DNA from: a virus
Length of the DNA: 51,201 nucleotides
Virus record (IMG/VR): IMGVR_UViG_3300025138_000060
Location: 1 to 51,201 of that record
Direction: 5' to 3' (one strand)
A program made the translations under genes and the position numbers. Shown one piece after another: positions 1 to 51,201 of this stretch; the stretch's first letter is position 1; each line of letters opens with the position of its first letter. The notes below the pieces were generated by a model. It searched no databases. It had not been told where the DNA came from and was given only the letters and a program-made list of their open reading frames with translations.

Positions 1-1770
1 ACCATAGGTTACTGTACCTGTTGTAGTAATCGCAGACGATCCGTTGTCGATTGCGCCAAAGCCGCTTGTAATAGATCCCGCATTTAAAGCACCGACTGTA
101 GTGACGTTAGCCAAGGTATCTAGGCTAGTCTCCATGTACGTTTCAAAGTCGGTCAGAGCGACCTGCTTCATAGTACCAGCGTCATTGACCACTACACGAT
201 CAGCATCTGCAAGCGTTGTGCTTGAGGCTGACGTACCACCGTCCATAATGTTTAGCTCTTCTGGGGTAGCTGAAACTGCTGTATTACTTGCAGCCGCTAG
301 TACTGGGATCGTACCAGATTGGTTAGGAAGGTTAATCGTGCGGTCTGCTGTAGGATCAACAATCGATAATGTTGTCTCATGGTCATCTGCTGTAGCACCT
401 TCGAACACCACCGCATTCTGTGCGTTCATAGTCACTGTATCTACAACAGTTTGAGTGCCGCCTACAGTCAGGTTACCTGTAATTACTAGGTTGTCCCCAA
501 TGGTTACTTCAGAAGTCGTATGTCCTATAGTTACTGCAATACCAGAATTTTCGGTAGCTACTTTTAAAGTGCCTGTGCCGTTGGTCACGTAGCCGTTTGA
601 TCCATCGTGATACACAAGCATATCATCGTCTGTGCCTAGCTTAATCTGCCCAGCATCAGTCATATCTACGTGAGAAGCAGGGCTTAGAACTCCAGCTACT
701 GCAAGAGTGCTATCAAACGTACCCGCACCAGTACTATCTAGAGTACCCGCAAAGTCTACATTTGCCCCTGAGAATGTGGCAGCGGTAGTAGTGCCTGACT
801 TGATGATCAGGTTACCGCCAGTATTGGTTAACGATCCAAAGGTTGCAGATCCATCTTGAAGTGAGATGTTACCGCCGTCTGCGTTAAGAATAATATTGCC
901 AGCAACGTCTAAGGTAAGATCACCGCTAGATAGATCGATCTCTGTGCCATCAATGGTAATGTTGTCTACTATAACGCCAGCGTTTGAGGTTATAGCACCT
1001 GTGAATGCAGAGGTTGAAGCAACTGCAAATGTGCCACCTACCGAGGTATTTCCGCTTGTGTCGGCAACTGTGAACTTGTCGGAGTCCATAGTTAGACCGC
1101 CGTTTAGGACAGTAGCTCCAGTAACAGTCAGCGTACCAGCCGTAGAAACATTTCCTGACGTATCCGCAACGGTAAATTTGTTGCTGTCCATTGTAAGACC
1201 GCCATTTAAGGCAGTCACACCAGTTACAGTGAGAGTAGAGTTAAGAGCCGTGCCGCCTGTCATGGTCAGCGTACCACCTACTGCGGCATTGCCAGCGGCG
1301 GTTATATCCGCGCTGAGAAAAAGGCTCTTAAACCTAGTGCTGGTATTACCCAAGTCTATGGAGTTATTTGAGGCAGGTAAAATAATGTTGTCTGTTTGGA
1401 CTTGTACAAGCTCACGCCATACCGCTGCACCAGAGTTGTTACCAACACAGATGTATATACGGCCTGTACTAGTATTTTCCCAAAGAGATCCCGGCGCAAA
1501 ACCATCTGCACTGTCATCGCCCACAGCGGGGTTAGAGGTATTAGTGAATATACTTTTACCGCCTGTGCCACCGTTTTCTGCGGGTAGGAAACCGCTTACA
1601 GAGGTAGCTAGGGGTATCTTTGTACCATTGCCCGTAGCGCCAGTGTGCGTGTGTCCCGTGGTAGCGTGAAAGGCTGCTAGTATTTGGTTAAATTCTGCAT
1701 TTAATGGTGGAGCGGTAATTGCCGATCCGTTCACGATGCTCGCGGTAGATTGTCTTGTGTAGCCAGCCAT
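1..1770 (-). CDS. Tail fibre protein, N-terminal part (runs off left edge)
   Basis: This is the first 590 codons of a fibre gene that stays open to the window edge. It starts MAGYTRQSTASIVNGSAIT and then FNQILAAFHATTGHTHTG, a layout common at the virion-attached end of marine phage fibres. The rest is a low-complexity beta-rich shaft full of Thr, Gly, Asn and Ala. A segment of about 33 residues with NGGLTMDSxKFTVADTSGN is present twice in tandem (DNA about 1050-1240). The start ATG overlaps the stop of the upstream gene by one base (TAATG). The C-terminal chaperone is not in this part; the fragment at the right edge (51038-51201) may be its end. The protein should form the host-recognition fibre. 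The fibre assignment is from composition and position, not from a matched domain. Confidence 0.8.
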   Translation of the reverse strand, partial: MAGYTRQSTASIVNGSAITAPPLNAEFNQILAAFHATTGHTHTGATGNGTKIPLATSVSGFLPAENGGTGGKSIFTNTSNPAVGDDSADGFAPGSLWENTSTGRIYICVGNNSGAAVWRELVQVQTDNIILPASNNSIDLGNTSTRFKSLFLSADITAAGNAAVGGTLTMTGGTALNSTLTVTGVTALNGGLTMDSNKFTVADTSGNVSTAGTLTVTGATVLNGGLTMDSDKFTVADTSGNTSVGGTFAVASTSAFTGAITSNAGVIVDNITIDGTEIDLSSGDLTLDVAGNIILNADGGNISLQDGSATFGSLTNTGGNLIIKSGTTTAATFSGANVDFAGTLDSTGAGTFDSTLAVAGVLSPASHVDMTDAGQIKLGTDDDMLVYHDGSNGYVTNGTGTLKVATENSGIAVTIGHTTSEVTIGDNLVITGNLTVGGTQTVVDTVTMNAQNAVVFEGATADDHETTLSIVDPTADRTINLPNQSGTIPVLAAASNTAVSATPEELNIMDGGTSASSTTLADADRVVVNDAGTMKQVALTDFETYMETSLDTLANVTTVGALNAGSITSGFGAIDNGSSAITTTGTVTYG

Positions 1771-3446
1771 TATCTTCTCCCTGCGGCACTAAATTCAAAA
1801 ACTAAGCCTTGAATTGAGAATGGTTCTGATTGCCCGTCTGTCACGAAGGTAGCCCTGCAACTAAAACCAGAGCCTTGAATATCTGAAGTGATTACGGGTT
1901 TAGATGCACCGCCGTAGATTACGTTGTCTCCATTGTAGGTGATGTTTCGCCCAGAATAGACTGTGGGTGCGCCTAAAGATGTTTGTGTGTACGTATTAGG
2001 AACAGCAGTGTTGTAATCGCCCCAATCATAATCGATAGCTAAATTCATTTCGAATGGCCCTTCGGCCCGTACAAAAGTGTTTACTTTTCGCAAAGCTTTA
2101 CGTTGTTCTGTTTCTCCAAAATCTAAGTATGGGGTGGAGTAAACTGATATAATGTTAGCGCCGTTAAAGGACTTGCCTTTTTCTTGTTGATAGACGGAGC
2201 CGTCATGGTCACCATGTAAAATAAGCTCAGTAGTGCCTACGTAATCAGAGGTACAACATGAGGCTCTTATACCTAAAAGCTCACCAAACTCCCAGCCAAC
2301 AGAGCCGCTGGTGTCTGTGAGACCCCCAATAATCCCTATACTTTCATTCTGTGCCAACACTGAATTACTTACGGTAGTAGTTATAAAATATCTAACTTGG
2401 GACTTTGAGCGTATTACAACTCCAATTAGCGCATCCATATCTTCGTTTTGGATAATATCAACGAGCGTTGTTTGAATAGCCGAAGACAAAGGACTAAGTT
2501 CGATATCACCGATTCTGGAAGTTCCGGCAACCGGACGAAAACCTGATGGGCTAAGAAACATGAGGTCTCCGCCAATTTCAAGAACGCTATCCCGTGCTAC
2601 ACAACCAACATTTGTGGTGACGTTTTCAAGAGCAAATGCATTAGAACTAGTAACTGTAACTTTTTTTATGTTGTTGTTACCAAATACAAACAAATTATCT
2701 CTAAAGGGTTTAATTTGTACAACATCAAAACCCGCAGCTATCTGACCACCAGCCGCCGCTGAAGTCCAAGTGTAGGGGTCATTTGGGGCACTGTGGGCGA
2801 TAGTAGCCCCTGTAGCCTGATGACCGGATAAAAATACGTGGTTTTCAAAAACGTCTACTAAAGCCGGGGCATTAAGAGCTTGGTTACCTCCAGCGGTATT
2901 GTTGTCTGCGTGGTATCCACCGGAATGGCTTGACTTAATCTCTTTCCAGTTTGTGCCGTTAAATATAATTGCAGGGTTAACACCATCTACAAAGATAATT
3001 GCATTGCCTGTACCAGTAGTAAATTGAACGTGGCGAAGACGATTGACCGTTAACGAGTTAGCAGTCATAGGGCGGGTAACGCTGTGGTCTAATGTAAATT
3101 TTCTCCAGCCCACTCCGGCGGTGTAATAATAAAAACTGTAATTAGTGGCTCCGGCATCTTGTCTAGCCGCAATGATTGTTGTGCCGTTGGTTACGTCATT
3201 TTTAAAAATTGCTATGCCAAGCACTTTGCCTTGACCTGTAGTAGAACCTGCTACAGTGACCTGTCCGTAATCGGAATCATAATCGTCATAGCCCTGAATA
3301 CGGCGATAGCCACCAAATAAAGAAGGCTCATAATTAAGCAATCTTACGGCGGCTCCGGGGCTATTATCAGACAGATCCAAATGGTTTTCGTTACTATTTA
3401 GACCACCACTGCATAGTAGCTTGAATGACTGAATTTGATCAGGCAT
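1770..3446 (-). CDS. Tail structural protein (probable nozzle or tail-tube B-like)
   Basis: A 558-residue protein lying between the tail adaptor gene and the fibre gene, the usual place for the podovirus tail nozzle (T7 gp12 or P22 gp10 role). The sequence is rich in beta-strand, Gly, Asn and Thr. An N-terminal GGLNSNENHLDLSDNSPGAA segment resembles the start of many podovirus tail proteins with a beta-propeller fold. No signal peptide or membrane segment is visible. It begins directly after the stop of the adaptor gene (TAA then ATG). The role is inferred from order and style; I cannot assign a named family. Confidence 0.7.
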   Translation of the reverse strand: MPDQIQSFKLLCSGGLNSNENHLDLSDNSPGAAVRLLNYEPSLFGGYRRIQGYDDYDSDYGQVTVAGSTTGQGKVLGIAIFKNDVTNGTTIIAARQDAGATNYSFYYYTAGVGWRKFTLDHSVTRPMTANSLTVNRLRHVQFTTGTGNAIIFVDGVNPAIIFNGTNWKEIKSSHSGGYHADNNTAGGNQALNAPALVDVFENHVFLSGHQATGATIAHSAPNDPYTWTSAAAGGQIAAGFDVVQIKPFRDNLFVFGNNNIKKVTVTSSNAFALENVTTNVGCVARDSVLEIGGDLMFLSPSGFRPVAGTSRIGDIELSPLSSAIQTTLVDIIQNEDMDALIGVVIRSKSQVRYFITTTVSNSVLAQNESIGIIGGLTDTSGSVGWEFGELLGIRASCCTSDYVGTTELILHGDHDGSVYQQEKGKSFNGANIISVYSTPYLDFGETEQRKALRKVNTFVRAEGPFEMNLAIDYDWGDYNTAVPNTYTQTSLGAPTVYSGRNITYNGDNVIYGGASKPVITSDIQGSGFSCRATFVTDGQSEPFSIQGLVFEFSAAGRR

Positions 3447-4136
3447 TTAGAATTTAATCCGTGTGTCTGTAACACTGATTGTGTTGTTTATATAAAGTGT
3501 CTGAAGGTCTTTGACGCCTTGTTCATAAGAGGCGTAAGCAATTTGAGCAGCTTCTAAATTATCTTTAAATTGGTACATATAATAAAGCGCACCATCAATT
3601 AAGACGGTGTCATAACTTTCCGGTACTCGCGTAACATCCGTAGCGTTTACGATGTCCGAATAATTCATAAAGTATCTAAATTTTAGGGAGTATGTTTTGT
3701 TTGGGGAAGGGGAGACACCGTAGCCATTACCGTGTGCTGGGAATACAAATTCAGGTACATCTCTTCCAGTAGAGCCAGAAGTGTCATCAAGATCCCGATA
3801 GTTTTTGTACCAAGTGTCCCGTTCAATAAATTTAAGAGCTTTAAACTGTGACCCTAGACTAGTGCTAGCTTGTATTTGGAAACTATTCCAATCAGCTATT
3901 TTATAAAAAGTGGGCCAAGTGTATTCTTCTTGACCAACAATTAAGGTGTCTGTTTCTTCAGCCGCATTAAAGGGCCATTCAAATTCCATTTGGTTTATTC
4001 TAGCTAAAGCGGCTTTCACCGCATCTTTCACTAGAGCCTGAACGCCAGTGCAAGATGCAAAGTCACCTTCGATTAATTCCACCTCGTTGAGGCGGCGAAT
4101 AACTTGATTGCATAAGCTTAAATAAGTGCTGGGCAT
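3447..4136 (-). CDS. Head-tail adaptor (gp11-like tail tube A-like)
   Basis: A 229-residue protein between decoration protein and tail nozzle candidates. Its N-terminus (LCNQVIRRLNEVELIEGDF, then VKDAVKAALARINQMEFEWPF) is the helical opening typical of podovirus adaptor proteins that dock on the portal ring. A later stretch, PESYDTVLIDGALYYMYQFKDN, matches the conserved late helix of this group. This protein would connect portal and tail nozzle. Length is close to the usual 190-230 residues. The family call is by pattern recognition of these segments and gene order. Confidence 0.7.
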   Translation of the reverse strand: MPSTYLSLCNQVIRRLNEVELIEGDFASCTGVQALVKDAVKAALARINQMEFEWPFNAAEETDTLIVGQEEYTWPTFYKIADWNSFQIQASTSLGSQFKALKFIERDTWYKNYRDLDDTSGSTGRDVPEFVFPAHGNGYGVSPSPNKTYSLKFRYFMNYSDIVNATDVTRVPESYDTVLIDGALYYMYQFKDNLEAAQIAYASYEQGVKDLQTLYINNTISVTDTRIKF

Positions 4137-4157
4137 ACTGAACCTTTAGATAAGGAA

Positions 4158-4185
4158 ATGGGGCCAGCGGTTAAGCCAACCCCAT
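4158..4185 (-). terminator. Hairpin after decoration gene (attenuator candidate)
   Basis: The gap between decoration and adaptor genes holds an inverted repeat, ATGGGGTTGGC with GCTGGCCCCAT around a 6-base loop, with some G-T pairs. On the minus strand it is followed only by a weak T run (TTTCC). It could reduce readthrough from the highly expressed capsid and decoration genes or protect the mRNA 3' end. Confidence 0.45.
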
Positions 4186-4191
4186 AAATTT

Positions 4192-4683
4192 TTAAGCTAA
4201 ATAATCGCGGTCTGCGATATCAGCTACACCAACGCCAGTATCTGCAACGTCCATTAAGACTGCGTAGATACGTAACTTACCAGTAGTCAAAGCAGTGCCT
4301 GACTGCGTAGCAAGTTTTAGATCGATGTTATCGTCTGCAACTGCAACTAGAGGCTGGTATGCCGCTGCGTTCTGGGAGATTGTCCCAGCAGCAACGCTGT
4401 CTGAACCATCCATACCGTCTACAAAACAGTCAGCATCAACTCCTGTGCCTAGATCAAAAGTTGTTGTGCCACCAGAAGTGACGGTATCAACTTCGATCCC
4501 TGCATTCATAATCATTGTGCCTTTCGGAACAGCAATTACAGGAATTACATCGTTAGCAGCAAGGGCCGAGCCTTTGTCTGATAATGCTGTAGCAAGGTCT
4601 ACAACGGTTTGCACCATGTAGGGTTGACGGCCACGCGAGGATGAACCTCTGGCAGCCGCTAAAGTGTTATCACCTAATGCCAT
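4192..4683 (-). CDS. Head decoration-like capsid protein
   Basis: A 163-residue protein encoded directly after the major capsid gene. It is Ala, Asp, Thr and Gly rich with beta character (IPVIAVPKGTMIMNAGIEVD, then GGTTTFDLGTGVDADCFVDG). Such proteins follow the capsid gene in many marine phages and are found in virions, probably as capsid-surface or stabilising proteins. There is no transmembrane segment. The SD-like AGGGAAAC lies before the start. The assignment is from position and the style of this family. Confidence 0.6.
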   Translation of the reverse strand: MALGDNTLAAARGSSSRGRQPYMVQTVVDLATALSDKGSALAANDVIPVIAVPKGTMIMNAGIEVDTVTSGGTTTFDLGTGVDADCFVDGMDGSDSVAAGTISQNAAAYQPLVAVADDNIDLKLATQSGTALTTGKLRIYAVLMDVADTGVGVADIADRDYLA

Positions 4684-4701
4684 TTTTTAGTTTCCCTCTA
4701 T

Positions 4702-5775
4702 TTAGGCTGCGTTATATTTCGCGGTTACAATTGCTTCTGGACGAAGTATCTTCGAACCGTAGACCTGAATTCCGCGCACAATGTCGCTGAATGAGTCAGG
4801 ATCACGATAAGTCTCTGTTTTTGAGATAGATTCTGCGGTTGCTACAGCAGAACTATGCCCAGCTACCAACACACCGTAATGGGCGTCAGAATTTGCCGTA
4901 CCTGATTGGCCCGGTCCATTACCTTTTGCCGGAAGATTGCTTGAGGAGTATACCTTAAAGCCGTGGAAGCTATTTAAAATTAGTCCATTGCGTAGGCCAC
5001 CTGACTCTCCAAAATCAGAATTTAGCATTCTGGAATCTTCGTCTGCGAGGAGTTCTAAGAACACCGGATCACAAACGAGCCATCTATTTTGTGTATCAAC
5101 TTGCTGTTGATCTAGAAGGCGTTTCATACGTGCAACGACCATTGCTGGTGATACAGTCGCAGTTGGCAAAGCTGTTGCACCCGGAAGACGGGCAGCTAAT
5201 GGTATTGAGTGATCTCCAGCGGAAGACGTTGTAATATTCCCAAAGCTATCCTTCCGCAATTTCATGCTGGTTAGTAACTCATCCGTACCCGCAGTTGCTA
5301 AAGCTTTATCACCACGGGCTGTGTCGTTTACTGTGTCAGCCTGAGCGTGAAGTGCTGATTGCTTGTAGCCAGACATATAACCAAGAACGTCTTGGTCAAA
5401 CTGATCTGCCAAACGATAAGCTGCACGATCTGTTGCAAGATCCATAAAATTTATGTGCGAATGGGCGGTTTCTATATCGTCCATCTTAAAGGCAAAATAA
5501 TTAGCTTTATTTACAACCAAAGAAAAGTCTTCATCGTCTAAATCTTGTGGTTGAATTGTCGTGCCCCTGCTGTACTGCGCCACAGAAATCTCTGGTTCCT
5601 TAATAATACGGACTGTGTCGCCTTGGCCTGAGATCTCGCCAAAATATTCATTGTTCGAAATGTCACCAACAACAGTAGCTTTCCTAAAAGCTAGCTGGGT
5701 TTTTTTGCTATAAATTACACTACTGAACGATCCGTTTGGAAGGTTATTGTGCCCGGAGGCTGATTGAAATGCCAT
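4702..5775 (-). CDS. Major capsid protein
   Basis: A 357-residue protein preceded by a scaffold-like gene and followed by a decoration-like gene. Features typical of HK97-fold coat proteins of podoviruses include SVIYSKKTQLAFRKATVVGD near the N-terminus, GDTVRIIKEPEISVAQYSRG, and NRWLVCDPVFLELLADED in the middle. The C-terminal third has LNSFHGFKVYSSSNLP, the usual pattern of a strand in the A-domain. No cleavable prohead segment is obvious. It has its own promoter about 240 bases upstream (6013-6041), as expected for the most abundant virion protein. The start is preceded by AAGGATTATAACA. Confidence 0.88.
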   Translation of the reverse strand: MAFQSASGHNNLPNGSFSSVIYSKKTQLAFRKATVVGDISNNEYFGEISGQGDTVRIIKEPEISVAQYSRGTTIQPQDLDDEDFSLVVNKANYFAFKMDDIETAHSHINFMDLATDRAAYRLADQFDQDVLGYMSGYKQSALHAQADTVNDTARGDKALATAGTDELLTSMKLRKDSFGNITTSSAGDHSIPLAARLPGATALPTATVSPAMVVARMKRLLDQQQVDTQNRWLVCDPVFLELLADEDSRMLNSDFGESGGLRNGLILNSFHGFKVYSSSNLPAKGNGPGQSGTANSDAHYGVLVAGHSSAVATAESISKTETYRDPDSFSDIVRGIQVYGSKILRPEAIVTAKYNAA

Positions 5776-6006
5776 TGTTATAATCCTTGTATGAAATGGC
5801 TGAGATTACACTTCTTACATTAGTAACGTGACTAACAAATTGTGATTTTAGGTAAGAAGCAGCTAGATCAGACAACTTAACAATAGTGTCAGCTGGCTTG
5901 AGGTATCGCTAAAGCGGTCCAAACCTTCTGGTAAACTTTGTATTATTATCTGGGAGTTTGGATATAAGGTATACTGCTAAGTGTCTTATATCTATAAAAA
6001 TTCAAT
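5776..6006 (-). promoter_or_regulatory. Long untranslated leader of capsid mRNA
   Basis: About 230 bases lie between the expected transcription start (near 6006) and the capsid start codon. Reading both strands I find no convincing small gene here. The leader contains a small hairpin (CGCTTTAGCG) and an imperfect palindrome TTAGTCACGTTACTAA near 5825. It may stabilise or regulate the capsid message. Confidence 0.45.
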
Positions 6007-6012
6007 GGTTTC

Positions 6013-6041
6013 ATTATACCATATCGAATTAATTACTGCAA
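6013..6041 (-). promoter_or_regulatory. Sigma-70-type promoter for the capsid gene
   Basis: On the minus strand TTGCAG, a 17-base spacer and a perfect TATAAT are followed by G. The -10 is preceded by TGG, so it is also an extended -10. The sequence TTAACTATTGCA at its -35 recurs at the promoter near 17.59 kb. It sits in the gap between scaffold and capsid genes and would boost capsid expression above the rest of the operon. Confidence 0.75.
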
Positions 6042-6073
6042 TAGTTAAGTTATTTATTAATGGTACAATAAAA

Positions 6074-6859
6074 TTATCTAGCACCACCTGAAATATCGTA
6101 AGTAAATGTTCCATTTTTTCTTGAAGCATCAATTGCTTCTTCATTGGCTTCATACTCACGGGCAGACATACGTTCCACCATACTTTCAGACCACTCAGAC
6201 TTTCCGCCTGAAGAGGGTGCTGTATTCGAGGTACGTCCGACTGCTTGTGCGGCTGACCTCTTAGCCTTTCGAGAACCTTTGTCAGACTTATACAAGTCAA
6301 TAGTTCTAGAGGCCCATTGAGCATCAGTATTATTTTTGTACACGCTGTCTTGCAATGCAGACGGCTGTAAAGATACCCATTCATGGAACTTAGGATCTTG
6401 TCGTATTTCCGCAAAATCGGGATGCAATTCAACAAGCTGTTGTTCTGCGCTTTGTTTGTGCAAAGAACGCTCAAAGCTCTCTACTTTTTCAAGACGCTTT
6501 TCGCCTTCTGCAAGAACTTCATTAGCTCTTTTACGTGCAATAGTATCGACAATTTTTGCAACGTCAGGATAGCGGCTTGACCAAGCTTCGACTTCCTCAT
6601 CACTTTTAGGAAACTTAATTTGCTTCCGAGTTGCTTCGTCTAACTGTTTCTTAACAGCAGCAACTTCCTGATCTTTTTGATCACGAACAGTTTGAATATG
6701 TCGCTGAATGTCTTGATAGCGTTTTTTGTAACTTTCTTCTTCAGCATCTAATTGTTCTACAGGCTCTTGGCCTTGCTCTTGAGCATATTCCTTACTTTTT
6801 AGTAAGCTATCAATTTCTTGCTCTAATTCTTCAGCGCGAAGTTTTTTTGTGTTTTGCAT
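6074..6859 (-). CDS. Scaffolding protein
   Basis: A protein of 261 residues directly upstream of the capsid gene. It is highly charged and Glu, Lys, Gln rich, with long predicted coiled coil (LRAEELEQEIDSLLKSKEY, then YQDIQRHIQTVRDQKDQEV) and a basic region late in the chain (KSDKGSRKAKRSAAQ). These are the marks of a podovirus scaffold, which guides coat assembly and leaves the prohead. I chose the ATG at 6859, which has a GAGGA ribosome site; a longer reading from TTG at 6880 lacks one. Confidence 0.78.
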   Translation of the reverse strand: MQNTKKLRAEELEQEIDSLLKSKEYAQEQGQEPVEQLDAEEESYKKRYQDIQRHIQTVRDQKDQEVAAVKKQLDEATRKQIKFPKSDEEVEAWSSRYPDVAKIVDTIARKRANEVLAEGEKRLEKVESFERSLHKQSAEQQLVELHPDFAEIRQDPKFHEWVSLQPSALQDSVYKNNTDAQWASRTIDLYKSDKGSRKAKRSAAQAVGRTSNTAPSSGGKSEWSESMVERMSAREYEANEEAIDASRKNGTFTYDISGGAR

Positions 6860-6898
6860 AATTTCCTCTTGCGGGTCCAATAATATTGGGTGTCCAAG

Positions 6899-8038
6899 TT
6901 AAATGATGAATGCGTATTTTTGTTTTTTAAGCATTCGGGGAAGGTCGGATGTTTGAGGATAAACTTTTTCAGTATCCTCATTTTCATCCGTTAGATCGTC
7001 TACTTCTACAGCAGCGGTCTCTACATCGAGATCCTCTTCAGGCTCTTCGATTTCTTCTTCTTCAACCATTTCGGTGTCAGAACTTTCTGCGTGTTGGATC
7101 AAGCCATCCATTTTCATAGACATAAGACCCATTTCAGCTTCAGACTGCATCGTCTGTATGTGTTTTAAACCGTGCCATTTTACAACATGAGCGGGTAAGA
7201 CATATTCATCTGTACTTAGCTTGGCATCAATATCATCTCGAACATTTGCTGCATGAGATCCTACCGGAATAGGATTACCAGATACATTGTCGTACCCCAT
7301 AATACCGTCTGTCATCATGCCGCCGCAGCCGCATTCTTCCATTGCACCACAACCGCAAGCCATTCCGCCGTGGCTCATCTCTACAAGCTCATCGTTCTCT
7401 ATGGCTTTCTGAATAGCTTCGCCTTTAACTTCTTCATACTTGCTTAGTTCGCCATCACCATCTGTGTCGGCTTTTTTCTTATCTAATTGAAATTTCTTAG
7501 CTGCCATATCTCTTCCCTCTTGTGTGGTAATTCCTTTAGTAGCTGTTGGTATGCCACCTAATGCGTAGCTACTGCCTTCGTCCTGACTTCCAAAAAAACC
7601 ATAAATTTTATCTCTAGTGTCAGCAGCAAAATCTATTACGTCTTGCTTTCGATCTGCCATAGTGGTCGCGGAACCATCTTGCTTAAAGTAGGTATCACTT
7701 TCACCTGCATAAAATTCTTGGTCTGTAATATCGAAGTTCAAAAGGTTATCAGAACGCCATTTAGAATATTCTATTGCAGTGCCTTCGTCCTCGAACACAG
7801 GAAGCTTTTCCCCCGTGTATAAATCGTAGGGGCCATTTTCATTATAGTGAGCAAACAAATCGTCTATTTTATAAAGTTTGCCTGTTTCAGGATTAATTGT
7901 AGGGGTTACAATATAACCTGTACCATAATCGTATGTTGCCGTTTTTTCAGAATAATTTTCTATATCCTGATCATTTTTCCAAACAGGCTTACCGTTGCGT
8001 GTCTGAAGACCTTTAATTTGTTGTGGGGTAGACGCCAT
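6899..8038 (-). CDS. Virion-associated protein with EF-hand and Cys motif
   Basis: A 379-residue acidic protein of unknown function in the head operon, between scaffold and an unknown gene. At about residues 191-202 it carries a canonical EF-hand loop (DTDGDGELSKYE), so calcium binding is likely. At about 228-238 lies a compact CxCx5CxC cluster. It is followed by DAKLSTDEYVLPAHVVK, a motif shared by many marine phage proteins of unknown role. The C-terminus is very acidic (EMVEEEEIEEPEEDLD) and then basic. I start it at ATG 8038, which has AAGGAA upstream, rather than the longer frame into the next gene. No function can be assigned. Confidence 0.75.
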   Translation of the reverse strand: MASTPQQIKGLQTRNGKPVWKNDQDIENYSEKTATYDYGTGYIVTPTINPETGKLYKIDDLFAHYNENGPYDLYTGEKLPVFEDEGTAIEYSKWRSDNLLNFDITDQEFYAGESDTYFKQDGSATTMADRKQDVIDFAADTRDKIYGFFGSQDEGSSYALGGIPTATKGITTQEGRDMAAKKFQLDKKKADTDGDGELSKYEEVKGEAIQKAIENDELVEMSHGGMACGCGAMEECGCGGMMTDGIMGYDNVSGNPIPVGSHAANVRDDIDAKLSTDEYVLPAHVVKWHGLKHIQTMQSEAEMGLMSMKMDGLIQHAESSDTEMVEEEEIEEPEEDLDVETAAVEVDDLTDENEDTEKVYPQTSDLPRMLKKQKYAFII

Positions 8039-8048
8039 TATAAGTTCC

Positions 8049-9770
8049 TTAAATAGCTCCGAAGCCTTTGTCTTCAGGAGCAATAGCTGCACCCAGAGCG
8101 GCGCTGGCTCCTATGATCGATAACAAAGGAATTTTTCGATCCATAAGCATTCTAAAGATTTCTTCTCTAGAAAAACCCATTACGTTTGCGGTGACGCCTA
8201 TTCTTTCGTCCAACAACTCAACAATAGTAGCTGTTTCAGATTTTAGACCTGTCTTTTCCCCTGAGCCAAACCAACCCATAGATTGTGATTCCGCAGGGGA
8301 TACTTGGGCTTTTTCGCCAGCTAATTTATATATATCAGAAAATACAGCGTATTCAGTCTGCATAGCAGCACCGTCAATTTGCTGCTTACCCAGTGTATCT
8401 TTTAGCCATGTAACAGCATTAAGTTGACTTGGGTCTTCTTTATAAGCTTCAAGCCATTTAGGTTCTATCCATCCATCTGGTATGGAACCCGGCGATACCT
8501 CATTCATTGCATCTAATGCACCACGAATTGCGTGAGTATCGATTGTTGAGCCTTGCAGATTACCCTCTACGTTTTTAGCAAACGTAAATGGCTTAGTGTT
8601 ATTGTTTGGGTTTATTCCGCCAGCTTCAACTTGGTTCGTAAGAATACGATGAATACCGCTGTCAGAGGTCATCATATTGTAACCTTTTTCACTAATACCA
8701 CCTGTACCGGGGCCAATTAGGGTCTCTAGAGGTACTCCCGCTTCCTTTTTAGCCATAACCAATGTGGCATTACGCAAATTTGTGGCGGTATCAGTGCGAG
8801 GACTAGTGGCGGCATAAGCTTCTGAAAACTCTTTCATCCAATCATCTACATATTCTTTTGAGTAGCCCATTGCGAGTGCTTTTTCCCGAATAGGTTCCGT
8901 ATTGTAAAAATACTGGGCAGCGGTCCCTTTCCATTTTTCCATACGTTGAGCAAGGACTTCGGCAATCTCCTCACTCATCTCTTGAACAGGCCGAGACCTA
9001 TCTCCTAAAGGCAGCATTGCATCTGGATTAGGATTTCTAGGTACGTATATCTCTTCTTGTTTTACAGTATTGCGCTCATAAGCTTCTGGAGAGGTATCGA
9101 ATAAAGGTTCGCCTTTTGCTCCAGTACGTTTGCCTACGGGTTTAGTCATCTCATTGGCACGGGCATTGATTACGTTAGCCATATTGGTTTCTAAAGGTGG
9201 GCCTTCGTTATGACCCATTCCAAACAGTTCGTCTGTCTGGTTATCTACTGTACTACTGCCTTTACCCATATCAAAGGGCTGCCTGACTACCTCTGCACCA
9301 GCCGCTTGGGCATCTTGAGGATTACCTCGGCCTTTAATAAAGTCTATATCTCCATCTAAAAGTGCGCGAGTGTTACCCACAACTTCCCCAGCAACCTTAC
9401 CTGCGGTATCTTGCAGAGACCTAGCACCCGCTCTGATTGCGCTAGCAGCAGCATCTCCCGCCCCCGGCACTAATCCTATAATAGTGGCAGCGGCCCCTAG
9501 ACCACCCAAAGCACCAATCATATAGTAGTTAGGGTTTTCTTTAGCTAACTCATCACCAATCATCTGAATGGTCTCATAACCGCCCTTAATGTCTCCAATA
9601 ATAGGCGTGAAATCTAAGGCTACGTTACCTAGCCCTTGCCACGTAACTTCCGGTATATCTTCCGCAAGACTTTCGCCATAAGATTGCCAATCTTCTTCAG
9701 TACCGCCCATAATTTTAGCTGGCTCATTAGACTGTTCTCCTTCTCCAAAAATATATTCATACAGCCCCAT
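8049..9770 (-). CDS. Unknown virion-operon protein with hydrophobic Gly/Ala segment
   Basis: A 573-residue protein encoded between the portal-adjacent small gene and the EF-hand gene. Near residues 80-110 it has a hydrophobic run (MIGALGGLGAAATIIGLVPG then AGDAAASAIRAG), similar in style to pre-toxin and membrane-inserting segments. A second hydrophobic stretch lies near the C-terminus (LLSIIGASAALGAAIAP). The central part is soluble and helix-rich. Large proteins of this kind occur beside the portal in HMO-2011-like phages; an ejected or internal head protein is possible. Its start overlaps the upstream stop by one base. Confidence 0.7.
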   Translation of the reverse strand: MGLYEYIFGEGEQSNEPAKIMGGTEEDWQSYGESLAEDIPEVTWQGLGNVALDFTPIIGDIKGGYETIQMIGDELAKENPNYYMIGALGGLGAAATIIGLVPGAGDAAASAIRAGARSLQDTAGKVAGEVVGNTRALLDGDIDFIKGRGNPQDAQAAGAEVVRQPFDMGKGSSTVDNQTDELFGMGHNEGPPLETNMANVINARANEMTKPVGKRTGAKGEPLFDTSPEAYERNTVKQEEIYVPRNPNPDAMLPLGDRSRPVQEMSEEIAEVLAQRMEKWKGTAAQYFYNTEPIREKALAMGYSKEYVDDWMKEFSEAYAATSPRTDTATNLRNATLVMAKKEAGVPLETLIGPGTGGISEKGYNMMTSDSGIHRILTNQVEAGGINPNNNTKPFTFAKNVEGNLQGSTIDTHAIRGALDAMNEVSPGSIPDGWIEPKWLEAYKEDPSQLNAVTWLKDTLGKQQIDGAAMQTEYAVFSDIYKLAGEKAQVSPAESQSMGWFGSGEKTGLKSETATIVELLDERIGVTANVMGFSREEIFRMLMDRKIPLLSIIGASAALGAAIAPEDKGFGAI

Positions 9771-9985
9771 TATTTGGCTCCCTCAAGTGCTTCATCGCGT
9801 AAGGTTTCAAAGCGTTTCAACTCTGCAATGCATCCTTGTATTTCAAGTATGCGCTGATGGTCTTTGACGGTTTCTAGAAGGCTATGCATTATCTCGATAC
9901 GGGCCTTAGCGTATTCTTTTAAAGTAGAGTACTGAGCTTTATCATTGACCAAGGGAAGCAAGCTCCGATAAAAAATTTTATCCAT
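9770..9985 (-). CDS. Small helical protein after portal gene
   Basis: A 71-residue, fully helical-looking protein (ARIEIMHSLLETVKDHQRIL, then ELKRFETLRDEALEG). It overlaps both neighbours by one base (TAATG junctions), so it is translationally coupled to the portal gene. No domain is recognised. Its position suggests a minor virion or assembly factor. Confidence 0.7.
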   Translation of the reverse strand: MDKIFYRSLLPLVNDKAQYSTLKEYAKARIEIMHSLLETVKDHQRILEIQGCIAELKRFETLRDEALEGAK

Positions 9986-12129
9986 TATTGTACTGGGCCT
10001 TGTGGTGGTTGCTGAGGCTGGGGTGCATTACCGCCATTGGCTCCGCCGCCGCCGCCCGTGAAACCTGCTGCGTCTGGCTCCGGTGCTTGGCCCGGTGCTA
10101 TATTGCCGCCGCCATTGCCAGTAGGATCTTGCACTGAAGGTGCGCCGTTTGGCCCTGCGCCCGGTGGTGGGGCTGGTTGTTCTGGCATAAGACTTTGTAT
10201 CTCTGCCATCATTTTTTGTTGGATAGCTGCTTCGCGTGGATCGTTCAGGATCTTATCTTCATCAAGATCCATACTGGATGCTAACTCACGTAAGATGTAG
10301 TCGTACTTAACAAACGGCTGCATAGATGGGTTAGCTGTCATCTGCATGAACTGTAGTAACCTCTGGCTACGTACCTCGTTACGCATCAGGCTTTCTGTGC
10401 CCCGTGCCTTAACGTCTAGATCCCCAATAAACTCCTTGTCGAAGTTGAACTGCATATTGAAACTAAATAAAGATCTGCCTAATGGAGCTAGCAAATAGTC
10501 ATCGATGTTACGGACAACTGCTTTAATGTTTTGTGCGGCTGCACCCATCAACATACTCATGCCAGATGCGGTACGCCCCACACCGCCAACGGCCCCAGAG
10601 CCGTGACTATAAGAAGGAATACCTGTAGCCTCATCAGCAAGCTGACGGCTCTTATCAAACATCATTAGTAGCTCTTGGCTAACATTCGGAAACTTAATTC
10701 CATTCAGGCTGCTACCGGGTACACCGCTTTGACGCCGGAACACTTTGCCGGGGTACACACTCATGTCTTGGCCCGGCACTAAGTTTGTTTCATCTATTTC
10801 TATCAATAGGTTACCGGATAGTGCGCCGTTGTCTACAGCCATACGCATAAAGCCGTTCATCAACAGTTGGGTGTCCATCATGTTCTCAGCTACACCAATA
10901 CCAAAAAAGGAATAGGGATTTAGCTCATAAGGGACTGAAAGGTACGGAATACGGGTTGGAGTGAACGGATTAAGCACTAAACGCAGTATTTGACCGTTAC
11001 AAACCCATATATTGACCTGAACTTCGTCCTGATCCTTTAATTCTTTAGGTATCTTTATATCGGCATCTTCGGCTAATTCAGCGTCTAAAACACCCCAATA
11101 TTCCATTACTTCGTAGCGTTCCATAGAAGGTGACACTGAATCATCCTCTAAAGCGTCTTCCCAGTACTCACGCACGTAGTCTGTGCCATAGTTAATGGCT
11201 AACTCGATACTTTCTTTACGGAAATGGGGCCGTTTCTTTAGGGATCTCATCTGTGTGCGGTTTAAACGATGCCGTTGGATGGTAAATTCGGCTTCATTCA
11301 TGTTTCTGGCGTCTGGGTCAGGATAGAAGTCCCAAATAGAAACATATTCCATCTTTGGTATAGTCTCAAACTTAGGCTCGTACTCACCCTCTTCATTCCA
11401 GTGGGGATATTCCTTATCCTGTGCAAATGGCCCCTTAAATACTCCAGTACCAAAGAGACAACACTCAAATGCAATTGATCGAAGGTGCTTAGGAGCATCC
11501 GTTTCGTCCAATTGGTCGTGCATCAGCTTTTCCATCTTCTGAGCGGCACGTTTTGCTGGCTCGAAGGTAATACTGCCCGGAACACCACTGGCTCCTAGCG
11601 TTAAATCCTCTTTAATTGGCTCTAGTGTCTCTTTATATAGTCCTAGTTCCTTAGCAATGTCGGGACGCACTACAGAAGTTGGTACATTGTAGTCCACATC
11701 GACTTGATCTTTAATTTTTTCGTTTGTTAATTCGTTTGGGTTAAAAGATACGGCATCAGCCACGTTACTAGGGAACTGGCGGGACTCAATGCCGATAGGA
11801 AACTTTGATCCAGCAAACAAAACGTCTACAACTTGGGCATAGGCGGCGAGTACCTTGGTCTTCGTAACTTTTATGAATGCCTTGGACTTCTCAGTGTCTG
11901 TAAATTGAACTTCTGAGGAGTATATTCCACGATAATTACGGTAAGCATCTAGCCAACGCTCTTCATCAGCATACCTAGCGTCTTTCGATCTTTTATATTG
12001 GCTGTTTACAAAGGTAACCGCCCCAGAAAAATCAGCATTTTCAGTCTCAACATCCCCATCTTCGGTGAGAGGCACTGAAATGCTTGTATCTGTAAGGTCT
12101 TCTGGTAGCGGTTTGTCCATTATTGCCAT
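9985..12129 (-). CDS. Portal protein
   Basis: A 714-residue protein directly after the large terminase gene. It is the size of P22-type and marine podovirus portals. Recognisable segments include DARYADEERWLDAYRNYRGI near the start, VSIWDFYPDPDARNMNEAEF in the middle and ELNPYSFFGIGVAENMMDTQ, the conserved region around the portal clip and stem. DEATGIPSYSHG and GRTASGMSMLMGAA follow, which are very typical of podovirus portals. The C-terminal 70 residues are a Pro, Gly, Gln and Asn-rich tail of low complexity. The protein would form the dodecameric DNA entry ring. An in-frame ATG nine bases downstream is an alternative start. Confidence 0.88.
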   Translation of the reverse strand: MAIMDKPLPEDLTDTSISVPLTEDGDVETENADFSGAVTFVNSQYKRSKDARYADEERWLDAYRNYRGIYSSEVQFTDTEKSKAFIKVTKTKVLAAYAQVVDVLFAGSKFPIGIESRQFPSNVADAVSFNPNELTNEKIKDQVDVDYNVPTSVVRPDIAKELGLYKETLEPIKEDLTLGASGVPGSITFEPAKRAAQKMEKLMHDQLDETDAPKHLRSIAFECCLFGTGVFKGPFAQDKEYPHWNEEGEYEPKFETIPKMEYVSIWDFYPDPDARNMNEAEFTIQRHRLNRTQMRSLKKRPHFRKESIELAINYGTDYVREYWEDALEDDSVSPSMERYEVMEYWGVLDAELAEDADIKIPKELKDQDEVQVNIWVCNGQILRLVLNPFTPTRIPYLSVPYELNPYSFFGIGVAENMMDTQLLMNGFMRMAVDNGALSGNLLIEIDETNLVPGQDMSVYPGKVFRRQSGVPGSSLNGIKFPNVSQELLMMFDKSRQLADEATGIPSYSHGSGAVGGVGRTASGMSMLMGAAAQNIKAVVRNIDDYLLAPLGRSLFSFNMQFNFDKEFIGDLDVKARGTESLMRNEVRSQRLLQFMQMTANPSMQPFVKYDYILRELASSMDLDEDKILNDPREAAIQQKMMAEIQSLMPEQPAPPPGAGPNGAPSVQDPTGNGGGNIAPGQAPEPDAAGFTGGGGGANGGNAPQPQQPPQGPVQ

Positions 12130-12131
12130 AT

Positions 12132-14003
12132 TTAATACCCAAATGTTGCGTCAGCGGGTCGCCAACTTTGCTGTGGAATGCCGTCACCCATATCGAAGGG
12201 AGAAAAGGCTCTTGGCCTACTCATCACTGCGTACCGAACACTGTCGTATGCGTGATCTGTTGCGTAGCGAGGGTCTATATCGTCAGATCCTTTAGGGTCG
12301 GCTGGTATAACTGGTAGATCGGCAATGATCTGGCGGCACGTATTAAAAAATTGTATGCCGGGAATACCTGTATCTTCGTCTACCTTCAGGACTTCGTGTA
12401 AGCGGTTCTTACCTGCTACCCTTGCGCCGTGGCTTCTATCGCTTGGACGCCACTTAGTGCCTTGGGAGATCATTTCTTCCGCAATACTTGGGCCTATCTG
12501 TCCTCTTACGTGCCAACAAGAACTGTCCAGTATGCCATAATCTACACGGTCACCTATTTCAGCCTGTTGTACTGCCTTAGCTAGATCCCGCCCAGTATGC
12601 TTACTGAGGTATAATTCCCTGTAATTAACTAAAGTCCCAAAGTTTGGGTCAATAGCAAACCAGTGAACAGCAGAATAAGAACTGTATCCGTAGTCACATG
12701 ACCTGAACCTGCGCCAATCAGGCGGTATGTTATAAGGTTCGATAACGTGGATAGACGATCTGAACTCAGAGAACGCCGCGCCATCTGCAACTGCCCAATC
12801 ACCTTCAAGTAGTTGTCTCCTCTGCATTTCCGGTAGAGATAGTAGGTTAGCCTCGTATTGACCGCCTTCCATCAGGTAGGGGTTGTCTTTGAGGCTAGCT
12901 GGTATGAAGCGCCTGTAAAACAGTGGCTCTCCAGCTTTCTCATGTCCTTCGGGATAGACTAAGTCTTTGCCCGTTTCTAAGTCCCTTGCCACAAACTTTG
13001 TATTTGCTGGGGCAGGGTCTACATACATCCGTTTCACCCAGCTATGCCCGACTGAACCGGGGTTTGTAGTGGCGCGAATAAAGATTGGTAGATCAGGATC
13101 GGTAGTTCTTAAACGAGACCTCATATAATCATATGCGAAACTTGTGGGGTATTGCGTCAACTCATCAAAAGCTATGTAACTAAAAGCCTGACCCTGATAT
13201 CGAAGTACGTCTTGGTCTCTTTCCAAATACGTCAGCCAGAGTTTGGCCCCGCTAGGAAATGTCCATTGAGATTTCTTTTCTCCCCACTTGGCCCCTTGAA
13301 ATGCTTTGGGGTATAATTCTTGAGATTTCCAGATTAATTCTCTTAACTCATCATTTGATCTACGAAGTATTAACCCATTGAAATTACTGTTAGAAAAGTA
13401 GCGCATTGGGTCAGCAAGTAGCCCAAATGATTTGCCACCACCGGCCGCGCCCCCATATAGTACTTCTCTTTCACTAGCTGCTAGAAACTCAGTCTGTGGA
13501 CCCGGATTGGGAGAAAAGACCACCTCCTTTTTTTGCTTTTGGCTTTCAACAACAGAAAAGTCTAAGTTAGCAGTATTTAATTCTTTATCAGGCTGTAGCT
13601 CATCTAACTTTTTCTTTGCTAAAGTAAGCCGCCTCTTAGCATCTGTCTGTCGGCGTTTAGCAGTAGCCAGCTTCTTATCTTTAGGCGTCTTAGGTTTACG
13701 CTTGCGATTGTCCTTGGCTAAGGTTTTTAGCCGTTTAGATGGATTGTCACTTTCCTTGCCTCGCAAAGCTTTCCATATATGGATAATCCCTTGATGGCTT
13801 ATTCGGTCACCCGTCTTCGAGGTCAGCCACTCAGCAGTCTTACGGCTGCTATGTCCTTCATCCAGATAGTCCAAGGCCTCTTCTACCAATAGTGCTTTGT
13901 CTTCGTCAGCTACTAATACAAGTGGATCTTTGTCCGAAGCCTTGTATGCGTATGGTATTTTAGCAGTCTTGTTGGGTCTGGTTTTATCTAACCAAATGCT
14001 CAA
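12132..14003 (-). CDS. terL: Terminase large subunit with HTH extension
   Basis: A 623-residue DNA-packaging motor. The ATPase has a Walker A-type loop (GGAAGGGKS, about residues 184-192) and a Walker B (YIAFDE, D280-E281). The nuclease half begins at RSCDYGYSSYSAVHW (D437) and has a second acidic patch at YGILDSS. The first 160 residues are an extra: a helix-turn-helix-like segment (DEGHSSRKTAEWLTSKTG, about 48-65) and then a Lys/Arg-rich coiled coil (about 95-140). This may bind DNA or the small subunit. It overlaps the small-terminase gene by four bases (ATGA). Confidence 0.93.
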   Translation of the reverse strand: MSIWLDKTRPNKTAKIPYAYKASDKDPLVLVADEDKALLVEEALDYLDEGHSSRKTAEWLTSKTGDRISHQGIIHIWKALRGKESDNPSKRLKTLAKDNRKRKPKTPKDKKLATAKRRQTDAKRRLTLAKKKLDELQPDKELNTANLDFSVVESQKQKKEVVFSPNPGPQTEFLAASEREVLYGGAAGGGKSFGLLADPMRYFSNSNFNGLILRRSNDELRELIWKSQELYPKAFQGAKWGEKKSQWTFPSGAKLWLTYLERDQDVLRYQGQAFSYIAFDELTQYPTSFAYDYMRSRLRTTDPDLPIFIRATTNPGSVGHSWVKRMYVDPAPANTKFVARDLETGKDLVYPEGHEKAGEPLFYRRFIPASLKDNPYLMEGGQYEANLLSLPEMQRRQLLEGDWAVADGAAFSEFRSSIHVIEPYNIPPDWRRFRSCDYGYSSYSAVHWFAIDPNFGTLVNYRELYLSKHTGRDLAKAVQQAEIGDRVDYGILDSSCWHVRGQIGPSIAEEMISQGTKWRPSDRSHGARVAGKNRLHEVLKVDEDTGIPGIQFFNTCRQIIADLPVIPADPKGSDDIDPRYATDHAYDSVRYAVMSRPRAFSPFDMGDGIPQQSWRPADATFGY

Positions 14004-14374
14004 TCGTCACTTTTCGGTGGCAATATAAACATTGCCCCGCCTGTATTTTTAACTTCGACTTGTTCTTTTTTAACGAGGCCTGTTCGATCTAATATCTGAG
14101 CCGCCGCTGCTATAGAGTTTCTAGCACCCATTGCACCGGGATCTTCCAATACATCGACCATACCCCAAGCTGCGCGAGGGGCATTCATAGCCAACATTGT
14201 GGCGGCTCTTTCATTTATTTCATCTTTAAGGGCAGTCACAACAACCGTACTGGATGTATTCTCAGCATAACCAGCTAAGTTCATAGCTTTCTTAATATTA
14301 CCCTTGCACTCTTCTGACATAAGGGCTTCGAGAAACATCAACTGTTTATCTGTGTACTGTTTTTCTTCTGCCAT
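14000..14374 (-). CDS. terS: Terminase small subunit
   Basis: A 124-residue protein just before the large subunit, overlapping it by an ATGA junction. The N-terminal half has the small-terminase pattern YTDKQLMFLEALMSEECKGN followed by AMNLAGYAE, a helix-turn-helix that recognises the packaging site. The next helices (LKDEINERAATMLAMNAPRA) would form the oligomer core. The C-terminus MFILPPKSDD is a common tail in this group and may contact the large subunit. The length fits. Confidence 0.85.
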   Translation of the reverse strand: MAEEKQYTDKQLMFLEALMSEECKGNIKKAMNLAGYAENTSSTVVVTALKDEINERAATMLAMNAPRAAWGMVDVLEDPGAMGARNSIAAAAQILDRTGLVKKEQVEVKNTGGAMFILPPKSDD

Positions 14375-14375
14375 A

Positions 14376-14645
14376 TTATCCTCTAAAGTAGATAAAGACT
14401 GAGGCTATGGCGGCGGTAATAACTATCCACCATATCCTCTCCATAAAGCGCAAGGTATGACCTCTCGCATTAAAATCGGTTGTAAGCTGTCGAACTCTGT
14501 CCCACATCAACTTTTGCTCATCGTCATAATGATCCATCCTCTTAAACAGAGTGATCATTCGTTCTTCCATACGAGCTAACGTAACTACTGCGGTAGACAG
14601 TTTATCCAGCTTATCCTCAATTCGCGTGAGGCGCACATCGGTCAT
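14376..14645 (-). CDS. Coiled-coil protein with C-terminal membrane anchor
   Basis: An 89-residue protein with an N-terminal heptad-like helix (LTRIEDKLDKLSTAVVTLAR) and one C-terminal transmembrane segment (WIVITAAIASVFIYF, near residues 72-87) ending in RG. This architecture resembles XhlA-like and other phage membrane proteins, so a lysis or holin-helper role is possible but not shown. It is coupled to the upstream gene by an ATGA overlap and lies two bases from the small terminase gene. Confidence 0.75.
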   Translation of the reverse strand: MTDVRLTRIEDKLDKLSTAVVTLARMEERMITLFKRMDHYDDEQKLMWDRVRQLTTDFNARGHTLRFMERIWWIVITAAIASVFIYFRG

Positions 14646-14815
14646 CCGACTTTAGCTTTCTTAGATTTTTTGTCTTTAGCCTGAGCAAGTTTATGAGCAG
14701 CACTGAAAGATTTACCTGCAACCATAGCGGTCCTCATACTTTTCATATGCTGCGCCGTATGATGCTTTTTATGTTCTTTCATTTTAGCTTCTTGAGCCGG
14801 GGTTAGTTTACTCAT
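14642..14815 (-). CDS. Small basic protein (57 aa)
   Basis: Reading ATG at 14815 gives a 57-residue protein, MSKLTPAQEAKMKEHKKHH to the end AKDKKSKKAKVG. It is Lys, His, Ala and Met rich, and overlaps both neighbours by four bases (ATGA). The end is a run of basic residues, so nucleic-acid contact or packaging with DNA in the virion is conceivable. No family is recognised. Confidence 0.72.
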   Translation of the reverse strand: MSKLTPAQEAKMKEHKKHHTAQHMKSMRTAMVAGKSFSAAHKLAQAKDKKSKKAKVG

Positions 14816-14970
14816 GCCTTTTGAGCTTTTTTCTTTTTGGCTTTATTTTTTTTAGAATTAGGAAAGCCAGCTTTCATATCGGCATAAGCTTTAGGGCTTA
14901 TTGTAGACTTTTTTTTAGTACTGCTTGTACCAGCTTTTCTTTTTTTATTAATGTTTTCATATAAAGACAT
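14812..14970 (-). CDS. Small basic protein (52 aa)
   Basis: ATG at 14970 opens a 52-residue protein (MSLYENINKKRKAGTSSTKK, later SPKAYADMKAGFPNSKK) ending in a lysine-rich tail. The segment KKKSTISPKAYADMK resembles small proteins in other marine phages and cyanophages. It is chained by an ATGA overlap to the next gene and by a TAATG overlap to the previous one. Function unknown; a DNA-binding virion component is a guess from charge. Confidence 0.72.
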   Translation of the reverse strand: MSLYENINKKRKAGTSSTKKKSTISPKAYADMKAGFPNSKKNKAKKKKAQKA

Positions 14971-15128
14971 TATTTCTTTTTCTTTCCAGCCATTCCGCCA
15001 TGAGCCATTTTTTTCTTGGCAGCCATTCCGCCTTTCATGTAGCCAGTTTTTTTAGCAGCCATTCCACCCTTCATGTAGCCGGATGTTTTAGCCATTTTCT
15101 TGCCGTCTTTTTTCATCATGTTAGGCAT
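14970..15128 (-). CDS. Small Met/Gly/Lys repeat protein (52 aa)
   Basis: ATG at 15128 opens a 52-residue protein made of repeats: GYMKGGMAAKK occurs twice, followed by degenerate copies (MAHGGMAGKKKK). Such GGMA/KK repeats are common in small proteins of marine phages; no role has been proven to my knowledge. Start overlaps: the following gene begins on its stop (TAATG). The DNA repeat (ccgcctttcatgtagcc) is visible twice at about 15020-15080. Confidence 0.72.
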   Translation of the reverse strand: MPNMMKKDGKKMAKTSGYMKGGMAAKKTGYMKGGMAAKKKMAHGGMAGKKKK

Positions 15129-15138
15129 ATTTATTCCT

Positions 15139-15405
15139 TTACCAATTTTTACAGGACCAATAACGGGCTGTTAGTTTTGAAGTTGCAGTGTCGCACTTAT
15201 GCCTTGCTCTAAAGGACTTACGTGCTGCGGGGTTATCCCGGCGAATTTCCATATTTTTATCGCCAAAGGTAATATACTTAACGCTGTCTCCCTCGACTGC
15301 TAGCACCTCAAACTTCTTGGGGCCGCCTCTGCGAGGTTTGTTTACTGCTTTAAAACCATGACGTTTTTTACCAGCAGCAATTTTCTCAGACTTGGTTTGC
15401 GCCAT
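15139..15405 (-). CDS. Conserved basic marine-phage protein (KSFRARHKC motif)
   Basis: An 88-residue basic protein. Its C-terminus, KSFRARHKCDTATSKLTARY then WSCKNW, matches a motif seen at the ends of small proteins in marine podoviruses and cyanomyoviruses. Two Cys and one His in this motif could bind a metal. The N-terminal half is Lys/Arg rich. The role is unknown; the position in the late operon suggests a structural or DNA-associated protein. Confidence 0.75.
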   Translation of the reverse strand: MAQTKSEKIAAGKKRHGFKAVNKPRRGGPKKFEVLAVEGDSVKYITFGDKNMEIRRDNPAARKSFRARHKCDTATSKLTARYWSCKNW

Positions 15406-15419
15406 GTAAATCTTCTTTA

Positions 15420-15872
15420 TTATTGATAAATATAAACGAGGTATATTGAAGCTACGAGTGCGGCTACAAAAAATAAGCTTCCGCCTATTATCATAATCAT
15501 CTCTTGCAATTCTTCGCGTTCTTTTTTTCTACGTATCTCAGCTTCACGCCGTGCTTTTCTAGCTTGCGCTTGATATTCAATAAACGAGTCCCACATTCCC
15601 GGCCTCGCATATAATCTGCAATGAGATTCCAAAATTCTTCTTTGTTCTTTCATTTTATCTAATGCTAAAAAGGATTCAAAATCATTTGTGTCTTTGCCCA
15701 TCATCTTATTAAAGACAGACTTTTTATCGTTGTCGGCTTTGTTCTTCAGGGTTTCTTCTGCCCCTATCCAATCGCCTATTTGTTTTCCTACTTGGGCTAA
15801 GTCTTTCCCATTGCCAATTGCGGATTTGATTACCCCAAACGCCGCATTAGCCATAGCTAATTCTGCAAGCAT
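15420..15872 (-). CDS. Single-pass membrane protein of late operon
   Basis: A 150-residue protein. The N-terminal half has a helical segment (MANAAFGVIKSAIGNGKDLA). The middle is charged coiled coil (AQARKARREAEIRRKKERE). A C-terminal transmembrane helix (MIMIIGGSLFFVAALVASIY, about 125-147) ends in YIYQ. The middle motif RLYARPGMWDSFIEYQ is conserved in marine phages in my recollection. A role in lysis or DNA ejection is possible; nothing decisive is visible. Confidence 0.72.
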   Translation of the reverse strand: MLAELAMANAAFGVIKSAIGNGKDLAQVGKQIGDWIGAEETLKNKADNDKKSVFNKMMGKDTNDFESFLALDKMKEQRRILESHCRLYARPGMWDSFIEYQAQARKARREAEIRRKKEREELQEMIMIIGGSLFFVAALVASIYLVYIYQ

Positions 15873-15902
15873 TTCTCCCCCCCGAAAGATAAGCTATAAA
15901 TT

Positions 15903-16097
15903 TTAAGTAGCTTGTCCGACCTTAAAACACTTAGCTCTCGCCACGGCCTTAATGCCTTTTGCTATCACCATCATTTCTTGTGAAACTACTTTTTGGCATT
16001 CCCGTTCAGTATTAAACAGGCCGCCTGTTCTAGCAGACATATTACAACTAAATACATCGTAAGGTTGGTAGCAGAAGAGGATAACTCCTAGAAACAT
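15903..16097 (-). CDS. Small exported or membrane-linked protein
   Basis: A 64-residue protein with a short hydrophobic N-terminus (MFLGVILFCYQ) followed by Cys-containing residues, then a helical part (ECQKVVSQEMMVIAKGIKAV) and another Cys near the end. The start could be a poor signal peptide, and the spaced cysteines could form disulphides in the periplasm. It keeps the strand and spacing of the operon. Confidence 0.55.
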   Translation of the reverse strand: MFLGVILFCYQPYDVFSCNMSARTGGLFNTERECQKVVSQEMMVIAKGIKAVARAKCFKVGQAT

Positions 16098-16106
16098 TTC
16101 TATGTT

Positions 16107-16367
16107 TTAATTTTCTTCATTATCAAAATCTTCTTCGATTAATTCAGGAATAAATCTTTTAGGATTAACTGGTATTTCTACAGAACAATCTTCTGTATGG
16201 AAGTATCGACCGTAACCATCAAATTCGTGTGCTAAAGGATTAGCTTCAATCTCTTTAGAAGAGATCAGCCCTTCTTCGAGCAACAATCTTTTTATATGAT
16301 TAAACTCTAATACTCGACCTGTGCGCTCTTGAATAGCAGCGCGTATATAATATAAATTAAAAGACAA
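16107..16367 (-). CDS. First late-operon protein, unknown
   Basis: An 86-residue acidic protein (MSFNLYYIRAAIQERTGRVL, later AHEFDGYGRYFHTEDCSVEI). It is the first gene after the promoter at 16384-16413, so it leads the whole head operon. The N-terminus looks like a small helical domain and the C-terminus is acidic. No family recognised. AT-rich sequence with a weak ribosome site (AAGTTAAATTG) precedes it. Confidence 0.7.
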   Translation of the reverse strand: MSFNLYYIRAAIQERTGRVLEFNHIKRLLLEEGLISSKEIEANPLAHEFDGYGRYFHTEDCSVEIPVNPKRFIPELIEEDFDNEEN

Positions 16368-16383
16368 TTTAACTTACCCCTTC

Positions 16384-16413
16384 ATTGTACCACTTTATAA
16401 TGATGTTGGTCAA
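16384..16413 (-). promoter_or_regulatory. Promoter of head/packaging operon
   Basis: Minus-strand TTGACC, 18-base spacer and TACAAT. It sits 17 bases before the first gene of the leftward operon. Four bases upstream of the -35 lies TGTATTAATTAA (16418-16429), an element that also precedes TTGACA at 25372 with the same four-base gap. It should give host-polymerase transcription of the late genes. Confidence 0.75.
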
Positions 16414-16417
16414 GCTA

Positions 16418-16429
16418 TTAATTAATACA
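16418..16429 (-). promoter_or_regulatory. TGTATTAATTAA element, site 1
   Basis: A 12-base AT-rich, largely palindromic element four bases before the -35 of the head-operon promoter. Related copies lie at 17616-17626, 22603-22613, 25356-25367 and 48334-48344, each upstream of a gene and in the gene's orientation. It could be a repressor operator or an activating element. Confidence 0.6.
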
Positions 16430-16446
16430 CTAATTAAGTAAATAGA

Positions 16447-16475
16447 TTGACAAAAGGCTAATCTGGCGGTATAAT
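16447..16475 (+). promoter_or_regulatory. Perfect consensus sigma-70 promoter, rightward
   Basis: TTGACA, exactly 17 bases, TATAAT: a full match to the bacterial consensus. It points right, against the surrounding leftward genes. No open reading frame with a ribosome site follows, so it should drive an untranslated RNA starting near 16482 that runs toward and into the antisense of the DUF1127 gene. Confidence 0.8.
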
Positions 16476-16481
16476 GAATTG

Positions 16482-16573
16482 TCGGTTGAGCGGTATACTA
16501 TAGTAGTAGGCTCTAAGTCACCCTAGTAGGGGACTGTAGTAGTTTACTTTAAGCAGTCAGCCCCGAACCCCTA
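16482..16573 (+). ncRNA. Candidate small RNA, partly antisense to DUF1127 gene
   Basis: Starting about seven bases after the perfect promoter, the transcript can form a small CCCTAGTAGGG hairpin and a longer stem, GGGGACTG pairing with CAGT and CCCC through a bulge (about 16527-16564). It has no clear reading frame. I see no U-tract terminator before 16573, so the true 3' end is unknown and the RNA could extend across the DUF1127 coding region. Confidence 0.45.
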
Positions 16574-16714
16574 TCAATCTTCTAATACTCTTCTAATATC
16601 GCCTCGACTAATACCAATGTCGTTTAGGTGTTTGTCACTCATGTTATGTAGCTGCCAATAGGCTACTCGTTGCATTTGATGTTTCTGTATGCGTTTGATT
16701 AAATTTCTAAACAT
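16574..16714 (-). CDS. DUF1127 micro-protein (46 aa)
   Basis: ATG at 16714 gives a 46-residue basic protein, MFRNLIKRIQKHQMQRVAYW, followed by LHNMSDKHLNDIGISRGDI. The second part is the diagnostic DUF1127 pattern (L..LsD..L.DIG.sR.dI). Chromosomal members of this family in alphaproteobacteria are short RNA-associated regulators. A phage copy could rewire host RNA turnover or phosphate regulation; that is inference. AAGGATATTATT precedes the start, and an extended -10 promoter lies 30 bases further up. A perfect opposing promoter lies just downstream. Confidence 0.85.
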   Translation of the reverse strand: MFRNLIKRIQKHQMQRVAYWQLHNMSDKHLNDIGISRGDIRRVLED

Positions 16715-16742
16715 AATAATATCCTTAGCTATGTGTGGTATC

Positions 16743-16751
16743 ATTATACCA
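16743..16751 (-). promoter_or_regulatory. Extended -10 promoter of DUF1127 gene
   Basis: Minus-strand TGGTATAAT followed by G, with no good -35, about 30 bases before the DUF1127 start. The same GGTATAATG string occurs at the capsid promoter and at the rightward promoter at 16470. Confidence 0.6.
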
Positions 16752-16792
16752 ACTAAGGGGTTTGTTTAGTAGATTGAGATTAGGAATACCCG

Positions 16793-17206
16793 TTATGATT
16801 TCAGGTAATCAATAGCTCGTTCAAGACTGTCTACTCGATCTTTAAACAGCCCCAACGCCCGATTGCAGTTATGGCATAACCACCCTCGAAACTCATCTGA
16901 AGTATGGCAATGATCTAATACCCAAGGCCCAGCCTTTAGACCACCATGACCAGCTACTGCATCACCAGATTTTAGGCATATAGGACAGCAATGATCTTCT
17001 GAGGCTGCATCTACTTTAGCTCTCAGGTCATTACGAACTTTGTTAGCTGCCGAAATACAAGAATTGCATGACGTTCTAAGATAATTATTATTAGCAATGG
17101 AGTAGCATGATAATGCTTTGTCTACACCACACTTGATGCAAACTTTAGACTCCACATCTTCAGGAGCCGTATCATCCCATCCGAATAGATTATCTTGAGG
17201 GCACAT
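16793..17206 (-). CDS. Endonuclease VII-like HNH nuclease
   Basis: A protein of about 137 residues. An N-terminal zinc pair (CIKCGVDKALSCY, then CNSC) and a second pair (CCPICLKSGDA) surround the diagnostic VLDHCHTSDEFRGWLCHNCN, followed by RALGLFKDRVDSLERAIDYL. This is the T4 endonuclease VII/phage HNH pattern: it cuts branched DNA such as Holliday junctions or works as a free-standing homing-type nuclease. I use ATG 17206; an upstream TTG (17218) would add four residues. It overlaps the upstream gene by 17 bases. Confidence 0.85.
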   Translation of the reverse strand: MCPQDNLFGWDDTAPEDVESKVCIKCGVDKALSCYSIANNNYLRTSCNSCISAANKVRNDLRAKVDAASEDHCCPICLKSGDAVAGHGGLKAGPWVLDHCHTSDEFRGWLCHNCNRALGLFKDRVDSLERAIDYLKS

Positions 17207-17522
17207 AGTCAGCGTCAAAAAGATCGGCTACATTATTTGCACTATCTTCTTTCGTCTGAGCTAAGTCTCGAAGCCTTTCAGCTTCCTTGGCAAGTTCATT
17301 CGCTATGCCGTATATTTCGTGATAATCACTTTCATAATCATCTATTATAAAATCAATAATTTCATAGAACGGCTTTTGTACCGTTAATTCTTCAAACTCA
17401 CCTATCGATAGCGAAGTATTTACATACAATGTACCAGAATCCGACATCACAAAGTCGTGGTCTAAAAATAAGGGTATGCCTTCATCGAATAAAGTAAGGT
17501 CTTGACCTAGATCTTCTGTCAT
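17190..17522 (-). CDS. Acidic unknown protein (110 aa)
   Basis: A 110-residue acidic protein (MTEDLGQDLTLFDEGIPLFL, later IIDFIIDDYESDYHEIYGIA) with a helical C-terminal half (LAKEAERLRDLAQTKEDSAN). No family is recognised. It is the first gene after the AT-rich promoter region at 17.56-17.62 kb and is read together with the endonuclease VII-like gene. Confidence 0.7.
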   Translation of the reverse strand: MTEDLGQDLTLFDEGIPLFLDHDFVMSDSGTLYVNTSLSIGEFEELTVQKPFYEIIDFIIDDYESDYHEIYGIANELAKEAERLRDLAQTKEDSANNVADLFDADYVPSR

Positions 17523-17562
17523 TAAGTATCCAACTATAACAATTAGTGGATTGGTCTACTTA

Positions 17563-17591
17563 CATATATACTAACCCCATAGCTAATGCAA
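17563..17591 (-). promoter_or_regulatory. Probable promoter upstream of 110-aa gene
   Basis: Minus-strand TTGCAT, 17 bases, TATATG. The -35 is embedded in TTAACTATTGCA, the same 12 bases as at the capsid promoter. A TGTATTAATAA element lies 24 bases further upstream (17616-17626). Confidence 0.55.
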
Positions 17592-17615
17592 TAGTTAAAT
17601 ACTTTACAGAGTAGT

Positions 17616-17626
17616 TTATTAATACA
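17616..17626 (-). promoter_or_regulatory. TGTATTAATAA element, site 2
   Basis: Second copy of the shared AT-rich element, oriented toward the leftward gene at 17522. It differs from site 1 by lacking one T. Confidence 0.5.
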
Positions 17627-17731
17627 CAACCACAATATATAGACACTTTACATATACCCAGCCCCAACTTCCCGCTGAGGCCATTTACAAATGCCAAATT
17701 CTAAAAATATGCCGGGGCTGTATACGACTGT

Positions 17732-17759
17732 GGGGGGGTGGGGGGTGGCAGATGCCCCC
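17732..17759 (+). other. G-run followed by C-run
   Basis: Seven Gs, T, six Gs, T, GG and then CCCCC eight bases later. The G-runs could form quadruplex-like or slipped structures and can pair with the C-run. It is the only such tract in the window. Confidence 0.6.
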
Positions 17760-17912
17760 GGTATGCAGCGCGATCTTAAAAAAATTATGGATATAGTTAA
17801 GTCATTGTTTTTATTACGTAATTAGATGACCTGCTACTGTTATGTTATCAGGCGCAGCCCTACTATCTGTATATAAAACAATGCTTTAACCGCAGCCGAA
17901 TAAAACAAAACG

Positions 17913-17927
17913 TGGCAGAACCTGCCA
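17913..17927. repeat. TGGCAG palindrome
   Basis: TGGCAG-AAC-CTGCCA, a perfect 6-bp inverted repeat. The same TGGCAG/CTGCCA words are clustered beside the attP candidate at 25145-25189, suggesting a shared protein-binding site. Confidence 0.5.
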
Positions 17928-18025
17928 ATAAAGCTTGCGTAAATAAACAGCAGCCGAAAATTAGAGTAAATTTTATAACGCGCCTAAAATCAGGGCTGAC
18001 GTTTTGAGATAGGGGGCGCGGAAGG

Positions 18026-18049
18026 CGAGGCTGTATACCACCAGCCTCG
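18026..18049. other. Perfect 8-bp hairpin
   Basis: CGAGGCTG pairs with CAGCCTCG around an 8-base loop. No T-run follows on either strand, so a terminator is unlikely; a structural or protein-binding role is possible. Confidence 0.6.
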
Positions 18050-18054
18050 AACGT

Positions 18055-18086
18055 GGCACTGAGCGGCCTTTTCTGAGCCTCTCACG
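18055..18086 (+). repeat. Degenerate 32-base direct repeat, copy 1
   Basis: Shares CGGCCTT and TCTCACG blocks in the same spacing with 18185-18216; 24 of 32 bases match by my count. Part of the structured gene-free region. Confidence 0.5.
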
Positions 18087-18184
18087 CCCCATTGTACCAA
18101 TTAGCTAGATGCTCTGAGAGGCGATATAAGAGCCACTGAGTAGGTGTAACAGTTCTGGGTATAAATATGCATTAGAGCAGTTTG

Positions 18185-18216
18185 GGCATTGTACGGCCTT
18201 CTCCGGCGCTCTCACG
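18185..18216 (+). repeat. Degenerate 32-base direct repeat, copy 2
   Basis: Second copy, 130 bases from the first, with the same GGCA, CGGCCTT and TCTCACG blocks. Confidence 0.5.
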
Positions 18217-18243
18217 ATGTACTGCATTTTGCTATTCAGACAC

Positions 18244-18275
18244 AAAAAAACCCCACCGATCAGGGCAGGGTTCTT
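18244..18275 (-). terminator. Rho-independent terminator of accessory cassette
   Basis: Minus-strand stem AACCCTGCC/GGTGGGGTT with loop CTGATC, followed by seven Ts. It lies just beyond the last gene (18300) of the leftward cassette. Confidence 0.8.
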
Positions 18276-18299
18276 TAAGTATCGATGCTCGATGTTGGG

Positions 18300-18584
18300 T
18301 TATTCGTAATCGAGTTCTTCCAGATAATTATCGGCTGCTGAAACACCAAGGTCGTTTTCACGATGCCAACGTGCTTCCGAAAACTTATTGGGATAGATGG
18401 CTGGGCCTGAGTAGATCCGGCGATACTGACGGCCCATGATTGCGTGATTTAATTCCTGAACCATCACGTCATAACCTTCGCGCTGCTTTGACTTTGCCAA
18501 GTCAATTGCCGCCTCTTTAGACAAATAGGGTTCAGTCATAAATTCGCCATTGTCCTCATTTGATCCGCTCACAATATACTGCAT
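18300..18584 (-). CDS. Unknown accessory protein (94 aa)
   Basis: A 94-residue protein, MQYIVSGSNEDNGEFMTEPY, with a helix typical of small soluble proteins (LSKEAAIDLAKSKQREGYDV) and many Tyr and Arg residues after it. It is coupled to the upstream gene by a TAATG overlap and followed by a terminator. No family recognised; a host-takeover role is possible only by location. Confidence 0.7.
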   Translation of the reverse strand: MQYIVSGSNEDNGEFMTEPYLSKEAAIDLAKSKQREGYDVMVQELNHAIMGRQYRRIYSGPAIYPNKFSEARWHRENDLGVSAADNYLEELDYE

Positions 18585-18859
18585 TATTTTATCCCTTCGA
18601 TGTCGTGAGAACGTAACCGGATGGTTAACTCGTTTTCAATATACAATTTCTGCAACCTCATGGTCTCGATCTCATCCGCCTCGAATGCCGAAGACCAACC
18701 ACTATCAGCCAGCATTCGATTAACAGCTGAGTAGGCTGCCAGTAAATTTGGGCTGCTTTCATTACCGACTGCGTCCTTAATTTTAATATCAGGATCACCG
18801 ATATAAATGTCAGCCAGTTTCACCTCGCTGTTTTTCCAATTTTGGTTTTGAATATTCAT
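18584..18859 (-). CDS. Unknown accessory protein (91 aa)
   Basis: Starting at ATG 18859 (ribosome site GAAGTGG) gives MNIQNQNWKNSEVKLADIYI and a helical remainder (LAAYSAVNRMLADSGWSSAF). A GTG twelve bases upstream is a weaker alternative. The C-terminal half is rich in Glu and Arg (ADEIETMRLQKLYIENEL). Unknown function; probably co-transcribed with the 94-residue gene. Confidence 0.7.
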   Translation of the reverse strand: MNIQNQNWKNSEVKLADIYIGDPDIKIKDAVGNESSPNLLAAYSAVNRMLADSGWSSAFEADEIETMRLQKLYIENELTIRLRSHDIEGIK

Positions 18860-18920
18860 TATAAAATCCACTTCAGAGAAATATTTATTACGTTAAGTAT
18901 TATTAAAAATACGACAAAAT

Positions 18921-18946
18921 ATTGGACGGCCTTTGTAAGCCGTCCA
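18921..18946 (-). terminator. Terminator after DUF2786-like gene
   Basis: Perfect 9-bp stem TTGGACGGC/GCCGTCCAA with an 8-base loop. On the minus strand TATTTTG follows. It separates the DUF2786-like gene from the two downstream accessory genes. Confidence 0.65.
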
Positions 18947-18965
18947 AATGTTTTAATGGGATCGA

Positions 18966-19682
18966 TCACGTAAGCAGCCCCATCGATCTGCCACCGCCTA
19001 CACCTTTATTCAGCCCCACCCGATTAGCTGCTGAACGTCCGGCTGCTACAGCGCCACTGCTTCGGCCTGAGACCCTGCGATTACCGGAAACCAAATTGGG
19101 GTGGGCTTGTCTGAATGCTACCTCTAACGCTCGATCAGCCATAACCACCAGCGCCGTACCATTGGATGCTTTCGGCTGCTGAACTGTGTCAGCGTTTTCA
19201 TTGTGCATTTTTTGCAACCGCTGGCCTACACGTTGAGCCATCCCATTCATAAACGATGACCGGATGGTTCGAGGGTGGTAGTAAAATTTTTGCTCACAAT
19301 AATCCGGCGTAAATTTATAGCGGTTAAACTCAAGTTCCATTGCTGATTGGATCAGGGCCAAAAGATAGAGGGCGCTATCAACTTTATGCTGCTGGCCGTA
19401 AATACACAGATTGGCTCCACTGGTGTAAAATTTTACCCCACAGAATAATTTGATGCCAAAGCTTGCCCCGATGACCGGATGCTTTACCCGACTACCCAAA
19501 CTAAACCGATCCTTAACGTATTCAGTCAACTCAATATCGAGTTCTGTGAGGGTCAGATTATATTTATTTTGTAGACCCTGCATTGCTTTGGCAGCTGCCA
19601 GTGCTTCAGCTTCTGTGCAGCCGTTTTCCATTGTACGTTCTGAGAATGCTTTCAGCTTTTTTAATATGTCTTTGCGTTCCAT
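18966..19682 (-). CDS. DUF2786/DUF7168-like protein
   Basis: A 238-residue protein. The first 45 residues (ILKKLKAFSERTMENGCTEA then EALAAAKAMQGLQNKYNLTL) match the DUF2786 signature, a helical pair with a central turn that in other phages precedes a domain of unknown function. The middle (FGIKLFCGVKFYTSGANLCI, YGQQHKVDSALYLLALIQSA) matches the companion DUF7168 region. The C-terminus is Gly, Arg and Ser rich. The biochemical role is unknown. It overlaps its upstream neighbour by one base. Confidence 0.72.
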   Translation of the reverse strand: MERKDILKKLKAFSERTMENGCTEAEALAAAKAMQGLQNKYNLTLTELDIELTEYVKDRFSLGSRVKHPVIGASFGIKLFCGVKFYTSGANLCIYGQQHKVDSALYLLALIQSAMELEFNRYKFTPDYCEQKFYYHPRTIRSSFMNGMAQRVGQRLQKMHNENADTVQQPKASNGTALVVMADRALEVAFRQAHPNLVSGNRRVSGRSSGAVAAGRSAANRVGLNKGVGGGRSMGLLT

Positions 19683-19900
19683 TATTTTTCTCCATCTACT
19701 AAAGTTCGAATTGATTTTAAGGTGTTTTGTAACTCATCGATCAGGCAGCCCATTTGCACGATTTCCCTATAAGCTTCATCACGACAACCGCCGTCCTGAT
19801 TGAGCAGCGTCATGCCATAAATGGTTGCAGCTGCTTTCCAAGAAGGGGCCATATTTATTGTGCCCACTTTTTTAGTGTGTGTGATTTTGAGGTCTGACAT
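19682..19900 (-). CDS. Unknown accessory protein (72 aa)
   Basis: A 72-residue protein (MSDLKITHTKKVGTINMAPS) with a helix containing two Cys (DEAYREIVQMGCLIDELQNT). The pattern WKAAATIYGMTLLNQDGGCR resembles small phage proteins that sit beside DUF2786 genes. TAATG coupling to the next gene. No function assigned. Confidence 0.65.
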   Translation of the reverse strand: MSDLKITHTKKVGTINMAPSWKAAATIYGMTLLNQDGGCRDEAYREIVQMGCLIDELQNTLKSIRTLVDGEK

Positions 19901-19901
19901 T

Positions 19902-20222
19902 TTACATCCATTCCATTTTGTTGGTTTCGAGGTTTCTGTATTTTATTCCGGTGCAACCATAACTGGCTCCCCACTCATCGAGCGGCTCGAATAAATCCTC
20001 ATCTTTATTTTCGTTGGAATAACCACGGGCATACAAAATTTTGTCATCATCATAGAGTTCAAAATAATGTGGAAATGCTGCGGTCTCTGACGCTGTACGT
20101 TTGCGGGGTTCTTCCTCATCGATCACATTGTGAGTGATAATGAAATTGCTGTCAGCTGAAGGGCTGCCGAATATATCGGCCCCCATTTCATTCAGCAGGT
20201 TAAGGTTTGGTTTGTCAGTCAT
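19902..20222 (-). CDS. Unknown acidic accessory protein (106 aa)
   Basis: A 106-residue acidic protein, MTDKPNLNLLNEMGADIFGS, then EEPRKRTASETAAFPHYFEL and FEPLDEWGASYGCTGIKYRN. The latter half looks like a small beta domain. It begins inside the stop of the zinc-finger gene (ATGA overlap). Confidence 0.65.
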   Translation of the reverse strand: MTDKPNLNLLNEMGADIFGSPSADSNFIITHNVIDEEEPRKRTASETAAFPHYFELYDDDKILYARGYSNENKDEDLFEPLDEWGASYGCTGIKYRNLETNKMEWM

Positions 20223-20386
20223 TGTGCTTCCCTTTCATCAGTTTTCTCAAGTCTGTTTTCGGCGTCCATTGCTTCCCAATCGTGTAAACAATCGGCACAA
20301 AGAAATTCGTTGGGCCTCCAATCATAAAAGCCCATCACTCCTACACCGCATCCGGCGCAGTGGTTCTTGTCATCTAGCCAACTCAT
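20219..20386 (-). CDS. Small zinc-finger protein (55 aa)
   Basis: ATG 20386 opens a 55-residue protein, MSWLDDKNHCAGCGVGVMGF, followed by EFLCADCLHDWEAMDAENRL. The CxxC pairs 18 residues apart form a likely treble-clef or zinc-ribbon site. It is chained to both neighbours by four-base overlaps, which supports its reality. The rest is an acidic helix. Role unknown. Confidence 0.72.
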   Translation of the reverse strand: MSWLDDKNHCAGCGVGVMGFYDWRPNEFLCADCLHDWEAMDAENRLEKTDEREAQ

Positions 20387-20925
20387 TGTGCTGCCCTCTC
20401 TGCTACCTGAGCAGCCATCATGGCATCAAAGTCAGATTTCAGCTTTTTGTCCTGCACCAGCCAGTCCCACCAAGTTGGGCAGCCGTATCGGTTTTCCTGA
20501 TCCCAGTTAATAAGCTGAGTAATTTTGCTGGGTAGTTTTTCCCAGCTGTGATTACAGCAGATCCAGCAATTGCCATTGTCAGCCTGTACAATGTCACCCA
20601 CTGAAATTGAGGGGGTTTCGGGGTGCTTAATAAACGAAAGCAGTGCGCCCTCTGGAAGCACCGGCCGTTGAGCATTGCCAGCTGCAAAAATCATTTCCAG
20701 ATGGGGCTGTATTGATTGGCTGTCGATTTCGAACTCATAGCCGAGCTGATACAGCCCCTCGTTGAACATTTCGAAAATGTCAGCAGCTGCATCCATTGCT
20801 GTGTCTTGGCTAATAAAACGCAGGTTGGCATATGCTTTAGACCAAGGCGCAAAGCCCCAGCCGTTGCCATTTAATAGAGCAATTTGCATCTCTGACATTT
20901 TGGCGGTGTATACTTTATATTTCAT
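20383..20925 (-). CDS. Unknown accessory protein (180 aa)
   Basis: A 180-residue protein started at ATG 20925, which has AAGGA nine bases upstream; a longer frame to 21108 has no such site and includes the leader repeats. Segments include MSEMQIALLNGNGWGFAPWS and QPHLEMIFAAGNAQRPVLPE. A Cys pair (NCWICCNHSWEKLP) could bind metal. No family recognised. The leader upstream contains GC-rich hairpins and a 14-base direct repeat. Confidence 0.65.
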   Translation of the reverse strand: MKYKVYTAKMSEMQIALLNGNGWGFAPWSKAYANLRFISQDTAMDAAADIFEMFNEGLYQLGYEFEIDSQSIQPHLEMIFAAGNAQRPVLPEGALLSFIKHPETPSISVGDIVQADNGNCWICCNHSWEKLPSKITQLINWDQENRYGCPTWWDWLVQDKKLKSDFDAMMAAQVAERAAQ

Positions 20926-20951
20926 TGTGATCAGTCCTTGTTTTGGTTGGT

Positions 20952-20971
20952 GGCCCTTGGGCCGTAGGCCC
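20952..20971 (-). promoter_or_regulatory. GC-rich hairpins in leader of 180-aa gene
   Basis: GGCCC-TT-GGGCC overlaps GGGCC-GTA-GGCCC; the two hairpins share bases and exclude each other. Lying about 30 bases before the start codon, they could act as a switch. Confidence 0.4.
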
Positions 20972-20980
20972 ATCCTACAC

Positions 20981-20994
20981 ACAGACCTATTAAC
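20981..20994 (-). repeat. ACAGACCTxTTAAC repeat, copy 1
   Basis: On the minus strand GTTAATAGGTCTGT. It matches 21053-21066 in 13 of 14 bases, in the same orientation. Both lie upstream of the 180-residue gene; ACAGACCT also occurs at 27280. Confidence 0.5.
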
Positions 20995-21052
20995 TACGCA
21001 AGTAACTAATGTAAGAATTAATGATATAGCTGAGAGCCAATATAAGCGCCCT

Positions 21053-21066
21053 ACAGACCTGTTAAC
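21053..21066 (-). repeat. ACAGACCTxTTAAC repeat, copy 2
   Basis: GTTAACAGGTCTGT on the minus strand, 72 bases from copy 1. It also contains CTGTTAAC, shared with the integrase promoter region. Confidence 0.5.
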
Positions 21067-21135
21067 TTTACTGGGTGGTTCTGGGTCATAAAAATGTCTT
21101 AACCCCACTCAGAATTGATTTGCCCTTTTTTAGAC

Positions 21136-21163
21136 AAAAAACCCTGCCTTTTTAGGGGCAGGG
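21136..21163 (-). terminator. Rho-independent terminator after 58-aa gene
   Basis: Minus-strand CCCTGCC-CCTAAAAA-GGCAGGG then TTTTTT. It ends the short unit of 69-residue, DUF932-like and 58-residue genes. Confidence 0.85.
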
Positions 21164-21184
21164 CTAGTTGGGTGTTTTAATGGT

Positions 21185-21361
21185 TTAACTGAACCACGTT
21201 TGCAGCCGTTTGGTTGCGTCTAATCTCCGAAGCACCTCTCTGTCTGAACTATCGACATATAAAAGATCTGTCAGATGCTCCGCCATATGATCGATGGCAA
21301 CCTGAAGCACGTTCATTTCTGTAGATGAAAGCTCTAGAGAGGTAGCATTAAAAGTACTCAT
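21185..21361 (-). CDS. Small accessory protein (58 aa)
   Basis: ATG 21361 opens MSTFNATSLELSSTEMNVLQ and VAIDHMAEHLTDLLYVDSSD, ending in an Arg/Lys helix. It overlaps the DUF932-like stop by ATGA and is followed by a strong terminator. The pattern is of a small helical protein; no function assigned. Confidence 0.68.
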   Translation of the reverse strand: MSTFNATSLELSSTEMNVLQVAIDHMAEHLTDLLYVDSSDREVLRRLDATKRLQTWFS

Positions 21362-22218
21362 CACGCCGCCTCTAGAAAACGACTGTCAGAGATCCACTTA
21401 TTTACCTCGACTTCGCGATTGATCATTGTGACTGCTTCGGTCTCGTTTTTGTTACTGGTATTCCGAAGCTCAAAGCCGTTGCCTAATGAATGGCTGGCAT
21501 AGTTTGTGAATGCTGACATGAGGCTAAATTTATTATGCCCTCGATCAGCTGCTTCCTGCATATATAGCTCATACATTTTTTCAGACTTTTGTTTTGATGG
21601 GATGATGTCCTCCAACAATTTCTGAACATCAAACGACTTGAACGAAGTCTGCGCGAAATGCTGAAGCCGTTCACTTTCCGCGTAGAAGTCGTTTTTTGCT
21701 CTGCGTAATTCACTGATAAAATTGTCTAGAGAAAACCCGCTGCTGTTTTTCCGGCGGATTGTAGAGTACTCGCCAGTGATGCAGCCGTTGGTGCAAAACG
21801 TGTCGATGGTTCCATAGAGCGCAGTATTGCTTCCGGCTTGCCCATCAACGCTGTGCATTGCCACGATACGTTGCCGCAACGAGGTCTCATGTCCACTGTC
21901 TGTGTAAATAGATGTTTCGATGCTGGGAAATTGTACATCCATTAAAGCAAAGCCACCCTGACGGCCTGATTTAAAACGCACCTCAGCCCCAGTGATATCC
22001 TCACCTTCGAGGTTCTCTGTGATTTGCTCCCATACACCATTAAAAAACTTGGTATGGCTGGCGCAATTGAAACCACCACCAACAACCGCAAACGGCTGCC
22101 CAGTGTTTCCATTAATTGCATACTTTCGATCAGCGACCCTTGTTGGTTCAAACTGTACGTCAAAATCTATTGAGGTAGGCAGTTCTAGATTATGGTTAAT
22201 TGTAGTAAAATCTAACAT
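21361..22218 (-). CDS. DUF932-like protein
   Basis: A 285-residue protein. The N-terminal half has YAINGNTGQPFAVVGGGFNC and AEVRFKSGRQGGFALMDVQF. The middle has NTALYGTIDTFCTNGCITGE followed by STIRRKNSSG, which fits the DUF932 core where a short region around a conserved CTN precedes an Arg/Lys segment. The C-terminal half is helical. DUF932 proteins are common on phages and plasmids and may bind nucleic acid, but their activity is not established. A ribosome site (AAGGATCAATCACA) shared with the 69-residue gene precedes it. Confidence 0.68.
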   Translation of the reverse strand: MLDFTTINHNLELPTSIDFDVQFEPTRVADRKYAINGNTGQPFAVVGGGFNCASHTKFFNGVWEQITENLEGEDITGAEVRFKSGRQGGFALMDVQFPSIETSIYTDSGHETSLRQRIVAMHSVDGQAGSNTALYGTIDTFCTNGCITGEYSTIRRKNSSGFSLDNFISELRRAKNDFYAESERLQHFAQTSFKSFDVQKLLEDIIPSKQKSEKMYELYMQEAADRGHNKFSLMSAFTNYASHSLGNGFELRNTSNKNETEAVTMINREVEVNKWISDSRFLEAA

Positions 22219-22240
22219 TGTGATTGATCCTTTCGAGATC
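22219..22240 (-). promoter_or_regulatory. Shared leader with ribosome site, copy 1
   Basis: CGAAAGGATCAATCACA directly before the ATG of the DUF932-like gene. The same 17 bases precede the next gene upstream (22522-22542). Confidence 0.6.
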
Positions 22241-22311
22241 TGATTAAGTTAAAAATATATTGAGTAGATCGAGCCACAGAGACAAAGCACCGTAGCAAAT
22301 AAAGAGCAGCC

Positions 22312-22521
22312 TCACTGCACATTGCTAATTAGGCCGTCCTTCATTGTGACCCGCCCAAACCATTCACGGCCTTGCCCAGTAATATGGGGGCGGTTGCACA
22401 CTGTGAGGGTTCCATTGGATTGGTACTCAGGGCCGAACATACTGGTCTCGATATATTTGAGGCCGCTGCCGATATTTTCCTTCAAGTTTTTTTTACTTGG
22501 GTAGTTAGCGATTAAAGTCAT
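22312..22521 (-). CDS. Unknown accessory protein (69 aa)
   Basis: A 69-residue protein, MTLIANYPSKKNLKENIGSG, then YQSNGTLTVCNRPHITGQGR. It is the first gene of the leftward accessory cassette. Its leader is the CGAAAGGATCAATCACA element. No family recognised. Confidence 0.62.
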   Translation of the reverse strand: MTLIANYPSKKNLKENIGSGLKYIETSMFGPEYQSNGTLTVCNRPHITGQGREWFGRVTMKDGLISNVQ

Positions 22522-22542
22522 GTGATTGATCCTTTCGTGATC
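22522..22542 (-). promoter_or_regulatory. Shared leader with ribosome site, copy 2
   Basis: CGAAAGGATCAATCACA, as before the DUF932-like gene; the flanking GATC is also kept. Confidence 0.6.
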
Positions 22543-22549
22543 GTTGGTT

Positions 22550-22568
22550 GTGAGTATCGAGTACTCAC
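22550..22568. promoter_or_regulatory. Inverted repeat GTGAGTA/TACTCAC
   Basis: A 7-bp perfect inverted repeat with a five-base centre in the divergent region between leftward and rightward units. It lies beside the leftward -10 candidate, so an operator is plausible. Confidence 0.5.
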
Positions 22569-22572
22569 GTAA

Positions 22573-22602
22573 TCCATACCACTAATAGGTCAGCCAGTGC
22601 AA
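22573..22602 (-). promoter_or_regulatory. Probable leftward promoter of accessory cassette
   Basis: Minus-strand TTGCAC, 18 bases, TATGGA preceded by TGG (extended -10). The TGTATTAATAA element directly abuts the -35. The -10 is weak. Confidence 0.45.
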
Positions 22603-22613
22603 TTATTAATACA
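22603..22613 (-). promoter_or_regulatory. TGTATTAATAA element, site 3
   Basis: Third copy of the shared element, with the longer extension TTATTAATACACTA on the plus strand (22603-22616), identical to 48334-48347. Confidence 0.55.
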
Positions 22614-22702
22614 CTAGCAAATTGACCACATAATTTTTTTTATAAATTTTTATTTTATAAATTTTTTATCCACAGGTAAATTACCAGACAAACCTAAAAC
22701 AC

Positions 22703-22731
22703 TTGCAGTTTCCAAAATGTTTTCATAGTAT
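22703..22731 (+). promoter_or_regulatory. Rightward promoter of 71-aa gene
   Basis: TTGCAG, 17 bases, TAGTAT. About 70 bases before the start, with AAAAGGAG as ribosome site. Moderate match. Confidence 0.5.
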
Positions 22732-22805
22732 AAATGTAAGGTATCACTTTCTCGCGCAGGGAAATTTCTTTTTTCTCTGAAAACACAACAATAAAAGGAG
22801 CAACA

Positions 22806-23021
22806 ATGACATCTATTAAAGAATTATTCGCAACACATCCTCACTTAGAAGATGACTTTTTAGATTCTGTTGAAGCTGCTGAATTGTCTGTCCAAGATAA
22901 AAATATAGAGTATAGCGTTGTTTACATAGATAGTATGAACACAATTATATCTATGCCATCGCAACCACCACCCAGTGAGTATGGTTATAAGGTGCTTACT
23001 TACGTAAGTAACAGCATCTAG
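22806..23021 (+). CDS. Unknown protein of divergent region (71 aa)
   Basis: A 71-residue acidic protein, MTSIKELFATHPHLEDDFLD, then SVEAAELSVQDKNIEYSVVY. A strong ribosome site (AAAGGAGCAACAATG) and its own promoter and terminator make it a single-gene unit. Its place opposite the leftward cassette and before the integrase operon is where a regulator might sit, but I see no helix-turn-helix. Confidence 0.7.
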   Translation: MTSIKELFATHPHLEDDFLDSVEAAELSVQDKNIEYSVVYIDSMNTIISMPSQPPPSEYGYKVLTYVSNSI

Positions 23022-23048
23022 AACAACAATTGATCATATAGGACTAAC

Positions 23049-23078
23049 AAGAGGCCCAATACGGGTCTTTTTTTTGTT
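23049..23078 (+). terminator. Terminator after 71-aa gene
   Basis: AAGAGGCCC-AATAC-GGGTCTTTT stem with G-T pairs, followed by a run of Ts. Confidence 0.75.
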
Positions 23079-23096
23079 TTAATTGCGTAACTAACG

Positions 23097-23141
23097 ACTG
23101 TTAACTTTTAATTTGACAACCTGTTAACTTAATAGTTAGGT
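23097..23141 (+). promoter_or_regulatory. Promoter/operator region of integrase operon
   Basis: TTGACA at 23113 is flanked by two direct copies of CTGTTAACTT (23098-23107 and 23121-23130). The -10 is not clear (TTAGGT at 17 bases). Two repeats flanking a -35 suggest repressor or integrase binding. Confidence 0.5.
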
Positions 23142-23173
23142 GGCGTAGTAACCAACTAACAGGAACCAATCCT

Positions 23174-23356
23174 ATGTATAAATCAAAATCAATTCATCAG
23201 TTGATGAACAATTACTTAAACAACCACACGCTAAGTAATGCGTGGTTGGTTTTAAACTACGTGCGTAAATACCCAACAGTATTGAGCGGCCTAAACCGCA
23301 TTGAGTTGGCTATCTACAAAGCTATCGTGGTAAACTGCGGAGAGGAAATAAGATGA
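23174..23356 (+). CDS. Small helical protein before integrase (60 aa)
   Basis: A 60-residue protein (MYKSKSIHQLMNNYLNNHTL, then LNYVRKYPTVLSGLNRIELA) with a basic N-terminus. It starts after AGGAACCAATCC and overlaps the next gene by four bases. First gene of the integrase operon; an excisionase or repressor role is possible from position only. Confidence 0.65.
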   Translation: MYKSKSIHQLMNNYLNNHTLSNAWLVLNYVRKYPTVLSGLNRIELAIYKAIVVNCGEEIR

Positions 23357-23517
23357 AAAGCAAGAACAATTCCCGACACGGCAAATCAAAGTCATTTGGC
23401 TCGATTGGCAAGAAAGCCCCACGGCACATCAATCACGACTTAAATGTCTTTGATGCTAGCAAACCTAAAAAGGTGCGGGTCAACAAGCGGCCTAAAGCTT
23501 TGCGGGGTATGCGCTGA
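23353..23517 (+). CDS. Small basic protein before integrase (54 aa)
   Basis: ATG 23353 opens a 54-residue, strongly basic protein, MKSKNNSRHGKSKSFGSIGK, ending KKVRVNKRPKALRGMR. It overlaps the integrase start (TGATG). Charge and small size suit a DNA-binding or recombination-directionality protein, although no winged-helix pattern is visible. Confidence 0.68.
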   Translation: MKSKNNSRHGKSKSFGSIGKKAPRHINHDLNVFDASKPKKVRVNKRPKALRGMR

Positions 23518-24650
23518 TGGGTAAGGCTCCATACATCCGCCCTCGAAAGCGAGGCAACACAACTGTCTATGGCTTTCGCCCCACAGATGAACTACTTCGA
23601 GCGTTTCCCGATCTTACACGGGAGACATTCACTTCGTCATCGGAAGCCAATACTTATGGCAACACTATTAAACGTAAGTTCGAGAAATGGAAGGCAGGGG
23701 AACATCACGATATTTACGTGAATAAGGATTCTGTCGAGGCTTTAGTGCAATATTATTTAAATTCTATGAGATTTAAAAACATTAAGACCAACAATACCAA
23801 GCGTTCTTATCTTGAACATCTACGTCACGTAGCACCTATTCACATAACTAACACATCCTTTGATCGTATGCTTGTGTCAAATGTTGACTATGACTACGTG
23901 AATACACTGTGGCTACACATAAAGGATAAGGTGTCTACACACAAAGCGAACCACACTTTCAAGGTTTTAAAGCTGGTATGGAATGAAGCGTTTCGCGCAG
24001 GGAAAGTTAAAAACAATCCTTTTTCATCAGTAAAATTGCCTAAGCTGCCAGATCGTCAGGTGATGTGGACAGATGACCAGATCAAAGGAATGGTGGCCTA
24101 TTGTGATGAACATGACCAACACGCAATGGGTACGATGATCACGATGTGTTATGAGTTCTGCCAACGGCCTATCGATGTACGCAAAATGAAATGGTCTAAC
24201 GTAGATGGTCGCACTGGTGTGTCTAACTTCCGACAACAGAAGACCGGAAAGCAAATGGCTATCAAGGTAACTAATGCTGTACAAAACCGATTACACCTAC
24301 ATCAACGCCGTAACACAGATGATTTTATCTTTGCTACAAACTACGCAAATAAGCCGTTTACTGCTGATAGGCTAAACAAAGTCTTCCGGTCATTGGCAGA
24401 GGGTTATGGGTTGCCTGAAGTGCAGTTAGTGGATCAGTTTAATAAAGATGGCAGTCAGAAGTATTCAACCATCTGGCTGGCAGATTTACGTAGAACTGGG
24501 ATAACTCACGCATCTCAATGTGGGTGTAGTGATCGAGAGCTAATGAGTCTGTCGGGCCATCGTAATCCACAAATGCTGGTTGTTTACGCAGTCGAAGGTG
24601 AAGTCGAGAGTACCAACGCTAATAAGAAGCGGGGGCTGCTAGATGCTTAA
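23517..24650 (+). CDS. int: Tyrosine integrase
   Basis: A 377-residue site-specific recombinase. The N-terminal 60 residues form an arm-binding-type domain, residues about 70-170 the SAM-like core-binding domain, and the rest the catalytic domain. Catalytic residues are visible: R217 (CQRPID), K242 (QQKTGK), R325 (LADLRRT), H348 (LSGHRN) and Y357 (VVYAVE). The first His of the usual HxxR box is Ala here (A322). It is third in an operon with two small basic proteins. A tRNA-Asn fragment 580 bases downstream is the likely attP. It should integrate the phage into a host tRNA-Asn gene. Confidence 0.92.
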   Translation: MGKAPYIRPRKRGNTTVYGFRPTDELLRAFPDLTRETFTSSSEANTYGNTIKRKFEKWKAGEHHDIYVNKDSVEALVQYYLNSMRFKNIKTNNTKRSYLEHLRHVAPIHITNTSFDRMLVSNVDYDYVNTLWLHIKDKVSTHKANHTFKVLKLVWNEAFRAGKVKNNPFSSVKLPKLPDRQVMWTDDQIKGMVAYCDEHDQHAMGTMITMCYEFCQRPIDVRKMKWSNVDGRTGVSNFRQQKTGKQMAIKVTNAVQNRLHLHQRRNTDDFIFATNYANKPFTADRLNKVFRSLAEGYGLPEVQLVDQFNKDGSQKYSTIWLADLRRTGITHASQCGCSDRELMSLSGHRNPQMLVVYAVEGEVESTNANKKRGLLDA

Positions 24651-24843
24651 CTTAGATCTGGTTGGCTGCATACACTGTAATGCAGTCAGGACTGTTGTAA
24701 CCGACTCTAGACCAACGGTGAAGGCGGGTATACGTTACACACGTAGAAAGCGTGAGTGCGTGAAATGTGCTGCAAAGTATTGGACTAAAGAAGTCTTAGA
24801 TCATCAGTGCCGCGAATATATAACGAGTGAGGAAAAAATGTGA
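24643..24843 (+). CDS. NrdR-like zinc-ribbon protein (66 aa)
   Basis: A 66-residue protein with CIHC (C9, C12) and ECVKC (C39, C42). Between them lies VVTDSRP and then RRKREC, followed by KYWTKEVL. NrdR, the repressor of ribonucleotide reductase genes, has the same CxxC-DSR-RRRREC-xxC-FTT-E order, but the ATP-cone that follows in NrdR is missing. It overlaps the integrase end by eight bases. It could be a mini-NrdR acting on the phage or host reductase genes, or an Ogr-like activator. Confidence 0.7.
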   Translation: MLNLDLVGCIHCNAVRTVVTDSRPTVKAGIRYTRRKRECVKCAAKYWTKEVLDHQCREYITSEEKM

Positions 24844-25055
24844 TGAGTAAAACTAAATCAAAAAACTCAGTCTATGAAGAAGAGATGAACTGTTACGTTA
24901 AGATCAAGGGCTTTACCATTTATATTGAAGTTAGCGAAGCAACCCACAATGAACCTTCAGTAACTTTCTGGACTGAAGCTTACCCTGTAGATAGTACCAC
25001 AAAACTGAAGATTGATAAGAAATATTCAGAGCATTGGCCGGGTAAAAGAACTTAG
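24843..25055 (+). CDS. Unknown protein, end of integrase operon (70 aa)
   Basis: Begins at ATG 24843, on the previous stop (TGATGA), giving MSKTKSKNSVYEEEMNCYVK and beta-like IKGFTIYIEVSEATHNEPSV. A GTG three bases earlier is an equal alternative. It is the last gene before the terminator at 25068. No family recognised. Confidence 0.65.
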   Translation: MSKTKSKNSVYEEEMNCYVKIKGFTIYIEVSEATHNEPSVTFWTEAYPVDSTTKLKIDKKYSEHWPGKRT

Positions 25056-25067
25056 TGCTTAACAAAG

Positions 25068-25111
25068 TGGCGGCTTTCTAGATTAGTTATTTCTGGAGCC
25101 GCCATTTTTAT
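25068..25111 (+). terminator. Terminator of integrase operon
   Basis: Perfect 8-bp stem TGGCGGCT/AGCCGCCA with a 21-base loop, then TTTTTATTTTT. Confidence 0.8.
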
Positions 25112-25144
25112 TTTTAACAGAATCAAAAAACTTTTTTAAAAAAA

Positions 25145-25189
25145 TGGCAGATTTGGCAGACTGCCAATTTACTTTCTGCCCTGCCAAAT
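25145..25189. repeat. TGGCAG/CTGCCA cluster next to attP
   Basis: Two direct TGGCAG words followed by two CTGCCA words, giving nested inverted repeats (TTGGCAG-A-CTGCCAA is perfect). Location 40-85 bases from the att core suits integrase or excisionase arm sites. Confidence 0.55.
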
Positions 25190-25229
25190 TACCCTCAAAA
25201 TTATATATTATTGTTATTAATCAATAAGT

Positions 25230-25275
25230 TGGCTCCGGCGGTTGGGATCGAACCAACGACCAATTGATTAACAGT
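25230..25275 (-). other. attP: attP core: 3' part of a tRNA-Asn(GTT) gene
   Basis: On the minus strand these 46 bases read as the 3' part of tRNA-Asn: anticodon loop CTGTTAA, T-arm GTTGG-TTCGATC-CCAAC, acceptor strand CGCCGGA and GCCA. The preceding bases do not form a D-arm or a 5' acceptor strand, so this is not a working tRNA. Such fragments mark attP sites of phages that integrate into tRNA genes and restore them. No gene lies between 25116 and 25455. Confidence 0.85.
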
Positions 25276-25316
25276 TGTCCTTTGTTTTCAATGACTTACG
25301 TAACTTTATACTCAAT

Positions 25317-25326
25317 ACCTGTTAAC
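25317..25326 (+). repeat. ACCTGTTAAC word near attP
   Basis: Identical to 21057-21066 and 23119-23128. Here it lies 42 bases from the att core. It resembles the anticodon-loop core sequence ACTGTTAATC. Confidence 0.5.
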
Positions 25327-25355
25327 ACTAGGTGTTGTTGAAAGTAATTAGCAAA

Positions 25356-25367
25356 TGTATTAATTAA
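25356..25367 (+). promoter_or_regulatory. TGTATTAATTAA element, site 4
   Basis: Exact copy of site 1 but on the plus strand, followed after four bases by TTGACA, as at the head operon. Confidence 0.6.
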
Positions 25368-25371
25368 GTGG

Positions 25372-25397
25372 TTGACAAGATCTAGATCCCCTATAAG
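25372..25397 (+). promoter_or_regulatory. Probable promoter of replication operon
   Basis: TTGACA and TATAAG, but only 14 bases apart, shorter than a normal spacer. The leader that follows has a CTCT-TTGG-AGAG hairpin before the ribosome site. Placement upstream of the replication genes supports it. Confidence 0.4.
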
Positions 25398-25455
25398 CTG
25401 ACGCTGTCTCTTTGGAGAGGCAGAACCAACCAAAGACTATAACAACAGGTGACCA

Positions 25456-25788
25456 ATGACAAATTCAATCAATTTAAAAATAACATTAGAGAAGACTGAT
25501 GTAAAAGTTTACACAGTCGAGTACACACTCGAAAGAAGCGATCTTATTGAGTGGGTAGATAAAAATCGTGGATCATATCAGAAGGTCGAAGTAGACCCTA
25601 CACTAGATCCTAATGATGGTACTGAGGAAGTATCTTGTACTGAAGATCAATACTATGATTTACACATAGACAATTATATCGATGATCAAGATCCAGATCT
25701 TTTGTTTACTGATAATTGCCACGATCACGATAAATGTAAATTTGTAAGTGAAGAGTGTTCAATTCTACAAACTTATGCAGCAGACTAA
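25456..25788 (+). CDS. Unknown acidic early protein (110 aa)
   Basis: A 110-residue acidic protein, MTNSINLKITLEKTDVKVYT, with beta-like N-terminal half and a C-terminus rich in Asp, Cys and His (NCHDHDKCKF then VSEECSILQ), a possible metal site. It leads the replication operon and is coupled to the primase (TAATG). Confidence 0.68.
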   Translation: MTNSINLKITLEKTDVKVYTVEYTLERSDLIEWVDKNRGSYQKVEVDPTLDPNDGTEEVSCTEDQYYDLHIDNYIDDQDPDLLFTDNCHDHDKCKFVSEECSILQTYAAD

Positions 25789-26552
25789 TGACCTACGCTG
25801 AACAACTAGAAGTTATTAAAGGCATACCAATCCGAGAAGGTGATACAAAAGTTATAACGTGTCCTTTCTGCGGTGGCCTAAAGAAGCTGGCAGTGTCCAA
25901 GATCGATGGTCAACTCAAGTGGTACTGCTATCGAGCCAGTTGCAATGGAAAAGGTATTTACACAGGCAAGCGCAATCTAGCAGCTGCTAAAAACTATATG
26001 GCTAATAATGTAGCAGCCAGAGCAATTATTAAAAGACCAATACCTTCCATAACTACTTCAGTAGAAAACCATCAACCCGCGCTCGATTATCTAACAAGCG
26101 TCAATAGTCTTGAGGCATATCAAGCTGGTTACATAAGTATTAGATACGCTCCGGCTGAGGACAGAGTACTATTTTTGAGTGAAGAAGGTGCGGTAGGTAG
26201 GTCATTAAAAAAGTATGGGCCTAAGTGGATCTCTTATGGAATAACTACTGACGGCCTTCATGTAGGTAGTGGTGAAATTGCGGTGCTGGTTGAAGACGTA
26301 CCATCAGCCTGTTCAGTAAGTAGGCTAAAAGGAATTTGTGGGGTTGCGTTGCTAGGGACAACAGTATCTATGCAAATAAAAAAATCGCTTGGAAGGTATA
26401 ACACTGTATATTTAGTCTTGGATAAAGATGCTTCTGCTAAAGCACTGGCCCAAACAAAGTACATAGATAAAAGCTTTAAAGTGCGACTAACAAAAAAAGA
26501 CTTGAAGTATTTAACAAGTGCATCCATAAAAGATTTACTAACTACTTTGTAA
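25788..26552 (+). CDS. DNA primase (T7 gp4 N-terminal-like)
   Basis: A 254-residue stand-alone primase. The zinc-binding part has C25, C28, C47 and C52 (CPFCGG, WYCYRASC). A TOPRIM domain follows, with the catalytic Glu in VLVEDVPSA (E169) and the metal-binding pair LDKD (D212, D214). It makes RNA primers for the lagging strand. In T7 this half is fused to the helicase; here the helicase is a separate gene 770 bases downstream. The start at 25788 overlaps the previous stop; the open frame extends further up but lacks a ribosome site. Confidence 0.85.
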   Translation: MTYAEQLEVIKGIPIREGDTKVITCPFCGGLKKLAVSKIDGQLKWYCYRASCNGKGIYTGKRNLAAAKNYMANNVAARAIIKRPIPSITTSVENHQPALDYLTSVNSLEAYQAGYISIRYAPAEDRVLFLSEEGAVGRSLKKYGPKWISYGITTDGLHVGSGEIAVLVEDVPSACSVSRLKGICGVALLGTTVSMQIKKSLGRYNTVYLVLDKDASAKALAQTKYIDKSFKVRLTKKDLKYLTSASIKDLLTTL

Positions 26553-26611
26553 TATTACTTATAGAAAGATCATAACTATACATTGATCAGTAAAGAGGGG
26601 GAATTAACAAA

Positions 26612-26980
26612 ATGATGCGAAAAAAGAATTGCCGACAAAAGACCATACGAAACAGAAGCAGAGTTGGTGCTGGTGGACTTACTCTTGCCACTGGAATGAC
26701 CCTTTGGGAATATCGCCAACGGTCAGGAAGATCTTTTAATGGAAAGCCACCCGTATCCGTAAACGGATTATGGTTGATGCTCAGTAAGGTTGGTTTATCG
26801 ACTTATGGAGCGTTGGCTGGAATAAGAGCATCCTCATTTCCCAATCCTGTATTGGCTCCCCCTCAACCAAATAAAAATTGTTTGCCTAATAGAGAGCGTT
26901 CTGCATTCGGATCGCTGACGATAGGTGCTGGTAATATAGTAATCACGGGCGACTGTGAAATTTATGACAAACATTTTTAG
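26612..26980 (+). CDS. Uncertain Gly/Ser/Arg-rich open frame (122 aa)
   Basis: A 122-codon frame after a good ribosome site (AGAGGGGG) and ATGATG. The product is Arg rich at first, then Gly, Ser and Pro rich (NGKPPVSVNGLWLML, SLTIGAGNIVITGDC). Codon use (many GGA and AGA) differs from neighbours. No family recognised. A frame-3 stretch (WWTYSCHWNDPLGISP) also looks protein-like, so a frameshifted gene is possible. Confidence 0.45.
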   Translation: MMRKKNCRQKTIRNRSRVGAGGLTLATGMTLWEYRQRSGRSFNGKPPVSVNGLWLMLSKVGLSTYGALAGIRASSFPNPVLAPPQPNKNCLPNRERSAFGSLTIGAGNIVITGDCEIYDKHF

Positions 26981-27002
26981 AGTAAAATAAGGGACCAAAC
27001 TT

Positions 27003-27215
27003 ATGACTACGAAAAAAAGCCGTGCAATTTGCATTATAGATTATGAGATTGAAGGCAACTATAGAGATGCTGGAGCAGTTGAAGAAAAAGTAGAACTTGC
27101 TATTAAAAACTTGGTTGAGGGAGACAAACAAGTAGTACACTGGCAAGTAGAGTTACGTGAGCGTAGAGGTGAAGGCGCTCCTGACTTAGGAAAAATGAAA
27201 TTTCGAGCTAACTAA
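27003..27215 (+). CDS. Unknown early protein (70 aa)
   Basis: A 70-residue protein, MTTKKSRAICIIDYEIEGNY, with VEEKVELAIKNLVEGDKQVV and a basic end (LRERRGEG). The beta-alpha-beta appearance suggests a small compact fold. Followed by a terminator, so it ends a transcription unit. Confidence 0.68.
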   Translation: MTTKKSRAICIIDYEIEGNYRDAGAVEEKVELAIKNLVEGDKQVVHWQVELRERRGEGAPDLGKMKFRAN

Positions 27216-27239
27216 TTACGTAAATATCTGTTGATAAAG

Positions 27240-27267
27240 AACCCTGCTTTCGAGCGGGGTTTTTTTT
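27240..27267 (+). terminator. Terminator between primase and helicase units
   Basis: AACCCTGCT-TTCG-AGCGGGGTT followed by six more Ts: a very stable tetraloop stem. Confidence 0.88.
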
Positions 27268-27319
27268 GTTGCTTTTTTTACAGACCTCTTTATTAAGTGT
27301 TGGATAGAGAGGATTATAA

Positions 27320-28534
27320 ATGCACCAATCATTATTGAATACCTGCCTTAGCAATAAATTTTATAACAATAACAAAACGAAGCTTAGAACTTCATTATTT
27401 GAGGAAACGCAGCAAGACTTATACAAAACAATCGTTTCAATGCACGATAAGTTTGAGAAAGATATTACACCACAAGAGCTTTTTAATTTTTGGAAATCGG
27501 AAAATCCTACGAGTACAGGTTCGTGGACACACGAAATTGAAAATGAAATCTCTTTAGTCGCAGAGTCTAAATCCTTAGATACGGAAATAGCTCACACCAT
27601 AATAGAAAATATCTGGCGGCAACACGTTGGCCTAGACATTGCTAACTTAGGTATCGCTATGTCTGAAGGCGATACTGGTAGTATGGATAAACTAGTTACG
27701 TTACTAGATCGTGTTTCGAAGGGCTATATGCCTGATGACTTTGCCGAAGATGTTACAGATGACATTTACGAACTTCTCGCGGTAGTCAGTAATGATAATC
27801 GTTTCAAATTTAACATCGAGACTTTGTCGCGCAATTGCTACGGCATAGGTCGGGGTGAATTTGGTGTGATAGCTGCTTACTCAAATGTAGGTAAAACTGC
27901 ATTGGCAATTAGTTTGTGTGCCGCTCCGGGCGGCTTTTGCCAACAGGATGCCAAGGTCTGCTACATTGCAAACGAAGAAGTAGCTAAACGTACCAAGCTT
28001 CGAGCTATTCAGGCTTATACTGGAATGACGAAGGAAGAGATCGAGTTCGATCCTCAAGCCGCCGCTGCTCGATATTCTGGTATTAAAGACCGACTGATAT
28101 TTGTAGATGCACAAGGCTGGGACATTCAGATGCTGGATGCTTACCTAAACAAGCAAAAGCCTGAAGTCTGTATCGTTGACATGGCGGATAAAATTGCACT
28201 GACCCAACTCTTCAATAGTGGGCATGAGCGACTACGTGAGCTATATTACAGATTACGTGAGTTAGCCAAGAAGCATGACTGCGCCCTGATTGGATTGTCT
28301 CAGGCCAGTGCTGAAGCTGAAGGTAAAACACGGCTTACTCCGACAATGCTGGAAGGCTCCAAGGTGGGTAAGATTGCAGAGACCGATATACTCATTGGTG
28401 CTGGAAAAATGAATGATGCAGAAAACCCTGATGATCCCACCCGCTACTTAACAGTGATGAAAAACAAAATTTCTGGCTGGCACGGGACTGTTATCTGCCA
28501 ACTGAATGCACAAACCTCACGCTACGAGGTTTAA
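27320..28534 (+). CDS. Replicative DNA helicase (RecA-fold, DnaB-like)
   Basis: A 404-residue helicase. Walker A AYSNVGKT (about 186-193), then CYIANEEV, Walker B VCIVDMAD (D287) and LIGLSQASAEAEG, followed by LTPTMLEGSKVGKIAETDIL are typical of the hexameric DnaB/gp4 group. The N-terminal 150 residues are helical and could bind the primase. It unwinds the fork ahead of the polymerase encoded next. Good fit in length (T7 gp4 helicase half is shorter). Confidence 0.85.
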   Translation: MHQSLLNTCLSNKFYNNNKTKLRTSLFEETQQDLYKTIVSMHDKFEKDITPQELFNFWKSENPTSTGSWTHEIENEISLVAESKSLDTEIAHTIIENIWRQHVGLDIANLGIAMSEGDTGSMDKLVTLLDRVSKGYMPDDFAEDVTDDIYELLAVVSNDNRFKFNIETLSRNCYGIGRGEFGVIAAYSNVGKTALAISLCAAPGGFCQQDAKVCYIANEEVAKRTKLRAIQAYTGMTKEEIEFDPQAAAARYSGIKDRLIFVDAQGWDIQMLDAYLNKQKPEVCIVDMADKIALTQLFNSGHERLRELYYRLRELAKKHDCALIGLSQASAEAEGKTRLTPTMLEGSKVGKIAETDILIGAGKMNDAENPDDPTRYLTVMKNKISGWHGTVICQLNAQTSRYEV

Positions 28535-28535
28535 T

Positions 28536-30686
28536 ATGAAAATTCTTATTTTAGACTTAGAGACTACTGTCGAGCGTATCGAAGGTCGTATAGACAACTC
28601 GCCCAAAAACCCGCGCAATAAGTGTGTGTCTGGTTATTGGGGGTGGTTAGGCACAGAGACTGTAGATTACGTAAAGAAGGCAGTCTGGTATCACAAAGAT
28701 TATGATGGCTGTGATCCAACAGATGAACTGAAAGCAGACTTATTGGCTGCTGATATGTTGGTTTGCTACAACACAAAGTTTGATGCTGAGTGGCTGCTTG
28801 AAATGGGGTTCAGACTACCGCCCTTGGTCTATGACTGTATGATCATCGAGTACTTACTTGCCAAAGGCCAACGCAGACCTCTGTCACTGAAAGCCAGTGC
28901 CATCAGACGTAAGGTAAACAGTCTTAAAAAATCTGAATTAGTAGATGAAATGTTTAAGTCCGGTACTTGTTTTTCAGAGATGCCGTTAGACGTTGTTAAC
29001 GAGTATGCGGAAGCAGACGTAAAGGCTTGTGGCGAGTTGTATATTGCCCAGCTAGAGATCTTAGATCGTGAACATAATCAATCTTTAAAAAAAGTCATAC
29101 CCTTTATGAATGAGATGCTTTTGTTTCTGTGTGAAATAGAAATGAATGGTGTGAAAGTCGATCTAGAAGCCTTGGAAGAGGTTGAGCGAGAGTTCGAAGC
29201 TGAGAAGGTGATAATAGAAACTAGGCTAAATGAGTTAGTTGAACTGGTTATGGGCGATACCCCTATTAACCTAAATAGTGGGGCGGATCTGTCCTCTGTC
29301 GTGTACTCTCGTAGGGTAATTGACCGACATATTCATCAACAGACCTTTAACATTGGCACGAATGAAGCAGGGAAGTCTCTCAGGCCACCTTACATGAGCA
29401 ACAATCAATTTGTTGAGGCTGTTCGAGCTACCACTAACATAGTCCACAAGACGCAAGCTACCGTGTGCCCTGACTGCAATGGCATTGGCTCGATACAAAA
29501 GTTCAAAGTAAAAACTAAAATTAAATTGGGTAAGAAGTATCGGGTACAAGGCGAAGCATATAAGAACCGAACTAAATGTAAAACTTGCGAAGGCGTAGGT
29601 GCTATTTACGTAAGCACTGGGGTTACTGCGGGTCTCAAAATGTCCCCAAGCTCACCATATGACGCTAGTATTAATGGCTTTAAGACCGATAAAGAAACTA
29701 TCAAAGCATTAATTACGCAAGCACACAAAAAGCAGAATGACACAGCGGTGGAGTTCCTGACTAAGATTAGTAGGCTTAATGCTCTGTCTACTTACTTAGA
29801 TAGTTTTGTTGCAGGTATCCAAAGAGGCACACGCAACAGTGGATTTCTTCACGCTAATTTTAATCAGTGTGTCGCGGCTACGGGACGATTGTCGAGTGGC
29901 GGTGGTATGTCCATCAACTTACAGAACCAGCCTAAGCGAGGATTTCCGGTACGCAAATGCTTTGTCAGTCGATTTAAAAACGGGAAAATAATTGAAAGTG
30001 ATTATGTCGGACTCGAATTTAGGACGGCAACGGAACTGTCTAGGGATTCACAAGGACTAGCTGACATATTAGAAGGTAAAGACATACACAGACAGACGGC
30101 TAGCATCTGCTTACAGAAACCCGCTGACGCAGTAAGTAAGGATGAAAGACAAGGCCATAAGTGGGCGAGTTTCCAGCCTCTTTTTGGGGGTACTGGGGCA
30201 GGGCAGCCGCCTCATATAAAGTCATACTTTGAAAAGTTCTATTCAATTTATCCGGGCATACACTCTTGGCATCAGTCATTAATGACGGGCACTTTGAAGA
30301 ATGGCACAGTCGAAACGCCGTCTGGTAGAATGTACTTTTGGCCCAACGTAACTAGAACAAAAAACGGGCGGGTCACAAGTGCTACTCAGATACTAAACTA
30401 CCCCGTCCAAGGCTTCAGTGCTGACCTTGTGCAGCTTGCTTGCATCAGGGCACATAATTTATTTAAACAAGAAAATCTACAGTCAAAACTGATACTTACA
30501 GTCCATGACAGTATTTGCGTAGATGCCCATCCAGATGAAGTTGAGCAAGTAAAAAACATACTGACTATTGCTATGACGGGCGTTGGAGATGAAGCAGAAA
30601 AACGCTTTGGATACAAAACAGTAGTGCCTTTAGACATAGAAATTTCGGGTGGAAAAAACTGGTTAGATCAAGAAGAATACGCTTGA
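28536..30686 (+). CDS. DNA polymerase family A with DnaJ-like zinc insertion
   Basis: A 716-residue replicative polymerase. Residues 1-170 form a 3'-5' exonuclease (DLET with D7/E9, NTKFDAE with D83, YAEADVKA with D161). At 311-351 lies an insertion with CPDCNGIGS and CKTCEGVGA, the CxxCxGxG motif of the DnaJ central domain. The polymerase domain has motif A SDYVGLEFR (D489), motif B with R538, K542, F546 and F550, and motif C VHDS (D658). The residue equivalent to E. coli Phe762 is Phe. A DnaJ-like insertion is a known hallmark of HMO-2011-type phages. I start at ATG 28536 (GAGGTTTAAT). Confidence 0.93.
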   Translation: MKILILDLETTVERIEGRIDNSPKNPRNKCVSGYWGWLGTETVDYVKKAVWYHKDYDGCDPTDELKADLLAADMLVCYNTKFDAEWLLEMGFRLPPLVYDCMIIEYLLAKGQRRPLSLKASAIRRKVNSLKKSELVDEMFKSGTCFSEMPLDVVNEYAEADVKACGELYIAQLEILDREHNQSLKKVIPFMNEMLLFLCEIEMNGVKVDLEALEEVEREFEAEKVIIETRLNELVELVMGDTPINLNSGADLSSVVYSRRVIDRHIHQQTFNIGTNEAGKSLRPPYMSNNQFVEAVRATTNIVHKTQATVCPDCNGIGSIQKFKVKTKIKLGKKYRVQGEAYKNRTKCKTCEGVGAIYVSTGVTAGLKMSPSSPYDASINGFKTDKETIKALITQAHKKQNDTAVEFLTKISRLNALSTYLDSFVAGIQRGTRNSGFLHANFNQCVAATGRLSSGGGMSINLQNQPKRGFPVRKCFVSRFKNGKIIESDYVGLEFRTATELSRDSQGLADILEGKDIHRQTASICLQKPADAVSKDERQGHKWASFQPLFGGTGAGQPPHIKSYFEKFYSIYPGIHSWHQSLMTGTLKNGTVETPSGRMYFWPNVTRTKNGRVTSATQILNYPVQGFSADLVQLACIRAHNLFKQENLQSKLILTVHDSICVDAHPDEVEQVKNILTIAMTGVGDEAEKRFGYKTVVPLDIEISGGKNWLDQEEYA

Positions 30687-30711
30687 TTACGCCACCTAGT
30701 TAGCGTATAAT
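30683..30711 (+). promoter_or_regulatory. Sigma-70 promoter of recombination/nucleotide genes
   Basis: TTGATT, 17 bases, perfect TATAAT, 27 bases before the start at 30739 which has TTAAGGATT. It overlaps the end of the polymerase gene. Confidence 0.75.
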
Positions 30712-30738
30712 GAAAGTTCCCAATTAAGGATTTAATTA

Positions 30739-31560
30739 ATGTCAGAACTAATACTCCAAGAAAATGGTTTATCGATAGATGAAATTAGTGCCCAGTTAGG
30801 CGCTGCCTCGACTCAAACTGGGCCAAGCATACCAAGCCTAGCTATGAATTATGATGGTGAGAATGGCCCAATGGGTGCGTTCTATCTCAAGACAGGTCAA
30901 GATCAAGCTTACGCAACTGAAGGCGTAAAGTTTAGAGCGTTTAGTAACCATATCCAATATCAACATTGGGGAGATGATAATTCTTTAATTAACAAATCTC
31001 TTATGATTAAAAATGCGAGGGAAGAAGCAAGAGATCAACTAGGCGGCGTTAATTGTGGAATGCCTTCCTATGATGACCTGATGCAACTCGATATTGAGCA
31101 AAGAAAAAAATATCAGGGTATTGATAGATATAGAGTAGTACGAGGCTTAGTCTCCTATGTTGGGAAGACTTCGGATGGTCGTGAAGTTACGATAGAAAAC
31201 CAGCCGTGTATTCTGTCTGTAAAACGTAAAAACTACGGCCCGTTTTGGCATGACGTTATAAAAAAACTTCCTCAAGGAATGAACCTGTGGGACTTTGAAA
31301 GCATACTTTCGAAAGAGACCCAAACTAATTCTCATGGCAAAAAGTATTATGTTATGCACTTTGCTCCACAGTTCGGTAGCCCCATCCCAATGGATCAGCT
31401 TACCTACGACAGTCTTGCTCACGTAACTAACTTAATCACCGCAGAGAACAAGCGGATCGATGAGATGTATAAAGCAGTTTCGATGGATATTGCAGACGCC
31501 TCTGCCTCAGAGCGCATTGCAGATAAAGTTCAAGCTAGCTTGGATGCAGACGTAGCATAA
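30739..31560 (+). CDS. Putative ssDNA-binding or recombination accessory protein
   Basis: A 273-residue protein between polymerase and a RecE-like exonuclease. The middle (VVRGLVSYVGKTSDGREVTI, CILSVKRKNYGPFWHDVIKK) has a beta-rich look, and its C-terminal tail is acidic (ADKVQASLDADVA), as in single-strand DNA-binding proteins. It has its own promoter, so it should be abundant. The role is inferred from context; no family motif is certain. Confidence 0.6.
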   Translation: MSELILQENGLSIDEISAQLGAASTQTGPSIPSLAMNYDGENGPMGAFYLKTGQDQAYATEGVKFRAFSNHIQYQHWGDDNSLINKSLMIKNAREEARDQLGGVNCGMPSYDDLMQLDIEQRKKYQGIDRYRVVRGLVSYVGKTSDGREVTIENQPCILSVKRKNYGPFWHDVIKKLPQGMNLWDFESILSKETQTNSHGKKYYVMHFAPQFGSPIPMDQLTYDSLAHVTNLITAENKRIDEMYKAVSMDIADASASERIADKVQASLDADVA

Positions 31561-32330
31561 TGGGTATTATTATAGATATGAGCAATGAGGCGTACCACAA
31601 ACAAAGTGGTATTTCCTCTACCGCAGTAAAGTCTGTCTATAAGAAAAGTCTTGCTCACTGGAAGGGCGAGAAACGTGTACAGACAGCAGCTTTTTCAATG
31701 GGGTCTGCTGTTCATGCATTACTTTTGGAAGAAAGTAAGGAATTAGTAATTAAAGGGCCAAAGACTAGGCGTTCTAAAACTTTTACCGAGATGGAAGAAA
31801 AGTTAGAGCCTGATCAAGTGATACTCACAGAAGTTGAATACAACGTAGCTAATAAGATAGCGCGAGAAACCTTAAATAATAAAAACTGCGAAGCTTATTT
31901 ACGTCATAAAGATAGGCAAAATGAGGTTAGTATATTTGCAGAGTGTGAACGGACGGGATTGGTCATAAAAACCAGACCGGACTTGTTTATACCCTCTGAG
32001 GGCACTGTTTTTGACGTAAAAACTACTCAAGATGCAAGTCCAATTGGGTTCGCAAAAGAGTGCTGGAAGTACAATTACGATTTGCAAGCTGCGTTCTACA
32101 TTTACACCTGCAAAATGGCTGGACTTTTAGTCGATAGTTTTAAATTTATTTCAGTTGAAAAGGCAAGTCCGTATGCCTCTCATATTCACGTAGTTAGTCC
32201 AGAATTATTGGATAATGCTACGGAACGAATGCACAATACTTTAGCTATTATTGCTGAAGCTACTGAGAAAGAAGAATTTGGCACTGGGTGGGGTGAATAT
32301 AGCATCCTTGAACTCCCCAAGTGGCTATAA
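31560..32330 (+). CDS. RecE-like PD-(D/E)XK exonuclease
   Basis: A 256-residue nuclease. The N-terminal MSNEAYHKQSGISSTAVKSV is the typical opening of the exodeoxyribonuclease VIII/PDDEXK group. GSAVHALLLE (H52) and KTRPDLFI (D141) follow, and FDVKTTQDAS carries D152 and K154. This family chews 5' ends of double-stranded DNA to make 3' tails for recombination. Start overlaps the previous stop by one base (TAATG), linking it to the putative ssDNA-binding protein. Confidence 0.85.
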   Translation: MGIIIDMSNEAYHKQSGISSTAVKSVYKKSLAHWKGEKRVQTAAFSMGSAVHALLLEESKELVIKGPKTRRSKTFTEMEEKLEPDQVILTEVEYNVANKIARETLNNKNCEAYLRHKDRQNEVSIFAECERTGLVIKTRPDLFIPSEGTVFDVKTTQDASPIGFAKECWKYNYDLQAAFYIYTCKMAGLLVDSFKFISVEKASPYASHIHVVSPELLDNATERMHNTLAIIAEATEKEEFGTGWGEYSILELPKWL

Positions 32331-32689
32331 CTACAGCCAGTGCCAAACAGAAGGGCCGAAAGCATCAGCAGTGGGTTAGGGACATTATATTAAGTCTTTA
32401 TCCCCAGCAACTCCTTCCCGATGATGTTAAGTCCACTTCTTCCGGCGCTGGCGGCGAGGACGTTCAGCTAAGTCCCGCTGCCAGACGCCTATTTCCTTAT
32501 TCTATTGAGTGCAAAGCTTACAAGTCTTTCGCATTTTACAAAATTATGGATCAGGCCGCTGCCAATGCTCCAAAGGGTGCAGAGCCACTAGCTATTATTA
32601 AAGGGGATCGCAAAAAGCCCTTAGCAGTGGTCGATGCAGAGCATTTTTTTAAGTTAACTAAAGAGGTGACTAATGAGCATTCCAACTAA
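32321..32689 (+). CDS. PD-(D/E)XK-type resolvase-like endonuclease
   Basis: A 122-residue protein started at GTG 32321, which overlaps the exonuclease end by ten bases. GRKHQQWVRDIIL, then SSGAGGEDVQLSP and SIECKAYKS form the E...GxxxED...ECK pattern of Holliday-junction-type nucleases; the ECK is the ExK of the fold. It would process recombination or packaging intermediates. The start codon is unusual but no ATG precedes the motifs. Confidence 0.72.
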   Translation: MAITTASAKQKGRKHQQWVRDIILSLYPQQLLPDDVKSTSSGAGGEDVQLSPAARRLFPYSIECKAYKSFAFYKIMDQAAANAPKGAEPLAIIKGDRKKPLAVVDAEHFFKLTKEVTNEHSN

Positions 32690-33017
32690 TTCTATTCGTT
32701 TAGATATATTTATTGATCCGCCCACTGGTGATTTACAGATTGATGTTATTGATAATTTAACCGCAGACCTCGGCTCGAAGCAGGTAAGTTACTATTCAGA
32801 CGTAGTAAGTGGGTTAATAGCTAAGTTACATTCTGAAATAGGAAGTTTTCAAGAACACGGGTCATTGTTACGAGAACTGTCTGATCTTTATGATCACATT
32901 GATAATTTAGAAGACGATCTTGGTGTTGAGTTTGAGCCAGATGAAGAGCTTTTAGAGGCAATTAAAGAAAAACAAAAAGACGGCAATGTCGTCAAATTTA
33001 AGAAAAAGTTACACTGA
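32673..33017 (+). CDS. Unknown protein (114 aa)
   Basis: A 114-residue acidic protein. The N-terminal part looks like a small beta sheet (IRLDIFIDPPTGDLQIDVID) and the rest is helical with many Asp/Glu (LYDHIDNLEDDLGVEFEPDE). It overlaps both neighbours. Found between nuclease and DUF3310 genes; unknown. Confidence 0.65.
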   Translation: MSIPTNSIRLDIFIDPPTGDLQIDVIDNLTADLGSKQVSYYSDVVSGLIAKLHSEIGSFQEHGSLLRELSDLYDHIDNLEDDLGVEFEPDEELLEAIKEKQKDGNVVKFKKKLH

Positions 33018-33319
33018 TGGCTAAGTGGGGCGCAATCCCGCCAGTGGAACCGTGGACTAATCATTTAACTATGAAGACGCCACACAAACCCGCTCCTGAC
33101 GTTGTGAACAGTCCACCTCATTATAACGAAGGCACGATTGAATGCATAGACGCAATGAAGGCTATGGCAGACGGCGTACTGAATGTCTCTGCACATGAAG
33201 CTTACTGTTGGCAGAATGCTTTCAAATACCTTTGGCGGTGGCCTTACAAGGCTGGCGTTGAGGATCTGAAGAAATGCCGTTGGTACTTAGATCGTTTAAT
33301 TGAGGAGTTAGAAGAATGA
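33017..33319 (+). CDS. DUF3310 protein
   Basis: A 100-residue protein with the DUF3310 pattern: VVNSPPHYNEGTIECIDAMK, then FKYLWRWPYKAGVEDLKKC and WYLDRLIEEL. DUF3310 is widespread on phages, often beside nucleotide-metabolism genes as here; its biochemical activity is uncertain. Coupled by TGATG to the gene before and ATGA-like overlap to the next. Confidence 0.85.
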   Translation: MAKWGAIPPVEPWTNHLTMKTPHKPAPDVVNSPPHYNEGTIECIDAMKAMADGVLNVSAHEAYCWQNAFKYLWRWPYKAGVEDLKKCRWYLDRLIEELEE

Positions 33320-33795
33320 AATCACCATCTAAAATCGGTTGCTCCAGAGATGAACAATTATTGTATGCTATGGCTGAAGCGGGTTCAGAATTTCCTACTC
33401 AGGATTATTCTTCTACCCCGCTGGAAATGGTCACAGAGTTTGCAGAATGTATGGGGCAACCGCTTAATGTTCCTTGGTGTGAAGACAAGCCTCTCGAAGA
33501 ATTAAGATGGGACATGATCAGCGAAGAATACGAAGAAGCTTTTGATGAGAGTTGCTACAAAAAAAACCCTGAAAATATGCTTAAAGAACTTGCTGATATG
33601 TCAATTAATATTAATGGCTACTGCGCCACTTACGGTTGGAACTTAGACGAAGCCATCCGCCGTGTTCATCTCTCAAACATGAGCAAATTGGGCCAAGACG
33701 GCAAGCCCGTAAAAGACTCCAGAGGCAAAGTGCTGAAGGGGCCAAACTACAAACCAGCAATACTCACAGATTTAGTGGAGACCAATAATGAGTAA
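33316..33795 (+). CDS. MazG-like nucleotide pyrophosphohydrolase
   Basis: A 159-residue all-alpha NTP-PPase superfamily member. The metal-binding pattern is EEYEEAFDE in one helix and KELADMSININ in a second, followed by GWNLDEAIRRVHLSNMSKLG and GPNYKP, typical of phage MazG-like proteins. It hydrolyses nucleoside triphosphates or related molecules and may lower (p)ppGpp or damaged nucleotides; the exact substrate cannot be read. It overlaps the reductase start by eight bases. Confidence 0.78.
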   Translation: MKSPSKIGCSRDEQLLYAMAEAGSEFPTQDYSSTPLEMVTEFAECMGQPLNVPWCEDKPLEELRWDMISEEYEEAFDESCYKKNPENMLKELADMSININGYCATYGWNLDEAIRRVHLSNMSKLGQDGKPVKDSRGKVLKGPNYKPAILTDLVETNNE

Positions 33796-35692
33796 TTATT
33801 TACCTACAGACTATCAGACGTTTATCGCCACCAGCCGTTATGCACGTTGGCTTGATCAGGAAGGCCGCCGTGAAACGTGGTCCGAAACTGTCTCTCGCTA
33901 TATGAAAAATATAGTTATGCCCATTACTGGAGATGATAGTTATATAAAGAATATCGAACAAGCTATCTTAGGCTTAGAAGTAATGCCTTCGATGCGCTCC
34001 TTGATGACGGCGGGGCCAGCCGCTGCACGGGACAATACTTGTATGTATAATTGCTCTTACTTACCTGTAGATGATCCTAAGTCATTTGACGAAGCTATGT
34101 TCATTCTTCTCTGTGGAACGGGTGTGGGCTTCAGTGTTGAGCGCCAGTTCATCAGTAATCTTCCAGATGTGCCAAAGCTCTTTGAGAGCGACACAATCGT
34201 TATGGTTAGGGATAGTAAGGAAGGGTGGGCTAAAGCGTTTAGACAAGTTCTTGCTCTCCTTTGGGCTGGTGAAATTCCTAAATGGAATATAAGTAAGGTG
34301 AGACCAGCGGGTGCGAGGCTTAAAACCTTTGGGGGAAGGGCATCCGGCCCCGCTCCGCTGGTCGATCTGTTTAATTTTGCAGTTAGCACTTTCAAGGCTG
34401 CACAGGGCCGAAAACTGTCGAGCATCGAGTGCCACGATCTAATGTGTAAGATTGGTGAGGTAGTCGTAGTAGGTGGCGTAAGACGATCTGCTATGATTAG
34501 TTTATCAAATCTATCAGACGATCAAATGCGTCATGCTAAAAGTGGTAAGTATTTTGAAACTAATCCCCACCGCAACTTAGCAAACAACTCTGTAGCATAT
34601 TCACAAAAGCCAGACAGCATGAGCTTTATGCGCGAGTGGATGGCTTTAGTTGAAAGCGGATCTGGTGAGCGGGGTATCTTTAATCGTCAGGCGGCAAAAA
34701 CACAGGCTGCTAAGAATGGTAGGCGTGAGGCTAACTACGAATTTGGGACCAATCCTTGTTCTGAGATAATTTTAAGGCCAAACCAATTTTGTAATCTTAC
34801 TGAAGTAGTTGTAAGGGCCACAGACACAGTCGAAGATTTAGCTCGTAAAGTCCGTATCGCTACAATCTTGGGTACTATACAAAGTACTTACATAAAGTTC
34901 CCTTACCTACGTAAGACTTGGGAGACTAATACCGCAGAAGAGCGTTTGTTAGGGGTATCTCTAACAGGAATAATGGACAATCCATTAATGACTACTGCTA
35001 ATGCGGCTTTGCAAAAAACTTTGGGGCATTTAAAAGATGTTGCTATTAACACTAATATTGAGTGGGCTGAACGCCTTGGCATCCCTCAGTCTACTGCTAT
35101 TACGTGCGTTAAACCTTCCGGTACGGTATCACAACTGGTTGATAGCGCCTCTGGTATTCATGCTCGTCACTCACCCTATTATATTCGTACTGTTCGTGGT
35201 GATACTAAAGACCCACTAACTCAGTTTATGATAGACCAAGGCATTCCTAGTGAACCAGAAGCATTTAAACCTGATCAAACGACAGTATTTAGCTTTCCCA
35301 TGAAAGCTCCTAACGCTGCTGTATGCACTAAGGATATGACGGCTCTTAAACAGCTTGAGATGTGGCTATTGTACCAAAGACATTGGGCAGAACATAAACC
35401 AAGTGTCACTATTAACGTAAAGAAAGACGAATGGTTTGAAGTAGGTGGGTATGTGTATGAAAACTTTGACGAAATGTCGGGCGTTTCATTCCTACCATAT
35501 GACGATCACATTTATCAGCAAGCACCTTATCAAGAGTGTGATAAAACAACATATAACGAGTTGTTAAAAAAAATGCCGTCTAAGATAGATTGGTCTGCAT
35601 TGTCAGACTATGAACTCGAAGACACTACAGTATCTATGCAAACACTTGCGTGTTCTGGAGACAGTTGTGAGCTAGTAGATATATCTGCGTAA
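33788..35692 (+). CDS. nrdJ: Class II ribonucleotide reductase (B12-dependent)
   Basis: A 634-residue monomeric adenosylcobalamin-dependent reductase. The active-site triad is in TNPCSEI (N322, C324, E326) and is followed by FCNLTEV (C335). C89 in YNCSYLP is the other redox cysteine. The C-terminal ACSGDSCEL holds a CxxxxC pair (C622, C627) for re-reduction. CGTGVGFS and CVKPSGTVSQL are also standard. It makes deoxynucleotides for replication; needs cobalamin from the host. It ends the rightward operon. Confidence 0.94.
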   Translation: MSNYLPTDYQTFIATSRYARWLDQEGRRETWSETVSRYMKNIVMPITGDDSYIKNIEQAILGLEVMPSMRSLMTAGPAAARDNTCMYNCSYLPVDDPKSFDEAMFILLCGTGVGFSVERQFISNLPDVPKLFESDTIVMVRDSKEGWAKAFRQVLALLWAGEIPKWNISKVRPAGARLKTFGGRASGPAPLVDLFNFAVSTFKAAQGRKLSSIECHDLMCKIGEVVVVGGVRRSAMISLSNLSDDQMRHAKSGKYFETNPHRNLANNSVAYSQKPDSMSFMREWMALVESGSGERGIFNRQAAKTQAAKNGRREANYEFGTNPCSEIILRPNQFCNLTEVVVRATDTVEDLARKVRIATILGTIQSTYIKFPYLRKTWETNTAEERLLGVSLTGIMDNPLMTTANAALQKTLGHLKDVAINTNIEWAERLGIPQSTAITCVKPSGTVSQLVDSASGIHARHSPYYIRTVRGDTKDPLTQFMIDQGIPSEPEAFKPDQTTVFSFPMKAPNAAVCTKDMTALKQLEMWLLYQRHWAEHKPSVTINVKKDEWFEVGGYVYENFDEMSGVSFLPYDDHIYQQAPYQECDKTTYNELLKKMPSKIDWSALSDYELEDTTVSMQTLACSGDSCELVDISA

Positions 35693-35727
35693 CTAGTTAT
35701 TTTTACATAAAAAAACCTACAGATCGC

Positions 35728-35756
35728 TTGACCTCTAGGCTCGTTTATTGTAAAAT
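35728..35756 (+). promoter_or_regulatory. Rightward promoter before convergent terminator
   Basis: TTGACC, 17 bases, TAAAAT, 36 bases after the reductase gene. The only thing downstream before the hairpin terminator is about 75 bases, so it should drive a small RNA. Confidence 0.65.
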
Positions 35757-35762
35757 GTTACC

Positions 35763-35838
35763 AGAATAAGGTTAATGATTGGTCACCTTGTTCGTTGGTT
35801 GGAAACCCCTTGCTTTGGTTGGCGAGGGGTTTCTTTTT
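35763..35838 (+). ncRNA. Candidate small RNA (about 76 nt)
   Basis: Begins about seven bases after the -10 and ends in the T-run of the GAAACCCC/GGGGTTTC hairpin. It contains AAGG and ATG at 35775, opening MIGHLVRWLETPCFGW, so a very short peptide is possible but would run through the terminator. Its 3' end overlaps the stop of the opposing gene. Confidence 0.5.
35802..35838 (+). terminator. Terminator between convergent operons
   Basis: Perfect 8-bp stem GAAACCCC/GGGGTTTC with a 16-base loop, followed by TTTTT. The T-run overlaps the stop codon (35837) of the leftward gene. Confidence 0.8.
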
Positions 35839-38800
35839 ATGGGAAGGCGTCTTGCATCTGTACACTTACGGACGGCGTTTCTTCGCCTTGTGCGCTATCA
35901 ACAATAGCTCCGGGGTACGCCATTGGCAAAGTGCTTAATTTGTTTGCAGTGCCTTCAACAATACCTTTACCAACTGCTTTAAGTGTGCCCGTAATCCCTA
36001 ATTCTTTTGCTATTATTAAATATTCTTTAGCGGCCTGAAACCCACTTCTACTAATAGTAGGGTTTGCATCGAGCATTGCAGCTAACAGTCTGGGTTGTTT
36101 AAGTAATATGGTAAGCTCTTGTACCTGTTTACCTAAAGGGAATTGATCTACAAATTTCTTAAATGCCGCAGAACCAATTGCCGCTGCCTGAAGGCTGGCG
36201 TTACCTGTACCAAACAAGACACCAATATTCGCACCCGCTATTCGAGCTATGTTCTTTTGAATATCTGGCGTATCACTCATAACTTTATTGAAAACGGCTG
36301 GGTCACGTAAGCCTTTTTCTATCCTTAGACCTTCTGCCAACATATTAAGAATAGCGTCCCGTTCCTGTGGCCCCATAATTTCTTTATTGACCATAGTATC
36401 TAAAATATTGGTATCGCCTTTTCTGCCACTTAAAGGTTTTAGAAGTCTTTCGGATATTTTGAGTAAATCAGGAGATCCATCAGGTTTAGTTGCGCCCCTA
36501 AATAGTTCATCCATTGTAGCGTTTCTAAAATCAATCTTAGCGTCAATTGTAATAGCTTCATCTGCAAGTCTTGAGAAACTTTCTACAGGGTTAGCATCAT
36601 CGATGGCTTTGCCTATTGCTTCAGGAAGTTTTTCATTTGCTGCGGAACTTAAATCTTCTATTAATTTATTCGCTGTACGCCTTGCATCGTAGAGTAATGT
36701 AATATTGTTTCTGAGATCTGGAAACTTATCGAGTAAGTCTGAGTTTTTAGAAACAAACTCTTCAATAGCTTCTGCGCTTAATTCAGCTTGTGTTCCATCT
36801 ACATTCTTCCCGGCAAGTTCCTCGATCTTTGACCTTAAAAAATCTTCTTGGGCAGCAGACATTTCATCACCTAAACTTAAAGGTAGATTATCTGCCTCAG
36901 TAGTTAAGGCTGTTTTATCTGCACTTTGTCCACCTTCGTTAAGTTTAAAATTATCAGTAGCAGTCTCTGGCCCACTTCGACTATAGGTAGCACCTTCGGG
37001 TCTATTAAACAGTTCGTCTAGTCGTTCTTGGTCTGCCACCCCATCTGGCAATTCCTCTTTTGAAATAGGATTTCCGTCAGCATCTACTACATCATCAGAA
37101 AATTGTCTTTTAGGGCCACGGCGTCCATCCGGCGGAAAAACTCTTTCACCATCAATTATAACAAAGCCATCACCTTCTTGAGTGCCTATAGGATAGCTAG
37201 TATTCTCTGGGTACAGTAAACCTTCATTAGTAGCGACTTCAGTGTTACTTGTACGTGTGCCATCGTCACCTAATGTAGAAGCTTTTCTACGTGCTTCGTC
37301 CTCAGCCCTAAGAACTGCTAAGTCCGGGCCTAGATCATCAGCAAATTGTGTAGCGTCCCGTAACTCCCCAAAGTTAGTACCTGCGTCACGGCCCCCTGCA
37401 CCAAAACCCTCGCTTAAAACATCTGTATCTCTTACTGTAGTGCCGCCTGTTTTTTCGGTAGAAAGTATGTCTTTAGTAAAATACCTATTAAAGCGTTTGT
37501 TTAATTCTAAACTAAAGTTTCTAGCAAGTCCTACAGTGTCACCCGCTGCTCCTTGTAGTTTATTCAATTCATCAATACTTGCGCCAGCTAATTCATCAAA
37601 CAAACCTGCGTGGAAATAATCGTTATTAGCACCAAACTTGCGAGAATTAGACAACATAATAGAACGAAATTTTAATATTTCTCCTACTGGTATTCCTTGA
37701 CCATTTTTAATTTTTTGGTTTAGAATATCTATCGCTGTGTCTATTTCATCTCCACCAGCAATTCGCATCCCATCAAGAAGGTCGTTTGCGTAAATTCCAT
37801 CTATCGCTTCAGATATTTTTTTACCGTCTAGAATTTGGTTTTTGTCTATGCGGTTCCAAAGAAAAGTTTCCATCTCACGTATGTTAGTTTTTGCTTGAAA
37901 TAGAGTTTTTTGAGCCAGTGCAGAAGCCGCTGCTTGATCGCCTGTGCCTTTTATAGCCTTCATGGCTTCTGCTACATTGCTGGAAGAATTTGCAAAACGT
38001 GCATCTATCATAGCCGAATACGCTCTTGTACGTAGCGCCTCTGCGGCGGCTGTATTTCCAGCCCGTGCAAGGATCTCTGATACCTCAAATATGCCAGTTA
38101 TAGCATTATTAGCCCGTTGCATAATTTCGCCACCAAACTGAGGACTTTCGCCCATCAAAGTTTTTTGTAACGCTAAAAGAGTAGGGTTATTACTTACTGT
38201 ACCCGCTGGTAATAAATTGACTGCGTTTGGCGTGAGAGGATTAGCATCTTCCAATGCTAGTTGTGTCTCAATGTCAGACTGCATTCTTTCGGGTGTAAAT
38301 TTGTCTGCCTCAAGTCGTAAGGCATCTGCCATTTCTGTGTTGCCGTTTTTAGCCATTAAATCGGCTTCTCTTAACAGAGACTGCCTACTTGCATCTGCTG
38401 CCACAAGTATCTGTTGATAAGCCCCTTGCTGGGCCGCAGATGTAGTGACGCCTTTCATAGCTTGCTTAAATATACCGCTTACTACACGTACCCCCGGTAA
38501 ATTTCTTGCTATTGCAGGGGTAATATTGCCAGTTAAAGCACCAAGGATTTCCCCGCCAGCTACTGCATAGGGATTATCACCCATTCCAATTGCTTCTACC
38601 GTACTTGCGCCAATCGCAGAACCCGTAGTTGCGTATGCTTCACCCTTAATAAATTTTTTCGGGTTATTTTTTATAGATTGCATAAGAGGATTAGCTATCC
38701 CAAAACCAGCTTTTGCTGCTTTTAAAAGAGCAATTCCGGGCAAAACATTTTCTGCAATAACGCGAGAAGCAGCGGCCTGAGTTCTATATTCATCAGGAAT

Positions 38801-39421
38801 TTCATTAATATTATCTACGTACTTTGTTTTGTTATCTTCATCAAAGTCTGTACCAAAAGTTTTATTAACTGTTGAAGCAACTAAGTTTGCAGCGGGGTCA
38901 GTAGTAACATTAGCAACCTTTTCTATACCTCTTCTTACATTTTGGCTTCCAAAAGGGGCTACCTCTGAAGAGAACAAAAAATCTTTTGGGTCAGTGCTTA
39001 AATAAAAATCTGGATCATAGTTAGGGGAATCTGGATCGTCTACTCCTTCAGGTGGGTTTAAACTTGCCAACTTGTTAGCTCCGGCTCTTACGCCGCCTTC
39101 AACAACCTGCGGGATCATATTAAGTAAATCACCGGGCAAGCCTATTATGTTAGTTAGCCCTGTAGCTCCCATATTCATATTGGCTTCGAATTGACTGTCT
39201 ATATCTTCGCGAACAGTCTTACCTGATGTCAAATAATCTAGTAAGTCACTAGTACTTACCCCGGCATCAAGGGCTTGTTGTAGATCAAGGGTCTCATCAT
39301 TAACATTTAGCACGCCATTACTGTCTTGTAGTAGGATGTTAATAATATCTAAATCATCGACATTGTTTTCTCGATCAGACCTGATTTGATCAACATTAAT
39401 TTTTCTTGACTCTTCTGCCAT
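35837..39421 (-). CDS. Large internal virion protein (1194 aa)
   Basis: A 1194-residue protein, last in the leftward late module. Hydrophobic segment near 70-90 (MGATGLTNIIGLPGDLLNMI) and another near 260-310 lie among long helical, Asn/Asp/Glu-rich stretches. Near residue 1030-1130 it has Ala/Leu helices (GVLFGTGNASLQAAAIGSAA). No enzyme motif is visible. Podoviruses keep two or three such huge proteins in the head for ejection of DNA through the host envelope. The role is inferred from size, order and style. Confidence 0.7.
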   Translation of the reverse strand: MAEESRKINVDQIRSDRENNVDDLDIINILLQDSNGVLNVNDETLDLQQALDAGVSTSDLLDYLTSGKTVREDIDSQFEANMNMGATGLTNIIGLPGDLLNMIPQVVEGGVRAGANKLASLNPPEGVDDPDSPNYDPDFYLSTDPKDFLFSSEVAPFGSQNVRRGIEKVANVTTDPAANLVASTVNKTFGTDFDEDNKTKYVDNINEIPDEYRTQAAASRVIAENVLPGIALLKAAKAGFGIANPLMQSIKNNPKKFIKGEAYATTGSAIGASTVEAIGMGDNPYAVAGGEILGALTGNITPAIARNLPGVRVVSGIFKQAMKGVTTSAAQQGAYQQILVAADASRQSLLREADLMAKNGNTEMADALRLEADKFTPERMQSDIETQLALEDANPLTPNAVNLLPAGTVSNNPTLLALQKTLMGESPQFGGEIMQRANNAITGIFEVSEILARAGNTAAAEALRTRAYSAMIDARFANSSSNVAEAMKAIKGTGDQAAASALAQKTLFQAKTNIREMETFLWNRIDKNQILDGKKISEAIDGIYANDLLDGMRIAGGDEIDTAIDILNQKIKNGQGIPVGEILKFRSIMLSNSRKFGANNDYFHAGLFDELAGASIDELNKLQGAAGDTVGLARNFSLELNKRFNRYFTKDILSTEKTGGTTVRDTDVLSEGFGAGGRDAGTNFGELRDATQFADDLGPDLAVLRAEDEARRKASTLGDDGTRTSNTEVATNEGLLYPENTSYPIGTQEGDGFVIIDGERVFPPDGRRGPKRQFSDDVVDADGNPISKEELPDGVADQERLDELFNRPEGATYSRSGPETATDNFKLNEGGQSADKTALTTEADNLPLSLGDEMSAAQEDFLRSKIEELAGKNVDGTQAELSAEAIEEFVSKNSDLLDKFPDLRNNITLLYDARRTANKLIEDLSSAANEKLPEAIGKAIDDANPVESFSRLADEAITIDAKIDFRNATMDELFRGATKPDGSPDLLKISERLLKPLSGRKGDTNILDTMVNKEIMGPQERDAILNMLAEGLRIEKGLRDPAVFNKVMSDTPDIQKNIARIAGANIGVLFGTGNASLQAAAIGSAAFKKFVDQFPLGKQVQELTILLKQPRLLAAMLDANPTISRSGFQAAKEYLIIAKELGITGTLKAVGKGIVEGTANKLSTLPMAYPGAIVDSAQGEETPSVSVQMQDAFP

Positions 39422-39438
39422 TTATAATTCCTTACTAA

Positions 39439-42324
39439 TCAATTTTTTATAATATATGAGCTTACTGATGGTTTATTTTTAGGATTAGCCCCACCCATAT
39501 ATTCTAAGACAGTGGTGTAAGTTCTTTCCAACTCTTGTAAGGCAGCGCGGGTAATAGTAGCCTTCGATAAAGCAGCTTTTGTTATAGTACCTGCGCTCTC
39601 TGCTTGATTTAGCTTCTGTAAACTTATTTTGATTTGGTTAAGAGTTAAGCCTACTTGGTCTCTGGCTTTATTTGGACCTGTAAGTACTTTTCCGGCTTCT
39701 GGTAAAGTTCTAAGTATCTGTTGTTTGTTCCAAACGCTGTCCTTAGTGCTACTTGCCGCCGCAATGTTTATTAAAGTATTTAATCTAAGGTTGTCCATAA
39801 ACCTGATAGCTGCATTGGCTTCAGGATAAGCTCCGCCGCCCAGTGCATCTGCGGCTGTTCCAATGACCTTTTTAAATGCGCCTTCGAGGCCAAAGGCATC
39901 TTCTAATCCAGCCAAGGAACTAGCAGCTACTCGGAAATCATCGTTTGACCTTATCATTTCGGGAGTGATAGTTATTTGTTCACCATCTAGCCCTACAAAT
40001 GTAAGTCCATTTTTTTTCCAATTAGGATCAGATCTTGAAAGAGCCGCATCTAATGAAGGCGCTGCATCTAATCCTGTCTCAATGACTTGACCCGTTCTAT
40101 CGGTTAGATCAACAATCATAGGCATACCACTGAAAGTAGTTGATATTTTAATGGTTTTATTAACTATCTGTGATGCCAGCTTTCTATTCTCTGGAGTATC
40201 CTCAAAACCCATATCACTCATTACTTGAGACACATTGCCTAACTTAATTCCACTCCATCCTTTTTCTTCCGCATCTTTTTGGTCTGCTTCTGACCTAATT
40301 TCCAGAGTATCCCCGTTCAGGTAATAAGTACGCACTGGGTAGTCAGCAGTCTTTGCAGTCGAGTCTTTCCACGTAGTTTCCCACTTGGTAAGTACGTTAA
40401 TAAGCTCTTGCCCTGTTTTATTTGCGTTTTCTGGTAAGGCTAAATGTGTTTTGAGAGCAACTTGATATGCATTTATATCTTCGCCTTCAGCAATTTTACC
40501 TTCAGATGCCGCTAGAACCGAACGTACTCTGGCAAAACTATCCAGATCTTCTTGTTTAGTAAGTTTGTTTGGACCTAGTGCCGCCAAGTGAGCGTCTAAG
40601 TCCCGTGTTGATTTAAAGTTTTGTTGTAAGGGGTCTAGGTCTTGAGAAAGCTTAGTAGCCGCTACCTGATCAATTTTTGAATTATAAATACCTTGGACTA
40701 GAGATAAAGCTTCTGGTTTTTCGCTTAACAATCCTGTGTCGATAATTGCTTTTAAGTTTTCAGAACTCATCTTCACAAGGTTTTCTTGGTCATTAAACCA
40801 CTTTGGCGGTTTGTCTGTAATATCTGTAAGCTCTTTCCATTCTTTTTCGATTGCAGCCATAGCAGCACTGTCAGGGACGGTAACTTTGTTGTCGGCTCCT
40901 ACAGTTAAAAAACCATTTTCTGCATACTTAGCTTTTAAGAAACGCTCTTTAGCAGGTAGTTTTAGTTCAGCTTGCAAATCATCTACGTTAGCCCGTTCTA
41001 CAGCGAGGCTTTTCAACAGTAGTAAGTCGGACATAGATTGTAGGTTTTGCTGGTAGAATGGATCATCTGGATCTAGTTTACCCTGTGCCTTAATAGCTTG
41101 TTCATAAAAATCAGCGTCTTTATCCAGTGTTTTAGACAATGTTGCAAAACTAGTAGAATTTTCTTGCGCTTGCTTTATTCCCAGAGCAAGTTGAATATTA
41201 TCGCCAAAGGTAGTGCCTTTTTCGTATATTACAGAATACATTTGTAAGTCACTGAGCGGCTTTAAAAGCAACTTTTCTACATTATTAAATATTTTAGCGT
41301 CTTCTACTTCTGCTTTTTTGACCGCTATTACACTTTTAACCAATGTTTTTTCTTCATCAGTTTTTGCTACAGCGTTTAGTATGGTATTTAAACTTGTTTG
41401 TTCTCCCTTGCTGTCTACAGGCATTCCTAAAAGCTCTTTTTGAGTATAATTGCCTACTACAGTATAGAATTTTTGCCCAACCGCCCAAGCCCTAATAGCT
41501 CTAGCATCGTCACTATCCTCGCCTTGGTTAGCGATTACTTTTTGCAGTTCGCCTTGCCAATTATTTTCTCTAAGATCACCTGTATCATAAAAAGGCTTAG
41601 TGTAAGGTTTAAGATCTACTTTTTGAGAAGAAGAAGTAACAGGTACTTCCTCAGTAGTCATTTCCAATTGACTTGCATACAGACCAGAATCAAGCATCTG
41701 TTGGGCTTCTGCTGCTGCTTTTATTTTTTTTGGGTCTTTACCTTCATATTCTGCAAATCTTTTTAGATCTTTAGCAGAAAGGGGTCTTTGTACCCCACCT
41801 TCAACATACTTTCCAAGGGTTCTATCAAAACTTGTACTAACAAACGGACCAATTCTATCTACCCTTTTTGCGGGGCGTTGGTCAAAACCACCGTCTACAC
41901 TTACTGTTTCTGTACCCATATCCGTTACGGGAAAACTTAATCTATTACTGTTCATTAGTTCAGCAGTAGCAGTTCTAAGGCCGTTGTAGTCATTGTCAGA
42001 AGCTTTAAGATCATTTTTGAAGTATGATATTATTTCTGCGTTGCTACCTGCGTCAGCCCCTGCAAATTCTAGTGCAAGGCGTTTTGCATTAGCTTCTATT
42101 TTTTGCTCTAGTAAGTCAGCAGTTTTTTGGGCTTTTTCATTTTCCCTTGCTATTATTCTATTTTCTTTTCTTATAGCAATTTCTTCGAGCCGTTTTTCTT
42201 CGTCCCGTTTTTTTAATCCGTAACTAACCTCTTCAAAAAATCCTTCAAAGGGGTCTGTTTTCTTTTTGTAATTACCAGAGGCAATATTTGACCTTATACC
42301 AGCAGCCGCAGTCTTAAAGCTCAT
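39439..42324 (-). CDS. Large internal virion protein (961 aa)
   Basis: A 961-residue protein of almost continuous helix, rich in Lys, Glu, Ala, Asn and Gln. The first 110 residues are a charged coil (LKKRDEEKRLEEIAIRKENR). No transmembrane segment. I use ATG 42324, which has an AGAGGAACC ribosome site; the frame continues to TTG 42345 without one. Order and style match an ejected internal protein like T7 gp15 or gp16. Confidence 0.7.
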   Translation of the reverse strand: MSFKTAAAGIRSNIASGNYKKKTDPFEGFFEEVSYGLKKRDEEKRLEEIAIRKENRIIARENEKAQKTADLLEQKIEANAKRLALEFAGADAGSNAEIISYFKNDLKASDNDYNGLRTATAELMNSNRLSFPVTDMGTETVSVDGGFDQRPAKRVDRIGPFVSTSFDRTLGKYVEGGVQRPLSAKDLKRFAEYEGKDPKKIKAAAEAQQMLDSGLYASQLEMTTEEVPVTSSSQKVDLKPYTKPFYDTGDLRENNWQGELQKVIANQGEDSDDARAIRAWAVGQKFYTVVGNYTQKELLGMPVDSKGEQTSLNTILNAVAKTDEEKTLVKSVIAVKKAEVEDAKIFNNVEKLLLKPLSDLQMYSVIYEKGTTFGDNIQLALGIKQAQENSTSFATLSKTLDKDADFYEQAIKAQGKLDPDDPFYQQNLQSMSDLLLLKSLAVERANVDDLQAELKLPAKERFLKAKYAENGFLTVGADNKVTVPDSAAMAAIEKEWKELTDITDKPPKWFNDQENLVKMSSENLKAIIDTGLLSEKPEALSLVQGIYNSKIDQVAATKLSQDLDPLQQNFKSTRDLDAHLAALGPNKLTKQEDLDSFARVRSVLAASEGKIAEGEDINAYQVALKTHLALPENANKTGQELINVLTKWETTWKDSTAKTADYPVRTYYLNGDTLEIRSEADQKDAEEKGWSGIKLGNVSQVMSDMGFEDTPENRKLASQIVNKTIKISTTFSGMPMIVDLTDRTGQVIETGLDAAPSLDAALSRSDPNWKKNGLTFVGLDGEQITITPEMIRSNDDFRVAASSLAGLEDAFGLEGAFKKVIGTAADALGGGAYPEANAAIRFMDNLRLNTLINIAAASSTKDSVWNKQQILRTLPEAGKVLTGPNKARDQVGLTLNQIKISLQKLNQAESAGTITKAALSKATITRAALQELERTYTTVLEYMGGANPKNKPSVSSYIIKN

Positions 42325-42865
42325 TTTCTGGTTCCTCTTCCTCAATAGGATCTTCGCCTAACATTGCGGCTTGTTCGTCCTGTGGGGCTACCATTTGATC
42401 AGGCATAGTCATCAGCCCCTCTGTGGGAGCCTCTGGAGCCTCTTCTTCTAATAAAGGCGCTTCCTCTTCTTCTTCTTGATTAATGATGCCTAGAGAGGCT
42501 CTGAGAAGAGTAGGGGTAATAATGACACGATCTTTGTTTTCTACACCCATTTCATATTTGAGGCTTACATCCTTAGCTGCAATCTCTATGTACCGGGCTA
42601 ACGGACCCGCTATGAGTATAGCAAGATCGATAGATACTTTACCTTTGCTGACTGCTTGTAGAAGCAGTGTGGTAACTACTGTAGTGATGTGAGCATCGAT
42701 GCCAAGCATTGCGTAAATAAGTTCTATTTGCTCTGGTTCGTCTATCTTGTCGATAAGATATGCTACGGCTTCATCGTAGTCTGTGATATCGGGCGGCCTA
42801 TGCCACGCATAATTACGGGTGTCTGCGGTATAGTTTCCGCCGGGGATGGGAGCATCAAGTTGCAT
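42314..42865 (-). CDS. Unknown late protein (183 aa)
   Basis: A 183-residue protein starting at ATG 42865 with a near-perfect AGGAG ribosome site; a longer frame to 42910 lacks one. A middle helix-rich part (AMLGIDAHITTVVTTLLLQA) is followed by IEIAAKDVSLKYEMG. The C-terminus is very acidic and Pro/Glu rich (EEEEEAPLLEEEAPEAPTEG). It overlaps both neighbours and lies among internal virion proteins, so a head component is likely. Confidence 0.68.
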   Translation of the reverse strand: MQLDAPIPGGNYTADTRNYAWHRPPDITDYDEAVAYLIDKIDEPEQIELIYAMLGIDAHITTVVTTLLLQAVSKGKVSIDLAILIAGPLARYIEIAAKDVSLKYEMGVENKDRVIITPTLLRASLGIINQEEEEEAPLLEEEAPEAPTEGLMTMPDQMVAPQDEQAAMLGEDPIEEEEPENEL

Positions 42866-43049
42866 CAGTAAGCTCCTCGTCTTTAGTTTTTTTGCTGTCA
42901 GTAGGCTCATCTAAAAGCTCTGCTTCTAGCTCATCAAAAAAGTCCGGTGTATAAAACAAACCACTTTCGGCAAGCTGTCCTGTTTGCATAGGAGACTTAC
43001 CCGCAAGAAATGTTTTAATAGATTTTTTCACCGCTTCATCAAATGTCAT
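42855..43049 (-). CDS. Small late protein (64 aa)
   Basis: A 64-residue protein, MTFDEAVKKSIKTFLAGKSP, with FYTPDFFDELEAELL and a charged end. Overlaps the next gene by 11 bases, whose ribosome site is inside it. Unknown; likely a partner of the neighbouring virion proteins. Confidence 0.65.
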   Translation of the reverse strand: MTFDEAVKKSIKTFLAGKSPMQTGQLAESGLFYTPDFFDELEAELLDEPTDSKKTKDEELTDAT

Positions 43050-43070
43050 TATATAATCCCTTACTTACGC

Positions 43071-45281
43071 TTAAGCAGTTAGTGTTTTAGTCAGCCATTG
43101 AGACCCACTAGTTGAGCCTATGTACGCCCCACCTAATTTGAGAAGACCACTCATAAATCCGCTACCAGAAGACTGCCCTGATTGAGCGGTCATTTCTGCC
43201 ATCAATAGGCGCATTTCGCGCTCCATATCGTTGTCAGTGGTTCTCCAAATGTAATCTAGAATATTGTCTGCGCTGTCCCACAATTGATTTTGTGCTTCTT
43301 GGGTCAGATCCAGTGCAGATTTTACGTCAGCAGTATGGGCATCTACCGCAATTTGGTTGTTAGTAGTGGTGACTGTTTTTCTCCATCCTGCATTAGCGAA
43401 GTCTATATTGTATTGCATACTTGCTAGAAATTGCTGCCTGTCATTTTTAATATCCGCTGAAAACTCAGAGGCGTCATTAATTTCACCAGCATTGAATTTT
43501 TTTAAAGCGTTTTGTTCAGAACTATTGTGCCGATCAATTGATACCTGCAATTCAGAATAAAACTTATTTACGTCATTTTGAGCTTCGGCTGAAAATAATC
43601 TCTCTGCGTTTTTAGCTTTTGCATTATCAAACATTTCTTGAACCATTGCCTGTTTGTTTACAACTTCTGCTTGCTGTTCGTTAGACAGGTTGCTTAGATC
43701 CATCTCCATAAAGTTTTTGGCATTCTGAATAGCTGCTTGTGAACGCGCATCCACATTAGTCATCTCTAACTTAGATAGAATATTAGCTTTGTTTATTATT
43801 GCCTCTTGTTTATTACTTAAATTAGTAGTGGTAAGCGTTTGAAAAAACGTAGCTTCTTTTTCTGCAACGCCTAATGTAGCTTCCATGATTGCATTACTCA
43901 TTGCATCGACTGCGGCGGTCCCTGTAATATCGTTAAAGGCAATACTTTTCATCACATCCCGATGACTTGCAGCGGCCCACGGCGGGATCACGGCATTACC
44001 CTGCGAATCTGTGAATTCCGCAGATATAGTCTTCATCTGAAATAAAATAGATGTTTTAGCGTCTACAAAATCTTTGCCTTCTGCATTCAGCTTATCTGCT
44101 AAAAGTTTCCCTGATACAGTTGAAGTGTCTACAATTTTGGATAGATCTACTGAAGCCCAATCATTAAGGGAAGAGCCTAGCTCGTTTTTAGTGCCGTCAG
44201 CATTGATGCCAGTTGCAGCACCCGTCATATCAACAGTATACTCGTCTGCGTTTACTGTAGCTTCCTCACTAACTGTACCTGTAGCAGCATCAACCATTTG
44301 AGCGTCAGTTAGATCTACTTGCTCTGCGTCATAAGTTACTGCGTCAGGTTGAGTAACTCCTCCTACAGTAGCCGCATCTCCAGAACCAGAAGCAGTATAG
44401 CCACTTTCTCCTTCTAAATCATAGTTTGGATTTGTACCATCAAGCGTAGTGCCCTCAGTATTTGCATCAATTTTGGGCATAATATCAGCTAGTGTAAGGT
44501 TTCTGTCTGATAAAAACTTAGTAGGGTTTGCTATAATAGCCTTTGAATCAGCTTGGCTTTGAATAATACCAGCTTTTTCAGCCATTGCTATAATATCGTC
44601 TGGCGAGGGCGTACCTTCTACGGTATTAGTATCAATATTGTTTTGTTCATATTGATTTAATTCAACAACGCTTTTATTTCCATCATCACCACCGCCACCT
44701 GTAGCCACTGCCTTACGCCGATTGTATTCATATCCAGTAATTGTACCATTTGGGTCTAGTATACCTGTTTCGGAGTTTACGCTCATACCCAATTTGTCTT
44801 TAACAGTCTGCCCGTCTACGACTACTTCATAGGGCTGTCCTATTAAGTTATAGGAATACTTATATCCTTGACCGTTGTCATATACTTGGCGGCCCCCAAT
44901 TACCCCAACACTTTGGTTTGTGGGGTCTAGGTCTAAAGACCAGTTAGCAATACCTGTTAATATAGAAGGAACTAAAGTAATTGGGGCCATTATCCCTAAA
45001 GCTGCATCAGCACCAGTAAGAGAGGCGGGGGCTACACCTTTAGCCTTAGCTACTGGTTTACCATCACTGCCCACGGTTCCATCATTAGAAGTAGTGTTAG
45101 CATTACCTGAAATTACGTTTGTAGTGCCTTTTGCTGTACCACCTGCTGTAAGCGAAGTTCCATCACTATCGTTGACAAGATTTCCTTTCACATAAGAAGC
45201 CCCATCGTCTTTAGTGAACGTATTAGCTACGCTTTCTGCAAAACTGTTCCCATCGCCAAATGTGCTAGACCATAATCCCAT
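43071..45281 (-). CDS. Internal virion or tail-associated protein (736 aa)
   Basis: A 736-residue protein. The N-terminal half is rich in Thr, Gly, Asp and Asn, with a short hydrophobic segment (ADAALGIMAPITLVPSILTG, about 90-110). The C-terminal half is a long helical region (EQQAEVVNKQAMVQEMFDNA) ending in a Gly/Ser tail (GQSSGSGFMSGLLKLGGAYI). It directly follows the spanin genes. Size and place fit one of the ejection proteins; no enzyme motif is visible. Confidence 0.68.
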   Translation of the reverse strand: MGLWSSTFGDGNSFAESVANTFTKDDGASYVKGNLVNDSDGTSLTAGGTAKGTTNVISGNANTTSNDGTVGSDGKPVAKAKGVAPASLTGADAALGIMAPITLVPSILTGIANWSLDLDPTNQSVGVIGGRQVYDNGQGYKYSYNLIGQPYEVVVDGQTVKDKLGMSVNSETGILDPNGTITGYEYNRRKAVATGGGGDDGNKSVVELNQYEQNNIDTNTVEGTPSPDDIIAMAEKAGIIQSQADSKAIIANPTKFLSDRNLTLADIMPKIDANTEGTTLDGTNPNYDLEGESGYTASGSGDAATVGGVTQPDAVTYDAEQVDLTDAQMVDAATGTVSEEATVNADEYTVDMTGAATGINADGTKNELGSSLNDWASVDLSKIVDTSTVSGKLLADKLNAEGKDFVDAKTSILFQMKTISAEFTDSQGNAVIPPWAAASHRDVMKSIAFNDITGTAAVDAMSNAIMEATLGVAEKEATFFQTLTTTNLSNKQEAIINKANILSKLEMTNVDARSQAAIQNAKNFMEMDLSNLSNEQQAEVVNKQAMVQEMFDNAKAKNAERLFSAEAQNDVNKFYSELQVSIDRHNSSEQNALKKFNAGEINDASEFSADIKNDRQQFLASMQYNIDFANAGWRKTVTTTNNQIAVDAHTADVKSALDLTQEAQNQLWDSADNILDYIWRTTDNDMEREMRLLMAEMTAQSGQSSGSGFMSGLLKLGGAYIGSTSGSQWLTKTLTA

Positions 45282-45524
45282 TTATTTATCCTTTTCTTCG
45301 TCACAGGCTCTTATCCTGTCGCGTAGTGTCACATAATCTGCGATAGCCGTTTCAAGGGCAGTGCTTTCAGCAGGTAGACTATTAATCTCTTCTGCAAGTT
45401 TTTGGTTATATTCAGGTGAATACTGCGCCATTGGTGGGCAGTAGATTTCCAGTTTGGTCCTATAGACCGGAGTCGCGCAGCCTGTCAGTAAGATCAGCCC
45501 GGTCATTAATATCATCTGTTTCAT
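45282..45524 (-). CDS. Outer-membrane spanin (Rz1-like lipoprotein)
   Basis: ATG 45524 gives an 80-residue lipoprotein: MKQMILMTGLILLTGCATPV carries a lipobox (LTGC) near residue 16. The mature part is short and helical. It starts inside the Rz-like gene in another frame, the classic Rz/Rz1 overlap. It would be lipid-anchored to the outer membrane and join Rz to fuse the membranes at lysis. The longer frame to 45650 has no support. Confidence 0.82.
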   Translation of the reverse strand: MKQMILMTGLILLTGCATPVYRTKLEIYCPPMAQYSPEYNQKLAEEINSLPAESTALETAIADYVTLRDRIRACDEEKDK

Positions 45525-45699
45525 GCTCTGCCATTTTCTTATAAAAGGTTGTGGTCTTTTGCTGCGCTTGAAGATCGTCTTTAAGAACTTTGTTTTGTTC
45601 TTTGGCAGCGCCCCGCACTCTTCCCATGACGTAAAGAATAGGTAGAGCAATCGCTAAAGTAGCTATTATGTAAGTTTTGATCTTACCTAGAATAAACAC
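45460..45699 (-). CDS. Inner-membrane spanin (Rz-like)
   Basis: GTG 45699, on the lysozyme stop (TAGTG), gives a 79-residue protein: short cytoplasmic end, transmembrane segment (YIIATLAIALPILYVMG) and a periplasmic coiled coil (KEQNKVLKDDLQAQQKTTTF). This is the i-spanin design. It overlaps the Rz1-like gene by 65 bases. AAGGA lies 12 bases upstream of the GTG; an ATG at 45729 lacks a site. Confidence 0.8.
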   Translation of the reverse strand: MFILGKIKTYIIATLAIALPILYVMGRVRGAAKEQNKVLKDDLQAQQKTTTFYKKMAEHETDDINDRADLTDRLRDSGL

Positions 45700-46430
45700 T
45701 AGTGAATGCCGTCCTTGTTGTCTTTCCATCGAGAATAGGCAGCCAAAGCAATCCCGCCGATAGCACATATTAAAAATACAGTTTTTAAGCTATCTGCGTA
45801 GGCAACTAGTCCCTGAAGCTGACCTGCTACTTCATTCAAGCCTGTAGCTGCACCAGCTAGACCCGCACCAGCCATAGTTTTAGACTTTAATAAGGATTTT
45901 GGGGCTTCAGCAGTAGGCTTCTGAGGCATCTCTGGGCCGCCTTCATCTGAAGGTAGTTGTGCGTCACGGCTAAAGATAGCGGCTTCCGCTGCACGGCGTC
46001 TAGTAAGTCCACGTAGAGGTTGTAATTTACCGTCTACACGGGCCTTGTTCCATCTTAAAATTTGCTCTGGACAAGCATCATAATTTCCCGCTGACAGAAC
46101 TTTGAGCAAGGTGGATGATTTAAACGCACCACCGCCTAAATTAAATACAAATGAGGTTAGGGAGTCAAACTGACCTTGAGTAAGCGGCACGTTTACAAGA
46201 CGTTTAACAATCTTGCCGTGTTCGTCTATATCATCTCTAAGTCTTTGTTCTGCTTCTTCAACAGTGATCTTCATACCAGAACGGACGCCTTTACAGGAAC
46301 CAAATCCTATAGTCCATTTTCCAGCGGGGCAGCGATAAGCATGAACTAAGCCATCGTCTTTTATTTTGTGAAGTCCTTCAAAGCGTTTGACTAGATCAAC
46401 GCCTTCTTGTGATACTGATGTTGGGTGCAT
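45699..46430 (-). CDS. Endolysin, GH24-type lysozyme with C-terminal membrane anchor
   Basis: A 243-residue muramidase. KRFEGL (E18), AYRCPAGKWTIGFG (C34, T40) is the GH24 phage-lysozyme catalytic pattern, and LTSFVFNLGGGAFKSSTLL then LRWNKARVDG and LRGLTRRRAAEAAIF complete the fold. A linker (about 160-200) is followed by a transmembrane segment (TVFLICAIGGIALAAYS, about 216-233) and a charged tail. It cleaves peptidoglycan. An anchor at the C-terminus is uncommon for endolysins and might tether it to the inner membrane or serve as a holin. Confidence 0.87.
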   Translation of the reverse strand: MHPTSVSQEGVDLVKRFEGLHKIKDDGLVHAYRCPAGKWTIGFGSCKGVRSGMKITVEEAEQRLRDDIDEHGKIVKRLVNVPLTQGQFDSLTSFVFNLGGGAFKSSTLLKVLSAGNYDACPEQILRWNKARVDGKLQPLRGLTRRRAAEAAIFSRDAQLPSDEGGPEMPQKPTAEAPKSLLKSKTMAGAGLAGAATGLNEVAGQLQGLVAYADSLKTVFLICAIGGIALAAYSRWKDNKDGIH

Positions 46431-46433
46431 AAT

Positions 46434-47822
46434 TTATCCTGTGCTTGCGAATGGAGAGGCAAATCCAGAATTAGGCACTGCGCTTGAAGAGGCAGGGGTT
46501 AAATTACCCATTGCCGCATTAGCACCCGGTCTGGATTGTAAGTTATTCAAATTTTGTAATACGGTTCGAATATTAACCGTCTTAGATCCAAGCCCCTGAC
46601 CAGAACTATCGAAACTATTTAAGATCAGGTTGCCTTGCTCATCCATTGCCCGTGCAATAGTATTTCCTTGATCGTCTATGGTATTTTCGATTAATTTTCC
46701 GTTATCATCAAAGGCATTGCCCAACTGATTAAACTCTTGGCGCATACCCATATCTAAGTCTGTTTGACTTGAAGCAATTTTAGCTAGGTCTCTAGTCTGA
46801 GTAATCTGCCCTGCATCCAGCCCTGCTAATCCTTGTGCAAACTGGCTTTCTAGGCTTGCAGCTTTCTGGGCGGCTGCTTGAGCATCTCCTTGTGCAGCAA
46901 CAAACCCGCCTTCAACTGTGTCTCCTAATGTCTTCAGTCTACTATCTACACCCTGTGCCACGTTATCTACTTGAGTAGTTGCAGCTTGTGCAAATTTACC
47001 CATATCTTCTCTTAGTCGATCTGTTTGGTTAGCCTGTGCGGTGGCTAAATCAGTCCTAGCTGTTTGAGCTAATTCTTCATCTTCGCCATAACGCTCTACG
47101 TAGTTATCAAAACTAGAAACAAAACCATCTTGCCCAGATTGAAGGGCTGCTTGATTTATTAAGGATTGGTCGGCATAGATATCTGCGGCACTAGACATAG
47201 TGTTTAAATCTGTTTGCAATTGGTTTTGGCTTGTTAATACATTAGATTGCGTATCTGCTAATTGCGTAGATGCATCTCCAAAACCTGTATTAAGAGCATC
47301 CCCTGTGTCTTGAAACCCAGTGGCTAAAGCAGCATCTGTAGTATTGAAACGTGCAGTACGATCAGCTTGTGCGTCAGCAAAACTTTGATCCTGATTTACA
47401 AAACCTTGATCTACCGCGCCTTGTACATTATTTACGCTAGTATCTAGAGTATTAAAGCGTTGGCCTTGGTCATTAAAACCACCTGTTACATCAGTTTGTA
47501 AGTTGCCAAGGGCTTGGTTGTTGGTGGCAAGGGCTGTAGCGTTGTTTCCAATTTGTGCGCTAACTCCAGAAAACTGGTCATTCATCCCAGTATTGTAAGT
47601 ATCGAGCAAAGACTGGATATTAGTAAAACCTGCATCCATTCCAGTATTTATGTTAGTACCTAAGTTAGTAACACCAGAAGATAAGTTGTCTAATTTAGCA
47701 CCCGCCCCAAGAAAACCTTCTTCAGCCTGTGCCCCTAAGAGGCCTTGGTTAGTTTGGAGTTGTGCATACTGATCATCTCCTAGACCCGTATTAGTTGTAC
47801 TACTCGATCTGTTAAAACTCAT
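46434..47822 (-). CDS. Repetitive coiled-coil late protein (462 aa)
   Basis: A 462-residue protein built from Asn/Gln/Asp/Thr-rich repeats of about 20-25 residues (GFNDQGQRFNTLDTSVNNVQ, GAVDQGFVNQDQSFADAQAD, TGFQDTGDALNTGFGDASTQ). Such sequences form trimeric coiled-coil or beta-helical fibres. Unknown exact role; an internal or tail-associated fibre is likely. Starts four bases inside the previous gene's end (ATGA). Confidence 0.65.
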   Translation of the reverse strand: MSFNRSSSTTNTGLGDDQYAQLQTNQGLLGAQAEEGFLGAGAKLDNLSSGVTNLGTNINTGMDAGFTNIQSLLDTYNTGMNDQFSGVSAQIGNNATALATNNQALGNLQTDVTGGFNDQGQRFNTLDTSVNNVQGAVDQGFVNQDQSFADAQADRTARFNTTDAALATGFQDTGDALNTGFGDASTQLADTQSNVLTSQNQLQTDLNTMSSAADIYADQSLINQAALQSGQDGFVSSFDNYVERYGEDEELAQTARTDLATAQANQTDRLREDMGKFAQAATTQVDNVAQGVDSRLKTLGDTVEGGFVAAQGDAQAAAQKAASLESQFAQGLAGLDAGQITQTRDLAKIASSQTDLDMGMRQEFNQLGNAFDDNGKLIENTIDDQGNTIARAMDEQGNLILNSFDSSGQGLGSKTVNIRTVLQNLNNLQSRPGANAAMGNLTPASSSAVPNSGFASPFASTG

Positions 47823-48292
47823 TTGCTATCCTTTACTCCTAAGAAACCAACATCCCGGTATCCCATTCGTTGTAAAAACTTTTTATATCCAGTGCCGTAT
47901 GCTTCAGTGGACGCTCCTATGGATATTTCTTCAGCGCCGTTTTTTCTGCCCCACTTTTCAAAGTGCAAAACCATATTCTTTAATATCAAGGGCGCGTTTC
48001 TTCGATGCTCTGGTAAAATACAAACCGCCCAATCACCCGCATATTTCATGTCAGAAAAATAATGAAAATCTACGTAGCCGTGAAAATAACCAAGTATCTC
48101 GCTTGAGTTGTGTTTTAGTGCTACTGACACATAAACATTGCTGTTTGGGTTTAAACTTAATGACAGAAGACGTTTAACTTTATCTTCTTTGTAGGTAAAA
48201 ACTTTATAGCGTGAATTTTGATGAAGCCACTTAGATATTTTTAAAACTGAAGGTAAATCGGTTTCTCTAAGTCGCCGTATATAAACGGTCAT
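47819..48292 (-). CDS. GNAT-type acetyltransferase-like protein
   Basis: A 157-residue protein with GNAT style: MTVYIRRLRETDLPSVLKIS at the start, LGYFHGYVDFHYFSDMKYAG in the middle, VCILPEHRRNAPLILKNMVL (acetyl-CoA-binding region) and IGASTEAYGTGYKKFLQRMG near the end. Substrate unknown; small GNAT proteins occur in marine phage late operons. It is the first gene after a promoter with the shared AT element. Confidence 0.68.
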   Translation of the reverse strand: MTVYIRRLRETDLPSVLKISKWLHQNSRYKVFTYKEDKVKRLLSLSLNPNSNVYVSVALKHNSSEILGYFHGYVDFHYFSDMKYAGDWAVCILPEHRRNAPLILKNMVLHFEKWGRKNGAEEISIGASTEAYGTGYKKFLQRMGYRDVGFLGVKDSK

Positions 48293-48322
48293 ACAAACCT
48301 AATTTGATATAATTATGTAATT

Positions 48323-48352
48323 ATTATAGCACTTTATTAATACACTAGGCAA
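48323..48352 (-). promoter_or_regulatory. Promoter for GNAT, lysis and internal protein genes
   Basis: Minus-strand TTGCCT, 18 bases, perfect TATAAT. The spacer contains TGTATTAATAA (48334-48344), so a factor bound there would block or reshape this promoter. Confidence 0.65.
48334..48344 (-). promoter_or_regulatory. TGTATTAATAA element, site 5
   Basis: Lies between -35 and -10 of the promoter. Same 14 bases TTATTAATACACTA (plus strand) as site 3. Confidence 0.55.
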
Positions 48353-48355
48353 GTG

Positions 48356-48664
48356 CTATCTTCTGCCTATATTAGTAAATCCAAAAAAACTTGCTACCAG
48401 CGCAGAAACACTTACAAAGTACACCCCAGCTATAGAAGTAAGGCTTTCTGTGGCCTGATCTAAACCTGCCCATGATGTTGCAACAATAGAGAATGGATAC
48501 AGTAGCATCCCGCCTAGTGCGAACCATATCATGGATCTCTGCTGATCTCTCTTACTGTTTTCGTCATCAATACGCATACGGCGGTCTTCAAGCTCCAGCT
48601 TCTGCCACTCCGCTGGATCTATGTGACCATTTCCATCTGTGTCGTATTTTTCGAATTCAGTCAT
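48356..48664 (-). CDS. EF-hand protein with two membrane segments (holin candidate)
   Basis: A 102-residue protein. An N-terminal EF-hand loop DTDGNGHIDPAE (8-19) would bind calcium. Two transmembrane segments follow (WFALGGMLLYPFSIVATSW, and GVYFVSVSALVASFFGF), ending in a basic tail. The two-segment topology is holin-like and the lysozyme lies three genes downstream, so a calcium-sensing holin is possible. It overlaps its upstream neighbour by one base. Confidence 0.75.
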   Translation of the reverse strand: MTEFEKYDTDGNGHIDPAEWQKLELEDRRMRIDDENSKRDQQRSMIWFALGGMLLYPFSIVATSWAGLDQATESLTSIAGVYFVSVSALVASFFGFTNIGRR

Positions 48665-49023
48665 TATTCAGCAGCCCAAGGTACGCCAGTAGAGTTAGCA
48701 GCGGCACGATCTATCTGCCCTTGCACCTTTGCTGTATTCTCAGCTTCAGTACGAGCTTTAGCTTCAGCGGCGGTTTCATCTGAGCCATCTTCTTTTTGCT
48801 CAATTAGACTACTATACACCCAACCAAGCACATCGGCTTCCGTAAGGTCTGCGTATGCAATGTAATCTGATGCGGAAGGGTCAGCAGTGCAGCGTAGCTT
48901 GCCACCGTATTGTGCTGTATATGTGCCGTCATTTGAAATTAGTGACCAGTTAACAAGGAATACACCGCCATCTGAATCTTTATGCGTCATGTCGTTGACG
49001 CTCCAAGTTGTAGTTATTGCCAT
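48664..49023 (-). CDS. Tail-fibre-associated protein (119 aa)
   Basis: A 119-residue protein following the fibre gene. N-terminal beta part (MAITTTWSVNDMTHKDSDGG, FLVNWSLISNDGTYTAQYGG) and a helical, Ala/Glu-rich end. This pattern (MAxTTTWSVNDM) recurs in small proteins next to marine phage fibres. The exact role is unknown; a fibre chaperone or cap is plausible. AAGGATAAACAAATG gives its ribosome site. Confidence 0.68.
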   Translation of the reverse strand: MAITTTWSVNDMTHKDSDGGVFLVNWSLISNDGTYTAQYGGKLRCTADPSASDYIAYADLTEADVLGWVYSSLIEQKEDGSDETAAEAKARTEAENTAKVQGQIDRAAANSTGVPWAAE

Positions 49024-49027
49024 TTGT

Positions 49028-51031
49028 TTATCCTTCCAATGCCGTTAAGCGTGTCTCAATAGCTGCAAATCGTTGCTCATTGTATGCCGCTAAGAATGAC
49101 AGCAACTCAGGATAACGCATACCTAAACGTGTCTTTTTAGTTGACCCTTCTGGCGCTTCATCTTCACTTGCCCACTTATCTGTTCTGGTATAAGCGTCAG
49201 CAGCTTCAATGCCTTCATCCTCATTAGCTTCAACGGCTGCAACCTCAACGTCTTTTTCCCACCAAGGACTTTCTATAAATAAAGAGTAATCCCCTGCATC
49301 TAAACCCTCTGCGGTAAAAGCATCTTGTACATCTTGTGCTATAACACCTGTGTGTGTACGAGCAGTTTCTCCTTTAGCTGCCTTTTCTGCAACTTTAGCT
49401 TTCCAACGGAATGTTTTAAATAAAACAGAAATACGTTTTGCTACTAACATTTCTTTTGAAGTAAGTGTAGCTATGTCTTGTTTATCATTACGGTCAGATG
49501 TTTGAATTGTTCCATTTGTAGCAAAAATGTCATTGAGCCTACCACTACCAAAACCCAAGTCAACTGCATCATCAGAGGCAGAACCATTTTTAAATGGTAC
49601 ATATGAAGCGGCGTCAAAGCGCAAACCAGATGCATCGCCTGTGCTTCTTATTAAAATCCTATTTCCGTTTATATCAATTTGACCTCTAGTAGTTCCTTGC
49701 TCAAAAAACTCTACCATACCAACATTGCCACTTGATGATGTTCTGTTTATTTTCAAAGCCATCCCATTACGACTTATACCCACCATTCCATCACTAAGAA
49801 GATTAGTTCCTACTGCGTTGTTGCCGACTGTGTTCATTTGAGTTGTGCCAATGCCTATCGTATCAGCACTAGCATCTACAAAAAACATATGATTGTTACT
49901 ACCACTGACAACACGGAAGTCTAAAGCACCACCACGGTCTATGTTAAATACTGCTCCAGCAGTGGGGGTAAAGGTAGCCATAGGAATAACAGAGCCAACG
50001 GTTGGCCTACCAGACCAAAGGTTTATACCACCGTCAGAATCGTTGTCATGGTTAAAAAGGTGAAGACCCCTTGCACTATCTGTGCTGGGATTTGTGCCTG
50101 TCATGCCCTTATAATAATCAGTGTAAGTACCCGCTTGGTATGACATGACCAGAGAGCCAGAGTAGTCTGTAGTAACACCAGCAATAGCAGCAAGTGATGC
50201 AATAGCAGCAGGTGTTGTAGTTGACGCTGCTCCGATTATAACTTGATCGTCTCCCCCATTAACAACTAGCATATTAGCGTTGTCATCTGATTTAACACGG
50301 AAGTCTATGTCTATACCTGCTTCGTTAAATACCATTGAAGCGACACTAGCATCAGTATTTATGAATGACTGTACTTCTCTGGGTGTTCCATTTAAATAAG
50401 CTGTCCAAGCAAACGATACATCTTCACTTCCTGCGGTAACATCTCGCATTCTAGCTGTTAAATCAAGAAAGTCATGCTCGGTTCCGTCACTGTTTTCACT
50501 AGTCCACTCTAAAACACCTATTAAATCATTATCTGCGGGGGAACCTGAATTTCTACGAAGTTTTAATCTCGGACCTTGGTTAGCATCGGCATCTGTTGAT
50601 ATAAGAGTTAGCTGTGCAAGGTTATCAGCAGTGCTTATTGTAGAAGCAGCATTACTAGCAAACCCACCATTAAACACAGTCGCAGCCGTAGTAGTCAGGA
50701 CGCCTGTTACTAGGGCAGTGCCATCAATTACAGCATTCGTAGCAACATCTATAGAGCCAATCACATTAACATTTGTTGTACCCGTAGGCACTTGCAGAAC
50801 CACCGCATCAGCATCATTCTTGATAGTAATATCACCACTAGAGCCTTGACCTGTAAGGATCAGACCTTCAGCCGCCGTGTATCCCATAGCCGCATTATCG
50901 CCAGCCGCTGTATCACCAGTTGCTTCGACAGTCAGACCTGTGATTACGCCGCTGGCATTGACGGCATCTAAAGTGATTGTGCCAGCAATGTCTTTGTCAG
51001 CGGAGTCGGCGAGATCTCTAGCTCTAGTCAT
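49028..51031 (-). CDS. Tail fibre with S74 self-cleaving chaperone domain
   Basis: A 667-residue fibre. The N-terminus (MTRARDLADSADKDIAGTIT) is a common fibre start in marine phages. A long beta-rich shaft follows. The C-terminal 160 residues form an intramolecular chaperone: TSDRNDKQDI (cleavage Ser about 512), HTGVIAQDVQDAF, then RLGMRYPELLSFLAAYNEQR and ALEG. These domains (peptidase S74) trimerise the fibre and are cut off. The gene end is nearly identical to that of the fibre fragment at the right edge, which suggests duplication. Confidence 0.87.
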   Translation of the reverse strand: MTRARDLADSADKDIAGTITLDAVNASGVITGLTVEATGDTAAGDNAAMGYTAAEGLILTGQGSSGDITIKNDADAVVLQVPTGTTNVNVIGSIDVATNAVIDGTALVTGVLTTTAATVFNGGFASNAASTISTADNLAQLTLISTDADANQGPRLKLRRNSGSPADNDLIGVLEWTSENSDGTEHDFLDLTARMRDVTAGSEDVSFAWTAYLNGTPREVQSFINTDASVASMVFNEAGIDIDFRVKSDDNANMLVVNGGDDQVIIGAASTTTPAAIASLAAIAGVTTDYSGSLVMSYQAGTYTDYYKGMTGTNPSTDSARGLHLFNHDNDSDGGINLWSGRPTVGSVIPMATFTPTAGAVFNIDRGGALDFRVVSGSNNHMFFVDASADTIGIGTTQMNTVGNNAVGTNLLSDGMVGISRNGMALKINRTSSSGNVGMVEFFEQGTTRGQIDINGNRILIRSTGDASGLRFDAASYVPFKNGSASDDAVDLGFGSGRLNDIFATNGTIQTSDRNDKQDIATLTSKEMLVAKRISVLFKTFRWKAKVAEKAAKGETARTHTGVIAQDVQDAFTAEGLDAGDYSLFIESPWWEKDVEVAAVEANEDEGIEAADAYTRTDKWASEDEAPEGSTKKTRLGMRYPELLSFLAAYNEQRFAAIETRLTALEG

Positions 51032-51037
51032 TTTTGT

Positions 51038-51201
51038 TTATCCTTCTAATGCCGTAATACGAGCTTCTAATTCTAGTATTGTTTTGGCAAGCAGTGGGAC
51101 CAGCTTGCTTTGGTCTATGCCCTGCATATCTGGCATTGTATTGCCATCAGCATCTAACTTATTATCACCTACTGAAACACCATCTGGTAATTCTTCACCG
51201 T
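51038..51201 (-). CDS. C-terminal fragment of another fibre gene (runs off right edge)
   Basis: The last 53 codons of a gene: GEELPDGVSVGDNKL, then MPDMQGIDQSKLVPLLAKTI and RITALEG. These are typical end residues of an S74 chaperone. The gene might be the missing 3' end of the fibre at the left edge, if the genome is circular, but the joint is out of frame by one base and about a hundred residues of the chaperone are absent. ACGGCATTAGAAGGATAAAC at its end is shared with the next fibre. Confidence 0.72.
   Translation of the reverse strand, partial: GEELPDGVSVGDNKLDADGNTMPDMQGIDQSKLVPLLAKTILELEARITALEG

Follow-up and report, generated by a model that had tools for sequence, protein, structure and literature searches.

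A 46-nucleotide fragment of a tRNA-Asn(GTT) gene, positions 25230-25275 on the minus strand of the viral DNA analysed here (the window: 51,201 nucleotides of IMG/VR record IMGVR_UViG_3300025138_000060), is very probably the attP core, where the lambda-type tyrosine integrase encoded at 23517-24650 would recombine phage DNA with the matching 3' portion of the tRNA-Asn(GTT) gene in the host. Insertion into a tRNA gene with its concomitant repair is a known strategy; the attachment site is previously undescribed for these phages. The likely integration site points to marine Rhodobacterales as the host range for one branch of a phage group that is among the most abundant in the sea and, since the cultivated Roseobacter phage CRP-738 has an identical site, makes lysogeny testable with an existing isolate and host.

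On the minus strand, the core reads ACTGTTAATCAATTGGTCGTTGGTTCGATCCCAACCGCCGGAGCCA and, according to sequence reading, ARAGORN and the host matches described below, represents positions 31-76 of tRNA-Asn(GTT) without the 5' half: the anticodon loop, a perfect T-arm, the acceptor strand and CCA. ARAGORN found no tRNA in the entire window, a pattern scan for T-arm, acceptor and CCA returned 25230-25275 as the sole place, and a search of 24600-25700 against Rfam at a loose threshold gave only chance-level matches, none of them to tRNA. Joined to the host 5' half, the phage fragment is recognised by ARAGORN as a complete tRNA-Asn(gtt), whose function in the cell is predicted. The core lies 579 bases from the integrase stop codon (24650). 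A preliminary description of this DNA had reported a 46-base tRNA-Asn 3' fragment with the GTT loop, T-arm and CCA and no 5' half, about 580 bases downstream of the integrase, and all of these details are correct; the full tRNA fold that it named as counter-evidence is absent according to ARAGORN. Its proposal that the fragment is the likely attP now gains support from the host matches, conservation with the integrase, CRP-738 and the precedent of phage CRP-3.

In the GTDB genome collection, 26 stretches match the 43-mer running from the GTT anticodon to CCA exactly, where chance would provide about 1e-14 (4^-43 x 5e11 positions). Every matching stretch is titled as alphaproteobacterial and belongs to marine alphaproteobacteria/Rhodobacterales, the taxa comprising Rhodobacteraceae, Boseongicola, Planktomarina, Silicimonas, Pontibaca and open-ocean single-cell genomes. 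Once the three bases before GTT are added, the block common to phage and host is 46 nucleotides long, and a few hosts extend it by 1-3 bases on the 3' side. Intact tRNA-Asn(GTT) genes account for 24 of the 26 matches, the remaining two being a stretch that begins at a contig end (L002) and a displaced 3' fragment (L014). The host gene begins with TCCGGCG wherever its 5' end is present (24/24 intact genes), exactly as had been predicted from the acceptor strand CGCCGGA. The search for bacterial tRNA-Asn genes with an identical 3' part, which the preliminary description had proposed, returned these 24 intact genes from the GTDB collection, and the lack of any such host gene, which it had named as grounds for rejection, did not occur. 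We infer that the host of the window phage belongs to a genus of marine Rhodobacterales.

Some of these host stretches have features of their own. One contig of Pontibaca salina (NZ_JAEIJD010000001.1; L014, L025) holds both an intact tRNA-Asn gene and a displaced copy of its 3' part, the latter marking some other element in the tRNA-Asn gene. In Boseongicola metagenome-assembled genomes (L002, L010, L017), contigs begin or end at the tRNA-Asn 3' repeat, and in IRC3_bin_8, also Boseongicola, a 55-base end is common to two contigs, which suggests a repeated att site that broke the assembly.

The window belongs to a marine podophage of the HMO-2011 type, close to CRP-738. Its 726-residue DNA polymerase, for which the best matches are HMO-2011-type phages, contains two CXXCXGXG motifs (CPDCNGIG at 321 and CKTCEGVG at 358), and such a pair in a partial DnaJ domain of the polymerase is a mark of this group (PMC9038755, PMC6918029). 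The gene order on the plus strand, in which the integrase gene is followed by primase, helicase and polymerase, also fits the upstream placement of int in HMO-2011-type phages. CRP-738 (MZ892992), an isolate whose host is Rhodobacteraceae strain FZCC0089, is 74% identical to the window phage in DNA polymerase, 84% in TerL and 66% in integrase, and carries an identical 48 bp tRNA-Asn fragment at 2931-2978, downstream of its integrase, with 1.27 kb between int and core as against 0.58 kb in the window. The fragment is without annotation in the CRP-738 record, and mention of an attachment site was not found in the main text of the CRP-738 paper.

Experimental precedent comes from CRP-3, another HMO-2011-type phage, whose integration into a tRNA-Met gene, at its 3' end, has been verified (PMC6918029). 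In CRP-3, CRP-212 and CRP-235 (L029, L250, L251), int is followed downstream by the 3' fragment of tRNA-Met (CCTGAAGGTCG...TCCCGCAACCA) in a layout like that of the window, and the gene used by CRP-3 is probably also the integration target of CRP-212 and CRP-235; these phages differ from the window in their target, tRNA-Met (CAT), and in integrases that are only about 27-31% identical. HTVC019P-type pelagiphages and other marine phages likewise carry a fragment identical to the 3' end of a host tRNA gene, which has been used to infer hosts (PMC3861242). The strategy is that of the window, whereas the phage groups are unrelated and other tRNAs, such as tRNA-Leu, are used. The comparison with pelagiphages in the preliminary description was apt as regards mechanism but not kinship, the closest relatives being HMO-2011-type roseophages.

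Conservation ties the fragment to the integrase. In a first scan of IMG/VR contigs with a related integrase, 35 of 36 carried a tRNA-Asn 3' fragment downstream of int, and further scans brought the number of distinct contexts to 41, all in the same orientation. Variants of the fragment retain T-stem pairing (GTTGG/CCAAC or GTAGG/CCTAC), and the acceptor variant CGTCGGA occurs in the tRNA-Asn of 17 of 397 Rhodobacteraceae genomes; the phage fragments follow host tRNA variants. In one locus lacking the fragment (L235), the sequence beyond the integrase is too short for a judgement. Three relatives (L207, L217, L221) keep an intact integrase and lack the attP core; L207 retains the left array of repeats described below, which is also missing from L217 and L221. 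The core was apparently lost by deletion, with right ends near the early promoter, and these phages are possible lytic derivatives.

The integrase (377 aa, plus strand) matches PF00589 at 2.7e-13 and the PHROG integrase family at 2e-36. Pfam identifies the SAM-like and catalytic domains, and the AF2 model (pLDDT 79, pTM 0.59) adds an N-terminal domain of about 60 residues with a predicted beta-beta-(helix)-beta-alpha fold, as in the arm-binding domain of lambda Int, completing the three-domain lambda-type architecture. The best Foldseek matches are full-length lambda Int structures (1z1b, 1z1g, 5j0n; E about 1e-11); this likeness emerged from structure comparison, a sequence search of the PDB with the integrase profile having given no matches. 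R217, K242, R325, H348 and Y357 are invariant, and the position aligned by eye with lambda H308 is A, N or S, not His. Two small plus-strand ORFs of 66 and 71 residues occupy 24643-25055, between integrase and attP. The former (24643-24843), directly behind the integrase gene, encodes a zinc ribbon resembling the N-terminus of NrdR; the latter has no match, and neither an excisionase nor a repressor was recognised among the ORFs scanned.

From left to right, the attP region consists of an array of repeats, an IHF-consensus site, the core, an IHF-like site and a CCTGTTAACACTA element. The array, at 25144-25189, comprises about five half-sites (TGGCA, TGGCAG, CTGCCA, TCTGCC, TGCCA), which are putative arm-type sites of the integrase. 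Four TGGCA/TGCCA words within 50 bp (25145-25186) form the densest cluster in the window, against a maximum of three in 200 shuffles, so that the repeats noticed earlier beside the fragment are a real cluster, and a similar array, about equally far from the core, is present in the contexts of the relatives. The consensus recognised by IHF in Escherichia coli is WATCAANNNNTTR. A perfect instance, AATCAATAAGTTG, spans the left edge of the core (25219-25231, plus strand), and this position, or an alternative at -23 on the opposite strand, is used in most relatives. To the right of the core, TTTCAATGACTTA (25286-25298, plus strand) has one mismatch and is perfect in many relatives at an equal offset (+56/57). 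Across the 41 contexts, 26 perfect WATCAANNNNTTR sites compare with 1.5 expected from base shuffles, nearly all of them at offsets -11/-23 and +56/57; the contexts are related by descent, so this excess overstates certainty and the count is not a probability, and the consensus is that of E. coli. We infer from these positions that IHF would be used on both sides of the core.

Further right, the conserved element CCTGTTAACACTA (25318-25330, plus strand), recognised by its conservation in relatives, may be a second arm element or an operator. The region ends with a promoter-like TTGACA...TATAAG, seen by eye at 25372-25397 (plus strand) with a spacing of only 14, ahead of the replication genes. 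Its TTGAC is conserved in relatives and sits just past the point where the natural deletions of attP in L207, L217 and L221 stop on the right. The three-domain integrase fold, arm-type repeats and IHF-consensus sites around the core are all reminiscent of lambda, from which the window differs in having the end of a tRNA gene as its core, a single dense array of five half-sites on one side and no recognised Xis.

The layout of the left array is constant, while its letters differ by lineage. Most relatives, like CRP-738 and the window, have TGGCA; L030, L042, L058 and L241 have TCGCA, and L048-L057 have TTGTCA/TGCAAT. A single lineage (L058/L059), present in two metagenomes, captures a natural exchange. 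Across about 3 kb, L059 matches L049 at 98-100% identity almost throughout; the exceptions are two stretches, the arm array and integrase codons of about 11-65 (and, more weakly, on to about codon 130). Both exchanged stretches of L058/L059 resemble L031, and the approximately 2.2 kb between them, including a thyX-like gene, is 98-100% identical; the CCTGTTAACACTA element and the right flank are also unchanged. The joint exchange of array and N-terminal segment, with the intervening DNA unaffected, is most simply explained if the repeats are arm sites to be read by the N-terminal domain of the integrase, which is very probable. The earlier impression that the repeats look like arm sites is thus best retained, for putative sites, on the strength of this joint exchange and the layout.

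Covariation points the same way. In a partial Mantel test, arm letters correlate with the N-domain given the rest of the integrase (r=0.39, p=2e-4), a result whose certainty is overstated because related sequences are not independent, and with the rest of the integrase given the N-domain (r=0.58), as shared descent would give. Residue 35 (window numbering), at the start of N-domain strand 3 in the AF2 model, is Arg with TGGCA, Asn or Pro with TCGCA, and Phe with TGTCA. We consider it probable that the N-domain and arm array form an exchangeable specificity pair, in which the letters covary with the beta3 segment of the integrase and lineages swap both through two short exchanges more than 2 kb apart, with the core, the catalytic domain and the tRNA target held constant. 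This natural swap offers ready orthologous pairs for studying how an arm-binding domain recognises DNA.

Integration can be envisaged as follows. The N-terminal domain of the integrase would bind the array at 25144-25189, IHF would assist by bending the DNA on both sides of the core, and recombination would occur between the core and the corresponding 3' stretch of tRNA-Asn(GTT) in the host. At attL, the phage copy of the 3' part would follow the host 5' half and so restore the tRNA gene, and the host's own 3' fragment would be displaced to attR. Strand exchange would take place just 3' of the anticodon loop, most likely around positions 39-48.

Two components of this scheme have competitors. 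The left repeats could instead be repressor operators for the early promoter, since they are located in the interval from int to the replication operon and are arranged, like operators, as inverted repeats. This is very improbable: the array changes together with integrase codons of about 11-65 while all intervening genes stay 98-100% identical, pointing to the N-terminal domain, and it keeps a near-constant distance from the core, on the side opposite the promoter. As to the crossover, mycobacteriophages L5 (class I, anticodon loop) and Ms6 (class II, T-loop) both integrate at tRNA genes (PMC1762012), and the exchange in the window appears to fall between the two classes, 3' of the anticodon loop. 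A class I exchange as in L5 would be compatible with the window and about half of its relatives, where the anticodon loop is within the identity block, but is unlikely, given that 17 of the 41 contexts have mismatches inside positions 32-38, the class I overlap as gauged from identity blocks, and identity begins only at 39 in four; moreover, CRP-3 integrates even though the anticodon of its tRNA-Met fragment differs from CAT. Across contexts the 5' limit of identity with tRNA-Asn ranges from position 26 to 39 and 39-76 is nearly always kept, an outlier with its limit at 46 owing this to a single variable-loop mismatch. The varying limit and the CRP-3 anticodon make exchange in the anticodon loop unlikely and suggest an overlap at about 39-48. 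A class II crossover in the T-loop is disfavoured as well, because the 5' T-stem strand, which a T-loop exchange does not require, is matched in every context; this too would favour 39-48.

Whether the site is in use is a separate matter. No lysogen was found with the integrase protein among 18 host genomes and 397 and 298 genomes of the family (overlapping sets, about 700 in all), and the integrases found there, where any, are unrelated (23-34% identity); the prophages with attL and attR at tRNA-Asn that the preliminary description had suggested seeking were thus not encountered in about 700 Rhodobacteraceae genomes. None of the relatives' contigs (41 contexts) has a host tRNA 5' half beside the core. 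In IMG/VR, at least 120 contigs join a tRNA-Asn 5' half to the core; none among the matches listed has a related integrase (best tblastn match 22%, E 2e-4), and none of these is therefore a provirus of the window kind. Rarity of lysogens may explain this outcome, as may a true host outside the sampled genomes. These results, together with the lack of a recognised repressor, the three relatives (L207, L217, L221) that keep int after deletion of the core (two of them having lost the array too), and the rarity of prophages in slow-growing marine bacteria (PMC6918029), could mean that a former attP persists intact in a phage that is now effectively virulent. We regard this as a possibility on the unlikely side, for the catalytic residues of the integrase are kept, constraint on the entire attP is evident in most relatives and CRP-3, from the same phage group, integrates. 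Far less credible still is the idea that the fragment is what remains of a tRNA-Asn gene, phage-borne or captured from a host, that has decayed and plays no part in integration. Phages do carry tRNA genes, and several unrelated ones hold full tRNA-Asn genes, but this fragment ends sharply at CCA and keeps a perfect T-stem and host-specific variants; in 41 contexts it is found close to int, accompanied at fixed offsets by arm and IHF sites, and the 5' half appears in no relative. Integration into the host tRNA-Asn gene is the predicted behaviour of the window phage.

A further observation at this locus concerns one marine Rhodobacterales genus, many members of which have a tRNA-Asn that matches the phage core exactly. 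Twenty-two genomes were searched, including MED-G56, AG-430-P14, AG-359-E17 and AG-918-C19 (L276-L283, L314-L343), and tRNA-fragment matches numbered 36 in 16 of them, intact tRNA-Asn genes included, as against 0 for a reversed control pattern. Behind tRNA-Asn lie serial small cassettes of about 1.6-8 kb, mostly with 1-3 ORFs, whose cargo includes flagellins, cyclase-TPR proteins, a trypsin/MORN protein and an ABC-transporter-like set; no integrase was seen in the stretches read. Each cassette is delimited by a tRNA-Asn fragment accompanied by arm-like repeats and an IHF-like site of its own. Many start, after CCA, with an IHF-like AATCAATAACTTA and two direct repeats whose letters vary from cassette to cassette (GGTGACA, GCTGACA, AATGCCA, AACGACA), and end in TATGACAC repeats and about 32 nucleotides of the tRNA-Asn 3' end. 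An integrase acting in trans may move them, which would make them non-autonomous elements of a kind comparable to tycheposons. In several displaced tRNA-Asn fragments (L277, L279, L281, L283, L318, L324, L337), the 5' T-stem strand is GTAGG and the 3' strand CCAAC, a combination to be expected if these elements, unlike the phages, crossed over in the T-loop.
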